A DNA stretch of 64,000 nucleotides from positions 2,178,875-2,242,874 of the forward strand of contig SDUX01000005.1 of NCBI GenBank assembly GCA_008729055.1, given 5' to 3'. Every line of letters begins with the position of its first letter. Position 1 is the first letter of the stretch. Under the pieces are notes generated by a model. The model was not told the DNA's origin. It did not search any database and was given only the letters and a program-made list of their open reading frames with translations. Shown here piece after piece: positions 1 to 64,000 of this stretch. The translations under genes were made by a program, and so were the position numbers. This DNA is from Pyropia haitanensis (taxonomy: Eukaryota; Rhodophyta; Bangiophyceae; Bangiales; Bangiaceae).

Positions 1-464
1 CATACTTGACGCAATTCCGCTACAAAGCTGCTGATGTGGCGATAACTACATCAACACTTGATCAGTGTTCGTCTTCGGACCCCATCCTGGGAATTCTAGA
101 TTCTTCCGGAAGCTTTGAAAGACTTCCAGATGACTCTTGAATCTTCCGAACAGATTCGACGAATATTTGATGACACGTGGCAGGATGCGTGGCTGACAGT
201 TGACGTACAGTGCCTCAGGGACCCCCCCAGAGATGCCGGGATGGAAGCCCAAAAATGGTGCTGGAAATTCCATAACGGGACGGGAACCTGTAGAACCGTT
301 TATCGTGTCTCCAGCGCTTTGGACAGCGCTTGAGACGGTGTAGCATGCATTGTAGAAGTAGACCACCCACCGAGATGACCTCTGTGAGAGGGGGGTGTGC
401 CATGAGGAGTGTGCACCTGCGTTTTCGGACGACCTGGTACCGCAAAAAAGAGGGACTACGCCAA
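1..464. other. No supported gene
   Basis: Only short overlapping open frames with no recognisable domain are visible on either strand. The segment is less GC-rich than most of the window. It precedes a fragment related to the LTRs described below, so it may be old retroelement or intergenic DNA. Confidence 0.5.
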
Positions 465-640
465 AGGCTCTGTGAGCGACCCGAGGGGCCCGCCGCAGGG
501 TATATGAGCGTGTGCATGTGCGGCCGAGGTGGGAGAACGGAGGGAGGACTCAAGCCCATCGACATAAACACCTTTGAACCCTAGAACCCAAGGACCACCG
601 ACGTCAAGCTCACCTACATCACACCCGTCTTCTTCGCGGA
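465..640 (+). repeat. Diverged LTR-like promoter fragment
   Basis: It contains a TATA-like GGGTATATGAG, and about 90 bp further on the motif CACCGACGTCAAGCTCACC. The same order, TATA-like box then CACYGACGTC, is seen at 4858-4975, in the partial LTR near 6445-6555, in both Gypsy-1 LTRs and in the solo LTR at 33.5 kb. I infer a decayed LTR of a related family; its ends cannot be fixed. Confidence 0.4.
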
Positions 641-805
641 CGTCTTCTTCGCGCGCACGCGTTGCGCGCGACCGACCGGTACCGAGTAGGTTATCCGCCA
701 CCTCTGAGAGAGTGTGACGAGGGTGGGAGTAGGGTGGCGAGCGAGGGGCCGTGCGAGCACGAGCGTGCGGTCGCGGACGGCGCTTCGCGGCGCTTTACCT
801 TACAG

Positions 806-1239
806 CGGCGCCCAGAGCGCCGCGCAGCTGGCCCTACATGCCGGTCGGCTGGAACCGCCGCCGAGGCGTGTAAGCCAGACGCCAGTCGGCGGGTCGAATA
901 TCTCCCGACGGTTAGCAAATCTCGTCACTCCCATTGGCTCGTGGGGAGAATGTTCCGGCTTGCCGACGCGTCCGAGATGTGGCTCGTCTTTTGGTCCGTT
1001 GGTCCGTTAATCCGCGGAAGGATACAGCCGTCCGCAGACGAGTCAGGGGAGGCACGGTTAGCCGATCCGTGGCTCCCGTGCTAACCGTCCTCTAACCGTA
1101 GAATCTCGGGCGGACACCGCGGCACACCCCCGATTACCGAGGAGTTGATGCGTCTGGGGGAGTTGGTCGGAAAGGACAGGAAAGAAGAGGCCCCGGTCTT
1201 TATCCCTTGTGGATGGGACTTAGGGGGCAAATCCTCACA
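806..1239 (-). repeat. Partial Gypsy-1-family LTR, reverse orientation
   Basis: This is the reverse complement of the first half of the Gypsy-1 LTR that starts at 9946. It shares the GACGAGTCAGGGGAGGCACG block, the stretch around 'GATTTGCTAACCGTCGGGAG' read on the other strand, and the outer end TGTGAGGATTTGCCCCC (TGTAAGGATTTG in the intact LTR). Only about 430 of about 850 bp are present. The break lies near 806, and the TATA side of the LTR is missing in this orientation. Confidence 0.8.
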
Positions 1240-2679
1240 GGCAGGGAGCCGAGAAACGACAGGGAGAATGTAAGGGACGGTGGGGAGGTGGTGGGGGACG
1301 ACGGGGATGCGATGGGGGACGACGACGGGTGATGATGCAACTGGGGGGTGGCGGACGACGGTACGGACCCATCTCCCGTCAATATTGTTGAGAGCGGCAC
1401 AGGGCGGAGGGCAACTTCTGAGCCACACGCTGAAGATCAGGATTCCTGGTTTGCTTCAAAAGATCGTGGACATCGCGATGGAAACTGAAATATGAAAGTA
1501 GGACGCTCGGATGGAGCACCGAAGAGAAATCCGTGGTCGACGAGCACCAAGACGCCACCAAGTGCCCTCCTGCGCGCGAAGAGGAAGAAGGAGGCCCGTC
1601 CACCATGGACAGAAGTGGCATGCTGGTCTCACGTCTATGAGCTGTTGCTACACACTGCGTCCGAAGTCCCTCCGAAAGCGCCACCACAGAAAGGGCGTAC
1701 GCTGGGCACTCAGGCATCCAGATCCTGCCTGTGAACATCTACGGCAATGCCCCAGCGTCGCTCTTAATATCATGTAACAGGCTGAGACAAACCTGTTCCC
1801 GGTCTGGAAGACGTCAAAAACGTGCAAGCAAAAGCCCACTTGCAGCACAGCCAATGAGCTTCGAGCTTGTGGGTTCTCAGCCCGCGCGTTCGGGTGAGGA
1901 CGCCAGCCGGGCGTGGCGCGTTCCCATCTTCATTTCAGCCCACGGGGGTGACGACCATGTCCCGTTACAACGCGCCCCCCTCTGAGAGCTCAGACTACGC
2001 CATGACAGAACGCGGCACCCCATTTAAGACCACCCGTCTCCCGTTCGCGAAACAATTCAGAACGGGTCACGATGCTCAAACGAACGGGACGCTGAGGGCC
2101 CACAGAAACGGCTGAATCGGCTTAAAAAGTGTCGTGACTGGACTGGGCCTCGCGGGATTGCGGTCAGATGGCGTGGTATGACACAGCTCTTATCTGTCCT
2201 GTTCCAGTGACCGCCACGAGATCGGCGCCCAGGGCAGCTGGGGGTGGGTGGCACGCTCGCTGTCCGGTTCGCCTCATCCTGCCCGACCCGCCATTTTTCG
2301 GAAAAGCACGATAGGCGGATGGAAAAGTCGGCCTGGTGAAGCGTCCGCTGCACGTCACGGCTTGAAGCTTTGCAGAGGGGCTCGTTTTTGTCTTCCAGGC
2401 CATGTGTGCTCAAGAGAGACTTTCAAAACAGTGGATAGCGGCTATATCGCTCACGTACTGCCATTGATGCCCTCTGTCTGTGGCGCTTCCCGCTGTGCTC
2501 TTTATATCGCGGTGATCTTTGGGGGGCTACTGTCTTGAAACTCGATTTGTGTCGCGAAAGATCTCGGACCTTGCGCGAGCAATCGGTACTGCCAGAGAGT
2601 AGAGCGTGGCAAGGTACGCCTCGGTCTTCCCGTGCGCCTGCCGATGTACCCTTCCCCCCCCCCCCCCCACACCGTCCCC
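1240..2679. other. No supported gene; short G-rich minisatellite at 1264-1345
   Basis: Several open frames of 60-120 codons overlap on both strands, but none shows a domain or consistent coding character. Positions 1264-1345 hold a degenerate repeat of GGGGGACGACG-like units. Next to 2530-2680 lies the end of the Tc1-like pseudogene, so part of this stretch may be its flank. I could not identify matching terminal inverted repeats by eye. Confidence 0.4.
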
Positions 2680-4200
2680 CTATGACTCTGCCCCCTCGTC
2701 ATCCATCCCGCCCAAGGACTCGTCCGCCGACCCCTCGTCGTCCTTATCACTGCTCCCGGCGTCCGTATTGACGTCGTCGCTCTCCACACCCGCACTCGTC
2801 CCCTCTTGCTCGTCCAAGTCCCTCTCCACCAACTCCCGCGCAACAGCCAGCCCGTGGAAAAAGTCCTTCCTCGTGATGGCGTGAGCTTTGTCCTTTTCTC
2901 ATATAGCCGGCGTTACCTTGTCGAATTTTTTGGCCACCAGCTCCATCAGCGCCGTCAGTGTGAAAGCGGTTCTACCGGGCTTCAACGCCTTCTTGAAAGT
3001 CCCTCAGACCATTTCGATTGGATTAAGGACTGGGTGGACTACGGGTGAAATGAGCACAGAAACTCCAAAAGAAGCCGCCAGCTGCTACACCAAATATCTT
3101 GGGACGGGCTTGTTGTCGTCTGCTACCGCCTTCATTTCTGCTTTCGTCCGGGACTGCCGCCAACCGTCCTCCCAATCAGCGGGCACCACGTCATGGCCCT
3201 CCAACCAATCCGCCAGTTCCACCTTCTGCAGCTTGAACCCCGTGGGCGCCGTCTCAGACGTCAAAACCATATGGTAGGGTGCCCGGTCGACCACCAAGTC
3301 GCCACCGGAAATCTTTTGAAGCACGTTTTCCTCGACCCACTTCTGCCACACGTCGGAGCACATCTCCTAGTCGTAGTCTCCGGACCCCTTCTGCCAAACG
3401 AACACCAGCCCCGCGTCCTGTACCAGGACTGTCTTGCTGGATCCCACGTAAGCCACAATCAGCCGTCCGCTCTTTCCTGAGGGAACCGGCGTGCGCGCCC
3501 GCAGGGTACCGTCAGTCCAGCTCCGATAAACGGTCATGTTCTTGTTCGCCCATGTTTCGTCGGTGTAGAAAATCGTACGGCCACTGTCACGATACTGCTT
3601 GATAGACGCCAGGAATGAGTCCCGCTGCGCGACTACTGACGGCTTCTCCCGTGCAACGTCGTAGTGGTTACAGCCACGAGAGAAAGTAAACCCAATCTCC
3701 TGTACTGTACGAACCAGCGTCGTACGTGACCACTTGTATGAGGAGGGGAAGTCAATCCAGGATAAATTGACGCTTTTTGTACCCAGGTACGCTTGCGTAG
3801 AGTGCAACGTGGGGAGACTGCGGTTCTCATACTGCGCTTACACAGCAGCCCGCACGCGTCCTAGCTCATCAGCGGGAATGCGCAGGAGGGAGGTGCGGGT
3901 TGGCGCCTCTCTGCCGGAAGGTAGCGCGTGGGCGTACCCATCCGCAGTGATACGCTCAACTGTCCGCCGGCTCACTCCCGTCACCCATGCGGTACGCTCC
4001 GCGGGCCGACTCACACCGGACGCCCGCCCAGCCGCGCGCTCCGTGCCAAAAGACTCGCAAACGTTGGCTATAAGGATGGCAACCTCCCGCGTCACCCTCG
4101 CGATACCGCGGCCTCTCGCACGCTCCGCATGCGCGCCTTCCCCTGCCCGCGCCCCTCCGCGCGCCCGCGCAGTGGCAGTCACTCGGCGCGCGGAAGGCAT
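2680..4200 (-). pseudogene. Tc1/mariner (IS630)-type DDE transposase, nonsense-mutated
   Basis: One reading frame runs from ATG at 4200 to TAG at 2680-2682 (about 506 codons) and is broken only by in-frame stops: TAA 3838-3840, TAG 3367-3369, TAG 3085-3087 and TGA 2899-2901. No frameshift is needed. The N-terminal part has a helix-turn-helix-like segment (TGVSRRTVERI). The catalytic core shows FYTDETWAN (first Asp), VVDRAPYHM (second Asp) and VLNPIEMVWG (Glu), the order typical of Tc1/IS630 DDE enzymes that cut and paste DNA. The C-terminus is a long acidic tail rich in D, E and S. The arrangement points to an old transposon copy. The alternative, programmed readthrough at four stops, seems unlikely. 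Family assignment rests on motif recognition only. Confidence 0.75.
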
Positions 4201-4839
4201 GGCGAAGGCGTCCCGCGATGGGACAGCGCCGCGCAGTGGCAGCGCCGCAGTGTAAGGACGAAATTCCTACATTGCAATTCCAACCCGCTTCCGTCTCACA
4301 ACTTGCGATCCCCCCAGAGGCCGGGTCTCAAATTGTACCGGGTGTCAAGATTTCCAAGAGCGTTCCCTGGACGAGTGGTCTACATTCACATTTCGAATCC
4401 GGAGGATTCAAGGATCAATCCCGCCCGCCCCCGTGATGACGATACAACCCGACGATGGCTGTCAATGCTACGTGGCCGCGCACCGTAAATGCTGACAAAG
4501 CATGCTCCTGCTGACCACGAACTGGCGCCGACAGCGCAACGTAGCACCAGTGTCAATTCGAGCGAGACACCGCCGAAGCGGCTGAGCGCGGACAGCGCAA
4601 CCGCTCTCGGAGTGTCAAGGCGGCTGGCCTCCACCATCCATCCCGACCAACCAGAGCCTGCCATCCATGACATCCGAAGCTTCCATCCTCTAACCATCAT
4701 TTCTACGGGCATCCACGGGCACACCAGCCCCGGGGTGGGGCGTGGACCCCCCAGACAAGCTCTGTGAGAGAGGGGTCGCCGCACACCGGCGATTCTGGGG
4801 CAACTAGTGCCCAACCGCGAGAGGACCACACGGAGGGCC
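4201..4839. other. No supported gene
   Basis: Short conflicting open frames only. This may include the 5' flank of the Tc1-like element, whose transposase starts at 4200 and reads leftward. Confidence 0.4.
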
Positions 4840-4985
4840 TTTTGAGGGACCCCCCAGGGGTATATGTACGGAGTGACGGAGGGCGAGAGGGGGAGACCTT
4901 GGAGGGCAGACCGAAGTACCCAAGGAAAGAGCCATTGTACCTGAGAACCCCTTTCCACCGACGTCAAGCTCACCCCCACTGCACA
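4840..4985 (+). repeat. Diverged LTR-like promoter fragment
   Basis: The TATA-like GGGGTATATGTACGG is followed about 95 bp later by CCACCGACGTCAAGCTCACC. The downstream block is nearly identical to the one at 590-610 and is related to the Gypsy-1 LTR block (CACCGACGTCACGCC). The ends are not definable. With the 465-640 fragment it could be a remnant of one element bracketing the Tc1-like pseudogene, but the two are too diverged to prove a pair. Confidence 0.4.
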
Positions 4986-5143
4986 CACTCACCCCCCGAC
5001 ACCCTTTTTCTTCCCCGGCTTCCCCACCGTCTCTTACTAAGTGCGTCACCGCCGCCGAGAGTGTGTGTGGTGCGGTGTGGGTGTGGGGTGCGTGCGGCGT
5101 GCGCACGCGAGTCCCGCGTGCGTGCCGGCTGCGGACCTTACAC

Positions 5144-5175
5144 GCAGTGCCGCAGTGCCGCAGTGCCGCAGTGCC
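5144..5175. repeat. 8-bp microsatellite (GCAGTGCC)4
   Basis: Four perfect tandem copies of GCAGTGCC in a GC-rich non-coding stretch. Confidence 0.95.
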
Positions 5176-5280
5176 GCTAGCAGTTGGGACGTCATGAGTG
5201 TGGTGTCTATGTACAGATGTACTGCTGCTAACGACGGTTCACCTCTGCCAACAGACGCTCGTCCCCTGCCCGGTACCGTG

Positions 5281-6143
5281 ACGCTCCGCTTTCTGGGATT
5301 GTGGCGCCACGATCGCCCGTCTCTCGATGTGTTCTTCCCCATTCCATTGCTGTAGACGGCGCCCTCCCTACGAATTCTCTTGATCCTGCTGATTGTTTGG
5401 ATGAAGGGGTGTCTGGTCGCCCGGACAGTCTTGACACACCCCAATGCCGTGGCGGCTTGACTGCGGACATCCGGACTGCTCTGGACGCACTGGCCTCGAC
5501 AATGGGGCCCACCTTTCGCCGAGCAGCCCCAGACCTCGCCAGATCTTCCGGGGCGACTATTCAGTCAGCCGCGCTGGCCGCGGCGACCACGGGTGAAGCG
5601 CTCGTTTTTGCGACCGAGCGGGCTGCAGGTCGCCGGCGAGGCTCTCCCCGGTCGGCGCCTGCTCGCTCCGTGGTGGCGTCCGATTGCAGGCAGGGGGATG
5701 AGGAGCTGCCGCAGACACCTCGTGTAAGAATATGCCACATCAATTCCCATGGCTGGAACCCAGGGGATATGGACTGGACCTCTCCTTACATGTCCTGCCC
5801 AGCCAATTACTCCCAAGATACTCCAACTCCCCACTACCCTTGGCGACAGCACGCTGTACCCCTGATATGCGACACACGTCGGCTGACCGCACGAGAGCCG
5901 CCGTCGACTCACTGGCGGAACCTGGTCATGGACGTCAAAACTCGACATCGAGCGACGGGCGACATCGTCGCCCAACCACAGACGGACATCCCAGTCTGTG
6001 CTGGAAGAACATGTTCCTCTGCGCTGCCCGAAAGCTGGCATCAAGGACCAGCCGCATCGTCGACCAACCTCCCGAGGACATCACCCGTCATCGTTGGCGG
6101 CTGTGCGCGATCTGACTGGCTCGTCGGCTTTTGGATTGACTGA
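5281..6143 (+). other. Unassigned open reading frame without an early ATG
   Basis: A frame of about 287 codons is open from just after a stop at 5278 to the TGA at 6141-6143. The first in-frame ATG is near 5502, so a natural start is not evident. The middle third is Ala/Arg/Thr-rich. No domain, membrane segment or catalytic motif is recognisable. It lies between two LTR-related fragments and may be a piece of retroelement or spliced host sequence; either is guesswork. Confidence 0.2.
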
Positions 6144-6216
6144 ATTTGGCCTGCTGGTTTGTGACTGGCTGGCCGGCCAATGGATTGATTGAATTTGGCC
6201 CGGCTGGCCTTTACAG
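6117..6216. repeat. Two-copy imperfect tandem repeat, about 50-bp unit
   Basis: The block around GGATTGACTGAATTTGGCC at 6133 recurs as GGATTGATTGAATTTGGCC at 6183, with related flanks (TGGCTCGTCGG / TGGCTGGCCGG). Confidence 0.75.
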
Positions 6217-6249
6217 TCTGTCGGACCTCCTGGCCGACCAGCATTTGGA

Positions 6250-6695
6250 GCCGGCTGGTGGGGCGCGCTGGACGGCGCACGCGAGACCCCCTTCGCTTTG
6301 TGGGAATTGGTGCTGCCCCCTTTTGAGGCGCACGCCCGCCTTTGCCTTGTTGTTCGTGCCATGCCTCGTTTTAGTCCCTCTGGTGCCGCCCCGGCAAGGC
6401 GACGAGGAAACGCATGCCTTGGGGCACCTCGGGTGCCCGACGCGAGTATATAGTACTTGGGTCTCGGCGCCACCGGGAGGGACTTGCGGAGAAGGGCAGA
6501 CCGAACGACCAAAGACACGGTTCACTCTTTGTACCCTCGAACCCCACTGACGTCGCGCCAATCTTCTTCACCCGACCCACCCCCGTCCATACCACCGTCC
6601 CCTTCCGCGCACCCTGGCGCCCTATTGGCTGGCAGGGTCCACTGACACAGCCGTGAGTACGTTGAGGGCTGCCAGAGTGTGGGCGGAGCCTCACA
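6250..6695 (+). repeat. Partial Gypsy-1-related LTR, 3' half
   Basis: This is homologous to the second half of the Gypsy-1 LTR: the TTGGGGCACCT block, a TATA-like GAGTATATAG, GCGCCACCGGGAGGGAC, the CACTGACGTCGCGCC block, CCTATTGGCTGGC, and the terminal GGCTGCCAGAGTGTGGGCGG ending in CCTCACA at 6695. It is clearly more diverged than the two Gypsy-1 LTRs are from each other. The 5' half is missing. The transposase-like locus begins within about 30 bp of its end. Confidence 0.7.
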
Positions 6696-6719
6696 CCCCG
6701 GCCGGTAATCCGGCGAAGG

Positions 6720-9261
6720 CAGCAGTCCATCAACATTGGCGTCAAGAAGCGCCTCTGCGGGCTAAAGGAACAGAGCATGCTATGGCGCGACGTGCTCGCG
6801 CACTTACCTGAGCACATCAAGAAGGAAACGGTACAAAATTTTCTACCGCCGACGAGCTAACTTGGCAGCACTACTGGACGACGAGGCAACTGGCTCCAAA
6901 TTGGCATCAAAAACGACGGCTTTACGTGAAGTGGAGAGCCAGCTGATGTCTCGGTATCGAGCGCTGTGGCAGCTGAGCCACGGCCGGATGCCCGTATCCC
7001 ACGGGCTGCTAGTCGCCCAGGCCAAGGTGTTTGTTGATAGGCTGGGCGTCACGTCGTTTAAGGCTAGCAATGGAGTTGTACGCGGCATCAGGCCCGGCCT
7101 GGAAGTGCTTCAGGCATTGGTCAAGACTGCACCCGAATTCGGAGCGCCGCCGACGTGGCGCCGGATGTGACTTTAGCCGGCCCTGCGGCGGTCACGCCGA
7201 TGGACTGCTGCGCCCCAGGCAACGGGACGGCGCGGCCAGAGGGCGGTCACGGCAGCTCGCCGCAAGGCTCAGGCGGCCTGCCTTGCCTTGGGGCGAGGGT
7301 GGGGCAGGGTGAGACTGGCACAGGCTACTTGGGAAGCGCTCATGGGAAAGCAAGCGGCACCGACCCACAGGAAGAAGGGTTCTTGACCCTAGATGGCGTC
7401 TACGCGACCGTATCAGCAAGTGAGACCCGTAAACGCACCGGGGGTGTACCTGGCGCTATTGTTGCTGGCCGGCCGGATGGCACCCCTGCCAGTAGGGTCG
7501 GCCACTGGGCTGCAATTGGGCGGCAGAGTGCGTTCGAAGCGGCCCAGGCGGTGGCTATGGCCTGTGGCATAAGCCCCATCTCGTAGACAGAGCCTGATAT
7601 TATTGTCGCTGGATTTGCCAGACGCACTTTGGTCTGCGACGAGACCCCTCGTTCGGGGCCGCTCCGAGAGCTGCACGCCAGCGTGGTGTTGTCCGCCGCT
7701 GGCAGACGTGCTGGCCCGGCGGAGGAGCTGGACGTCACTGTCGCCGGCAATCCGAGCGGCAACTCGGGCGCCTGTACTGCCCCTGGCGCTCGCCCAAGGG
7801 CGGCAGATGCCGTTGCTGGGACATTTAAAGGCGCCTTCAGCAACCCAGCACCTACCGACGTGGAGCTGGACGTCGTTGTCGCCGGACCCACCCACCGGCA
7901 CCTCGGTCGGCATCATTGCCGCTAGTGCATGCGCGCTGGTACGCCTTGCCGCAGCTGGGACCGCTACGGACGAACTAGCCCGTGCATCGGACATACGATT
8001 TTCTCCGGGCGTCTCTGAGGTGGCCCCCTTCAATGTTTCACGCGTCATGTGGAGCGGAGTGTACGTGGAAGCTGTTCTCCGAGGTGGTATCTCCGACCCC
8101 TCCTCACCTCCGGGCGGTTCAAACCAAGCTCTAGGCTTCGTGCGTGATAGGGTGGCCCGGTCCTCGCGCCCCAACCGCCGAGGTGGCTGCAGTGACGCGG
8201 AGGTGACTGTTGAGTCTATGGTGGTTGCCACTGGGCCGCCGGCCCCTCTGCCACAATGCTCCGGCGTCGGCAGCAGCGCCGATCAGATGTAGGTGGTGGT
8301 GGCGGGCAGCCCTCAGCCGTTGAGGACGTCACAAGAGGCAGTACAGACCTACGGGGTCGTTACCGAGGCATTTCGTCCACCAGCAGCACTACACCATCTC
8401 CAGCGCGTATCTAATGATGGCCTGTTTGCTTTGGGACTGACAGGCTCGCGTTCTGCCGGGACCACCGCGGATCGTCCCTTGGGCGTGCTGCGCGCAGCTG
8501 GTCTGGAGGGCAAAAAAGTGGCCGACCTCATGGACGCCGCCGCGATGCTCATTGAGGAATGGAGCGCTGTCACCCCGAGCACGATTGCACACTGCTGGCT
8601 GAAATCTAAAGCGCTGTCGGCCCCACAGCTCGCGGATCTTACCCAGCTGCACGGGGCTTACAGGGTTAGTTTCCGAACCGTTGCTGATGATGCCACGGCG
8701 GCCGTGGACATGATGCGTAGGTGTGCGCTGGAGGACACGCTGTTTCGTGGTGTCTTGCAGCGGGACAGACGGGCGGGGATCGAGGAGTGGATGGCCGTCG
8801 AGGACAATCGCGCTGTGCTGCTGCGGACAGCAGATCTGTGTCTGACCGACAGCGCGGCCAACGTTGATAGCGACGATAATTGCGCGGAAGAGAAGGGCGG
8901 CCGCGATGAGGGCAACGACGCGGACAGCGGCGAGGAGAGAGTCGACAAGGAGGGCAATGAGGCGGATGGCAGCAACTAGAGCAACGGCGACAGTGAGGGT
9001 GAAGACTCCGCAGGCGGAGACCTGGAGAGCGGGGATGTGGAGGACGAGGCAGCCGATGGGGAGGAGGAAGGATGCAAAGCTGAGGTGGGCGGGAATAGCA
9101 ACGCCAGCCAAGACGCGGCCGTCAACAAGATGGATACAGCCGGGGATGAGGGAGGTAACAAGACGGAGTGGAGTTGGAGCTCGGATGAGGTCAGCAGCTG
9201 GGTGAGCAGCTCCAAGAACGCTGAAGAGGAGGTTGATAGGGACGGTACAGTGCAAAATTAG
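6720..9261 (+). pseudogene. pogo/CENP-B-like transposase gene lacking a recognisable DDE core
   Basis: The left part (6730-7170, more than one frame) contains a CENP-B-type DNA-binding region: VKKRLCGLKEQS, then RMPVSHGLLVAQAKVF and TSFKASNGVVRG, which resemble the second HTH of pogo/Tigger proteins. The right part (8293-9261, one frame with TAG at 8977-8979) has the typical pogo C-terminal segment MDAAAMLIEEWSAVTPSTIA followed by HCWLKSKAL, then a long acidic D/E/S tail ending at 9261. The catalytic Asp motifs expected between these parts are not seen. Instead 7155-8300 is a degenerate repeat with several open frames. An old pogo copy whose core was replaced or destroyed is most likely. A domesticated DNA-binding protein is possible but is disfavoured by the frame changes and stop. 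Confidence 0.6.
7155..8300. repeat. Degenerate tandem repeat, about 132-145 bp period
   Basis: A short core recurs as GGATGTGACTTTAGCCGG (7158), GGCGCTATTGTTGCTGGCC (near 7452), GATATTATTGTCGCTGG (7596), GACGTCACTGTCGCCGG (7731), GACGTCGTTGTCGCCGG (7868) and, less clearly, near 8005, 8145 and 8285 (GATGTAGGTGGTGGTGGCGG). Spacings are about 145, 132-135 and 137 bp, with one double gap. In one plus-strand frame the core reads D-V-x-V-A-G. The repeat fills the interval where a pogo DDE domain would be expected. Confidence 0.5.
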
Positions 9262-9945
9262 ACGTGGGGCTCGTGACAAAGAGACAAGTGCCGCCTGGTT
9301 GGAACATGTGCTGCCTTGACTGCTTGGCCTCATGATTGGCATGGCCGGATTGAACAACCGAGGCGCGTCGAAGAGGTGTGAACGGATGCGATCAAGATTT
9401 TCGCCAGGGTGAGAAGCATACGAAGAGGACAAGTCGCACCTGCCGAGTTCTCACACCACAGATGTTGGTAACCGACGGCAGGCACGAAAACGCGAGCGCT
9501 ACCCGATGCTCAACTAAACAGGTGGACATGTGTGCTGCGTCGTCATATTGAATAAAACATATGGTTGACGGACAGGACGACCACACCGCCGGACCAAGGG
9601 TCGTGCTCACCCCAACCCCCTCCCCTACCCTGCCCGCAACCACATCCAGCTGCCCCCCTTGTGCTCCGTCACACCCCCTGACCCCCCTAGCCTCCCTCTC
9701 CACGTGTCCAACTCCTACGCAGTCCCGCCCTATCCACGCGACAACCCAGCACAACCTTCCTTCACTCCCAACGCGATTAAGTTGCCCCCACTCGGCTCGT
9801 TCCCCAGTGCAGGGTCAGTCGGCGGGCAGGCACGCGCAAACTCGCGCACACACGCACGACCCGACCCCACGCCCACTCCACACAGCACACGCTCAGGGCA
9901 ACAGTCGCGTACTCTTGGGGGAGCGGTGAAGGGTTCGGGGAAGAA
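9262..9945. other. No supported gene
   Basis: Flank between the acidic C-terminus of the pogo-like locus and the 5' LTR of Gypsy-1. Positions 9600-9890 are C-rich with proline-rich open frames on the plus strand but no domain. Confidence 0.5.
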
Positions 9946-10798
9946 TGTAAGGATTTGCCCCCGAAGTCCCGACCACAGGGGATGAAGACCGGGGCCTCTC
10001 CTTTCCTGTCCTTTCCGACCAACTCCCCCAGACGCATCAACTCCTCGGTAATCGGGGGTGTGCCGCGGTGTCCGCCCGAGATTCTACGGTTAGAGGACGG
10101 TTAGCACGGGAGCCACGGATCGGCTAACCGTGCCTCCCCTGACTCGTCTGCGGACGGCTGTATCCTTCCGCGGATTAACGGACCAACGGACCAAAAGACG
10201 AGCCACATCTCGGACTGTCGGCAAGCCGGAACATTCTCCCCACGAGCCAATGGGAGTGACGAGATTTGCTAACCGTCGGGAGATATTCGACCCGCCGACT
10301 GGCGTCTGGCTTACACCCCTCGGCGGCGGTTCCAGCCGACCGGCGTGTAGGACCAGCCGCGCGGCGCTCTGGGCGCCGCGCGCCGTCCCCCCCCCGCTTG
10401 GGGCTGTTTGGTGCGGCGCCGTAGGGCGCACACGCCCGCCTCTACTTTGTTCGAAGAGCCCATGCTTTGTTTTGAGCCTTTTGGTGCCGTCCTTCGGCGC
10501 GACGGGCACTCGCATGCTTTGGGGCGCCCTAGGTGCCCCCCCGGGAGTACACAATGCGTGAGTGTGGGCGCCACCGGGGGAGACCTCGGGGGAACAACCA
10601 CAGACACAGACAACAAAGACCTGCTTTACTCTCGACCCCCTCGACCCCCACCGACGTCACGCCATCCTCTTCCCCACCCCCACCACCGTCATCCCACTGG
10701 TCACCTTCGCCCCGCGCCGCATCCCCATTGGCACTCGCGGGCGACTGACACCCCCACCAGTACGTCGAGGGCTGCCCGGTTGTGGGTGGTGCCTCACA
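9946..10798 (+). repeat. Gypsy-1 5' LTR (853 bp)
   Basis: It starts TGTAAGGATTTGCCCCC and ends GTGGTGCCTCACA (TG...CA). The start is matched by the 3' LTR at 16433 and by the inner end of the solo LTR at 34223; the end is matched by the solo LTR at 33362. A GAGTACACAATGCG segment (GAGTATACAATGCG in the 3' LTR) is the likely TATA region. The conserved CACCGACGTCACGCC lies about 110 bp downstream. Confidence 0.92.
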
Positions 10799-11035
10799 TG
10801 TGGTAGCTTCAGATAGTTTGTACTTCCCCCTGGCGGTGACGTTGCGATTCCGTCCTCGATTTGGCCCTCCTTGCATTTGTGCACTAGTGCTGCCACCTGT
10901 GTTCGGCGTGCCTCGGGCAGTGTAATACGAACGCCGCGGGTTCCACTAATCACACCGAAGGAACACTGCCCTGACACTGCCCTGGTGGCCCCTGTCACGG
11001 TTTTCTTCTTTTAGTCAACGGATTGTTGAAACCCA

Positions 11036-11671
11036 GTGAGTGCCCAATCAGGTTCGGAATTTTCATCCTCGGCTTTGGCGGACGCCCCGACCTCCTCGGC
11101 GGCGCCGGCGCGCAGCCCGACTGCACGTGGCATCCCGACGGCGCGCCCCCCCGCGGCGGGGCGCACTACCTCAGCGGCACGCGGCACCACGGCGGCCGCA
11201 TCCACGTCATCCTTGGCGGCGGCGACGGCCGTGTCGGCGCCGGCCGCACCCAAGCCCCCCCTCTCGCGCAAGGGCAAGGGCCCGGCCACGCGTAGTGCGG
11301 CGGGCCCGGCCAATCAGCGCCTGTTACTGCGCCCGCAAGACCCCGCCCGGCGCTACATCGCGCCGCCGGCACCGCGGATCGGCCATATCCAGCCAACCAC
11401 GGCACGCGCCGCCGAGCAGCGGGAGCAGCGCCGGATCGCAAAGACCATCCCGGAGGGCAAATACGTGTGCAAGCCCTGCGGTGTGCTTTGCAATAGCCTG
11501 ACAGTGCTCCGTGACCATCGGTGGTCGCGGCGTCATCGCAACACGGTCAACCGTCCCGACACCCGCCCTCGGTGCGACGTGTGTGATCGCGAATTTGAGA
11601 CGGTCGAGCATTTCGAACGCAACCAGCGTGGCAAGGATCACCACCGCACGCTGGCGCGCTGCACCGACTGA
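11036..11671 (+). CDS. Zinc-finger protein encoded upstream of gag in Gypsy-1
   Basis: A 211-codon frame lies between the 5' LTR and gag. It is open from GTG at 11036 after a stop at 11027 and contains no ATG, so translation must begin elsewhere, perhaps after splicing from a leader, or from a non-AUG codon. The first 120 residues are Ala/Pro/Ser/Arg-rich. The last 70 hold two fingers of the C-x2-C-x12-H-x5-H (U1/JAZ-like) spacing. The first, CKPCGVLCNSLTVLRD...H, is complete. In the second, CDVCDREFETVEHFERN, the first His position is Asn, so it is probably broken. Fingers of this type bind RNA or structured nucleic acid in known proteins. It may be a nucleocapsid-like or regulatory accessory protein, which is unusual at this position in chromoviruses. 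Confidence 0.55.
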   Translation: MSAQSGSEFSSSALADAPTSSAAPARSPTARGIPTARPPAAGRTTSAARGTTAAASTSSLAAATAVSAPAAPKPPLSRKGKGPATRSAAGPANQRLLLRPQDPARRYIAPPAPRIGHIQPTTARAAEQREQRRIAKTIPEGKYVCKPCGVLCNSLTVLRDHRWSRRHRNTVNRPDTRPRCDVCDREFETVEHFERNQRGKDHHRTLARCTD

Positions 11672-11829
11672 CACCTCGTAACCTGGATCTGTCCCAGAAC
11701 GGCGATTTGCCCCCTTGATCCCCCTGCTCGGGAATCCGACGCGGCCCGACTCGGGCCTGAGCGCGGCGACCGGCGGCAAAATCCGATTGTGACATTTGAA
11801 CCTGGAAATCTGTTGTCATCGCATCGCTT

Positions 11830-12906
11830 GTGAATCATCAACTTAGTGTTCTACATCTTCGGAATCGGTGCAAAGATTACGCCTGCACTTGTTCGGAGCT
11901 TGTACTCCACTACTCTGATCATTCAAATTACCTTGCCCAGCACTTGCGATTACCGCGCATCCTGTTGGTGGAGAACATTTTCCATCTGTCGGATTATTTT
12001 CATCTTTGGGGACTCGACCTGGACACAATAGACCCTCCGAATCCGGCGGCTGTCAGCGCCACCAATCCTGGCTCGTCCTCGGGCGCACCCTTGGCGGAAT
12101 CTTGGAATCAACTTACAGCGTTCGTCGCGCAGATGAGCGCCGAGCTGGTGGCTCATAAGGTTGAACTGGCAGACGCCAAGAAGCAGCTATCCGACGCTAA
12201 GTCCAATGCCGTTGCTGGGAGCATGACGACCGCACGACCGAACAAACCCGCGCTATTTTCGGGCAAGCCCGGGACTATTGAAGCGTGGTGCTCGCACATG
12301 GACTCATATGTGCGGCTGACTGACCCTGAGGAAGCGTGTCGGATCGCCAGTACCTATCTGGACGGTGAGGCGTTTGGCTGGTGGCATACCTACAGTCAGA
12401 CCACGGTAGTCCCCGACTGGGCTGCCCTTCGGGCTGCACTCATCCGACGCTTCAGCCCACTGAACAAGACGCAGGCAGCGCTAGACAAGCTGCACTCATG
12501 GCGCCAAATCAAAGATGTCGGGACGTTTAAGAGGACCTTCCTGAGAGTCCTCTTGGATATCCCCGACATCACTGAAGCTGAGAAGATCGACCGCTATAGC
12601 CGAGGTCTGAAGCGAGACTTATGGCAGGCACTGTGCCTCAAGACATACGCTGATCTTGAATCACTTATGACTGACGCCTTGCGCGTGAAGGCCGCTAAAG
12701 CTGGAGCCTCCCGAATCACCAGCAGTCTTAGCAGCACTTCTGGGAAGCCACCTACGGCTCCTGTCGTCCCCATGGACATCTCTAGCATCATAGTCGACAA
12801 ACTTACGCCCGACGAACGCCAGCGTTGCATGCGCGAGGGTCTGGGCCTTCGCTGTCGCGAGAAAGGTTCCTTGGCTAAGGATTGCCCAAAAGGCCAGCGG
12901 AACTGA
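11830..12906 (+). CDS. gag: Gag polyprotein of Gypsy-1
   Basis: A frame of 358 codons contains a Retrotrans_gag-type capsid region (about residues 135-260, with FSGKPGTIEAWCSHMDSYVR, YLDGEAFGWW and ALIRRFSPLNKTQAALDKL). A coiled-coil-like segment (MSAELVAHKVELADAKKQL) precedes it. The start is uncertain: the frame opens after TGA at 11797, the nearest start-like codon is GTG 11830, and the first in-frame ATG is 12133. Near the C-terminus the zinc knuckle is degenerate. RCREKGSLAKDCPK keeps two Cys, but the first Cys and the His of the CCHC pattern are missing. The 3' end overlaps pol in the -1 frame at a slippery heptamer. Confidence 0.85.
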   Translation: MNHQLSVLHLRNRCKDYACTCSELVLHYSDHSNYLAQHLRLPRILLVENIFHLSDYFHLWGLDLDTIDPPNPAAVSATNPGSSSGAPLAESWNQLTAFVAQMSAELVAHKVELADAKKQLSDAKSNAVAGSMTTARPNKPALFSGKPGTIEAWCSHMDSYVRLTDPEEACRIASTYLDGEAFGWWHTYSQTTVVPDWAALRAALIRRFSPLNKTQAALDKLHSWRQIKDVGTFKRTFLRVLLDIPDITEAEKIDRYSRGLKRDLWQALCLKTYADLESLMTDALRVKAAKAGASRITSSLSSTSGKPPTAPVVPMDISSIIVDKLTPDERQRCMREGLGLRCREKGSLAKDCPKGQRN

Positions 12907-15900
12907 AGCAGCACCCGTCATCAACAGTAGTGCGAGACGCTCCTTCGGTTCCGGAAAACAAGTCGTCACCATTTGAAGGCCCGCGACTCGGGCTACTGCT
13001 TTCTACTGCTTCTATCAATGACAAAGTTGTTAAGGTGCTCTTCGACGACGGCTCTCCCATCAACGTCGTTTCAAGGCGCCTGGTGACCTCCCTGCAAGTA
13101 AATACCCAAGAAACGGATTTCGCGGCAAACAGGCCGGATGGCCGCTCCCATGTCCTCGCTGAAACCATGGAACCCATAGAGATTCACATTGGACCGTACC
13201 AAGAACGACGACGGTTCGCAGTCTGTGACCTACGCGCGTACGACCTCATGCTTGGAAAGAAATGGCGCAATGACAAGGACGCAAAAATCAACAACAAGAA
13301 AAACAAGATCTCCTTCAAGTTCAACGGCAAGAACATTTCTATTACTGCGTCCCTCAAGAAACCCGAGCCCCTCATTAGTCGGCAACGTCTTTCTCGAGAC
13401 CTAATGCAACGATGCCCGGTCTTCGATATTTACCTGCAGTCCGAATATCCCTCAAGCGGCTTCGGTATTAACGCCATCACGATGGGGCACGCCGACGAGA
13501 AGAAAGAAGTCCAAGACGTGCTCAGAGAGTACGTCAACGTCTTTCCTGACGAGCTCCCAGACGGACTCCCTCCTGAGCGAAGTCACAGATTTAGTATCAA
13601 GCTGACTGACGATGCCCAAGCACGTCGCAGCGGAATTTACCGACTAGCGGAACGGGAGCTCGAAGAACTCAAAACTCAACTGGCGGGCCTCATACGGAAA
13701 GGATTCATCCAGCCAAGCACCTCACCATGGGGTTCCTCCGTCCTCTTTGCAGCGAAGAAGGACGATGGATGGCGAATGTGCATCAACTACAGAGTCTTAG
13801 ACAAGGCCACCATCAAGAACGCGTATCCTTTACCACGCATTGATGACATCTTCGACCAACTACGAAACGCCAAGTGCTTCACAAAGATCCACCTCCGCTC
13901 TGGTTATCACCAGATTCGCCTTGACCCGGAAACCATACCTTTGACGGCGTTTCGAACCAAGTACGGACTCTACGAGTTTACCGTCGTACCCTTTGGTCTC
14001 TCGAATGCACCCGCAGTCTTCATGAATCTAATGAACAATGTCTTCCGACCCTACCTATATGACTTCATCTGTGTCTACCTCGATGACATCCTAATCTACA
14101 GCGAAACCTATGACGATCACCTCAAGCACGTAAGGTTAGCACTCGACAAATTGCGAGAGCACAAGCTGTACGCCAAGCTAAGCAAATGCCAGTTCGCTCG
14201 AACCACTGTGGACTACCTCGGCCACGTCATCTCCAAGAAAGGGTTCTCGATGGAAGAATACAAGGTCCAAGCTATTCGTACGTGGGCAAAACCAAGCAGC
14301 AAAAAGGATGTACAATCCTTCCTCGGCATGGTGAACTTTTATCGCCGGTTTATTAAGGGAATGGCTGGCGTAGCCGCGCCTCTAACAAGGCTGACGGGAA
14401 ACGTCGACATTGTGTGGACCCCAGAAACCCAGCAAGCCTTTGAGGAGCTGCAGAACCTGACGACAAGCGCACCAGTACTAAGACCTTTCGATAAGAGATA
14501 TCCCATCTAAGTTTCTACTGACGCCAGCGGATACGCTGTCGGCGCAGTCCTTGAGCAAGATGACGGACGCGGGCGGAGTCCCGTGGCATACTTCTCGTTG
14601 ACCCTCAACATTCACGAGCAGCGCTACAGCATCCGTGAGCGTGAACTGCTTGCAGTTGTACAAGCAATCAGGCATTGGCGCTGCTACCTCTACGGGAGAC
14701 CCTCTGAGGTCCACACCGACCTTGAGTCCCTGAGACACCTGCGAACCCAAGAAAAGTTGAACGATCGTCAAGTCAAGTGGCTGGAGTTTTTGGACCAATT
14801 CCAGTTCAAGATTATCCCTATCAAAGGCACCTCCAACCCCGTGGCTGATGCCCTTTCCAGGCAACCACAAGATGCTTTCGACAAACACGCCCCCAATCAA
14901 GATCTCCCTAGTCGCGTGCTCGAGAAAACCATCGAAGACATCCCCAAGAAACCTGAAATCAACAACCTCATGACCATCAACCAAAGTGACCAAGACCTTG
15001 CCACCCTAGAAAAAGAGTACGAGGCGGAGCCCGAGTTTGCCGACCTAGTCAAAGACCCGGTATCCCCCTACCGGCTGCACATGAGGTTGTTGAAACGAGG
15101 TGACCGTACGTGTATCCCCGTCGGTACTCTACGCCAAAGACTACTCCATGACGAGCACGACGTCCCGTGCCAAGGGCACATGGGAGTCAAGAAAACCACC
15201 AATGCCATTGCTTCCAAGTACTACGGTAAGACGATGCGGAAGGATATCCAAAGATACGTACAAACATGTGATTTGTGCCAGCGGAACAAGGCTAGCACCC
15301 ATTCACGTGCGGGTCACCTCAAACCCCTAGATCCTCTAAGCCAACGATGGGCAAGTGTCTCCATGGACTTCATTACGCCTCTTCCTTTGACTCCAAGAGG
15401 TCACAACGGCATATACGTGGTTGTCGACCGCCTCTCCAAGATGATTCGCCTCGCTCCTATGAAACTGGAATGTACCGCGCCAGTTGCAGCACAGCTGTAC
15501 CACGACCACATCTATCGACACCACGGACTTCCTACTGATGTGGTGTGCGACAGGGACCGCATCTTCTTCTCTAACTTCTGGCGATCCCTTACGGAGATCC
15601 TGAAGGTCAAAGTTAAATCCTCCTCGGCCTACCACCCGCAAACCGACGGACAAACTGAGATTATGAACAAGATGATCGAAGAAATCCTACGAAACTTTGT
15701 CAACCATCACCAAGGCGATTGGGACCTCTTTCTGGTTGCTGCGGAAGTTGCATACAACCGGTCGCCAAATGCTGTGACGACATACTCCCCTTTTTTCCTG
15801 AACTACGGATTTGAACCCAAGACGGTACCCATGGACATCTTCGACAACTCGGATTCAAGTATACCTGCAGTGTCTGACTGGTTAAGCAGTCTGCAACATG

Positions 15901-16421
15901 CTCAGGAGACTGCCATCGCAGCTATCAAGAGTGCAAACGAGACGGGCACGGCATACGCTAATCGCCATCGCCGACCATGCAAGATAACCGTGGACAATCT
16001 GGTGCTTCTGAGCACTAAGCACCTCATGCCAGATGCATTCCAAGGAGCTCGCAAGCTGATGTCCAAGTACTCAGGACCCTACCGCGTCACTGAAAGCATT
16101 AATGACGTCACGTTCCGCCTGGATCTTCCCCAAGCGGTGCTCGATCGCAAGGTTTATAACGCCTTCCATGCGAGCTTGCTGAAGCCGTACCGCGCTGATC
16201 CGTACGGCCGACTTCCTCCCGCTCCGCCTCCAGTTGCATTTCCGGACGGTTCGGTCGAGTACGAAGTCGACTCCATCATACGGTCACGAAAGCGCCATGG
16301 ACGACTGCAGTACCTGGTCAAATGGCAAGGTTGTGACAGCAGCGAGAACTCCTGGCTGAACAAGCAAGACTTTGCGAGCGCACCTGAAGCTCTGGACGCG
16401 TTCTTTCGCCGCGCGTCTTAA
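12879..16421 (+). pseudogene. pol: Pol polyprotein of Gypsy-1 (PR-RT-RNase H-IN-chromodomain), one internal stop
   Basis: One frame runs through both halves and is interrupted only by TAA at 14508-14510, between RT and RNase H. Protease is near residues 45-70 counted from codon 12882, with the unusual active site LFDDGSP in place of the common D-S/T-G. RT has YLDDILIYS at about residue 399. After the stop come RNase H (VSTDASGYAVG), an HHCC integrase zinc domain (GHMGVKKTTN to CDLCQRNK), an integrase DDE core (SMDFITPLP, VVCDRDRIFF, TDGQTEIMNK) and a chromodomain at the end (YLVKWQGCDSSENSWLN). The element copies its RNA to cDNA and inserts it. The stop makes this copy non-autonomous unless it is read through. 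Confidence 0.9.
12885..12891 (+). promoter_or_regulatory. Candidate -1 frameshift slippery site CCCAAAA
   Basis: In the gag frame the bases read C-CCA-AAA, the X-XXY-YYZ pattern of -1 programmed frameshifting. Gag and pol are offset by exactly -1, and the pol frame is open only from 12879 (after TAA at 12876), so the heptamer falls inside the 28-nt overlap. Slippage would append pol to gag. I have not shown a downstream pseudoknot. Confidence 0.6.
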
Positions 16422-16432
16422 GGGGGGGGAGG
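16420..16432 (+). other. Gypsy-1 polypurine tract
   Basis: AAGGGGGGGGAGG directly abuts the 3' LTR, the expected position for the plus-strand primer of reverse transcription. Confidence 0.85.
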
Positions 16433-17265
16433 TGTAAGGATTTGCCCCCGAAGTCCCCACCATAGGCGATAAGGACCGGGGCCTCTCCTTTCCTGTCCTT
16501 TCCGACCAACTCCCCCAGACGCATCAACTCCTCGGTAATCGGGGGTGTGCCACGGTGTCCGCCCGAGATTCTACGGTTAGAGGACGGTTAGCACGGGAGC
16601 CACGGATCGGCTAACCGTGTCTCCCCTGACTCGTCTGCGGACGGCTGTATCCTTCCGCGGATTAACGGACCAACGGACCAAAAGACGAGCCACATCTCGG
16701 ACGCGTCGGCAAGCCGGAACATTCTCCCCACGAGCCAATGGGAGTGACGAGATTTGCTTACCGTCGGGAGATATTCGACCCGCCGACTGGCGTCTGGCTT
16801 ACACGCCTCGGCGGCGGTTCCAGCCGACCGGCGTGTAGGGCCAGCCGCGCGGCGCTCTGAGCGCCGCACGCTGCCCGCACCCCCCGCTTGTGGCTGATTG
16901 GTTCGGCGCCGTGGGCCGCACACTTTCGCCTCTACTTTGTTCTGAGAGCCCATGCTTTGTTTTGAGCTTTTTGGTGCCGTCCGTCGGTGCGACGGGCACT
17001 CGCATGCCTTGGGGCACCCTAGGTGCCTCCCCGCGAGTATACAATGCGTGAGTGTGGGCGCCACCGGGGGAGACCTCGGGGGAACAACCACGTGCACAGA
17101 CAACAAAGACCTGCTTTACTCTCGACCCCCTCGACCCCCACCGACGTCACGCCATCCTCTTCCCCACCCCCACCACCGTCATCCCACTGGTCACCTTCGC
17201 CCCGCGCCGCATCCCCATTGGCTTTCGTGGGCGACTGACACCCCCACCACTACGTCGAGAGCTGC
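16433..17265 (+). repeat. Gypsy-1 3' LTR, truncated at its outer end
   Basis: It matches 9946-10770 from TGTAAGGATTTG onward, then similarity ends after TACGTCGAGAGCTGC. The last 25-30 bp, including the terminal CCTCACA, are absent. The junction falls at a short CTGCTCG segment shared with the adjoining repeat, so a microhomology-mediated deletion or recombination is plausible. Confidence 0.85.
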
Positions 17266-17392
17266 TCGACAGGTCTGAACGTATCCTTCTTTGTCCCGCT
17301 TACTTGCCATTGACTTGGCACTGCGGTTACGGGTTTGAACGTCAACCCTCCCCCTGACTACGGTACCCCGTGGGCACCCGACTTGCCACAGC
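17266..17392 (+). repeat. Dispersed repeat, second copy inverted at 47461-47586
   Basis: About 127 bp beginning near CAGGTCTGAACGTATCC and ending GCACCCGACTTGCCACA. The reverse complement of 47461-47586 matches with roughly a dozen differences. Family unknown. Confidence 0.85.
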
Positions 17393-18721
17393 GACGTCGT
17401 TGAGCCACCGCACGCCGCACACGCCCTCAAACACCACCAGCTGCGGGTCGCGCTCGCAGCGACCGCCGCCGCCGCCGCCGCCGCCGCTGCCTTCGCCGTT
17501 GACGATGGCGGGGGCGACCAGCGCACGACAAAAGCGCCGGCGGAACGGGCGACCACGTCCGCCACCGCCGCCGTCTCCAGCATCCCCGCATAGCCCTTGC
17601 CGCCGAGAGCCACCAGGAAGCACGCCGGTGCGCCCGCCGCCGGCGGCAGCGCCGTGAGGGTGTGGCCTCAGCAGGGGGGCGGGCGGTCGTGGGCGGCCGC
17701 CGCACCGCCGACGCCGCTGCCGCCACCACCGCCGCCCGCCGCCGACCCGCTTTCTGCCCCGCCCACCAACGGCACCAGCACCACACTAATGATCACGCCG
17801 GGGGTGGGGGCCACCGCCGGGGGCGCCGACGGCGGCGGCCCACCGGCGGGGGCGCCGGCGGCCGCGCCGACGGCATTCCCACGGCCGACGGCGGCGCGCG
17901 ACGGCGGCGGCGGGTCCCCCCGTCTGCTGCCGCTGCCGCTGCTGCCGCCGCCGCCGCAGGTGGCGCCGCCGCTGCCGCCGTCACCGCCGCTGGCCGCCGG
18001 CCGCCCCGGCGCCTCGACCGTGTCAGAGAAGCGCACGCGCTTGGCGCCGCCCGTGTGGTCGCCGCTGAAGGTCACGGGCAGCGGCGAGTGCTGGTCGTAC
18101 GCCGCGGCCAACGTCACCTGCCGCCGCAGTGCGCGGGCGTGCTTGTCCGGCGGGGGGGGGGGCGGCGTGCCGCCGCGGCGCGGCGCCCGCGCTGAAAGCA
18201 GGGGGGCGGGCGCGGCCGAGCCATGGGGGACGGTCGGCGCGGGGAGCGCGCCGGCGGTGGTGGGGTGGGCGGGAAACGCCGCCACCGGGGGGGTGGCAGC
18301 GCCGGGCGGGTGCACCTCAGCGGCACGCGTCCGCGATCCGTCGGAGTCCAGCAGCGGTGGCGGTGGCGGCGGCGCCACGGACGCGGGTTCGAAGTGGGGC
18401 GGGGGGTAGCGAGGCGGACGGGCGGCTCCCACGGCGGGAGAGTGCTGCCACGCCGAGGCGGCCGCCGCATCAGCAGTTGCGTATGACCCTGTGGGAGGGG
18501 TTGCCGCCACCAACAACGCCACTCCCGCTGTCGCCGCCGCCGCCACCGGCCACATGCAGCAGCCCCGCCGCAATCGCCGACAGCTGCCGGTAGTCAATGG
18601 TGGCGGAGCATAGAGCGCCCGTCAGCTTCGCGCCGGATGGTGGCGGCGAGCTCCGCCATCGGCGCGCACCAACAGGACAGAAGGCCTCAGGCATGGCTCG
18701 ATACTGCGGATAAGGGTGCAT
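17393..18721 (-). other. GC-extreme region with a low-complexity open frame (17668-18597 minus)
   Basis: The minus strand has a 309-codon frame without an ATG start. It is rich in Pro, Ala and Gly with poly-Pro and poly-Gly runs. One stretch, SGDHTGGAKRVRFSDTVEA, is less simple and contains KRVRF, which fits a PP1-docking RVxF pattern. An overlapping minus frame (ATIDYRQLSAIAAGLLHVAG, 18470-18650) also looks coding-like. The plus strand has a competing 270-codon frame. CCG microsatellites occur at 17463-17490. It may contain exons of a host gene, but I cannot establish a gene model. Confidence 0.25.
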
Positions 18722-19287
18722 CCATCACTCCTCAGACCTGCCTGGATGACGTTTCCCGGGCGTGTTTCCCGACCTCGATGAACCAGGTTTCTCTTGGGCA
18801 AGAGTACGCTCGGCGGAACCGAGGTCCCGAGTTCCAGCTCGAGGGGAAACATTCCCGAAAAGCGAGGCCATCGCCGGACAGCGCAGTACTTGACCAGCGT
18901 GGGCCTGCGGCTTCTGGGCAGCGTTGTATCACGCAAAAAGCCTGTAGTAAAGCCCCGTAATATCGCCCTAATGCGAGTGTGTCCCGGGAGGAACAACTGG
19001 CTGCCACATGTGAAGCGTCTTTTTAAACATCGCTGGTGGTCGTGGCGTTGGGGTCGAGGACGAACAAAAATACATAGCAGTTGGGTGCATGTAGTTGGAA
19101 AAACTTCTTATCGACATTTTGCCAATTTGTTTTGCGACCAATCTGGGGACCATAGTTGCTGCCCCACGCTGGTCTCCTCGTTCACGCCAACGCGAAGCTC
19201 GCCTCTCCCGAGCTCTTGCCAGTGCGACGCAGCACCCCCCCCCCCTTCCATTTATACCCTCGGAGTTTCCGCCCCCATTTCACAGCG
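18722..19287. other. No supported gene; 5' flank of the Harbinger-1 transposase
   Basis: No domain found. A TATA-like TTTATACCC at about 19250 lies 30-40 bp upstream of the ATG at 19288 and may have been its promoter. Confidence 0.4.
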
Positions 19288-20390
19288 ATGGACGCCTCGG
19301 CAGTGGAGGCCATGGTGGTCATGAACCTCATTATCGCCGCGGACCTAAAGACCGTCTGCGTAGACACGGTCGCTCGCCGTATGGCGCGGCATGCACGCCC
19401 CGTCTCCTTTGAGGAGGTGCAGTTCCGCTGCGGGCGCGGCTTCCGCCGAGCAGCGCGTACGTCGAAGCCCTGCTTTTTGCGGCTGGCGGAGATCGTGCGG
19501 CGTTACATGAGGGCGCATGCGGTCCCACTTGCAGGCCAGGTGTTCGTCAGTTTACGCTACTACGCCGGAACCAGCGACTTGGACGTGCATGCCGCCTCAG
19601 GAGTGTCCCGCACTGGTCTCTAAAAGGTCGTCCGGGACATTGCAGATGCAATCTTGTGCGCGCCGGAGCTGAACGTGCGCTTGTCTTTCTGGGTAGCGGC
19701 TTGGCGGGAGAGATCTGCGGCGGGATTGCAAACGCAGGGGAACAGCCCATTTGGGAACATCATCGGAGCCCTGGACGGCATCGCCGTGCGGTAGGAGCAG
19801 CCGTCCGTGGCCGACGTCACGTGCGCCAGGACTACTGGTGCCGCAACGGCTTCTTTTCATTGAACGTACAGGCCATCTGCGACGCTAACTATGAGTTTTG
19901 GTAGGTGAGCAGCCGTACGTCGGGGTCTTTTTATGACTCTTTGGCGTTGGCATGCAGTGAGCTAGGTCAACTCCTCAAGGATACGCGTCATCTATTGGTC
20001 AAGGTGCTCATCCGCGAGGGTTTGTCCTTGGCGGCTGATGAACCATGCGGAGACTCCGAGGTTTTGGCGGTGCCGTGGCCAGGGGCCGGAGGTGGGAATC
20101 AGTGGCGCGATGGGTACAACTTCTACCAGCCATGGGCGAGAATTTACATGGAGCAGGCTTTTGGGCAGCGGGTGTGGCGGTGGGGGATTTCCGGGCGGCC
20201 CCTGCGGATGCCGTTTGGCAAGCGCCCCTCAGTCATCTGTGTCGCTTGCATGTTGCACAACCTCTGCCGTGCGCATGACGGGATGCAACTGTCCGAGCTT
20301 GGGCGGGGCGATACTGCGTACCAGGCTTTGTGCGCTGGTTTTGCTTGCCCGGAGGAGGCTCCTCGTCGACCGAAGGGTGTGGGCTCATAA
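19288..20390 (+). pseudogene. PIF/Harbinger transposase, decayed (Harbinger-1)
   Basis: Starts at ATG 19288 (MDASAVEAMVVMNLIIAADL). Conserved PIF/Harbinger blocks follow in order: GNIIGALDGIAVR (first Asp), WCRNGFFSLNVQAICDANYE, VSSRTSGSFYDSLALACSEL, LAADEPCGDSEVLAVPWPGA (second Asp region) and YNFYQPWARIYMEQAFGQ with WRWGI (Glu), then ACMLHNLCRAHD. Damage: TAA 19621-19623, TAG at 19792, a frameshift near 19825 and TAG at 19902. The enzyme is a DDE nuclease for cut-and-paste transposition with TTA/TWA target preference in the family. It faces a convergent accessory gene on the minus strand (20521-22076), the usual Harbinger two-gene layout. Confidence 0.8.
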
Positions 20391-20520
20391 CTGCCGCGGC
20401 GGATGACCCTCGCAGTGCAGAACAGTGGACATGTTCGACCTCCACTTCACGGCGAGTAGGTCAGCATAAACATCGCGCTCTATCGCTCCAATACTAGCCC
20501 ATTTACACAGCACTACTTGT

Positions 20521-21060
20521 CTACTCGTCGCCCTCACCCTGACCCTCAGACGGCGGGTCAGGATCGGCACGCCCACCAGCACCCGCCCCACGTCTAGAGC
20601 CACCAGGCGGCCGTGTGCTCACACCCGCACCGGCTCTCGCTCCAGCATCAACGGCCAGACGCGCCCTCATGGCCGTAGCCATTTCTGCGCCGCACTCCGT
20701 GATGCACTCCAACATCTGCTTCTCAAGCGCGTCGATTACCACTTGCGAGCCCCCAGCGGTCTTTGACAACGCCAACGCCCACGCCAAGTCACTGACCATG
20801 GAGCTAAGCAGCCTGCGGCGAGAAGACTCAGCCATAGTTGCCGAAGAGGCCGCCATGGTGGACAGCATGGACGTCCGCTCGCGTCGGTGACGCTTGGCGA
20901 CGGCGGCAGTAGTGATTGAAAGCGCGTGCGACACAGGTTTGGGGACGAGCGCCCCGAACAACGTTCCATCCGGCGGAAGGAAGCTGGCACTCTCCGTGCC
21001 TACTCTACTATCCAACTCCTCACTGACCAGCTTCAGCAGCATGTCGTTGTCGCCGTACAT
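20521..21060 (-). CDS. C-terminal part of Harbinger-1 accessory protein (putative)
   Basis: ATG at 21060 opens a 179-codon frame: MYGDNDMLLKLVSEELDSRV, then an Ala/Ser/Arg-rich helical middle with ALEKQMLECITECGAEMATA, and a Gly/Pro/acid-rich end. It lies tail-to-tail with the Harbinger-1 transposase and downstream of a frame with a Myb/SANT-like segment (21174-22076). An AG acceptor-like ACATGTAG directly precedes GTAATG at the start, so this may be the second exon of one gene. No catalytic motif. The partner role is inferred from position. Confidence 0.45.
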   Translation of the reverse strand: MYGDNDMLLKLVSEELDSRVGTESASFLPPDGTLFGALVPKPVSHALSITTAAVAKRHRRERTSMLSTMAASSATMAESSRRRLLSSMVSDLAWALALSKTAGGSQVVIDALEKQMLECITECGAEMATAMRARLAVDAGARAGAGVSTRPPGGSRRGAGAGGRADPDPPSEGQGEGDE

Positions 21061-21173
21061 TACCTACATGTAGTTCAACACTAAATCACTCTCGGAATAT
21101 TGGTTAAAAGCCGACGGGTCGTTCTGCCCGCTCTGAGAGAAGTTTTCTAGAGTAGAGTGCAATCAGGCATTAA

Positions 21174-22076
21174 TCAGTGAACACGCCGACCATACGTCCA
21201 ATCACACAAGAGAAAGCACGGCACTGTCAAGAAAGTCATCGCAGCCATGAACGCAAGAGCAGTAACAAAAAGCATGCGAACGTAATGAATACGGATTCTC
21301 TCGAGCTCGTCAGGGTCACTTATCTCGGTAAACTTGGACTTAAGCTTACTTCCCGACCGCCCGTGAGAGTGTAAGTTTGGATTCATCTCGAAATGTTTGC
21401 ACTCAGCCCGGGGGGTGAACATCTCGATAAAGTCGTTGAACTCAGGCGCTACGACGGTGTCCCACACGTCCTGCTTAGCGACCCTCGCCTCAAGCTGCTG
21501 GCGAGTGAGAGGCCCTCGGGACGCCACCACGCCAGCAGCCACGCCTCGCTGGCACATCACATGGAACAGCCGTGCGAGCTCATGCTTTGTGAACCATAAC
21601 GACTGCGGTCCCTGAGTCGGCGTCCTTCCGGGGGACACACTCAGTAGAGGTTGGGTTAGCGGCGCGGCGGCAGTACGTGCGCGCGCAAGAGGTCGGTTTG
21701 CTCGGGGGGTGTGGTCCTGACGACCTTCTCGAGTGGCAGCAACGTTCGGCGCGCGAGCTGTCGAATGGGGAGGGGCAGCACGTGACCCGTCGGAAAGAGG
21801 CGGCACCGTAAGACGGCCACTCGGGGATGGATGAGCAGGTAGACGGCCACTCAACAAGAGAGACGCAGCGCGGGGGGCAGGCAGACATGGGAATAGAAAG
21901 AGTTGGCCACTGGAAGCGGCGGCGAACGCGGGGGAATTCGCACGCCCGCTTAATGGAGGGGGGGGTGAAATGCACGAAAACGACCTTCGCTCGAGGCGTG
22001 CCCTCAGCACCGACTTGTTCTCGCGGGAGGAGACCACGGCTGCCTTGCAGGCCGCTCGCATATGCGTGTGAGTCAT
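21174..22076 (-). CDS. N-terminal part of Harbinger-1 accessory protein, Myb/SANT-like (putative)
   Basis: A 300-codon frame from ATG 22076. The first half is Pro/Ser/Arg-rich low complexity and may be untranslated or intronic. The second half contains LWFTKHELARLFHVM, PLTRQQLEARVAKQDVWDTV and APEFNDFIEMF, which resembles the helical Myb/SANT-like domains of Harbinger ORF1 proteins that escort the transposase to the element ends. After KLKSKFTEI the frame becomes hydrophobic (MLFVTALAFMAAMTFLTVPC). That tail may be intron read-through or a real membrane segment. A GAG-ATAAGT at about 21326-21334 looks like a damaged splice donor. Confidence 0.4.
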   Translation of the reverse strand: MTHTHMRAACKAAVVSSRENKSVLRARLERRSFSCISPPPPLSGRANSPAFAAASSGQLFLFPCLPAPRAASLLLSGRLPAHPSPSGRLTVPPLSDGSRAAPPHSTARAPNVAATREGRQDHTPRANRPLARARTAAAPLTQPLLSVSPGRTPTQGPQSLWFTKHELARLFHVMCQRGVAAGVVASRGPLTRQQLEARVAKQDVWDTVVAPEFNDFIEMFTPRAECKHFEMNPNLHSHGRSGSKLKSKFTEISDPDELERIRIHYVRMLFVTALAFMAAMTFLTVPCFLLCDWTYGRRVH

Positions 22077-22402
22077 ATCGTCCGTGCTGGTTGGCTGCCC
22101 TTTCGGCGGTGGGCTAGTTGCCGAAGCTGTAGCGTCCGCAGAAGGAGAGCCTACGGGAGAAAATGTGCGCGGGTCGGCGTCGAGTACGGCGAGAGGCGGC
22201 GGGCGTCAGATGCGAGAGAGTGGTGGCGAGGTCGGGCAGGCTCCCAGGGAAGGGGCCGGGGCGCGAGCACGGGAAAAGGAAGGGAGGGGGGGGGGAAGTA
22301 GGGGGGCGGGAGGGGAGTTTTTGGGGGGGGAGGGGCGGGGAAAGTCTATGGATCAGTGGGGCGGCGCGGCCGCGTCCGAATCAATCCTACTGTGCTTCCG
22401 CT

Positions 22403-22495
22403 AAAAAGTGGATGTTGCTCGGACGTGCAGGTGCGGATTCGTTGGTCCAGACGGCGATTCCATGCACCTTCCTGTACCGTCAACATCCACTTTTT
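22403..22495. repeat. MITE-like foldback element, 93 bp
   Basis: Perfect 15-bp inverted ends: AAAAAGTGGATGTTG at 22403-22417 and CAACATCCACTTTTT at 22481-22495. Flanks read CT/GTAG, compatible with a TA-type duplication that is not perfect. There is no coding capacity. Confidence 0.75.
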
Positions 22496-25402
22496 GTAGG
22501 ACGTACTATAAAGGCAGCATGCATTGCGCCGCGTCTGTAGGCACTGAGCAATGAAAAGGGCATGATAGAAGCAAATGGCAGAGGAAAGAAAGACCTTTAT
22601 TGTACGAGAGGAGCCCTCCCACCAGCCGCCGACCGACGGCGCGCGACGCGTATCCTCCTGCCCCGCTACTACCATCGGCCGGGCCCACCACCGGGACCTC
22701 CCAGGGCACCCCCTGCGGGACACACCGTCTCAATGGCCGCCCTCTCCTTCGCTCAGACCAAGCGATCCAAGTAGGCCGCCCCTACCAGAGAGTTACCGGA
22801 CGCTGCAACGGACTAACCAGGGACGGAGTGGTGCAGGGCGGGGAGGGCGAGACGCAGATAAGAGGCTTACCAGCGGTTCCATATGGAAATGCAGTGAAGG
22901 TGAAAGCCAGGAGCAGGCAGACTGCAGGTGCGGCTCAAAAAACCGACACATGACGCGTCAAAAAGGGAATGAGAGCTCCACGGAGTACCAGAACGGGCTG
23001 ACAATCCCCCTGCCATTCTCGCGATCCCTACACCACGCCCGTTGCGTGGACCGCCCCTATGCGCGAGCACACCTCTGCCCGGAACGGTGGAACACACTGC
23101 AAAAGCGCCGATGGCGGCTAAAGAAAAAAGACGGAGGAGATGTGGCGGGAGGGAACGAGGAAAAAGAAAGAAGCTGCAAAAGAACGTCACATCGGACACC
23201 GACCATGCGCCGAGCCGTTCAAAGCAGGGGGGGGGACGGCGTCTGCCCTGCTGTGCGAGGCGCTCGCCTCAGCCGCCGGCAGCATGCGTCACGGCGACGC
23301 CGGCCGACCACCAGCAAGACGTGGGCGTCAACGCGACTCGAGCTACTGCGGGCACGCTCCCACCCGCGCGGGCGGGGCGCACGCCGTCGACGGCCCCACC
23401 CTGCACCAACCCCACGTCCCCCCCCTGGTCTCCCCGAAGGACGTACCAGGTCTGCCCCCACGCTTTGACGCGACTCGACATAGAACACACGCGCTGCCGC
23501 CACACGCCTCGTCGACAAGGTTGCCGAGGGCGTGCACGCCGCTCGCGACCGCCGCGAGCCTCCAGCCGGTAGGCAGGGTGGCCGCGCTGACTCAGCGGCC
23601 GCGCCGAACCCGAGGCGCTACGCGCAGGGCGGCCGCATGCCCGTCTCGCACTAGCCACACAGCGTCCGTCGAACATCATAAACCGAGGGTAGGGGGGGTG
23701 CGGGGGGCAACGAGAGGTCGGGGAGGACACGTCCGCAGTACACCATACAAGTAGAAGGCGGCGGAGGTTGGGGGCAGTAGCACAAGACCGAAGATGAAGC
23801 CCACCCTAAAAGCACACACTTCACACAGCGGTCCGAGCGAAGGTGCGCCACGCTTCATTTCCGAGTCTGAGCTCCTCGCGCGACTACGCGACGCGTCCGT
23901 CCCGCTCGTCCCGCTCTCCCGCGGCCTCTGCCCCGTGTACGCGCTGAGTGCGCTGCCGCTTTCTTCCCCTCCACCCCGCGTGGCTGTGCCTGTTCGCTTA
24001 GCCTAAAGAACCCGGCGCCCAGTGCCTGGAGGGACCCAGCACGACATGAGGTAGTGTTGGGTGTGCAGGGAGGGGACACCTGGGCACGAGTTCCTGGTGG
24101 TTCAAAAGTAGGGTGCGGAAGGGAGGTGGGAGCGAGGGGACAAGGGACGAGTGCGCTGGCGCGAATACGGAAAACAACATTTGAAAGTGCGAAGACATAG
24201 AGCGACTTGGTGGAAAGAAGTACAAAGAGAGCGGCAGGGGGGGGGGGGCATGTGAACGGAGTAGACGCACGCACGAAAAACAGTGACATCGGAAAGTGAG
24301 CAACGAAAAAACAATGCGGCGGGAGGGTGCAGTGCGACGTCAAAAAATATTGAGGGGGGGATGATGCGATCATAAGCAGAGAGAGCGAGAGGACATTCAA
24401 AAAAGCCAACACCTCAAGCGGCAACGCCTCGCTCTGCGCACCTCACACCACCACCCGGGAGTCACATGCCACAACGAGAGCAGCGATCAGCTCAATTCTC
24501 TCGCCACCGCCTCCCGCCCCACCTCGCGTGTCATGCATTGCCTGTACGTGCCCCTCCTGGCCCCCCAGCGATTCCGCACGGATAGCACAAGACGGCCAGC
24601 TTCACCCCGACGTCACCTCGCTTTCGTGCGGAACACGTGGGGGAGGGGCGGGGGAGGGACGCAAAACATATCAGTGTAGGTGCAGGGCCTGCATTGGCAC
24701 AAGCTCAAAACAGAGGGGAAAGGGAGGAGAGCGGCGGAACAAGGGTAGCAAGAAAAAGAGATTTAAACGTACCGACAGTTTGAAAGACGGGTGGGGGGGG
24801 GGGGGGGATGGCGGGACAAGGGAAGCAAGAAGAAAACATTTGAGCAAACCGACCCCGGAAGCGGCACGCAAACGATGAGCGCGCCACCAAGCACCCTTCC
24901 GATCCATACATCACTCTCCAAGACTTACCACGGCAGTCATTGGGTGGCCATCTCCCACCGCAGCGGCCCTCACCACACGCCATGCGTGCTGCCCCAGGGC
25001 CCGCCTGCCGCGCACCGGCGTGGTGCCTCAAACGGCCCACGGCCGCGCAGGGACTATTGCTCCGGTCCTCTACGGCGTCGGGTGAATCAAGGCGACGAGA
25101 GAAGTGCCGCAGTTCTGGAAGGGTCGGTGGGATAGCCTGCGGTGTCCGCAACAGCCAGGCGAGGGACAGAGGGGAGGCGGATGGACGTGCCATGCCTTCG
25201 TCGCCTGCCGACCCAATGTGCACGGCGCGGCATGTCTGCCACTCTTCTGGTCTCGACCTCGCGCGCCTGCGCCGCCGCTTTGTTCAAAACACACGAGGGA
25301 GATCCAACGACAGGAGCAGCTGTTGTGGAGAACGCAGTCCCGAACTTCTCATGAATTTGATGGCGCAAATGCTGCCGCAAGGGGGCTTCCGCGAACTCAG
25401 AC
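22496..25402. other. No supported gene
   Basis: A 2.9-kb stretch with homopolymer G runs (for example 24240-24249 and 24790-24810) and overlapping plus and minus open frames. The longest are 297 codons at 22575-23468 and 204 codons at 23140-23754, both Arg/Pro/Thr-rich with no domain. I see no conserved motif, tRNA-like fold or terminal repeat. It may be intergenic or very old repeat DNA. Confidence 0.4.
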
Positions 25403-25464
25403 TGCCGCAGGATGCGGCAAAAAGTGGCATTTGCTAAAGCCACTTTTTGCCGCATCCTGCGGCA
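25403..25464. repeat. Hairpin with a perfect 26-bp stem and 10-nt loop
   Basis: Left arm 25403-25428 (TGCCGCAGGATGCGGCAAAA... ending GTGGC) is the exact reverse complement of 25439-25464. The loop is ATTTGCTAAA. Similarity extends outward imperfectly to about 25388 and 25480 (CCGCGAACTCAG / reverse of CTTGAGTTTGCGG). The AAAAAGTGG core is shared with the foldback at 22403. Confidence 0.9.
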
Positions 25465-26193
25465 TCTTGAGTTTGCGGCACACAACGCAGGACACGTGGA
25501 CAGCAGCAGCCAAACTTAGATGTGTATCAGCCCCCTCCACAGAACAGCAGAGACACTCCAGCTGAACTCGCACATGGCGAGGCGGGGCTCCCGCTCATCT
25601 GGGTAGATGACCGCACCGCGCAGCTTATCGCTATCTTTGGGGGCGGAGGGGGGGGGAACTGCCAAGCCGGCCGGTGGTAAGTCCAAAGCCAAAGCCGCGG
25701 GCGCTGGAGCGCCCGTCGCGTCTGGACCGCCCACGACGACCGCGGCAGCCCAGGCGGCTCCCCGTCGGGTCGCTCGGAAAGAAGGGCAGGGCGGACGCGG
25801 CTGCCAATCGCCCACCGGAGCAGACAAAACACAAAAAACAGGCAAAAGTGACATCGATGAAAACACAACAGCCACAATAAAAATTTAGTCGTCAGCCAAC
25901 CAGATGAATCGACAAACAGACAGAAGGAAAAGACTAGCCATGCCGCGACGAGGCACCGAGAAGCAGGACGCTGCCTGTCACCGATGTAAAGGGGTGCACT
26001 TGCGGGGACGTACCAGGAGGGTTGATCGGTGCCGAGGTAGATCGGTCCGACGCCGAGCGCGTGCTCCGACAGGCTATCATCGCCGACGGTGGGGGAGCAC
26101 GCACACTGCAGGAAGCACAAGCGCTGGCGCTGTGACGCGGTCGAGACGGGCAACGACGAAGGTGACGTGCGCGCGCGCGGCCATGCGACGGGC
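25465..26193. other. No supported gene
   Basis: Short overlapping frames (93 codons plus at 25607-25888; 269 codons minus at 25527-26336) without recognisable domains. The minus frame passes through several unlike compositions and is probably fortuitous. Confidence 0.4.
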
Positions 26194-26224
26194 GCGCGCG
26201 CGCTGGTGTGTCCAGCGCGCGCGC
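26194..26224. repeat. GC-dinucleotide hairpin, 13-bp perfect stem
   Basis: GCGCGCGCGCTGG, loop TGTGT, CCAGCGCGCGCGC. The alternating GC arms could also adopt Z-DNA. No neighbouring gene gives it an obvious role. Confidence 0.85.
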
Positions 26225-26879
26225 ATTGACGCAACTTCATTTTGATGCTTCTAGAAGCTTCCACAAAGAGTCCAATATTTGTGCACATTAAATTACCTCC
26301 CAAATGCAAACTAATGCAACCCACGCGGGCAAACAATACAATAGGGCGTGTCCTGCACAGTCTTCGCGTGCCAGCACTTCGCGCCTATGGATAGGAGGAG
26401 CATTGATTCAAAAGGGTGGGGAAAGCTGCAGAGAAATTTACACTCGGAAAAGAGGTGCCAATCCTGGTCAAGCCTTACCGGTACCTACTATTTACTCCGA
26501 ACTAAACATCTCCCGAGTGTACAGGACGACATGCCGCCCCCTCACAAACAAAGGTCCAACCACGGCTTCGATGGATCAGACGTCGACGTAGCGCATGGAG
26601 CCTCTAAAACTGGTAAAGCACTCCGTATTGCGACGCTCTTCGGGATGTCCAAACGCTCCGTGGCGGTCGACCGAAGACTTGACGCACACGATGAACGCAA
26701 AGACCCTCGGGACATTGTCAACGAGAAGAACTGCAAAGTGGTGCGCAGCGCCGTGCACGTTGGCAGGAACACGTCGCACTACTCGTCCACGATCAGCCGC
26801 TTGTTCCGCGTGCGATCTCACACGCACGAAATGTTCGCGTCGACGGTCCGCGGCCCTATCCACCACGGAGACGGTCCCA

Positions 26880-27681
26880 CCACATTGGCCATTTGACAGC
26901 CGAAAGCAAAAGTACTTCTTAGCATAGTTTTCAGCAGGTACTTGAACGACGCCTTCCAGGTCCAGAACTGCCTTCTTGTAAAGAAGCTCTTGGCCAATCA
27001 GTGAAGCCACAGCATGTCGAGCAGAAAGAAGGTCCATATTCGGCTGCTGGAACAGCGCGAATGTGCCACGTGCATTGTAATTTTCACGTCGACGATGTTT
27101 CCCTATTGCTGCAACCCAGGCATCCGGTACGCGCGCGTCAGCGAAACTGTTGAGGTTCTCCACCAAGTATTTGGATGACACCGCCGTTGTCAGCGCCGCG
27201 TATAGGAAATGACGTGTCCTGATGAGTCGCGTAAGAGAATCCATCAGGCGCTCCACTGGCAACTGCGAATAAGACCAGGCCAGTCCGCAGCGCAATTCTC
27301 GGTGACGTCCAGGGCAGCCACTTTTGTCGGTCGGCAAAGCCGTACGCACTTCTCCATGCCGGCGTACACATGCTTGCAGTAGGCGTCGCAAAAGCGCTTC
27401 AGGCGCCTGCATGGCGTGCTCCGCTCGTGCTCCGTCAATACACTTGGCTTGAAAAGTAGCCGGTAAGCTTGACAAAGTAGCTTGGACATCTTGAAATAAT
27501 CTTCCGGAATTCGATTCGCCGGGACAACTTCTCTGACGCTCAGAGAACAATGCACCCAATCGACTGCCTTGTACAAGCCGGAATGCTTGTGAATGTCCCG
27601 AAAGGAGCGAGCTTGGCTGAGCGGTACAGCTTTTTCCACTAAAATCTCTTCAAGATATTCTTCACAAATACAGAGAATCAT
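26880..27681 (-). pseudogene. Fragment resembling the C-terminal region of CACTA (Tnp2/DUF4218-type) transposases
   Basis: Two minus-strand frames join with a shift near 27250-27300. The first, from about 27681, reads AVPLSQARSFRDIHKHSGLY, DWVHCSLSVREVVPANRIPE and LKRFCDAYCKHVYAGMEKCV. The second reads GLAWSYSQLPVERLMDSLTR, LIRTRHFLYAALTTAVSSKY and SLIGQELLYKKAVLDLEGVV. The W-S-Y-S-x-L-P-V-E-R pattern followed by a basic-aromatic stretch recalls the conserved W-x-Y-x-x-P-M-E-R block found near the end of fungal and plant CACTA proteins. No DDE region is seen, so it is a fragment. Composition is less GC-rich than neighbours. A low-confidence family call; the coding character itself is more secure. 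Confidence 0.35.
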
Positions 27682-27867
27682 TCCCCCATAATTCGATCAC
27701 GGGACGAGCGCGAGACCGGATCCGATCCTCCGCCTGGGACCTGTCTCGTCCTGAGACCAGCAGCCAGCGGGCGCCACACCCACACGTACGAGTGTTTCCT
27801 GCACCCGCTCGCCCTGGGTAGCCGTGACGGTCCGTGGGGTCGCTAGATGCTACAGTCACGTTTGCCC

Positions 27868-28340
27868 ACCGCCACTCCTCCCCCCGAAAGAACCGAACGA
27901 AGCCGAACGCAGCGCCCGCCACAACTCGTAAATGGCACTGGCGACTCCGCCCACCCGCTCTCTCGCACACCACGCCTTAACCCAAAAACATAAATACAGA
28001 CACGCCCTCTCCTCGCCGCGCCAGCAACACGAATCCGCTTGCCGCCGTCTTGCCCGTGTATTCCCCGTCCGTCAACTGCTGCGCCCGCCACCACCTGTTG
28101 CCAACGATCCACACACAAGCACAATCAAACCAGCCACCGTCATGCAACATCACGACACCACCTCAGCCCTGCATGAGCTTGTCCCTCGCCGCGACCACCC
28201 CGCCCCCAGTCGCCTCGCCCCCCCAACCCGCACTCGCGCCAACCACGCCCCCACTCAAACGCACACCCCTAAGCCACCCCTCGCCCCCGCCCGCCGTCCT
28301 AACCCCCTCGCCGTCATGTTGCATGCCTTGTCCCCGTCGA
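27868..28340. repeat. Proline-codon-rich block, copy 1 of a direct repeat
   Basis: It matches 28787-29270 in the same order: CCCGAAAGAACC..., CACGCCTTAACCC, ACAGACACGCCCTC, TGCCGCCGTCTTGCC, a CCACCACCTGTTGCCAACGA block and ACAAGCACAATCAAACCAGC. Identity is about 80% by eye. A shorter third partial copy (GCGCCCGCCACCACCTGTG) begins near 28262. Confidence 0.8.
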
Positions 28341-28766
28341 CTAACTGCTGCGCCCGCCACCACCTGTGTTCATCCAGCCACATTCACAAGCACAATCTAA
28401 ACAGCCAACCTCGCTCCTCTCCCCCATCCACGAGCTCCGGCGGACGGTCCGGCCCGTGCCCTGCCCCGTCGTCTTCTTGCGAGGGTGAGAGCGCTGGCAG
28501 ACGGGCGTCACGGCGACCCTGGCCGTGGCGGCGGCGACAGTGACGACAGTGATGACGGCAGCGACGTCGCTGGCAGTTGCGGCAGACAGCCAGGTGCTCG
28601 TAACGATGGTCAAGCCGGTGGGGACGGCAGTGACGACGACCAGGGCGATAGCCGCCGCCACCACCACCCCCACCAACTGCACCACCGTCATGAACGCCTG
28701 TCTCTCCACCAGCCCCGCCAAAAACGTCGCCGACACCACAACCATCGCCGCTGCCGCCGCGCCCAT
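28341..28766 (-). CDS. Hypothetical hydrophobic protein between two direct repeats
   Basis: ATG 28766 opens a frame of about 141 codons: MGAAAAAMVVVSATFLAG, then VVQLVGVVVAAAIALVVVTA, a likely membrane segment, a second Ala/Val-rich stretch (DVAAVITVVTVAAATARVAV) and a basic Cys-containing tail. It is bracketed by the two proline-codon repeat copies. No family recognised. The plus strand has an equally long Thr/Ala-rich frame, so this could be low-complexity DNA without a gene. Confidence 0.2.
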   Translation of the reverse strand: MGAAAAAMVVVSATFLAGLVERQAFMTVVQLVGVVVAAAIALVVVTAVPTGLTIVTSTWLSAATASDVAAVITVVTVAAATARVAVTPVCQRSHPRKKTTGQGTGRTVRRSSWMGERSEVGCLDCACECGWMNTGGGGRSS

Positions 28767-28786
28767 GCCGCCGTGACGTCCGCCCC

Positions 28787-29270
28787 CCACCACTCCCCCC
28801 CCCGAAAGAACCCAACAACGCCGGACGCAGCGCCCGCCGCTACTCGCGAATGGCGCTCCCGGCCACGCCTACCTGCACTCGCCCACACCACGCCTAAACC
28901 CAAGAAAAAAAAAAAACAGACACGCCCTCCCCTCGCCGCGCCCACAACACGAATCCCCTTGCCGCCGTCTTGCCTGTCTTGTCCGCATCAGCCCAGTGAA
29001 GCGCCCGCCACCACCTGTTGCCAACGATCCACACACAAGCACAATCAAACCAGCCGCCGTCATGCATCACCGCAACACCACCTCTCATCAGAGTCCATCC
29101 CTCCATCACCGCGCACAAACCACCCTCCCTCGGCATCACCCGGCCTTCCCGCGCCAGAGCAAACCACGCCCCCACCCAAACGCACACCCAACCCCCCCCC
29201 CTGGCCTCTCCCCGCCGTCCTCACCCCCTCGTCGCCGCCTTGGCTGTCTCGTCCGTGTCCGCCTAGTGCT
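28787..29270. repeat. Proline-codon-rich block, copy 2 of a direct repeat
   Basis: See the copy at 27868-28340. It includes a 12-base poly-A run (28907-28918) absent from copy 1. The two copies with a 450-bp spacer could be a segmental duplication or the terminal repeats of a small non-coding retroelement; I see no polypurine tract or target duplication to support the latter. Confidence 0.8.
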
Positions 29271-29679
29271 GCTCCGACTGTTATTGCAGAGCTGATTTAC
29301 GTCCATTTCTCTTTCGTTTCGACCACATCGGTGTGATTTCAGCCATTGTTGTAGATAGCGAACTTGCCCGTTCAAGTGAGCACAGCGCATGATGACGGTC
29401 AGTCTGTGCATGCAGCGGATACTGGCAATGACCTGGACGAGGCCAGTACGACGGGGCCTGTCATTCAAACCAGCCAGTGCGCGTCGGGGCGAAAAGGCTC
29501 ACGTCAAATTCGTATCGATTTGACGCCGGGCCGCAGTAACAGCAGATTCAATGCTCAATGGCTCTGCACATGCAGATTACTCTCATACTCCGTGTGGCAC
29601 GAAACATTAACCCGTCAACATGAGCTGCGGTCTCAACGTCAACGCGCAACAGAATTCGCGATGGCAAATGCGCTCTTGG
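29271..29679. other. No supported gene; possible first, poorly conserved unit of the satellite
   Basis: GC content drops here. Around 29490-29560 the order GGCTCACG...GATTTGACG...CAATGGCTCTG faintly resembles the satellite units that follow, but not enough to count it. Confidence 0.35.
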
Positions 29680-31605
29680 CATCTGCGATACAGAGTACAC
29701 TAAAATTGCACTGCCTGGAGAGTTGGCGTATGAAAGTTCAACATTAAAATGGAAATCGCACTCCCCAGCGGTGCTTACCCACATGAATTCAGTTCGCAGA
29801 TCGGCAAACTCCAGAAAATAGGCTGTATCCAATTGATTCACGTCAAGGATCTAGAGTTGTTTTAGTGACAGCCATCATAGTGTTCGCGCTTAGGGACCTG
29901 CTCCCTAACAAAGCTCACAAAGTTTGAAGTGCTTGGACAGTCCCAGAACAACAGTTGAACAATCAGACTGTCTCAGGTTCCCCAGTACCTCTCAAGCACC
30001 TTACTGAAGTTATCATATAAGCCCGCCAAAAAAATAGCCTGTAGCCGTTTGACACATATCAACCATCACAAATTGTGTCGGACGCAGCAATAACTTTTGC
30101 TGGGCCCAGAACACAGGTCCACCATGAGCATGCGAAGATTGCAGTTTGTGAAAGTTTGACAGACGACGGAACCACACTCAGATCCGTCCAGACTCTCCGA
30201 CGGTGCTCACACGTCTGGCTTGAATTGTCAGTCCAGCAAACGCAAGCACTTGAGACGAAGTTAAGTCAATCACATCAAACAAAATTAAGGTTTTCTGGAA
30301 CGGCGAGAACGTTTACCGCGCGCGAAGCACGCGTCCGTGACGAGGGCACAAAACTTGCGCTGCCTTACCATTTGATCGACGAAGGCTGAACAATTACAAC
30401 CAGATTGCGCTCCCAAAAGGTTCGCAAGCAGCTGACTGCAATCGGCCGCTCGGCACACCCCAGAAAGGAGGCAGTAGCCAATTCAGTTACATTCAGCACC
30501 AAGAATTGTTTCTTGGACGGTGATGTTGTGTTCCCGCTTTTGGTGCGCTGGACGATGATGAGCAAATTTGACGACGTTGACGTTGAAAGTCGAAGGCTTG
30601 TTATGGAAATGTTGTCATCGTCCCCAGTGGTTGTCAAGCACCAGTTTATAATTTTCGGTCCGGCACGTCTCAAGAATTGCGCTAATGCAACTTCAGGCAC
30701 AGGAGCCCATCAATAATCTTTCTGATACGTCGGCATTTTTGTTTGCACTCAGGTCAGTGGTCAATCATGAGCACGCAGAGGTTGCAGTGCTTGGACAGGT
30801 GAAGGAAGAAAGCTCACTTTTGAAGTCGTCTGAGGCTCCTCTGGGAATGTCAAGCACCTGACTTTAATCATCACTCCGGCGCGCCCTAAAGACAGCCTGC
30901 AGCGACTTCGGTAGAAAAATTAAATGAGTCGCCGAATCAGCCATATTATTCGACGCCGTCTGGGCTGAGATCCATACTGAAGATACGAAAGTTGCTCTGC
31001 CGTATAGGACCAACGCTTAACATGATGGTCGTGTCACACTCCCTTGTGGTTGTCCAGCGCGCTCCAATGGACAGACTCCGGCAGGTTCAGTGACATGAAT
31101 CCGCAAATTGCGTTGCTGAGACATCGCCAAGTTTGTTCGCACTCGGAGCCGTGGCACATGATAACCACTTGGAGTTTGCAGTGGTTGGATAGTTGACAGA
31201 TAAAATCTTGAACTTGGAATTGGCTCGCGCTTTCACGCGGCTCCAATGGGCCTTTCTGAGTGTTTCCAAAAGTAGTCTGAAGCCAATACTGTAACTTTAA
31301 AGATCAGGACTTGTGCCTGACACAGCCGTAGTACTCTTTGCGCCCGGGGCGCGTGTCTAACAAAAGCGTACGAAGAATGCACTGTCTTGACGTTTAAAGG
31401 ACAAACGCTTACTAATGATATTGCCTCGGGCTCCCCAGCGGCGCCCACGCGCAAGACTTCAAGCGTCAATCCAGCACGCCCGAAAAATTGAGCCGCAACC
31501 AATTGAGTCAAACCGAGCGACAATGATTCCTTCTGGGACGGCGATGATAGTCCTGGCGCCCGGGGCACTTGTCCAGGGAGAGCACATTGAGACTGGTGGC
31601 CGATG
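29680..31605. repeat. Highly diverged tandem array, about 190-220-bp period, about nine units
   Basis: Two landmarks recur in phase. Landmark A: TACACTAAAATTGCACTGCC (29701), CTCACAAAGTTTGAAGTGCT (29914), GCATGCGAAGATTGCAGTTT (30129), CACGCAGAGGTTGCAGTGCT (30772), ATACGAAAGTTGCTCTGCC (30981), CACTTGGAGTTTGCAGTGGT (31163), CGTACGAAGAATGCACTGTC (31365). Landmark B, 60-100 bp later: CTCCCCAGCGGTGCTTACCC (29761), GTTCCCCAGTACCTCTCAAG, GTCCCCAGTGGTTGTCAAGC (30620), CTCCTCTGGGAATGTCAAGC (30836), CTCCCCAGCGGCGCCCACGC (31431). The period drifts between about 190 and 220 bp. Units share only scattered blocks, so this is an ancient or fast-evolving satellite. No open frame of note crosses it, and it is AT-richer than its surroundings. 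Confidence 0.7.
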
Positions 31606-32689
31606 GCTGCTGTTTCTGTGCTGGAGGGCGAGCGCGGCGGCCCGCACACAAGGCGGCTGACGGCCGGCTCTCGTGGTAGGGGCACGCGGCGGAAAAGGGC
31701 AGGAGCGGCGACGGGCAACACGGGACGACCGGCCCCGCCGTGGCGGCCGTCCCGTCCCGGCCGCTTCCCCGCCTCCCCGACTGGCGCGCCCCGCCGTGCT
31801 GGTGACCTACCCGTTTCAATTTCGACGGCGCTTCCGCAGCACGGTCGACCCGACCTGCCGCAGCGGGTCGGGTCAAATGGCCGCCGAGCGGCACCCGCCG
31901 CCGCCCGCCAGCCGCCGTCCCCCCACCCCGCCCGCCGCTCGCGTGGCCCTCCCCCACAGCGAGCGGCGCCGACCGCCACGGCCGAGGACGTCTGCGCGCG
32001 TGCCGCCGCGGCGGCGGGTGGGGGACGGCCGCCCGCGTCGGCACTGCCGCCTCTATTCCTCTGCACTATGGCCCATTCAGCGACCTTTCGTACTCGCCCG
32101 ACAGGCGATCGTCCCGAAGAGCGCAGCCAGCAACGTCAGGACCAACTCATATTTGTACACGTGGCAGCCAATACTGGCGAATCTGGCCCGAATACGCAGA
32201 ATGATGTTTGTCGGTGTCCTACATCAATAGACGCGATTCCAACGGCGACCATAGAGTCACATTCGGAAAGTCACAATTTTAAAAAGAAAGTGCGTCTGCC
32301 ACCGCCGATCTCGCGCTCTTCATCTACCATCCGTGCCGCACTTCCCCCCCTCCTCGTGTTCTATGGCAAACTGCGCTGCCGTTTCTCGTGTAGAGTCAAC
32401 CCTTTCCACCGGGGGGTCCTTGAAGAAAGCGCTGAACCTGGTTTTGAGTGAGACTTGGGTATCTGTCGCCGCCCTCAAGACGGCGTACCATCGAAGCCTG
32501 GCGGGACATTGCGGTGCTCACGGGAACGCCCGGCTGACGGCGAGGCAGCGAGAAGGACAAGCAATCAAGAAGCGAGCGAGAAAAGCAAAGGCCAGTAAAA
32601 AACCCCTGCCCGGCATTGGCGAAGGAAGAACGCCGCAAACAGAGAAGCAAGCGGGGAGGCGAACGCGAGAACGTCAGGCTGCCCGACGG
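31606..32689. other. No supported gene; possible 3' non-coding end of YR-1
   Basis: A 282-codon plus frame (31603-32451) and a 277-codon minus frame compete; both are Arg/Pro/Ala-rich without domains. The right portion lies downstream of the YR-1 recombinase remnant and may hold its terminal repeats, but I found no clear partner sequence upstream of the YR-1 gag. Confidence 0.35.
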
Positions 32690-33361
32690 GGGGTGGCCGC
32701 GCGGCATCAGCGGTCCGCCAGGCGGCAGGCCTCCACCGAATATGGCGCCAAGGCGTCCACATAATGCGCGATCGCCGTCTTGGGGTCGTTATGCGCGTGT
32801 CCCAGCATTTGCGTAATGGCGGGCAGGGACAGGCCGGCCACATCCATAGCTCGGGCCGCGTTGACGGGAGCACGACGTAGGCGAGGCGGCGGGCGTCTGC
32901 CCGCGCCTCGCCGCCCTTAAATTGACAGACTTGCAGGTCCACGCCGCCGTCGGCTCGGAGGTGGAGGTCTTGTTTCCATGGAGCCAAAGAAGCATGCCAC
33001 TGCCGCCGGTGTTGTTGGCAGCGTCGGCCAGTCGTTCTCGGAGCAAAAGACGACAATCTTTTTCCACCGCCGGCCGTAAGCGTCCGCCGTGTTGGCGGTG
33101 ATGTCCTTCGTCAAAATTATGCGGGCGGCAGGGCTCCGGCGCTGTTCGTGCCGAGGGACGCCACGACTCCCACGTCAGGTGCCTCTCGTCAGCGGGTCGC
33201 GAAGGGGGACTGATCCGCGACTCGACAAAATACGCGGCCGTTCGCCAGCAAGGCGGTGGACCGGGCGAGGTGTACGGGCCGCGGGTGTAGAGCGTCCCGC
33301 CCGCCGGAGATGCACCGCTCGGGAAGCCAGCACCAGTACGCGCGCCCACCACGGATGCGCT
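32690..33361 (-). pseudogene. Tyrosine recombinase remnant of YR-1
   Basis: Pieces in changing frames align with the YR-2 recombinase. The N-terminal SAM-like region NTADAYGRRWKKIVVFCSEN with TTPAAVACFFGSM is present. It then jumps to DLHLRADGGVDLQVCQFKGG, skipping about 100 residues that include the first catalytic Arg region. After VVLPS it jumps again to AMDVAGLSLPAITQMLGHAH and NDPKTAIAHYVDAL, skipping about 75 residues that include the second Arg box (SARSGGAT in YR-2). The His and nucleophile Tyr (HYVD) remain. Two internal deletions thus removed both Arg boxes. In intact relatives this enzyme inserts circular DNA without target duplication. Confidence 0.75.
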
Positions 33362-34223
33362 TGTGAGGCACCACCCACACACGGGCAGCCCTCAACGTAC
33401 TGGTGCCGGTGTCAGCTACCCGTGCAAGACAATGAGGATGCCGGGCGCGGGGAAGGTGACGGGTGGGGTGACGGTGATGGGGGTGGGGCAGATGATGGGC
33501 GTGACGTCGGTGAGGGTTGAGGGGGTCGAGGGTAAAGGAAGTCTTTGTGTCTCTGTCTGTGGTTGTCCCCCCGAGGTCTCTCCCGGTGGCGCCCACACTC
33601 ACGCATGATTGACCCCCAGGGGGGCACCCAGGATGCCCCATAGCATGCGATTGCCCGCCGTGCCGGTGGCCGGCACCAAAGCTCTCAAAACAAAGCATGG
33701 GCTCTCAGAACAAAGCAAGGGTGGGCGTGTGCGCCCCAAGGCCTCCCACCAGAGAGCCCCAAACGGGGGGGGGACGGTGTGCGGCGCTCGTAGCTCCGCG
33801 CGGCTGGCCTCACGCGCCATTCGACCCGAAAGGTCTCAAAGGCGTGTAAGCAGACGCCAGTCTTCGGGTCGAATATCTTCCGTGCGTCGCAAGTCTTGTC
33901 ACTCCATTTGGTCCACGGGGAGATTGTTTCGGCTTGCTGACGCGTCAGAGATGTGGCTCGTCTCTTGGTCCGTTAGTCCGTTGATCCTTTGGAGAACGTA
34001 CCCGTCGGCAGATGAGTTTGGATAGTGACGGTCAGCCAATCCGCTGCTCCCGTGCTGACTGTCCGTTAGTAGTAGATTATTGGACGGACACCGCGGCATG
34101 CCCGAGATTACGTTGGAGTTGATGCGTCTTGGAAGGAGTTGGCTGAGAAAGACAGGGAAGGAGAGGCCCCAGTCCTTATCCCCTAGACTCCAGTCTTGGG
34201 GATTTAAGGGGCATATCCTTACA
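33362..34223 (-). repeat. Solo LTR of the Gypsy-1 family inserted in YR-1
   Basis: 862 bp in reverse orientation: left edge TGTGAGGCACCACCC (complement of the Gypsy-1 LTR end) and right edge GATATGCCCC...CCTTACA (complement of TGTAAGGATATG). It contains the CACCGACGTCA block on the minus strand and no internal element sequence. Flanking 5-mers are GCGCT (33357-33361) and ACGCT (34224-34228), a target duplication with one mismatch. Removing the LTR and one 5-mer joins the YR-1 frame as VLPVWTA-HPWWAR, matching VLPVWPAHPWWRR in YR-2. Confidence 0.93.
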
Positions 34224-36158
34224 ACGCTGTCCAGACCGGGAGCACCATGACCGCCGCTGCCCCCTTGGTGGTCACCTTCGTCGCCGCCAACGCGGCTTGC
34301 ACGAATGGGGAGTTGACGTGGTTCGTCATTCCCCGCCAGTCTTGCCACCAGGCTTCCACGGCTTCGGCGCAGGGACATGCCACCGCTGCGTTGAAGCGAG
34401 GCAGCTGCGCCTTGGTCAACGTTGCGAAACGGTCCACGTGCAGGGGCTCCCACCGCGCGGCCAGGACCAGGAAGATCGAGCGGCGGAGCCGCCAGTCCGA
34501 CGAGTTCAGCTCTCGCGACAGCCGGTCTGCGTGGTGGTTAGTGACCGTCGACAGCCAGACGGCCTTGGCTCTCAGCTGCCGCCGGTGCAGCTCCCAATGC
34601 AGCTCCCCCACCACCGCCATCAGTGCTGGGGAGCGTGACCGCATTGAGTTGATGAAGTGCAAATTGACGAGCGAATCCAGCCCGAATCGGACGACCCCCG
34701 GGCCCCTCAGCTTGGGTAATGAGCGGAGGGCCAACACCGCCCCCCACAGCTCCTTGATGTTGATGTGGGCGGGCTGCACGGCCGTCGAGAAAAATCCCCG
34801 CGTCGGCACTAGTCGGTTCAAGACGCTCCACCAGCCGTAGCCGCAGGCGTCCGTCGTGATCTCCCCCACCACCGGGATCTGCCATAGCGCGCGTCCAACC
34901 TTGGGGGACGTCGCCAGGGAGCACAACCACACTAAGTCAGCCAATGCACGCGCGTCCAGACGGCGTTGCCCGCGGCGGGGGCCCTCGCGGAAGCAGGCGT
35001 ACAGCGCCTGCAGGAGGAGGCGTGCCTTGGGGACCGCTGGGGCGGTCGAGACCGCGAGGCCGCTAAACCGTTGGAGGGAGGTGAGGGACACACAGCGGGC
35101 GTGCGTGGTCACGTAGCGCCGCAAGGACACGGCCGATCCCACTACGCTGCGCAGGCGGTGGGGCGGCAGCAGTAGCAAGCAGCGGTGTGTGTCGATTCTT
35201 AAGCCCAGATGGTCCAGGGAGCGCGTACCCTCCACTGCGCCTTTGCGTTTGTGAACGACGAGCCCCAGCGAGCGCAAGACTTTCACCTCCTTGTCCCGGC
35301 CACGTGTCGCGCGCGCCGCCGACACTGGCCGCGGGCCTGAGGAGAGATACCCGAAGTCGTTCATGTAGGGCAGCACCTTGAAGCCGCGTACCCGCAGATA
35401 CGCAATCATTGGGCGCAGCATCCTCGTCCAGACCCAAGGGGCCAGCTTGAGACCGAACGGCATGGTCAGCGGCAGGTAGACTGTGCCCGCGACGGCAAAC
35501 GCCAGCAGGAAGGTCTCCCGCTCCGCCAGGTACACGTCGTCGAAGGCGTCCACAACGTCCCATGACGTGAGGTGGTCGTTCAAGCACAGGTACATGACAA
35601 AGTCGGCCATGACCTCGTACTTGAACGGGCGGTCTTCCAGAAAGCGTTCTGGTGCTGGTAGTCGGTCACCAGGCGCGGCCGCGTGTTGATGCCCACCGCA
35701 AACGACACAGGCACTCAGCGGACCTTACGGGCCTCCGCGGCCGAGGCGCGGCGGGCAAAACCCCGCTCGCACCAGCGTCCGACCTCCACCACCGCCCAGT
35801 GCTGGACGTCTGGGGGAAGGGGAATGGGCGGCGGGCGCCACTGTGGCGGCTCGGCTCGCCATGGCAAGAACAGCCCCGCCTCGATGAGCTCGAGCACCCA
35901 TGGAAAGGCGCCAATCCAGCGCCAGGCCGGCAGCGCTGCGCGTACAGCCACGTGCGGGAGGGGCTGACCGGGCGGTGCCCGCGGCTTGGGAGCGAGGCGG
36001 GCTGGAACCTGCGGGAGAAAGGGGGGGGCGGGGAGGGGAGGGGGGGACAGCGGGGCGGGACGGGACAAAGTACTGCGCACAGCGGCGCCCTCGCCGGAGG
36101 GGGTGACCGCGCCGGCCAGACTTTTAATCGCGAGGAAGAGAGGGGGCCAGCCGGCCAC
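34224..36158 (-). pseudogene. Reverse transcriptase-RNase H of YR-1
   Basis: An upstream frame (36158-35715) carries the start of the domain: WIGAFPWVLELIEAGLFLPW, then PPDVQHWAVVEVGRWCERGF. It ends at a TGA and, after a frameshift near 35640, continues as an intact 463-codon frame (35610 leftward): DHLTSWDVVDAFDDVYLAER, MPFGLKLAPWVWTRML, LPYMNDFGYLSS and an RNase H (TTDACGYGWWS, HINIKELWGAVLAL, NHHADRLSREL). The polymerase motif reads YMND instead of YMDD (AAC for GAC), which loses a metal-binding Asp. With the TGA, the shift and the LTR insertion this copy is dead. It copies element RNA in intact relatives. Confidence 0.88.
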
Positions 36159-36182
36159 CCCACGCGGGAAAAACGGGCTTGC

Positions 36183-36305
36183 TTAGGAGGCCAGAGCGGC
36201 GTCTCCGCTGTCGAAGTCCGTGGCGCCGCGGGCGTCTCCACGGCCGCCGCCGCCACGCCCCCTCCGGGTGTGCGCGCCGTGGCCGCGCTCTCGGTCGGCG
36301 CCACG

Positions 36306-36383
<78 letters not shown>

Positions 36384-37604
36384 TCCGCGCCGGTTTTGGT
36401 TGGCACTGCGGGGGTTGACACGGGCGGCAGGGCCGCCGCGCGACGGCGCTTGCGGGATGGGGCCACCGCCGCGTCCGCGGGCAAGGGCGTGCCCGTGGTT
36501 GCGGGCGACGTGGACGGCACGGTCACGCGCGGCGACGCGGTGGAAGCTGTGGCTGGCAAAGTTTGTGAAGTGGGCCTCCGTGTGGCCAAGGATCGCGTCG
36601 TGCAGTGCGGCACCCCAGGCGGGGTCCGCCCGCATGGTGAGAAGCACTTCGTACCGAGTGCCGAGGAGGGTGTAGATTTGGAAAATGTGCGTGCGGGTGG
36701 TGGCGTGCACGTGGGCCGACTCGGCGAGAGTGGGCGGGGCGACGGCCCCGCGGTCCTCCCAGTCAGCGAGGGAGTCGTTGAGGTGCTGCATCCAGTTGCA
36801 GGCCATGTACAGGATCTCCGCCTCGATGGCATTTCGGCTGCCGTTGTTAAACTCGGCAGTGAAGGCCGTGTCGCCGGTAGGACGAAAGGGGATGAAGAAG
36901 ACGCCCGGTCGCTGCAGGCGCGGAGGCCGCTCAAATTCCTGGATGCGGGGGCCGCCGTCGTAGACGTAGTCCACGGCCGCCCCGTCAAAGGCGTTGACAA
37001 CACGGGATGCGGCGCTGGAGGCGTCGTCATCGTCGTCGAAGCCGTCAGCGTCATGGAACGGCCCACCGCCACCTCTGAGAGGGGTGTAGAAGCCGGCCCC
37101 GCCGAGTCCAAACCTTTTACCAGGGCCGCGGCCGCGGCCAGCCCCGAAACCATAGACACCGCCGCTGCCGCCCTCCGGCGACGGGCCGCCGCGGAGCGGC
37201 TGCGGGTCCGCGCCATCGGCCTCCGCCACGGGGGCGGGGGCCCAGCCGCCAGGGGCGGCCGCGGGCGCCGCAGGCGCGGCCGCCGCGGGCGTGGAGTGGG
37301 GAGGAGCAAAAGTGGCTGCAGCGGCTGGCGCGGGGGGGAGGTCAAAGGCAGCGGCCGCCCCAGTCGACGCCCGCCCGGCCGTTGCGTCGGCCCGACGCGC
37401 CTGCCGGCGGGCGGAGAGCCCCGCCCCGGCGGCCAAAAGGCCCGACCGGGCGCGGCGCCGAGACTGCCGGGCCGTGCTGGCCGGAACAAGAGAGGCGTGG
37501 AAGCCGCCGACCCGCCCGCCACCTCGCCCCACGCCCGCAGCACGCAGCCTACGGGCAAGTGGCCAGCGTGACGCACGGGGGGAGGTCGAACGGGAAGTCG
37601 TCAT
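36183..37604 (-). CDS. Gag-like protein of YR-1
   Basis: ATG 37604, 473 codons, uninterrupted. The N-terminal 160 residues are Arg/Ala/Pro/Gly-rich. A conserved middle region (about 225-350) with EFERPPRLQRPGVFFIPFRP, AIEAEILYMACNWMQHLNDS and HIFQIYTLLGTRYEVLL aligns with the YR-2 gag (LRNPGVFPQPF, VFEARVLHTALSWLQNAHNR, HLHRVFALLATRYECL). The tail has a poly-Gly run encoded by a GCC/GGC microsatellite, then RG-rich sequence. By position this is the structural nucleic-acid-binding protein of the element. No zinc knuckle is present, as is common in this group. Confidence 0.75.
36308..36383. repeat. (GCC)n trinucleotide microsatellite inside YR-1 gag
   Basis: About 25 consecutive CCG/GCC units with one ACC interruption, encoding poly-Gly on the minus strand. 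Confidence 0.95.
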
Positions 37605-38212
37605 CCCAGGGGTGTCTTGCGGAGGGACCCCTACACGGGCAGAGCGCCCTCACCCCGGTCCGTCTGCGACGGGCGTGTGTAGTAAACAGCAATCACGTTG
37701 CCACCGGCGGCGGGTCCAGAACCCGAGCGTGCTCAGGGTCCCGCAACTCGTCGGCTAAGCCGCCCGAGTCCCAGCGGCGAGAACGAGACACGCGAGGGAA
37801 AAAAAACGTGCCGACCGTCGTCGGTCGGCCGCTCCCCTCGCCCGACGGCGGCCACTTAACCGCCGGTGGTCGATCCTTGGCTTCGCCGAGGTGCTTCGGC
37901 CGAGCCCGGCCCCAATCCCTCCTGCCCCCCCCAATCACAAAGAATCACTGCTCGGACACCTGTCCGTAACCCCCAAAGAACCACTGGACACAACTGTAAA
38001 CACTCTGGTAACTGAGTCTGAATCAGTTTGCTTGGTTGACCACACAATGCGTGGTCGCGACTGTCACCCGTCCGGTGAAGGCAACCCCGGTGAATGTCTG
38101 ACCCCGCCCGCCTGCGCCGGCGCCCGCGCTCTCTCCGGCGGCTGTGCAGATCTTGCGGCAGCCGGCGACAAACGCCGCTGCCACCATCACGGCAGAAACC
38201 TCCATCATAGGC
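37605..38212. other. No supported gene; probable YR-1 leader and Chromo-2 insertion flank
   Basis: Non-coding in both directions apart from short frames. It lies upstream of the YR-1 gag start and ends at the Chromo-2 target duplication, so Chromo-2 inserted here and the original continuation should be found after 46866. Confidence 0.5.
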
Positions 38213-38217
38213 GGAAT

Positions 38218-38840
38218 TGTAGCGTTTGGGGCCTCTGGTGGCGGCCTGACGAGGCCTACGTTGCGGCGGTCCCGCGTTACCTGGCGGTCCGCGGTGGCAT
38301 GGTGGCGGACTCGATCCGGGTGGCGGTTGTGGCGGCCCTTCCCCCTGGTTGGACTTGGTGGCCTGCTACTTACGGTTTCTCTTGCATTTGTTCTCATCGA
38401 TTTTCACTGCGTGATTTCGTGCTTTTCGCCCTTTTTTTCCCATTGGGTTTTTGGGCGGATTGCATCTGTGTGAGGGTTTTTCGCTTGCATCTGAGTGGAG
38501 GGATTTTAGCGTGGAGCGGGGTGCCCCGGCGGGGCAGGTGCACGCTGGCACTTGGCCCGCTGGAGGCGCCCCTGAGAGGGGGCGCCCTGGTGGCCCCTCG
38601 GGGGGTGGTGTGGAGAGCTCTTAGGGGCTTGGCCCGCGGGCCACGCGAGATCCTTCTTGTAAAACAACGTTGCTTTGGGTTCTCCTTCCCCTTGGGCTTT
38701 AGCCTTTTCCCTTACCTCTGGCTGTTGAGGTGGGCAAGTAGGCGTGGGACTCCCTGGCCCGTTCCTTCTGGTAGCCCTCAGTCCTCTGGCGGTGGCGACG
38801 CGGGGCGGACAAGGGCCGAAGAACGGCCAATAACGCTACA
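38218..38840 (+). repeat. Chromo-2 5' LTR (623 bp)
   Basis: TGTAGCGTTTGGGGCC ... AACGGCCAATAACGCTACA, with an 8-bp inverted terminal repeat. Identical to 46239-46861 except about six substitutions. TAAATGGTGGAGCAGC directly follows; the TGG a few bases in may begin the primer-binding site. Confidence 0.97.
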
Positions 38841-38991
38841 TAAATGGTGGAGCAGCAGGGGAGGGGCAACATCATCTCCTGAACCAGGACGCCCTTCTCC
38901 TTTTTCTTTTGTAGCGGGCCATCTTTGTTCTTCGGTTCCTGTTCTTCTCTTGAGCTACAAGTGGCCTACCAGTCGAGTGTCGACGGCCAAC

Positions 38992-40683
38992 ATGGCGGAT
39001 CTCCCTCCCGGTGGTAGGGGCCGCGGTGCGCCGTCGGACGTGTCCCGAGTTACTCCTGCGGGTGGCGGAGGCCCCACGGCCGGTCGTGGTCGTGGTGTGC
39101 CAACGGGGATTCCCCTCCGCCGCTCTCTTACTCCGCCCTACGGGGGGCCTCGCCGTGGCTCTCCATCTTTGGGGCCAATTGAACTACGGTCGGTCCTCGA
39201 TGACTTTCTGACGGACATCTTGGCCGAGGTGTCCCGCGCGGTGACGGCCAGCCAAGCCGCCATCACGCCGTCGGTTGCTGAGGATCAAGTGGGCCAACCG
39301 GCGGAAGCCGGTGGGTCCCGCACAAGCAAGAAGGAGGGTGGCCCCAAGGCCCGACGCCGCTCGCGGCGTCGCCGACACTCCTCGTCGGGCTCTTCTGGGG
39401 AGTCGTCGTCCTCGTCGGCCAACGAGGATGACGTGGGCCGTCATGATCAAGGTGAATCGCCGTCCTCCGCAGGCCCTCAAGTTATCGCGGCGGCCGACGA
39501 TCGCTTTTCGCGTGTGCTGGACTACAACACCTACCGCCTCCGAAACCGGATCGAGGCCTATGGGGCCAAGGAAGCCGGCAAGGTGGGGCGGATGGCCAAG
39601 AACATGAAACACTCTTTTGGGGGCTTTCCTCCCTTTTCGGGTAAGGAGCCTTTGAAGGTCTTCTCATGGCTTCGCAAGTTTACCAAGGCCTGCGACGACA
39701 ACGGTGTTTCGGAGGGGATGGCCCTCTACGTGGTTCCCCACTTCCTTTCCGGGGACGCGGAGGCCCGATACACGCGGGCACTCCCGGACTCTACGGGTGC
39801 CACAAGCGGGGCGGCCATCACTTCCTACCCCGAGGCCATCAACTGGTTCTTGGAGACCTACGCGGAGCCCCACACGTTGGCCCTGGCGCAGGACAAGTTT
39901 AGTCGGGCGACCAAGGAGGCCGACGAGTCCGTCGAGGCCTTTTCCCTTCGGCTGCGTGGCCTCTCGGAGTCCTGCGGGAATATTCACTCGGAGGGCACCA
40001 TGAAGCAGCAGCTTATTCAAGGCCTACCGGAGTTCCTTCGAACGGACGCGTTTGTCTACAACGAGCCCTCGTGCACCTACCAGAGGCTTGTCACCTATAC
40101 GGCCGGCAAGTTCAAGGCGGCCAAGGAGGTGATCGAGTTGGCCAAGGGGGGATCCAAGGAGTCGGATGGAGGCCGACGGTCTTCGTTTGGCCCCCGCCCG
40201 GCGACCCCCCGGCCACGACTTCCAATGATGGCCATGGATGCGATGGAAGGCCGTCAAGAGATTGATCAAGGCACGTCGGGCCGACGGGATGGACGGGCGA
40301 CTTCGTCCGAGTGGGCGTATGAGCCCGCCACTCGTCGTCACCTGGCGGCTCGGACGCCGGAGGCCCGTGGGCCTCTACGTTGCTACGTGTGCTGGGAGGC
40401 CGGTCACATGGCCCACCAGTGCCCCAAGTTGTCGGCCGTCCAGCGCGACCAAGTGGTGAAGGCCCGCGATGCCTTCCTCAACTCTACGCGGGGCCACAAG
40501 AAGGTGGCCGACGAGGCCAGCTACCGCGCGCAGCGGGACGTCAATCGACGGACCCGCATCGCCGTGGTGCAGGCCCTAGTGGACGGGATTGATCAGTCCG
40601 ACGAGGAGGAGAACGCCCGTCGGGAGGCCCACGTGACGCGGGCCAAGCCGGCCGGCCCTCCCCCGTCGTCGGGGGAAGCCTAG
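38992..40683 (+). CDS. gag: Gag polyprotein of Chromo-2
   Basis: ATG 38992 (MADLPPGGRGRGAPSD), 563 codons to TAG 40681. The N-terminus is RG/Pro-rich. A basic, serine-rich patch (KARRRSRRRRHSSSGSSGES, near residue 120-140) suggests nuclear targeting. The Retrotrans_gag capsid domain spans about residues 200-390 (FPPFSGKEPLKVFSWLRKFT, INWFLETYAEPHTLAL, VEAFSLRLRGLSESC, KQQLIQGLPEFLRTDAF). A perfect CCHC zinc knuckle, CYVCWEAGHMAHQC, lies at residues 464-477. It packages element RNA in cytoplasmic particles. The stop overlaps the pol frame, which is -1 relative to gag. Confidence 0.95.
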   Translation: MADLPPGGRGRGAPSDVSRVTPAGGGGPTAGRGRGVPTGIPLRRSLTPPYGGPRRGSPSLGPIELRSVLDDFLTDILAEVSRAVTASQAAITPSVAEDQVGQPAEAGGSRTSKKEGGPKARRRSRRRRHSSSGSSGESSSSSANEDDVGRHDQGESPSSAGPQVIAAADDRFSRVLDYNTYRLRNRIEAYGAKEAGKVGRMAKNMKHSFGGFPPFSGKEPLKVFSWLRKFTKACDDNGVSEGMALYVVPHFLSGDAEARYTRALPDSTGATSGAAITSYPEAINWFLETYAEPHTLALAQDKFSRATKEADESVEAFSLRLRGLSESCGNIHSEGTMKQQLIQGLPEFLRTDAFVYNEPSCTYQRLVTYTAGKFKAAKEVIELAKGGSKESDGGRRSSFGPRPATPRPRLPMMAMDAMEGRQEIDQGTSGRRDGRATSSEWAYEPATRRHLAARTPEARGPLRCYVCWEAGHMAHQCPKLSAVQRDQVVKARDAFLNSTRGHKKVADEASYRAQRDVNRRTRIAVVQALVDGIDQSDEEENARREAHVTRAKPAGPPPSSGEA

Positions 40684-43600
40684 CGGGGAGTGGGTTTTCG
40701 CCTACTCCCCGCCCCTGGGATAGAACCTGCACGCCTACTACGTTTGCATCTACGACTTCCCGTTGCCCTCCGGTACTCCGCCGTCGGGCCCCTGCTTATG
40801 GGCCGGAGGAGTACCATCGTGGGGCCCCCTATGCGTTTAAGGGGACCCTCCTTGTTCTTCGTAAGAGAAACTTTGAGATTGAGACGGCCATCCAGTTGAC
40901 TCATCGGCACAAGGCCCAACCAACCCGGGCAGTCTTGGACACCGGCGCGGGCCCAAGCGTTATCCGTGAGGACTTCCTTCCTGAGGGCTGGCGGCGCTAC
41001 GCTTACCGGCCCCCGAAGTCAACCCGAGTGTGCGACGCCTCGGGACAACTACTACGGGCCTGCGCGGTGCTCGAGACGACCGTCCTCGTGGAGGGAAAGG
41101 CCATGGTGTTCTCTTTCTTGGTTGTCAAGGCCCTCTCCGTCCCTGTTATCCTCGGGATGGATTTCCAAAAGGAGTACGTGAAGGCCATTTACCCGGGGAC
41201 GGATGCCGTGCTGTGGTACGACGGTTCCCTCACTTCGGCCGTCAGGGCGTGGACGGGCAAGGAACAAGCGGCCCCGCAGCAGAGGGCCCCTTCCCTACGA
41301 CTTGACCCGGCCGCCCTAAGCCTTTCCCGGTCGGTCACCGTGGAGCCCTACTCTGTCCAGGCTGTCTTTGGCCATTGCGGGACGACGGGGCGGTGCCTAC
41401 TACGGGAACGGCCAGCCAAAATGGCCGAGAAGGGGATTTTATTACACAACGCGTTGGCCGACGTCAAGGCCCGACGAGACTTCCGGTTCTACTTGACCAA
41501 CATCACCGCGAGGCCTGTCAACCTCCCCAAGGGCTTTGTCGTGGGCCTTGTTGAGCCCTACCACGGGCCCGTTTTTGAGGCCGACGATGGGACGTGCTCA
41601 CCCCTCGGTGAAGGGGCCGACACGGTAGCAGAGGTGACGCAAGGGCCGGAGGCTGACGGTGGTGGATCGCATGGGCCCATTCTCAACCCAGAACAGGCCC
41701 CCGACGCTCCTCCCCCGCCGGACGAATCCGCGGCCCAACGTCAAGACGGCCCCAAGTTGCCACGGGTGGCCTACGAGGTCATCCCCCCCGAGTTGCATGA
41801 GGCCGTCCGAGATTTGGTCGGCCGCTACCAAGGATTATGGGACGGGACTCTGGGCCGCATGGACATCACGCCGCACCGGATCACGTTGGCCCCGGGGTCT
41901 CGACCCGTGCGTTCACAATCTTACCGGACGGGCCTCTACCACCGAGGGCTCATCGCGGACCAAGTGGCCAGGCAACTCAAGCTGGGCGTCATCGAGCCCT
42001 CGCAGGCCGAGTGGTCCTTCCCGATGGTCATCGTCCCCAAGCCCGACGGGTCTCCGAGGTTCTGCGAGGACTACAGAAGGCTCAACGACATGACGGTCAA
42101 AGACACGTACCCTCTGCCCAGGATGGACGATTGTATTGACTTCTTGGGCGAGGCCACCGTGTTCTCCGTGTTGGACTGTAACATGGGCTATTGGCAGATC
42201 CCGGTGGCCGTCGAGGACCAGGACAAGACCACGTTTACGTGCCACGAGGGGACCTACAGATACGTTCGCCTTCCCTTCGGCCTCACCAATGCACCCGCGA
42301 CCTTCCAGCGGGCCATCGACATGCTCCTCGCGGGCCTCAAGTGGAAGTCCGTGCTTGTCTACCTGGACGACGTGATCGTCTTCTCAAGATCGGCCCAAGA
42401 GCACGTGGGCCACCTGGAGGAGGTCTTCTCGTTGATTGCGAAGGTCGGCATATCCCTCAAGGCCAGCAAGTGCTTCCTCTTCCAAGAGGAGGTCGAGTAT
42501 CTGGGCCACATCGTCGGCAAGGGCCACGTCAGGGTGAACGAGAAGAACCTCGTTGGGCTACGGAAAGCCGAGCCACCTACGACCAAGAAGAGCCTGCGAA
42601 GTTTCCTTGGCATGTGTAATGTCTATCGGAGGTTTGTGAAGGACTACGCCGCCGTCGCCAGGCCGTTGACGGCCCTCACAAGTTCTAAGGTGGCCGACCC
42701 GCTGCCCAAGTTCAATGAGGAGCAAGTCAAGGCCTTCGAAGATCTTAAGTGGCGGCTGACCCACACGCCCATTTTGGCCTTGCCGCGACGGACGGGCCAA
42801 TACACCGTGGACACCGACGCCAGTGCGGCCCAAGTGGGCTGCGTCCTACTCCAAGAGCAGCCCGGAGGCGGCCACAAGCCCGTCGGGTACTGGAGTAGGC
42901 CCCTGTCGTCGGCCGAGAGGAACTACAGCACGACGGAGCGGGAGTGCCTCGCCGTCGTGTGGGCCCTCTTCCTTCTTCGGCCCTACCTGTTGGGAACTCG
43001 GTTTATTGTGCGGACAGACCACACGGCTCTCAAGTGGATGCTCCACATGGACGGGGCTCACGGCCGGTTAGCCCAATGGAGGTTACGGTTGGCCGAGTTT
43101 GACTACCTGGTGGAGACCCGGAGCGGGGCGGCCCACCATGCGGCGGACACGATGTCGAGGCTGACTACCTCGGGGGCCGACTTGAGCCCCATCCCGGAGG
43201 AGATCCCGTGCCTCACACTGGCCAACTTTGCTCGCGGGTGGGTGGCCCCCGACCCCGAGACTAACAAGGGCTACCCCCCGCTGACGCTCGAGAGGCTTGT
43301 GAAGGCCCAATCGACGGACATCCGCTGCCAGTCTGTGAGGGCAGAAATGGACAAGAACGCCCACTCAAGGTTCGGGGAGACCCCCGATGGCCTACTCGTC
43401 CGGCTGAGCCCTTTGGACAAGTCGGTCCAAGTTTATGTGCCGGAGGGCCTACGCCAAGAAGTTCTCGCTCTGGAGCACATGCCGGCCCACGCCGGCCACC
43501 CCGGGGTCAACAAGATGTACGCCTCCATGCGGCGGACCTACTACTGGGAGGCCATGGCGGCCGACGTGTACGACTACGTGGCCAACTGCGATGTGTGCGC

Positions 43601-44900
43601 GAAGAGCAAGGTTAGGGGCCGTCGACGGACAGCCCCGCTACGCCTCTTCCCCGCGTCGGAGGCCCTTGCGGACGTGTGCCTGGATTTGTTGGGCCCACTG
43701 CCCACAACGGCCAGCGGCAACCGTTTCCTGTTGGTCATCGTGGACCGCCTCTCCAAGCTTACGCGGGTGGCCCCCATCCCCCGGGAAAACGCGGAGACAG
43801 TGGCCTCGGCGTTTTGCGACACGTGGGTGGCCTCCTATGGGCCCCCCGACACGCTGTTGACGGATAATGGCCCCCAGTTGGCCTCCACCTTCTTCCGGGG
43901 CTTCTGCGGTATGTTGGGCATCCGTCACCTGACCTCCACGGCCTACCATCCGCAGACGCAAGGCCAAGTGGAACGCTACAATCGGACCATCGTGGCGCAG
44001 CTGAAGGCCTACGTGTCGGAGCACCAGGAGTCGTGGGACGAGTTGGTGTCTGTTCTCTCTTTGGCCTACAACTCCCGGCCGCAGCAGAGCACCGGCGTCG
44101 CCCCCTTGGAATTCGCGGCCCCCGAGAGGGTCCGCAACCTCTCCCTCGAGCGTTTGCCGGCCAGCCCGTACCCCAAGGAGGTCCCCCAGTCACCGCGGGC
44201 CGCTCGGGAGTATGATCGGGCCCGCCTGAGGAACCTGACCCACCAGGTGCGGAAGGCCTTGGCTGCAACGCAGCGGAGGTACAAGCGGGCCTACGACAAG
44301 AGGGTGAGGCCCGTCAACAAGACCCTACGTGTGGGTGACTGGGCCTACGTCGACGCCAACATCCAACACCCCAAGAAGTTGGACGAGACTGTCTTGGGGC
44401 CTTTCCAGATTGTCGGCCGAGACGCCCACACGTTTACGGTTATGATGGGTGGCCATCCTGAGCGGGTCAGTGGGGACAACGTGGCGCGCGCCCCCACCCC
44501 GAAGGACCAAGTGGACTCCTCGACCATCCTGCGCGGACCACAAGGCCTAGCGGTGCCGTGGGACCACACCGAGACGGGCCAACAATTTGTTTGGGAGCGC
44601 TTCGTGGACTACACGCACGACGAGGAGGGCAAGCTTTGGCTACTCGTGCGCTGGTGGGGTTACGCGGCCGACGAGGATACCTGGGAGCCCCACGACAGGC
44701 TCGACGAGCGCAAGGTGGCCGAATACTGCCGGCGGATGGGCGTCGCGGTTCCTCCTACGGCCGGCGAGATAAGGGCCCTTTGGGGCCCCCTCTATGAGCT
44801 CTGCCATCCGGGCGAAGAGTTGGACGTGGCCGCAGACCCGAGCGACCCCATGAGTTTGGTGGAGGCCCTCACGATAGACCCGGGCTTTTCGTGGGCCTGA
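40597..44900 (+). CDS. pol: Pol polyprotein of Chromo-2 (PR-RT-RNase H-IN-chromodomain)
   Basis: The frame is open from about 40597 (after TGA in this frame) to TGA 44898 with no ATG in the first part, so expression as a gag-pol fusion by -1 frameshift is expected; I see no canonical heptamer in the overlap. Numbering from codon 40896: protease VLDTGAGPSVI (Asp15), RT YLDD 489-492, RNase H VDTDASAAQVG (Asp639), integrase HHCC from His865 (HPGVNKMYAS to CDVCAKSK), catalytic D930 (CLDLLGPLP), D990 (LLTDNGPQ), E1026 (GQVERYNRT) with 35 residues between D990 and E1026, and a chromodomain near 1229-1283 (LLVRWWGYAADEDTWEPHD). All catalytic residues are present. Confidence 0.96.
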
Positions 44901-46238
44901 GGCGGCCGCGACATGGCGAACTTCCTGCCGGACCGCCCGGCTGCCCCGCTGAGTCAAGGGTACTATGGGGCCACTGGGGTTATGTCGGAGAGGCGACGTG
45001 CCATGGTCGAAGCCAAGACTGTTCGAAAAGGGGGGGCTACTTTTGCCACGTGGCCGTCGTCACGCCCATCTTGCTCCCCGGCTTCCATTTCGACCAAGTC
45101 CCGCCTTCTTCCGATGCGGTCCGACCGGATTCGGGCCGTTGCAACACTGTCATATCAAGGGGCAACTTTATTTGGGGCTGCAACGCACCTGGCGGGATCG
45201 ATTGCTTACAGTCGTCCCTTTCCATGGCGGCCTCCTCTCTCCCCTCGCCCACGACGTCCACTCTTCCTGCCGATGTTGGCCAACCTGACGGTGCCCTACG
45301 TGCTCATGACGTCGGCCACCGTCGGGCCGAACGCGACGACCCCAAGCTCCGGGGCACGAGGACGGCCGGCACGGTCCCACTTGGCCCGCGGCGACGCAGG
45401 CGACGCCGGCGGTCCCCCCCCCCCCCGTCCTCCTCCCGCTCCTCCTCTCCCTTCGGCCCTCCTGACCATCTTCTTGATCTTCTCGTGGGCCTTGACCTTG
45501 TCGACCTTGGCACCCGTCTTGGCCCCCGACATGAGGGTGGACACCTGGTCGAGGGCCGTCGCGGGGAAGTAGGCCGCACGGGTTGATGGCACACGACGGC
45601 CGCAAGGACCAGACGCGGGGAACCAACAACGGCCACGGAGGCGAGACAAGAAGGCCAAGGTCGGCGGTTAGTGTGCCTGGTGGCCGCGGTGGTGGCGGCC
45701 GTCGGTGCCCTCTCTCCCCTCTTGTCCCTCTTTCCCTCCCCCACCGTCGGCGACACTTACCTTGGCTGCCGGTCGGCGCGGAGGAGGCCGTGAAGGTGGA
45801 CGCCGTCGTGGGTGTCGAGTAGCGGGCCCACCACTTGCCGGTACGGCAGCGCCTCGAGGCCCTCCGGTGCCACGACTCGACCCCGTCGGCCAGGGTGGAC
45901 AGGCCGACGTGGTGGTGGTGAGGAAGGGGCGGACGAGGGGAAGCGGACGGGCCGGCCAACGAGGAAGAGGACGGCCTACACGACGGGGACGAGCGGATGG
46001 TGGCAGGCGGTGTGGCGGCCGAGACACGGGCGGCGGCCTGACAAGGCCAGCGCGCGGACGAGGCCGTTATGTACCCCTCGGTGGCCGACACTCCCGCCGC
46101 TCTCTCCCCCTCTCCGCTGGCCCACCCCGACACCCTCCCGGGTCTACCCTGCTGGCGGCCCCCCTCTCCGGGAAGCCTCTCACGCGTGCCACCATTGAGT
46201 GCGGCCGGCGGGGACGCTCGGCCTCGGTGAAGGGGCCA
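44901..46238. other. Chromo-2 region between pol and 3' LTR, with an antisense coding-like segment
   Basis: This 1.34-kb stretch is long for a simple 3' leader. Plus strand: ATG 44913 opens 219 codons (MANFLPDRPAAPLSQGYYGA) with no domain. Minus strand: a segment with Lys/Glu-rich, GC3-biased codons reads VSTLMSGAKTGAKVDKVKAH then EKIKKMVRRAEG (about 45540-45455). It is preceded by an AAG-GTAAGT donor at 45761/45760, a CACTAAC branch-like motif, and the first following AG at a CTCGACCAG acceptor. Splicing would join a basic Pro/Arg-rich exon in phase (PAAK-VSTLMSG). This suggests an antisense gene, but no ATG start is clear. Confidence 0.35.
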
Positions 46239-46861
46239 TGTAGCGTTTGGGGCCTCTGGTGGCGGCCTGACGAGGCCTACGTTGCGGCGGTCCCGCGTTA
46301 CCTGGCGGTCCGCGGTGGCATGGTGGCGGACTCGATCCGGGTGGCGGTTGTGGCGGCCCTTCCCCCTGGTTGGACTTGGTGGCCTGCTACTTACGGTTTC
46401 TCTTGCATTTGTTCTCATCGATTTTCACTGCGTGATTTCGTGCTTTTCGCCCTTTTTTTCCCATTGGGTTTTTGGGCGGATTGCATCTGTGTGAGGGTTT
46501 TTCGCTTGCATCTGAGTGGAGGGATTTTAGCGTGGAGCGGGGTGCCCCGGCGGGGCAGGTGCACGCTGGCACTTGGCCCGCTGGAGGCGCCCCTGAGAGG
46601 GGGCGCCCTGGTGGCCCCTCGGGGGGTGGTGTGGAGAGCTCTTAGGGGCTTGGCCCGCGGGCCACGCGAGATCCTTCTTGTAAAACAACGTTGCTTTGGG
46701 TTCTCCTTCCCCTTGGGCTTTAGCCTTTTCCCTTACCTCTGGCTGTTGAGGTGGGCAAGTGTGTGTGGGACTCCCTGGCCCGTTCCTTCTGGTAGCCCTC
46801 TGTTCTCTGGCGGTGGCGACGCGGGGCGGACAAGGGCCGCAGAACGGCCAATAACGCTACA
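46239..46861 (+). repeat. Chromo-2 3' LTR (623 bp)
   Basis: Same length and ends as the 5' LTR. Preceded by GGTGAAGGGGCCA, the candidate polypurine tract. Followed by GGAAT, the target duplication. Confidence 0.97.
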
Positions 46862-46866
46862 GGAAT

Positions 46867-47460
46867 GGTTTTCGCTGTAGATGCCCGCCCCCGAACTCCG
46901 CCCCGACCACGCCCCCCCCCCTGCCCACGGTGTGCCCAGTCGCCCCACAGTTTTCCGCTCCCCCGCCCGCGCCTCCCTCGAGGACCAAAGTTTCCGACTT
47001 CTTATTGCAGCCCCCCGCCACTTGGAGGGCCTCCCGCTCAGCCGGGGCTCGTCTGGCCGCCGACGCGAGCCATGGGACCACCAGAGACAGGCAGAGACGT
47101 GAGGCCCACTCCTCACCTTACACTGTTGTATAAGGCAGATGACTTGTCCTAAAAATTGTAGGCGTACCAATCCACCACGTACCGATCAGTGTGATAATGG
47201 GGCGCTTTTCCGCCCCTTCCCGCCGCGTAACGCTTAGGCAAGCTCTTGCTTTTGGGCAAGCGCTCTCGACACATGCAGCGCGTGGCCGATCCACTGTCAG
47301 CACGCACTGTTTTGTGTTGGGCGCTACCCCAGTGACCACGACTGTGGCAGCCCGCCTACTCCTACCCGCTCCCTATCCTCGTTGCCTTGGTCCAACGCCT
47401 CCTCCCCCTCGCACTCGTGGTCGCCGTTCCTTGGTCCGCCCGTGGGGACGGTTACCATGT
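46867..47460. other. No supported gene
   Basis: The pre-insertion continuation of the sequence at 38212. C-rich at first, then mixed. Short frames only (177 codons plus at 47191-47724, crossing a dispersed repeat, so probably fortuitous). Confidence 0.45.
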
Positions 47461-47586
47461 GTGGCAAGTCGGGTGCCCACGGGGTACCGTAATCAGGGGG
47501 GAGGGTTGACGCACAAACCCGTAACCGCAGTGCCAAGTCGATGGCAAGTAAGCGGGACACAGAGGGATACGTTTAGACCTGACGAG
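47461..47586 (-). repeat. Dispersed repeat, inverted copy of 17266-17392
   Basis: The reverse complement matches the sequence adjoining the truncated Gypsy-1 3' LTR. Here it is not next to an LTR, so it is an independent repeat unit. Confidence 0.85.
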
Positions 47587-50186
47587 CAGGGAGGGGCAGG
47601 GCGAGGACGCCGTCGCGGGCCCAGAAGAGGCGCCGCGCGCCCGCCACAACCCTCGATCGGAGAGGTCCGCCGGGTAGGGTCGACCTGTCCTGAGAATAGA
47701 AGCGAAATCCCTCCAAGACGATAATTCCATGCGAAATTGGTGAGTACCCCCCGAAAGGGCGTACCACAATCGATAGGTAGATCCTATCGATCGTCACAGG
47801 GAGTACTCGATCCAGCCCCCGCGGCCGCCCTTCCCCGGCCCGGGAGCTGTCCCTCAGATAGAAGGATCGCCCGCCGGCGCACGCCTTCGATCCAATCACA
47901 GGCGACCTAGGGGGGGGGGGGGCTAGCCCCACCAGTGACGCGACCGTTCGGGCCCCGCGCGCCGCCCGACCCTTTTACAGGGGTCGGGGGGGAGGGGTTG
48001 CGACGACGCCCCCGGCGGGTGTGGTCGCCTGTGGGGCTGCTGCGCGTGGCCGTCCACTTAGCCGTGGACGACCCCTGCGCACCCCCCAAGCGAATATATG
48101 CCACACATGTCTCGTGCCTAGGAAAGCAGTCACCTGGAAAATGTCGCCGCGGCTCGGGTGTATATCAAATCACCCATACCAGTCGCTGACCTGGCCGTCT
48201 ATGAGGAGCAGAGCAGAGCCGCGCGGGACGGCACGCTGGACATCTGGCTGGACAATATGATCGGTGAGTCGTTTCTGGCCACTGCAACGAACGCCGCGGC
48301 GCTCAATGCGCTGGTCTGTGGCAGCGGCCAAAGCAGGCCCTGGGGCAGCTCCTCTGCGGCGGCGCTTCCGGCGGCACGACCTCCCGCGGCAGCACTCCCC
48401 GAAGATCATCTGATTGCTCTCCCCACCGACGCTGCTCAGCGCCAAGCTGCCGCGCCTGCTTCACACGACGCTGGTGCGCAAGGGTCCGCGTGTCGCTCGG
48501 TTCCCCCCCTACAGTCCGTATTCGACTATGTGCGGCTTGATTACATGGCCCCCCTCACATGACCGAGCCGCACATCGCACGACATCGGTCCTCAGGTTGA
48601 CGGAAATGTTCCGCGACAAAACCCAACCCATATTTGAGTCGACAAGTGCGCGCGCTGTTATGAAGCCAATCCGAGCAATACGGCAGCGACAAGTAGAGAG
48701 CGGCCGCGTCGTCCGCTGCGCCGCCACCCACAACATTACCTGCTGCTGTACGTGCATGTACCCGCCGGCGTTCGCCGCAATTTATTTTGAGGTGCTTCCC
48801 TGACGCTTTATCATCCCACCACCCCCACGACACTGTGATAGATGTCACCAGTTGTCCCCCTGTTCGGCCTTGCCAATTGGCTGCGCTGCGTCGGTGGCTG
48901 GCTGCTGAGGACGATGTGGAGGACATAGACGAACAGTGGATATGGTACTGGGTGGGGAAGATGACGGGGAATGAAATGTATAATTCTTTTTTGGCTGCAA
49001 CGGTTCTTTGCTGGGGTGCAGCAACCTCTCTTCTCTTTCCCTGTCGCCGCCTCCCCCTCCGCTATCGGGCACTTGGTCGGAACGCAAGGTAGTTCGCTTT
49101 CCAGCAGCCCCGCAGTGAAAGGCAGTCCTTGGCTTGCAAAAGTAAGGTACTTTCATGTACAGGTGACCCGAACAGTTGTGTACACGTGGCGTACAGTGAT
49201 GAGCCTCAGTGGGCTACTTGTACACATGAACCTGTCATATAACCGCGTACACACTGTACGACTCTTGTGTGCAGTATTATCATGGGACTAGGGGCGGTTG
49301 GGGGACGTGGGCCTCGAGAGGTGCCGCCTCCTGGGGTGCCGAGGGGTCGGAAAACTGGATGGGAAAAACGCCAAGCGGGTGGTGACAGCGACTGTGGGTG
49401 GTGGCGGCGGCGACGGCGTCAGCTGGGGCGGGCGCGACGGGGCCAGCTCTGAGCCCGATTCACGATTTTCTGACTTACCAGGTCGACTTAAATCCCTTTT
49501 CATATGAGGACGGTCTTAAACGCAACCTTCCGTCTCAGCGCAGAGCCCACGTCTGGGACACCTCTCGGAGATCTTCCAGATCCTGAGTTGGAGGATCGAG
49601 TCCGTGCACGCAAATGCGAGGACTTGGCTCGAGACTGTGCATCTCATTTGAACCGAGTGGAACCAACTCCGAGACACCCGCTCGGAGGACTGGCGGTGGC
49701 CGCAACCAGCGACGAGTGTGTCGCGCGCACTCGTCCGCCGGGTCCCTCTCTCCAGTCCCCCGCAGTCGATTTGGCCTTCGTCCTCGTGACGGTTGCATCC
49801 CGGGGCTCACTCCCCTCCCCCCCCCCCCCCCCCCCCCTGCATTATACTGCGGTGTGCTGCCCCCGTGCAGCCGCATTTGCCAGCTGGCCGATCTACCGGA
49901 CGATGCCCTGGAAGGCCTGCGGGCGGCCGGGGAGCATGATCGCAAGCTCCGGGAGCTCGCCGGTTTGCTCCGCGTGCAGGAGGCCGCCCTCGACTTGTGC
50001 TCCGTTCAATCAGATGAGCCAGTGGGACCATGACTTGCTATGGTGGTGGGGTTGCTCCGCGCAGCAGACTCGAGGGAGGATGCCGGCTGGGCCGAGATTG
50101 AGAGCTTCCTTCTTGCTTTTTGATCGGCGTTGAGGGCGGGTGCGGTGGGGAGGAGCGAAGCGGATGAACTTCTCGAGTTGGCGGAA
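47587..50186. other. No confident gene; possible 5' part of the Harbinger-2 element
   Basis: Notable pieces: a 7-bp inverted repeat CGATAGG-TAGAT-CCTATCG near 47772; a 134-codon plus frame at 48158-48562 with no domain; a palindrome-rich area with GTACA/TGTAC motifs at 49150-49270; a 20-base C run at 49820-49839 followed by GTGCAG and a coding-like segment CQLADLPDDALEGLRAAGEH to LLRVQEAALDLCSVQSDE (49871-50020). The last could be an upstream exon of the transposase at 50187, but its splice link is not established. Confidence 0.35.
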
Positions 50187-51797
50187 ATGGCCGACCTCAC
50201 AAATATTTGTCGCCAGGGAAACCGTGCTGCGCACCACGCTCGCGACCTTGTACGGCGCTATTTTCGGAAGAGTATTGAAAGTGGGTCTTTCTTTCGTGAC
50301 GTGCGCATGACCCCCACTCATTTTGATGAGGTCGTGGCGTTGACTGAACCTCACCTTCCACGCTGCCGGCGCAGCCCAGATGCTCTCTCACCGGCATGGC
50401 GCGTGTTTGCTGTCCTCTTTTGGCTGGCGCAAGGGGGGCGGCAGAGGGTCGTCGCAAGAGCCGTGGACGTGGCCGCGTCCACGTTCGGGGAGTTTTGCAC
50501 CCCTGTAGTGCGGGCTCTCTGCCTAAGCCTCCCTTCTCCCGTGTGGCCTGGGCCAGATGAGCGCCGGCAGATATGCTTGGACTTCTCCCAGCTGACGGGG
50601 GGGAACCTCGCGGGGTGGCAAAGTCTGTACGTTTTACCATTCGCATGAATTTTCCCGCGGCACGCCGCTAGGGTTGCGGGGCCAGCGCGATTGACTTGGG
50701 ACACGGACCCTGGTGAACACACCCATATCTAGAGCCATGTATCTGACGTAAACAAAACGCATTCTTCTGCTCCAATTTATTCGCTCGTTATAGTTGTGGG
50801 GCCGCTGATGGCTGCCACATCCCACTATTGACCTCTTTTGGAGAGCACAAAGAGGACAACACGAACAAGAATGCCACATCTTCGCTCCTTGTATTGGCTA
50901 TAACGGACACCCGTCGTATACGCTACTGTGTGGCCGGGTTTCCAGGTTTTTCTGGAGACTCCACTGCGTTGAAGGGACGGTCGTGGTTCAAGGCGATTTT
51001 GAAACGCGACGGTAGCCTTCGACCACTGTCTGCGGGGGAGTTCATCCTCGGAGACGCAGGTTTTGGTCTCACACCGTTCCTGGTACGTTGCCTCTCCAGT
51101 GTGTCTGCTCCGGGAAGAGTTTAAAGGTATTTGGGGGGCGAGGGGGTTCAGTGTGAGAGGCATCACGAGTGACGAGGCTGGAGCGGTGGGTGGCAGTCAT
51201 CGCGACTGGACCAAGGGATGCATAGCGCAGACCATACATGCTGTGAGGCTGGCCGCTGACCGTTGACAGCTGTGCAACACACTCGAGATCTACATAGTGC
51301 GGCAGGCACACGCGCGTCTCTGTCCCGGGTCTTTGTCGGCCCCGCATGTTTGCATCCCGCCATTGCTCTCCCACTTTTGGAACATGATGCCCCCCTCCCC
51401 CTCTTGTGTTGTCATTCTTTTCTGGCATGAGCTGCTACAGATAACACCTTTCAGGGAGGTCGACATGCACGGCCCAAACGTGGAAACAATGCGGCGCTTC
51501 AACTATCAACATGCGAAAATGTGGGTCGTCGTGGAGAATGCGTTCGGGCGTCTCACAGATCGCTGGCATATTTTGCGCATGATCTACGCGCACGCTGGCC
51601 TGTCTGCGTCGGTGCAGGAGGCCTGCGTCGCTCTGCACAACTTTTTAGAGGCCAGGGACGCTGCATACGACGAAGACCTTGAGGTTCCGGATGAGCAACC
51701 GGGCAGCAGCCCGATGGCGGGTGCGGGTAGTGATACCTTGCTGTCAGCGGGGCAGGCCCGGTGGGTGGAGATTGTGAAAGCGCAGGGACTGCCGTGA
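50187..51797 (+). CDS. PIF/Harbinger transposase, three exons, apparently intact (Harbinger-2)
   Basis: Exons 50187-50614, 50794-51082 and 51441-51797 total 1074 nt, giving 357 residues and a stop. Intron 1 is GTGGCA...TTATAG (phase 2); intron 2 is GTACGT...GCTACAG (phase 0). Splicing restores conserved blocks across both junctions: GGNLAG/CGAADGCHIPLL (first Asp) and GDAGFGLTPFL/ITPFREVDM (second Asp in GDAG). Exon 3 has RRFNYQHAKMWVVVENAFGR with the catalytic Glu, then LTDRWHILR and ACVALHNFLE. The start is the first in-frame ATG (MADLTNICRQGN); an upstream exon is possible. No stop or shift is found. DDE nucleases of this family excise and reinsert DNA at 3-bp TWA targets. A convergent accessory gene lies at 52201-53283. 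Confidence 0.85.
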
Positions 51798-52200
51798 ATG
51801 GTTGTGTAGGAAATGGATTGTGCGCGAGGTGGCTGATGCTGACTTTGAGGATGTAGTGTGGGGAGCGTACGTCGGACTGGAAGGCTGTGGATGTGGGAGC
51901 TTGAGAGGTCGGCGTCAACTGGGCATCCGTTTATCACTTTGTTGTTGTCCTGCATGAGTGCATGAGAAGTCGTGGTAGCTTGGGGGAAGGGTATGGCGTT
52001 GTGAGGCTCCACAACAAAGGCGACGATTCTAGGGCGTCTATCGAGTTGAGCATTAGAAAAGGGAACAGGATGGCGGACGCTTTGAAGAAACAAGTCAAAG
52101 GCACAAAGTCTATGGGTCTCATCTGAACACGCCGTCAAATGACGCAAATCGTATCGGTCGATGCCCCACCAATGCAACGGCGCTTCAAAAGCGGAGAGGA
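51798..52200. other. Intergenic between convergent Harbinger-2 genes
   Basis: No conserved coding segment. Both genes end here, so it should contain two polyadenylation regions. The composition is relatively AT-rich. Confidence 0.5.
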
Positions 52201-53283
52201 CTACTCGCCACGTGTCTTCTCCGCGAAAGCACTCAGAAGATTGACCACCGCGAGTCGCAACTCACAGATGCTCGCCTCACCGGGGCCACCGGTACCCGCC
52301 GCGCTACCGGCCTCGTGATCGCTCGAGCGTGGCGACCCGTTCGCCATCTTCGCCTTGAGGTACTCTCGCATGACGCTGGCCGCCGTTTCCTTCTTGTTCT
52401 ATTGGGAGGTCTTGGAAAGCTTGGCCTGGGCCTCTGCCTCAATCTCAGCCGCCGTCTGAACGACAGACGGGGCGGTGGCTGTGAGCGCGCTCGCGACTGG
52501 GGTTATCTCGTGACCGTCGCTCGAGGAGCTGTCCGCGTCAGTGTCCACCTCAACCGCAGCCCCCTCCGCGGTCCCGCCGCCCCCCGCCGCCCCCGCGGCC
52601 CCCTCCGCGGTCCCGCCGCCCCCCCCCGCCCCCGCGGCCCCCTCCGCCTCAACAACCCCCCCAGCGTTGCCGGAAACGCGCGCCCCTGCAGGCGCCGGGG
52701 CCCCATCGGCCCCCTTCCCCCCGTCCACCTCGTCAACCGCCGCAGCCCACGCCGACACCTCGCCCCCTTCCGCTGCACTCGCTCCGCCGCCTCCCCCCGC
52801 CCCGCCGTCAGAGTTCAAAATGTCGACGGGTTCACGGACCGTGCGCTCGCTCGAAACAGGGCATTTTTCAAAGACGGCTGTCGCCATGCCGAAAAGGACG
52901 GCGCCGCCAAACTTGATGATAGCGTCCTCTTTTTGAGCCGAGCTCGCACCCGACCCGGAAGCCTGCTTGAGGGTCACTCCGTAGCTCGTGCGGAGATTCT
53001 TGAGCCTCTTGTCCAGCGCCGTTGCGTCGCGCGTGGCAGCGCACGCCTTCTCGTCGGCCGGCACGTGGGAAACAATTGCGTTCACCAACTCCTTGCCGGT
53101 GCGACGGGTCTTGTCCCCAGTGCGACGACCACGGAACTCTGTCCAGTGGTCACGCGCCGCAGCCAGCAGAGCCATGCGTTCACCGGGGGTGAAGTTCTTG
53201 GCCTGAGGACCGATGGGCTTGCCCCCGGCCGAGCGCTTGCGGCTGCGCGACTTGATCGGCGCAGGCGTGCGCGCGCTCGTCAT
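52201..53283 (-). pseudogene. Harbinger-2 accessory protein (Myb/SANT-like), one premature stop
   Basis: ATG 53283 (MTSARTPAPIKSRSRKRS). A basic N-terminus is followed by a helical DNA-binding-like domain: FTPGERMALLAAARDHWTEF, KELVNAIVSHVPADEKACAA and DKRLKNLRTSYGVTLKQASG. A Gly/Ala/Glu-rich linker contains a coding minisatellite. TAG at 52399-52401 ends the main frame at KLSKTSQ, yet the same frame continues with coding-like sequence (NKKETAASVMREYLKAKMAN, then ICELRLAVVNLLSAFAEKTR) to TAG 52201-52203. So one nonsense change probably cost the last 65 residues. In Harbinger elements this protein brings the transposase to DNA. The gene converges on the transposase. Confidence 0.65.
52554..52652. 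repeat. Coding minisatellite, about 2-3 units of 39-48 bp
   Basis: The GCGGCCCCCTCCGCGGTCCC block repeats with GCCGCCCCC linkers, encoding TAEGAAGA-Gly-rich repeats on the minus strand in the Harbinger-2 accessory gene. Confidence 0.85.
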
Positions 53284-53751
53284 CCTCTTGAGAGGGGGAG
53301 GGGGAACGACGACAGGCCAGGGAGCAAGAGGAGTAGACAATAGGGCGATGTGTCGTTGCGGGAGGTGACCGGGAGGCAGGCCAGAGAGCGGTCGCAAGGG
53401 GACCAAGGACAGGGAGGAAACAGCAAAGCGTCGCGTGGGTTTATTAAGGACTGGGGCACCCACACGGGCGATGGTAGCTTGTCTACTGGCGCCGCGCCGC
53501 CTGCCCACCAGCACTGCGGTGCGATGGAAGACGGCGCGCGCCGTGACCAAAAAGGGCGCGCAGCGATCATGCACGAACGGGCGGACGCATCACCAGTCCC
53601 TTCCTTCCGATTTCAAGTGTGGCATCAAAAAAAAAAAATTGTATCAAATGCTCAACAACTCGTTTCCCACGTGCGTCTTAGATCCTGATACCTGATTTAA
53701 GCAGGCGCAAACTGTGAATCCCCCTCCGCGGCCAAGGTTCCAGCGCGGCCC
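53284..53751. other. No supported gene; 5' flank of the accessory gene and possible Harbinger-2 right end
   Basis: Includes a 12-base A run at 53627-53638. I did not find a terminal inverted repeat pairing with the region left of 50187. Confidence 0.4.
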
Positions 53752-53982
53752 TGGCCTAAGCGCAGTTGTGGAGGTTGCTAAGCGCGAAGCGCAGACGGGC
53801 CGCGGGGGCCCGGGCCAGGCTTGGGCCCGCGCATCCGCCGCCACGGCCGCCCGCGGCCGGCGGCCGCGTGGGGCCACGGCGGACGGGCACGGCGGCGGCG
53901 CCGCATTGCCTTATCAGGCGCGGCCGACGCACGACGCTGCCGGGCGCCTTGCCCGGCACGTTTGTCTTCCTCGTGCGCGTCA
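53752..53982 (+). repeat. YR-2 A1 repeat (231 bp)
   Basis: Begins TGGCCTAAGCGCAGTTGTGG and ends CCTCGTGCGCGTCA. Matches A2 at 58906-59136 in the same orientation. Confidence 0.95.
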
Positions 53983-54185
53983 GGTCACGTTCCCCTGTCT
54001 CCGCAGGTGCCCGTGCCCCGATCTGCCCGAGCACGACAACCCGTGGGTCTCCCACGTCTTGATCTGGCTTGGCTTTCTTGTTCTGCTTACTGACCCGCTC
54101 CGTGCCTCGCACGATCGGATTCTTGGTCACTGCGCCTTCGCACACCGCTCCCCCCTGAAAAGGGGGGTGGCCCCCGCGGCCTGAC

Positions 54186-55613
54186 ATGCCCGGATCGGGA
54201 ACGGGCAGCGCTTCGGCCGGCCCCCGGAAAGCGGTTGCCCCCGGGAGTGCGGCTGACGCGACCCCCCCACGCCGATCCCGGCGGCAGTTGGCGTCGGCCG
54301 CTGCCGCCGCCGCCGCCGCCTCTCGGGCGGACGGCGCCGCTCTCGCGCCCGCCGCCGCCGGCGAGCCCGCCAACCCCCTTCCTTTGGCTGCGGACGCTGC
54401 CGCGGCCGCGGCACTTCTTTTTGCCGGGGCCGCTGACGCCGCGCCCGCCGTACCGCCCCCTCCGCCTCCCCCCCCTGACGACTGGTTTGCTAACGACGTC
54501 GACGACGACGAATACATCGCGCCGATTGCGTTTGGAGAGTCTACGTCCGCAGGCCTCTCCCTCGTCAACTCGGTGTCGAGTTTGGCATCTTGGCTCTCTC
54601 CTGGGGCCGCCCTCCCCCCAGCACCCTCCGCTCCGGCTCCCGCCGATCGGCCACGGCCCGCGCTTGGCCCCGCGGCAATCCCCGCTGCGTCTCGGTCCCT
54701 CGTCCCACGGCCGCCGCCCGGGTATGGGCCACGCTCGGCGCTTGCGCCGTCGGCGCCTGGATGCCAGCTGCCCACGTTTGGGTTTGGCGGCGCCCCTGCC
54801 ATCGGCGCCCGGGGCGTCGACTACTACGTCCCTGGCGCCGGCGGAGCCGGCCGAACCGAGTCGGCGTTTGCCACGCCTGTCGTTGCCCGGCTCCTCCACA
54901 GCAGCACTCGCCTCGAGGGGTTTGACCTCTTGCCGGGCCTGCGCAACCCAGGTGTTTTCCCGCAGCCCTTCGCTATGTTTGGTGAATTCCTCCACCGCTT
55001 CCCCACCGAGGACCGCTCCGTCTTCGAGGCTCGCGTTCTCCACACCGCCCTCTCCTGGCTGCAGAACGCGCACAACCGCCTCATCGACGTCGAGGATCGC
55101 GTCGCCAATGGCATCTACACCGCGTCTGACGCTGCGGAAGCGATCCCTGTCTCCCGCGCCCACCTCCACCGAGTTTTTGCCCTCCTCGCCACGCGTTATG
55201 AGTGCCTCCGCGAAGCGCGATCCGGCGGCGGCGACTGGGCGCACACGCTCGAGGCCATTGCGCTTCAGCCAGCTGGACCCGGGTACTCTAACCCCGCCAC
55301 TGCGGCCATCCATGCTTCGGCAGCCTCGGCACGGTTGACCGCCGCCGCTCGAGCGCACGGACAACACCTGGCGCGGTCCGCCGCCCCTCGACCCCCGCCC
55401 AACCCGTCCCGCCGCCGTGAAGCGGAGCGAATTCACAACCCGCGCCGCCGCCCTGGCGGGAAAGGCCGCGGCGGGGGCAACGGCGACGGCTCCCGAAAGC
55501 CCGACAACGGACGAGACGACGGTGGCGGCCGCGGCCGCGGCAAACGGCGCATTAAACGCCCCCGCTCTCCACATCCCCCCCGCCCCGCCCATGACGGGGG
55601 ATCTACCCCCTGA
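54186..55613 (+). CDS. Gag-like protein of YR-2
   Basis: ATG 54186 (MPGSGTGSASAGPRKAVA), 475 codons, uninterrupted. The N-terminal part is Ala/Pro-rich with an acidic spacer (DDWFANDVDDDEYIAP). The conserved region at about 250-345 (LRNPGVFPQPFAMFGEFLHR, VFEARVLHTALSWLQNAHNR, HLHRVFALLATRYECL) aligns with the YR-1 gag. The C-terminus is strongly basic and RG-rich (RRRPGGKGRGGGNGDGSRK, GRGRGKRRIKRPRSP), suited to RNA binding. That this frame stays open while the downstream genes are riddled with stops may simply reflect the low stop density of GC-rich sequence. Confidence 0.75.
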   Translation: MPGSGTGSASAGPRKAVAPGSAADATPPRRSRRQLASAAAAAAAASRADGAALAPAAAGEPANPLPLAADAAAAAALLFAGAADAAPAVPPPPPPPPDDWFANDVDDDEYIAPIAFGESTSAGLSLVNSVSSLASWLSPGAALPPAPSAPAPADRPRPALGPAAIPAASRSLVPRPPPGYGPRSALAPSAPGCQLPTFGFGGAPAIGARGVDYYVPGAGGAGRTESAFATPVVARLLHSSTRLEGFDLLPGLRNPGVFPQPFAMFGEFLHRFPTEDRSVFEARVLHTALSWLQNAHNRLIDVEDRVANGIYTASDAAEAIPVSRAHLHRVFALLATRYECLREARSGGGDWAHTLEAIALQPAGPGYSNPATAAIHASAASARLTAAARAHGQHLARSAAPRPPPNPSRRREAERIHNPRRRPGGKGRGGGNGDGSRKPDNGRDDGGGRGRGKRRIKRPRSPHPPRPAHDGGSTP

Positions 55614-55681
55614 CCGCACCTCCACCGGAGCGTGGCGCCCCTGGCGCGCCGGACGGCACCCCACAGGGAGCAGGGAAGCAC

Positions 55682-57354
55682 GTGCGTTTTGCTCGCGTCC
55701 CCTGGGACCTGGACGCCTCGCTCCTCCCTCGACCGACCTGGTCAACTTTCGCCCCGCCCCGTCCCTCGGTCCTCCGCTCTCCGTCGACCACGACAGCGGC
55801 AACGCCCGGCCCCGACCGGCGCCCCCCCCTTGCCCCGCCATTGGACCGCCCGACGAATCGGAAGGCCCGCCGCGCTCACCTGCAGCCCAAGCCCGTCGGG
55901 ACTGGTCCGCCCCCGCACGTCACCGCTCGCCGGGCGTGGCGCTAGTGGCGGGCGCTCGGCGCATCCGGTCCGGTGCTCCGCGTCCTCAAGGATGGCCTTC
56001 TTCTCCCCTGGCGCCGCACCCCGCCCCCGTAAATGGCCCCGACGATTCTTCAACCCCCCGACGTGCAGCCATGGGCCAAGACGGAGGTGGCCCGCTGGGT
56101 GAATCGCGGTTATTGTCGACCGGCCACGCCGGCCGAGGCCATGAGCCCGCACAGGCAGGCGGCCTCTTTTGTGGCCGACGTCGACCGCAAGCCCCTTATG
56201 GTGGTCGACCTCTCCCCAGTCAACTGCTGGCTGCACGATCGAGCCTTCAAGTACGACGTGCTGCCCAGCTTCATCGCGATGCTCAAGAAGGGCGACCATA
56301 TGGCAAGCTGGGACATCAGCGACGCGTTCCATCACATCCGGCTGGCCCCCCGCGAGAGCGCGCGTCTGGCCTCCCGGGTGGGCACGGTCTTGTGGTTCTT
56401 TTTGACGCTTCCCCTCGGGCTCAAGCTGGCACCCTGGGCGCTGACAAGGCTACTACGACCGGTGGTGCAACACCTCCGCTCCCTGGGCTACTTGATGATG
56501 CCGTATATGGACGACTTTGCCATTTCCGTCGACCAACCAAATCCGGTTACTCTGACCCAAGCCACGGCGGCCCGCGCAGTCGCGGTCTCGCTTTTCCCGC
56601 GCTTGGGCCTTCACGTGCACCCTTCAAAGGGCGCGTTCGTCGGCACTAGCAGGTTGCACGTTCTCGGCTACACGATCGATACAACACGGTGCCCCCTCCT
56701 ACTTCCGCCGCAGCGACAACAGCGGATCGTCGGCACCGCCCACTCTCTCCTCAGGCCGCCGCCTTGGACCGCTGCTGGGTCCGCGCCCGTGCTCTCCGCC
56801 GGGTCTGCGGCCTGGCCTGCTCGGCGGCCCTCGCTGTCCCCCTCGGTCGTCATCACCTCCGTTCCCTCTTTTCTTCTCTCGGTGCCTCCCGCGGACGGAC
56901 TTGATTGACGTCGCCTGCCCTGCGGGACCTTCTATGGTGGTCCGCCCTCAAGTTCACCCTGGGGATCGGCCGCTCTCTTTGGGAAGCCCCGACCGCGATG
57001 CACCTCGACACGGACGCGTGCGCGACTGGCTGGGGCGCGGTCCGCGACCAGCTAATATCAGCGCGCGGCTTCTTCGACCTCGCAACGTCGCATTACCACA
57101 TCAACCGCAAGGAGCTGTTGGCCGTCATCTACGCCCTCGAGTCCTTCCCATCCGCGCGGGGACCCGGCGTGGTACGGGTCCGGACGGACTCCACGGTAGT
57201 GATGGCCGTCATCAACTCCCTTTACTCGCGCTCACCGGCGCTGCACCGAGACGTGACGAAGCTGCGCAAGATTCTCGCCGATCGGGACTTGGGCATAGAG
57301 GCGACCTGGCTCTCCTCCGTCGAGAACAAGTGGGCCGATCGCTTGTCGCGGTAG
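55682..57354 (+). pseudogene. Reverse transcriptase-RNase H of YR-2
   Basis: The RT frame shows the N-terminal motif WRALGASGPVLRVLKDGLLL with in-frame TAG at 55943 and TAA at 56030. From ATG 56033: VQPWAKTEVARWVNRGYCRP, HMASWDISDAFHHIRLAPRE, LPLGLKLAPWALTRLL and the catalytic MPYMDDFAISV. A frameshift near 56750 moves to another frame that reaches TGA at 56902. RNase H then reads LDTDACATGWGAV, HYHINRKELLAVIYAL, VRTDSTVVMAVINSLY and NKWADRLSR, ending at TAG 57352. Unlike YR-1, the YMDD box is intact, but expression is impossible without repairing several lesions. No protease or integrase is present. Confidence 0.88.
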
Positions 57355-58809
57355 CGGGACAGCACGGGTTGGCGCTTGGCGCGCTCGGCTTGGGATGCCC
57401 TGAACGACGCCTGGGGTCCAATGACGATCGACCATTTCGCCACACCCCTCGACACCCACCTGCCGCGCTTCAATTCCGCGATGGCTTGTCCAGGAGCGGA
57501 GCGAGTCGACGCGCACACGGCCCCGTGGTGGGGCGAGACGAATTACTGCGCACCCCCATTTTCGCACGCCCCCGCCGCGCTGCGCAAGTGCTTCAAGGAC
57601 AGGGCCACCGCAATCTTCGTGCTTCCTGTCTGGCCAGCCCATCCTTGGTGGCGCCGCGCCACGACACGGACCCACGCCGCCGTCCTCCTCCCGGACGACG
57701 CGATCATCTACACGTCCGGCCGCTTCACGCCGCCTGCGAAACCGCCATCCTGGCAAATGGCCGCGTTCTTGTTCGAGAACGGCGGGACACCGACCACTGG
57801 GCCGCGAGGCGACGCCTGGCCAACAATTCGACACTGGCCGCCATCGGCTCGTCCAGTGCCGGCGCTTCGGTCGCCGCCGCGCTCCTAACCAACGCCGTCG
57901 CCCCCTCCACGGCCGACAAGTACGGGCGACGCTGGGCGGAGTTCGAAGCGTTTTGCACCGCCAACAATTGGCAAGCACTACCGACCTCCGCCGCCGCCGT
58001 GGCGTGTTTTTTTCGGGACCCTCTGTGAGCGGCGCCTTGCTCCGTCTTCTCTACAGACGTACTTGACGCCTATTAACAACCGGCACCACGACGGAGGATT
58101 CGACAAGCCGGCCACCGGCCCATTAATCGCGAAGCTCCGGACCGGTTGCAATCGTATGCTCGCCGACGAGGCGGCCGAGTTCCCGCCTACTAGGGCCGCA
58201 CTGCCGGCCACTGTCGTCTGGCGCATCGCCCAGTTGGCGCTCGACGAACGGAACGCCGCCTGGGCCACCCGTTTCACGGCCGTCGTGCTGTAGTACGTCC
58301 TCGTGCGCCGTACCGCGGAGATCCTGTCCCTGCAGCTGCGCGACGTCACGCTCACGGCGACTGGCGGCGCCGACATCCAGATCCGCCGATACAAGGGGGG
58401 CGAGCGGCGAGCCCGCATGGAACAACTAGTCGTGTCCTTCCCCCCTGCCCCTGTCGGCACGCCCCGTGACCTGCATATCGAGCTGCTTACTCGGCTGCTC
58501 ACGCGAATGCAGCAGCGACGCGCGCCGCCGCGTTCCCTCCTCTTTTCGCTTGCGGACTTGGACCGCCCGCCCAACGCCACGGACCTGACCGCATGGCTCC
58601 TGGTGGCGCTGTCGCGCCTCGCCATTTCGCCGCCGGACGGCCTCTTCTATTCTTCCTATTCTGCTCGCAGTGGCGGCGCCACCGCGCTCGACATCTGCGG
58701 GGTGTCTCGCCCGACGATCGCCCGCTTGCTTGGGCACTCCCGCAACGACCCCAAGGTGGCCAACGCCCACTACGTCGACGCGTTGGCGCCGGCCTCCTTG
58801 GAGACTTAG
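57355..58809 (+). pseudogene. Tyrosine recombinase region of YR-2
   Basis: After RNase H the frame continues through FVLPVWPAHPWWRR, a block conserved in YR-1. The recombinase N-domain reads APSTADKYGRRWAEFEAFCT and TSAAAVACFF. At a seven-T run (about 58007-58013) the frame shifts; one fewer T would continue as ACFFGTLCERRLAPS. Next come SLQTYLTPINNRHHDGGFDK, a TAG at 58291, VRRTAEILSLQLRDV (first Arg region), YSARSGGATALDICG (second Arg box) and LLGHSRNDPKVANAHYVD (His and nucleophile Tyr). The catalytic R-R-H-Y set is thus visible but not in one frame. Confidence 0.82.
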
Positions 58810-58876
58810 TAGCTATGCGGCCGCTACGCCCGCGAGTTGCCCGCTTTCGTCGCGGCCGCGGCCTCTCCATCACCGG

Positions 58877-58904
58877 GGCAGTCTGCGCGTCCTCGAGCGT
58901 TGTA
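58877..58904 (+). repeat. YR-2 B1 repeat (28 bp)
   Basis: GGCAGTCTGCGCGTCCTCGA... ending GTTGTA; identical to B2 at 59385-59412. One base separates it from A2. Confidence 0.93.
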
Positions 58905-58905
58905 A

Positions 58906-59136
58906 TGGCCTAAGCGCAGTTGTGGAGGTTGCTAAGCGCGAAGCGCAGACGGGCCGCGGGGGCCCGGGCCAGGCCTGCGCCCGCGCATCCGCCGCCACGG
59001 CCGCCCGCGGCCGGCGGCCGCGTGGGGCCACGGCGGACGGGCACGGCGGCGGCGCCGCATTGCCTCATCAGGCGCGGCCGACGCACGACGCTGCCGGGCG
59101 CCTTGCCCAGCACGTTTGTCTGCCTCGTGCGCGTCA
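58906..59136 (+). repeat. YR-2 A2 repeat (231 bp)
   Basis: Second copy of A1; differs at only a few positions (for example CTTGGGCCC versus CTGCGCCC, CCTTATCAGG versus CCTCATCAGG). Confidence 0.95.
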
Positions 59137-59384
59137 TCCACCCTCCGTCCCTGCCTCACTGCCACCGGCAGCCGGCACACGCAACAACTGCACGCTCGAC
59201 AGTCGCATGCCCGTTTCTCTTCCTCGTTTATGCACGCCTCTCTCTCCTTGTTTGATTGGAGTTGCTCTTACGCGCTCCACACTCGTGGGGTCCAGGTGCT
59301 ACGACCGATGGGCCCCGCGCCGGAGGTGAACTTCCAGCGATGGGAGACGTAGCCCCGGAGCCAAACCTATAAACTGGATCAATC

Positions 59385-59412
59385 GGCAGTCTGCGCGTCC
59401 TCGAGCGTTGTA
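59385..59412 (+). repeat. YR-2 B2 repeat (28 bp), right end of the element
   Basis: Identical to B1. The sequence after GTTGTA differs between the copies, so this marks the outer boundary. Confidence 0.93.
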
Positions 59413-59853
59413 GCCTGTCTGGGCCAAATGTCGACCATTTATGGGGCGCGTCCGCGCTACAGACTCTCCGTGTCGGCGCTCGAGGTACGAGAAAAAAGCC
59501 CGTCCGAAGGACGGTTTTTTCCATTATGTTGCTCTCTTCATGCGTACGACCGCAGCCGTACGCGAGATAAGGAAGAATAAGAACAGAGTTTCCTGACATA
59601 TTAATGTCGACCATCCGATAGGACCTGTCGTTGATCTCGGGACAGGTCGTTTGCTGGCTCAGGAGGCACATCCCATCGTGATCCCCAGTCGTATCCCATC
59701 ATTGCCATGCAAATGTATATTTTCCCAACGAAGCCGCCATCCCCTCCCCCGCCCAAGTCCCCGACCAGCCCACCCGTACAGCAGCCCAGTCACGCACTGC
59801 CCCGACCATGGCCCATCGCGCGCCTCCCCCCGCCTCCCCCCCCGCCCCCCCCG
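59413..59853. other. No supported gene; several small hairpins
   Basis: CCGTCC-GAA-GGACGG flanked by A and T runs (59490-59522), CGTACG-CCGCAGC-CGTACG (near 59541-59560) and GACCTGTC...GACAGGTC (59624-59650). It lies between the YR-2 end and the pogo-like transposase stop; perhaps the 3' flank of the latter. Confidence 0.45.
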
Positions 59854-61245
59854 TTACCGCCGGCGCTTAGGGCGCCTCTCCTGCTCCACCACCGTCCCGC
59901 CTACGCACACGTAAGGTGCCACATCCCCCGCGGCCGCCCTGGCACGTGCAGCGCGCGCTCGCAGGCCACGCTTGCGGGCGACAAACTCGGGGCTGGCGCG
60001 GCGCGCCGCCGCCTCGGCCTCCAGGCGGGCGTCCAACGCGACAGCAGCTGCGGCCTTCGCCTCCCGCCCGGCCTGCAATGCGTCCTTGGCCGCCTGCTTC
60101 CTGGCCGCCTCGGCGTCCTGCGAGGCCAAGGCGGCCAGCACCGCCGGTGCGGTCGCCTCCAGCGCAAGCCCACGCGTGCTCACAGACCCAAAGGCGATGA
60201 TTGGCTGGCGCATATCCCGCCGCGCCTCCGGGCCAAGGCAGGTGGCCAACAGCTCCAGGTCCACCTTGCGCGCCGAGTTGCGTGCCCCCTTGCCCAGCAC
60301 GAGCCGTCCAACGTCAATCTCGGAGGGGCAAATGGGCCACGTGCCCGTCTTCTTGAAGCCGATCACAATGTTGACAGATGACAAGCCCCGGAACGCGCCA
60401 GCCGTGATCACCCGCATCAAATGCGACAAGTTAAAACGGGTGTTGCGCGGGATGGTGGGCAGCATCGACCGGAGCTCCGCCCGTGCGTGCACCTTGACCT
60501 TCATAAATGGGTCACTGTCCAGCGCCTGGAGAATATGGGATAGGTGTGACGGGAACATCAGCACCACCACCTTGGCGGATTTCAGCAGCGTGAGGCCGAC
60601 CACCGAGGCGTGCACCTTGCACCCGTCCATAAGCAGCACCTTCCACTCAGTGGGGCACTTGTCCTTCATGGCGCGTGCCACAAACGCGGCGTACACCTCC
60701 CAGAGCGCCACATCAAACCCAGGCTTCTCCCGGCGATGCACCTCGGCCCCCTCGTCCAGGTAGGCCGCCAGCGGGACGCGGCGCTGGTTGCCGTTGCCGT
60801 CGTCCTCCACGGCAAAAGGGAGGCGACCGCCGCTCCCGGTGACCACCACAAACACTGGCAGCCGAGTGCCGTCGGCGCACACAGTGGCGACGAGGCTGGC
60901 CGCCTCGGCGCCACTCTGCACGCTCGGGAAGACAAAATCGAGCGAGGTGGTGACCTTGGGCGCCAGCACTGTCACGGGGGTGGTCTCCATCAGGGCTTGG
61001 GCGTCGATCATCGACTCATCCGTATTCCACACCTGTGCAGCACGGGTAATGCCAAGGTCGCGGCAAACCCCACCCGCCCCCGACGCAGGCCCCGCCGTGT
61101 CCGCCGCCGCCGCCGCCACCGCCGCCGCGCCCGCGCCTGTGGCCGCACCCGCCGCCGCCTCCACCCCCCGAAGGGCTGCAGCGCCCCCCCCGCCTCGTCC
61201 CCCCCCCCCACCCCCCCCATCCCGTCGCCGCCGCACATTAGGCAC
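59854..61245 (-). CDS. pogo-like DDE_1 transposase lacking the N-terminal DNA-binding domain
   Basis: The frame is open from about 61245 (GTG; no clear ATG) to the TAG at 59854, 463 codons. A poly-Gly/Ala leader is followed by the DDE_1 core: VWNTDESMI (Asp76), WKVLLMDGCKVHAS (Asp207) and FPSHLSHILQALDSDPFMKV (Asp243). The 35-residue spacing of the last two and the third acidic residue being Asp are typical of pogo/Tigger. Then FRGLSSVNIVIGFKKTGTWP and an Ala/Arg-rich helical tail. The CENP-B-type HTH expected before the core is absent, and a TIR element abuts the start at 61272. The catalytic part looks intact. An intact full protein would need an upstream exon that I cannot find. Confidence 0.8.
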   Translation of the reverse strand: MPNVRRRRDGGGGGGGRGGGGAAALRGVEAAAGAATGAGAAAVAAAAADTAGPASGAGGVCRDLGITRAAQVWNTDESMIDAQALMETTPVTVLAPKVTTSLDFVFPSVQSGAEAASLVATVCADGTRLPVFVVVTGSGGRLPFAVEDDGNGNQRRVPLAAYLDEGAEVHRREKPGFDVALWEVYAAFVARAMKDKCPTEWKVLLMDGCKVHASVVGLTLLKSAKVVVLMFPSHLSHILQALDSDPFMKVKVHARAELRSMLPTIPRNTRFNLSHLMRVITAGAFRGLSSVNIVIGFKKTGTWPICPSEIDVGRLVLGKGARNSARKVDLELLATCLGPEARRDMRQPIIAFGSVSTRGLALEATAPAVLAALASQDAEAARKQAAKDALQAGREAKAAAAVALDARLEAEAAARRASPEFVARKRGLRARAARARAAAGDVAPYVCVGGTVVEQERRPKRRR

Positions 61246-61271
61246 CGCCGGCGGGAGCGCCCGAGGCGGTA

Positions 61272-62544
61272 TCCGTCTGACACCAGTTTTTCACAAGTGG
61301 CACCAGTTTTTCACAACTTCCCATCTGTGGGATTCCCACAGTGTTTACATAGAAAAACTGACGAAAACGCTATTCGAGATCGTGCCCCAGCCGTCTATTG
61401 ACTCGTGCCAAAAATACAAGCCGAGGCGTAGGCAAACGGTGAGTCACACGGCTGGACGCGCCAACTCAAGGGCTCTCCAGCGGTGTAGAGAGACCCCAAC
61501 AAGGCGGGCTTCCGGGCGCGCCACGCCGCGCCGCGTAGAAAAAGGTGCGGCTCCCCGGAGGGAATTATAATTCAAGTACCTCGCTTGACGCAGCTCCTGG
61601 CTGATTGATGGGCGAGCCCAGCGCTCCTCGGCGCGGCGTACAGCCGGCGCTCGAGAGGCTACGAGTCTTCCTCCCCTCCTGTAGACACTATACCCTCTTG
61701 TAGCACACCACTGGAACACAGACGCCTCCTCTACCCATTCCTCTGACTTTGAACGCTGCAGAAGCGCATGTGCGGTTCCGAGGATGGACGGCAGTCGCGC
61801 CACAAGAAGCCCGCTTGCCCCAGCTTACCCCACTTTCCTTCCCTTTGCGGCCTGCGCACCGTATCCCCTCCCTCCCCTGACTGCGGACATACCTGGTGAG
61901 GGCTCCACATCTCCTCCTCCACCAGCAGCGGCCCTGTCTGGTCGGGGCGCCCCATCCCCCTCCCCCTGGCAGCGGTCCTGCCGGCTCGGACCCCCCCCCC
62001 CGCCGCCCGCTCCGACGCCCCCCCCCACCCGCTCGGACGCCCCCCCCCCGGCTCCTCAAGTTGATCTGGGTGACCCCCCCACCTCCCCCGCTGCAAGCCG
62101 ACGTGTGCTGCGGACCCCCCGATGGAGCAGCGGTGGCATGGATGACCGCCCGGTGGCGATGGGACGGTCCGCATACCGTGCTCTGAGATCTGTCAAGAGA
62201 CTACCCGGGTCCGACTTGTCCGAGGCACGATCTCTGCGTGCTCATTGGTCGATGACCACGGGATGCGGGCCCAGGTGTATAAATACATTCAAGTTTTTCC
62301 GGGGTTTCTTTGCAACATCGCGCTCTGGGGCCTGTCCTGGTACAGACCTCGAGTTGTGAAAAACTACTGTCACCCCCCAAAGGAGGGTACCTTTTTCAAA
62401 AAAGAAGCGCTCATCGCCTTGAGAAACGGTCAAGACGCTCGGCCTCGTGAGGAGCTACGGAGTCCGCTCATATTTTTTTCGAGAAAAAAACGTCCTCGCA
62501 TCCTTCTCTCATACCCGAGTTGTGAAAAACTGGTGTCAGACGGA
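61272..62544. mobile_element. Non-autonomous element with 25-bp perfect TIRs and TA duplications
   Basis: Left TIR 61272-61296 (TCCGTCTGACACCAGTTTTT...) and right TIR 62520-62544 are exact reverse complements. Each is flanked by TA (61270-61271 and 62545-62546), as in Tc1/mariner and pogo insertions. Subterminal inverted copies of the CACCAGTTTTTCACAAC motif lie at 61299-61319 and near 62351-62373. No transposase is encoded inside; C-rich low-complexity sequence fills 61980-62080. A TATAAATA is present at 62278. It sits right before the truncated pogo-like transposase and may be mobilised by such an enzyme. Confidence 0.88.
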
Positions 62545-62546
62545 TA

Positions 62547-64000
62547 AACTACACTCATTCGACGTGGGGGGACCGCCACCCCTCTGGAATGGTCATTCAG
62601 GGGGGGTCCCCCCGGTCCCCCCAGGATTAGGCCGGTCCCCCCACGTTAGGGCGAAATCGAAGTGAAAGTTAACACATTCACAAAGCTTCGCTGGTACTTC
62701 TCGGCACCGGACTTGCGAGGCCTATTCCCCGAGCTGGGCGGCGGGCGTGCACGCCACGCCCACGTGGTCGACCCCGTCCTCTCGTCTCACCACCCACCGT
62801 CGCCCCCGTCCACTCGTCTCCTCACCACCCGTCGTCGGCCCCGTCCTCTCGACTCCTTCCCCCTCCCCTGGGTTTTCTGGTCTGCGGCTTCCGTGGGGTT
62901 GTGTCCCCCCCTGTCCCCTGCAGAGGCATGTAGCGAGGGCGGCTCGCCCCCCCGCGCCCCTCTCCCCCCATCAATCCCCCCCCCTCCTTCCCTCGAACCC
63001 CCCCTGTCGGCGGTCGCCATCGTTGTGCCGTCCAACAACGCGGACCCGTTTGCGGCGCTGACGGGTGGCTGCGGCTGTCGGGGGTAGCTTGCCTTGGCCG
63101 CACGTCGCTGGTGCTATACGTGGCGGCGACGGCGTGCCATCTGCTATGGTCGTCGCTCACACCGGAAACGGGAGGGGGGCAGTAAGAGAGGAAGAGGGGA
63201 CGGTGACGGCCGCTGCGGGGGAGTGGGGGGGTTGGGAGGGAGCGTTGGCCGCGCTGCGGTCGTGGCTGCGCGGCTGAATCTTGCGGCGGGCGGGCGGGCG
63301 GGCGGGCAGCGGCACGCAAGCGGCGGCGGCGCGTTCGGAGGGGGGAGCGAGGGGACGGGGGGGGGTGGGGACGGCCGCACGGACGGCAGGGGTGTGCGCG
63401 GCGTAGCGCGGCGGAGGGGGGGGGGTGCGCCGCGCGCGCGTTCCCGCGACGGGTTGACGGCGGCGGGGCGCGGCGGGTGGCCGCGCGCGGGCGGCGCGCG
63501 GGCTGCGGGGCGCGCGCGCGCGCGGCGGTCGCGTCGACGGCGGGGTGCGCGGCGCTGCTGGGGGCGACGCGCCGTGGCGCGCGCACGACCGCCGCGCGCT
63601 GGAGGGGCAAGTGGGGGGGCGGACGGGTGGCCGGAGCGGACGGGCGGGTGGGCGGGCGGGCGGGCGGGGTGACGGCTGCGGCGCCCTGCGGGCGTGACCG
63701 TTGCACGCGTCGTGTGGCGGCCACGGCGGCCGGTCGGGCGCCGGGCGGTGGGGGCCGCAGCGGACCTGGGTGTTGGGCGGGGGTGTGGGGGAGGGGCGGG
63801 CTGTAGGGCTGACGCTGATGTATTTCCTTTTTTGCGAGGGGTGGGGCGGGGGGGGGGACGGGGTCCGGTGGGGTGCGCCGGCGGGTGGGCGCGCCCCGCC
63901 GCCCGCCGCTTTGTTGTTTGAACCCGCCGCGCCCCCCAGCAGGTACGTCCCCGCCAGGCGGGCGAGCGCACGCAATGCCGACGCCGCCACGCACGGCGAC
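62547..64000. other. Very GC-rich terminal region, no supported gene
   Basis: 62570-62650 has repeated CCGGTCCCCCCA-like units. From 63060 on, CpG density is extreme with (CGGG)n runs at 63287-63306 and 63641-63669. Long Pro/Ala/Arg frames on the minus strand (275-390 codons) are low complexity and expected by chance at this composition. The last 90 bp read on the minus strand as ASALRALARLAGTYLLGGAA, a possible short exon cut by the window edge. The region could be a CpG-island-like promoter of a gene lying outside. Confidence 0.4.

What the first reader, a model, noticed from the sequence alone, without database searches (positions are those of the whole stretch)
29680..31605. Ancient tandem array with drifting 190-220-bp period
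No gene explains this AT-richer segment, but two landmark blocks recur in phase about nine times (A: like CACGCAGAGGTTGCAGTGCT; B: like CTCCCCAGTGGTTGTCAAGC). Unit-to-unit identity is low, so routine tandem-repeat masking could miss it. It could be a decayed satellite or a repeated array with a structural role.
Basis: seen in the sequence. Interest (0 to 1): 0.75.

Follow-up and report, generated by a model that had tools for sequence, protein, structure and literature searches.

The report
Decayed transposon carrying tandem repeats
The weak 200-base repeats are real, but they look like the internal, long-decayed part of a jumping DNA element that was copied to several places in an alga's genome, rather than a centromere-type satellite.

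Summary
The array is real: nine units and the start of a tenth (29694 to about 31590), spaced 186-218 bp, mean unit identity 52% against 37% in shuffled units; best self-diagonal 50 against at most 16 in 200 shuffles. Tandem Repeats Finder lists nothing there. It is not a local satellite. Longer or shorter parts of the same array recur in eight further copies at 75-81% identity, in the strong matches on contigs C1, C6 and C8 only. Units fall into 11 ordinal groups shared between copies, so the array was built once and copied. Overlapping copies show its setting: ~1.1-kb inverted end repeats, an IS630/Tc1/mariner-type DDE_3 transposase, the array, a right flank and the end repeat inverted, about 7.9 kb by tiling. 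No copy read holds everything. The window has an internal fragment without transposase or ends, inside a second repeat family. I found no coding signal, no privileged A/B box and no likeness to the end repeats. Best reading: a tandem array that grew inside a DNA transposon, drifted, spread by transposition and decayed. Comparable elements are in print (Tetris, Galileo, Merlin). A structural or centromeric role is not supported, but chromatin could not be tested.

The parts
29270..29693 (+). Left flank of the array: about the second half of the ~0.9-kb non-repeated stretch that in other copies begins with the transposase 3' end and runs to unit 1
   Evidence: 84% identical over 409 bp to a C1 copy; similarity to the C8, C6d and C6e copies starts at 29266, to C1 at 29287; junction alignment
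29694..31575 (+). Array: nine units (u1-u9), profile hits of 178-215 bp; ordinals u10 and u11 of other copies are missing here apart from a possible start of u10
   Evidence: profile hits at 29694, 29912, 30127, 30343, 30564, 30770, 30983, 31172 and 31365; leave-one-out test; tree
31576..31590 (+). Possible start of the truncated next unit; right edge of the transposon fragment (uncertain by a few bases)
   Evidence: similarity to the C6c copy ends at 31585 and E2 resumes at 31595; junction alignment
27855..29276 (+). Left piece of a second repeat family (called E2 here) bordering the fragment; elsewhere E2 holds 270-bp tandem arrays
   Evidence: 79-88% identical to copies on C4, C9 and C11 in its long matches; 270/271-bp period on C4
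31595..31977 (+). Right piece of the same E2 family
   Evidence: 81-87% identical to C4, C9 (two places) and C11 copies, in the same order relative to the left piece

Best explanation
The segment is an internal fragment of an old DNA transposon of the IS630/Tc1/mariner kind. Shown: units of 11 ordinal classes were already diverged before the copies dispersed; in overlapping copies the array lies downstream of a DDE_3 transposase and upstream of an inverted copy of the element's ~1.1-kb end; in the stretches read no array copy has transposase and both ends. Inferred: tandem duplication (unequal exchange or replication slippage) built the array inside one ancestral element, the units drifted without homogenisation, the transposase moved the element as a whole, and the copies decayed. 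The window copy lost transposase and ends and was left inside another repeat family. The array most likely did nothing for the host.
For: Eight further copies at 75-81% identity. All 11 ordinal groups have starred support (97-100 / 96-100) in a tree of 60 of the 66 units. Transposase 3' end, left flank and array are joined in the C1 and C6e copies; array and right flank in C1, C6a, C6b, C6c and C8; right flank and end repeat in C6b and C6c; end repeat and transposase in C6x and C8x. DDE_3 at 37.2 bits, cut-off 28.6; IS630 profile E 4e-13, below its equivalog cut-off; D75, D171, E205 spaced 95/33. The predicted fold of a 69% identical relative ranks Mos1 and Sleeping Beauty first. End repeats 94% identical over 1.1 kb, inverted. 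TA stands before CAGCC at 5 of 7 termini read. Gaps of one base dominate (180 of 268 gap counts over overlapping pairs of copies) and ts/tv is 1.02, compatible with neutral decay.
Against: No copy read holds both ends, transposase and array; the 7.9-kb map is a tiling. No target-site duplication of one insertion was read. Of the 7 termini, only two (C6b with TA, C6x without) belong to the array family itself; the other five are relatives that share only the first ~80-107 bases. By sequence alone the PDB search gave only E 0.16 for Mos1, and the model is of modest confidence (mean pLDDT 68). The second D is present in 15 of 18 aligned relatives (my count). Identity within ordinals does vary along the unit (p 0.0002), which plain uniform decay would not give. 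Some copies are recent duplicates (C1 99.7%, C6d/C6e 97.9%), so independent insertions number fewer than nine.
Confidence: 0.86

Rival explanations
1. Decayed satellite or centromeric array: tandem repeats homogenised and kept at a chromosomal site for a structural role, now degenerate.
For: Unit length near a nucleosomal repeat length (recalled); AT-richer segment; Ty3-type elements with chromodomain in the same window.
Against: Units group by ordinal across copies, not by locus. The array is joined to the same non-repeated flanks in several copies. Strong matches are scattered, six on C6 alone. Homogeneous satellite-like arrays found here belong to another, 270-bp family.
Confidence: 0.05
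2. The array serves the transposon: repeated transposase-binding or enhancer units, as proposed for tandem repeats in the ends of Galileo and Tetris (PMC4079207, passages seen).
For: Unit order is the same in every copy, although only C6a shows all eleven ordinals, its first in part. Identity within ordinals varies along the unit (p 0.0002) and the first ten columns are among the most alike between units (0.67).
Against: The unit profile finds nothing in the end repeats even at E 10 (four chance-level matches at E 0.27-7 in the right flank), whereas Tetris repeats share 37 bp with its ends. Between-unit conservation is not blocky (p 0.33). The array is on one side only. A related element on C10 (42% protein identity) has an open transposase frame and no match to the unit profile in 10 kb; its own ends were not found.
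Confidence: 0.08
3. A decayed repeat-protein gene or a multi-exon cargo gene.
For: Similar units in fixed order would also fit an old repeat-domain gene.
Against: Spacings of 218, 217 and 216 in C1 and C8 change phase; stops shared by at least three quarters of the copies occur in every unit; 18-30 stops per frame in the window array. Caution: not every frame of every unit has a shared stop, and the mismatch lag-3 test has no power here, because the transposase fails it too.
Confidence: 0.02
4. Captured fragment: the surrounding E2 element took up a piece of the transposon, rather than the piece being left by insertion and deletion. This concerns how it got here, not what it is.
For: E2 left and right pieces lie on both sides in the E2 order, with the E2 middle replaced.
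Against: Among the E2 places found, only this one carries the fragment; junctions show only a few bases of overlap.
Confidence: 0.15

Closest known systems
IS630-Tc1-mariner (ITm) DNA transposons
   Same: DDE_3 catalytic domain; helix-turn-helix in relative P0003; inverted ends; TA before the terminus at 5 of 7 ends read
   Different: Ends of ~1.1 kb, inferred length ~7.9 kb (PMC7386202 gives 1.2-5.2 kb for pogo elements; passages seen), an array of 11 ordinals on one side, triad spacing 95/33
Tetris foldback transposon of Drosophila virilis (PMC4079207; passages seen)
   Same: DNA transposon with long inverted ends and internal ~220-bp tandem repeats
   Different: Tetris repeats lie inside its ends, are 87-94% alike, vary in number and seeded satellite arrays; here they lie between transposase and one end and are ~52-54% alike with fixed ordinals. 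The shared length is probably coincidence (inference)
Galileo, P superfamily (PMC4168063; passages seen)
   Same: Long inverted ends; direct tandem repeats in some copies
   Different: Other transposase superfamily; in D. willistoni repeats were inside the ends of one copy
Merlin families with internal tandem repeats in protists (PMC8101967; passages seen)
   Same: Internal tandem repeats in DNA transposons of protists, Symbiodinium among them
   Different: IS1595-type transposase domain in the passage seen, not DDE_3

Membership tests
IS630-Tc1-mariner DNA transposon | DDE transposase of the DDE_3/IS630 type | tested here: met
   PF13358 over its cut-off for the C8x frame; NF033545 IS630 E 4e-13 but 49.6 bits, under the equivalog cut-off of 100; fold of relative P0003 against Mos1 E 1.8e-8, model mean pLDDT 68; PDB by sequence only E 0.16
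IS630-Tc1-mariner DNA transposon | Terminal inverted repeats | tested here: met
   1.1 kb, 94%, inverted, between C6x and C6b; C8x and in part C6c agree. They belong to different broken copies
IS630-Tc1-mariner DNA transposon | TA target-site duplication on both sides of one insertion | tested here: inconclusive
   TA precedes CAGCC at 5 of 7 termini, five of the seven being relatives sharing only the outer ~80-107 bases; no two ends of one insertion were read
IS630-Tc1-mariner DNA transposon | The window fragment itself carries transposase or ends | tested here: not met
   No match of transposase or end repeat in the window; it is assigned through its array and left flank
Satellite DNA | Units homogenised within a locus | tested here: not met
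   Eleven ordinal groups across copies; identity 0.54 between and 0.76 within ordinals
Centromeric repeat | Centromeric chromatin | not testable with these tools
   No chromatin data; the distribution does not suggest it

The most novel reading that the evidence does not exclude
A lineage of large ITm transposons in algae carries, on one side only, a fixed array of about eleven ~215-bp units kept in number and order while its sequence drifted, so that length or spacing rather than sequence was what the element needed (for instance as a spacer, a nucleosome-phasing or a silencing-insulating segment).
Probability: 0.07. Interest if true: 0.5.

Novelty: new member of a known kind. Interest (0 to 1): 0.27.

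Why it matters
It turns an apparent satellite into a transposon fossil and shows that a DNA transposon can carry an old, unhomogenised tandem array through its spread. For annotation it gives a unit profile and a map by which such fragments can be recognised in this alga. As a biological surprise it is modest.

Tried and rejected
Coding: stop counts, shared stops and unit phase speak against it. The mismatch lag-3 test was dropped as evidence because the transposase, the coding control, gave no lag-3 signal either.

RNA: no Rfam match at gathering score in the window, no tRNA. One unit (u4) folded on both strands gave z 0.71 and -0.42; the other units were not folded.

A/B boxes as motifs: not more conserved than the rest. 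Inverted repeats of 12 nt or more within the array: one 14-nt pair. Unit in the end repeats: none at E 10.

The 863-bp repeat at 33362-34224, also next to some array copies, was first taken as a possible end of the element; it is probably an LTR of an abundant other family with pairs about 6.5 kb apart.

Relatives outside the genome: 72 proteins, from sources labelled jgi, ena, lgn and metaclust. Viral contigs: 11 pattern matches, 0 confirmed. Prokaryote genomes: 58 pattern matches, 0 confirmed. The contigs behind the 72 proteins were not read, so whether relatives have arrays is unknown. C10 relative: only short GC-rich repeats by TRF and no unit match in 10 kb; its ends were not found. The C72 and C3 relatives could not be fetched.

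E2: ten open frames from a C9 copy gave no Pfam family; its nature is open.

Literature: seven searches answered. 'tc1 mariner' + 'internal tandem repeats' + 'transposase' gave 0 papers. The library is open-licence PMC only, so a description elsewhere cannot be excluded. PMC5963040 (Tisochrysis TEs; passages seen) lists eight mariner families; the passages shown mention no internal arrays.

Host: LHC family 15 matches, RuBisCO small subunit family 0 matches, which suggests an alga with a red-type plastid (inference); species not identified.

Full report
Names. Copies are called by contig: C1 = L009+L010; C6a = L011; C6b = L012; C6c = L014; C6d = L015; C6e = L016; C8 = L013; C8x = L044; C6x = L045. 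C1, C6b, C6d, C6e, C8, C8x and C6x were turned to the window's orientation. 'E1' is the transposon that holds the array, 'E2' the repeat family around it.

Nine units and the start of a tenth lie at 29694 to about 31590, spaced 186-218 bp; mean identity 0.52 against 0.37 in shuffled units; best self-diagonal 50 against at most 16 in 200 shuffles. Leave-one-out profiles find 9 of 9 units at E 3e-12 or better; the best of 180 shuffled units has E 1.9. In 30 shuffled arrays plus the rest of the window the full profile finds nothing below E 0.67. TRF lists nothing there.

It is dispersed, not local. The stretch 29600-31650 gave 16 matches there; such counts are lower bounds by the tool's own note. 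Ten are array matches at E 5e-92 or better, the window included: six on C6, three on C1, one on C8. Two of the C1 matches are parts of one interrupted copy, so there are nine copies, most of them incomplete. Of the other six matches, three (C4 and two on C9) match only the E2 edge and three are short array pieces. Some copies are recent duplicates: C1 99.7%, C6d/C6e 97.9%.

The array predates the dispersal. A unit profile found 66 units in 8 of 14 stretches searched; the 57 outside the window are found with a profile of the window's nine units alone. The tree used the 60 units covering at least 150 profile positions; six partial ones were left out. It gives 11 groups, each made of units of one ordinal position from different copies, all with starred support. 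Only C6a shows all eleven ordinals, its first in part. Identity is 0.76 within and 0.54 between ordinals, on 51 rows after nine near-identical duplicates were set aside. Unit 11 is closest to the others (0.51-0.62), units 5 and 7 farthest (0.46-0.55). Nothing points to homogenisation within a locus.

What surrounds it. Left of the array other copies share ~0.9 kb, of which the window has about the second half. Its first ~210 bp encode the C-terminal part of a transposase (C1, and likewise C6e). C8x and C6x continue leftwards with more of the transposase and a ~1.1-kb stretch that recurs inverted, at 94%, at the right end of C6b, and in part in C6c. The C8x frame of 280 aa is open and carries DDE_3 (37.2 bits, cut-off 28.6), with D75, D171 and E205 as likely triad; D75 and E205 are invariant in 18 aligned sequences, the second D is in 15 of 18 by my count. 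The C6x frame is broken. Relatives number 72 in a 5.8-billion protein set, the closest 84% and 99% identical, many 361-374 aa long. By sequence alone no solved structure is significant (Mos1 E 0.16). A model of relative P0003 (mean pLDDT 68, pTM 0.58) ranks Mos1 and Sleeping Beauty first; the TM-score by target length is about 0.35-0.44 on whole Mos1 chains and 0.54-0.70 on catalytic-domain chains of Mos1, Sleeping Beauty and Metnase/SETMAR, with retroviral integrases further down. The end repeat had 30 matches in the genome, among them inverted pairs that look like non-autonomous relatives. Of seven termini read, five have TA before CAGCC; five of the seven are relatives that share only the outer ~80-107 bases, and of the two array-family ends C6b has TA and C6x has not.

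Tiling: end repeat 1.10 kb, transposase region 1.48, left flank 0.89, array ~2.39 (C6a, its first unit extended to full length), right flank 0.84, up to 0.07 between, end repeat 1.10: about 7.9 kb.

Mechanism. Ordinal units shared by copies, ts/tv 1.02 and 180 of 268 gap counts of one base (pairs of copies overlap), shared stops and phase changes and the lack of blocky conservation between units (p 0.33) suit a passenger array: built by tandem duplication in an ancestral element, drifting, carried by transposition, then decaying. Against plain uniform decay, identity within ordinals varies along the unit (p 0.0002); I cannot tell constraint from uneven mutation. That the array did something for the element cannot be excluded, but the unit has no likeness to the end repeats, unlike Tetris, and the related C10 element shows no such array in 10 kb.

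In the window the fragment (about 29270-31590) lies between the left (27855-29276) and right (31595-31977) pieces of E2, in the order seen in E2 copies on C4, C9 and C11. Whether by insertion and deletion or by capture is open.

Comparison. DNA transposons with internal tandem repeats are in print: Tetris (~220-bp repeats in its ends), Galileo and Merlin (passages seen). Membership in the ITm group rests on transposase and ends of sister copies, not on the window fragment itself. I file it as a new member of a known kind with unusual anatomy, and score the interest low.

Noticed in passing
G000 C4:2776952-2784419, C9:1646865-1651905, C9:3802336-3810613, C11:1097194-1102905; decayed relative in window 27855-29276: A second repeat family holds 270-bp tandem arrays (two blocks of seven on C4 at 96-98% matches) at one place on C4, two on C9 and one on C11, with pieces on C27. 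It is a better satellite-like candidate than the finding (inference).
   Followed up: partly
window 33362-34224: LTR-like repeat of an abundant family: 40 other places at 94% scored of 227 candidates, several in pairs about 6.5 kb apart; no partner near the window copy in that capped list.
   Followed up: partly
window 11830-16421 and 40896-44900: Two Ty3-type elements with RT, RNase H and integrase domains; gag found in the first; chromodomain over the cut-off in the first, just under it in the second.
   Followed up: no
window 34219-35610 (-) and 56033-56908 (+): Reverse transcriptase fragments of other elements.
   Followed up: no
G000 C1:323516-325698, C6:1295574-1297289, C6:2606285-2609209: Inverted pairs related at 63-66% to the E1 end repeat, with outer ~80 bases at 82-84% in two of them; probably non-autonomous long-ended relatives.
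   Followed up: no
L046:4268-5407 (C10): A related DDE_3 transposase (42% identity) with an open 379-aa frame and no unit match within 10 kb.
   Followed up: partly
L016:1-1410 and L014:9411-10000: Further tandem arrays near E1 copies, with periods 87 and 60 bp.
   Followed up: no
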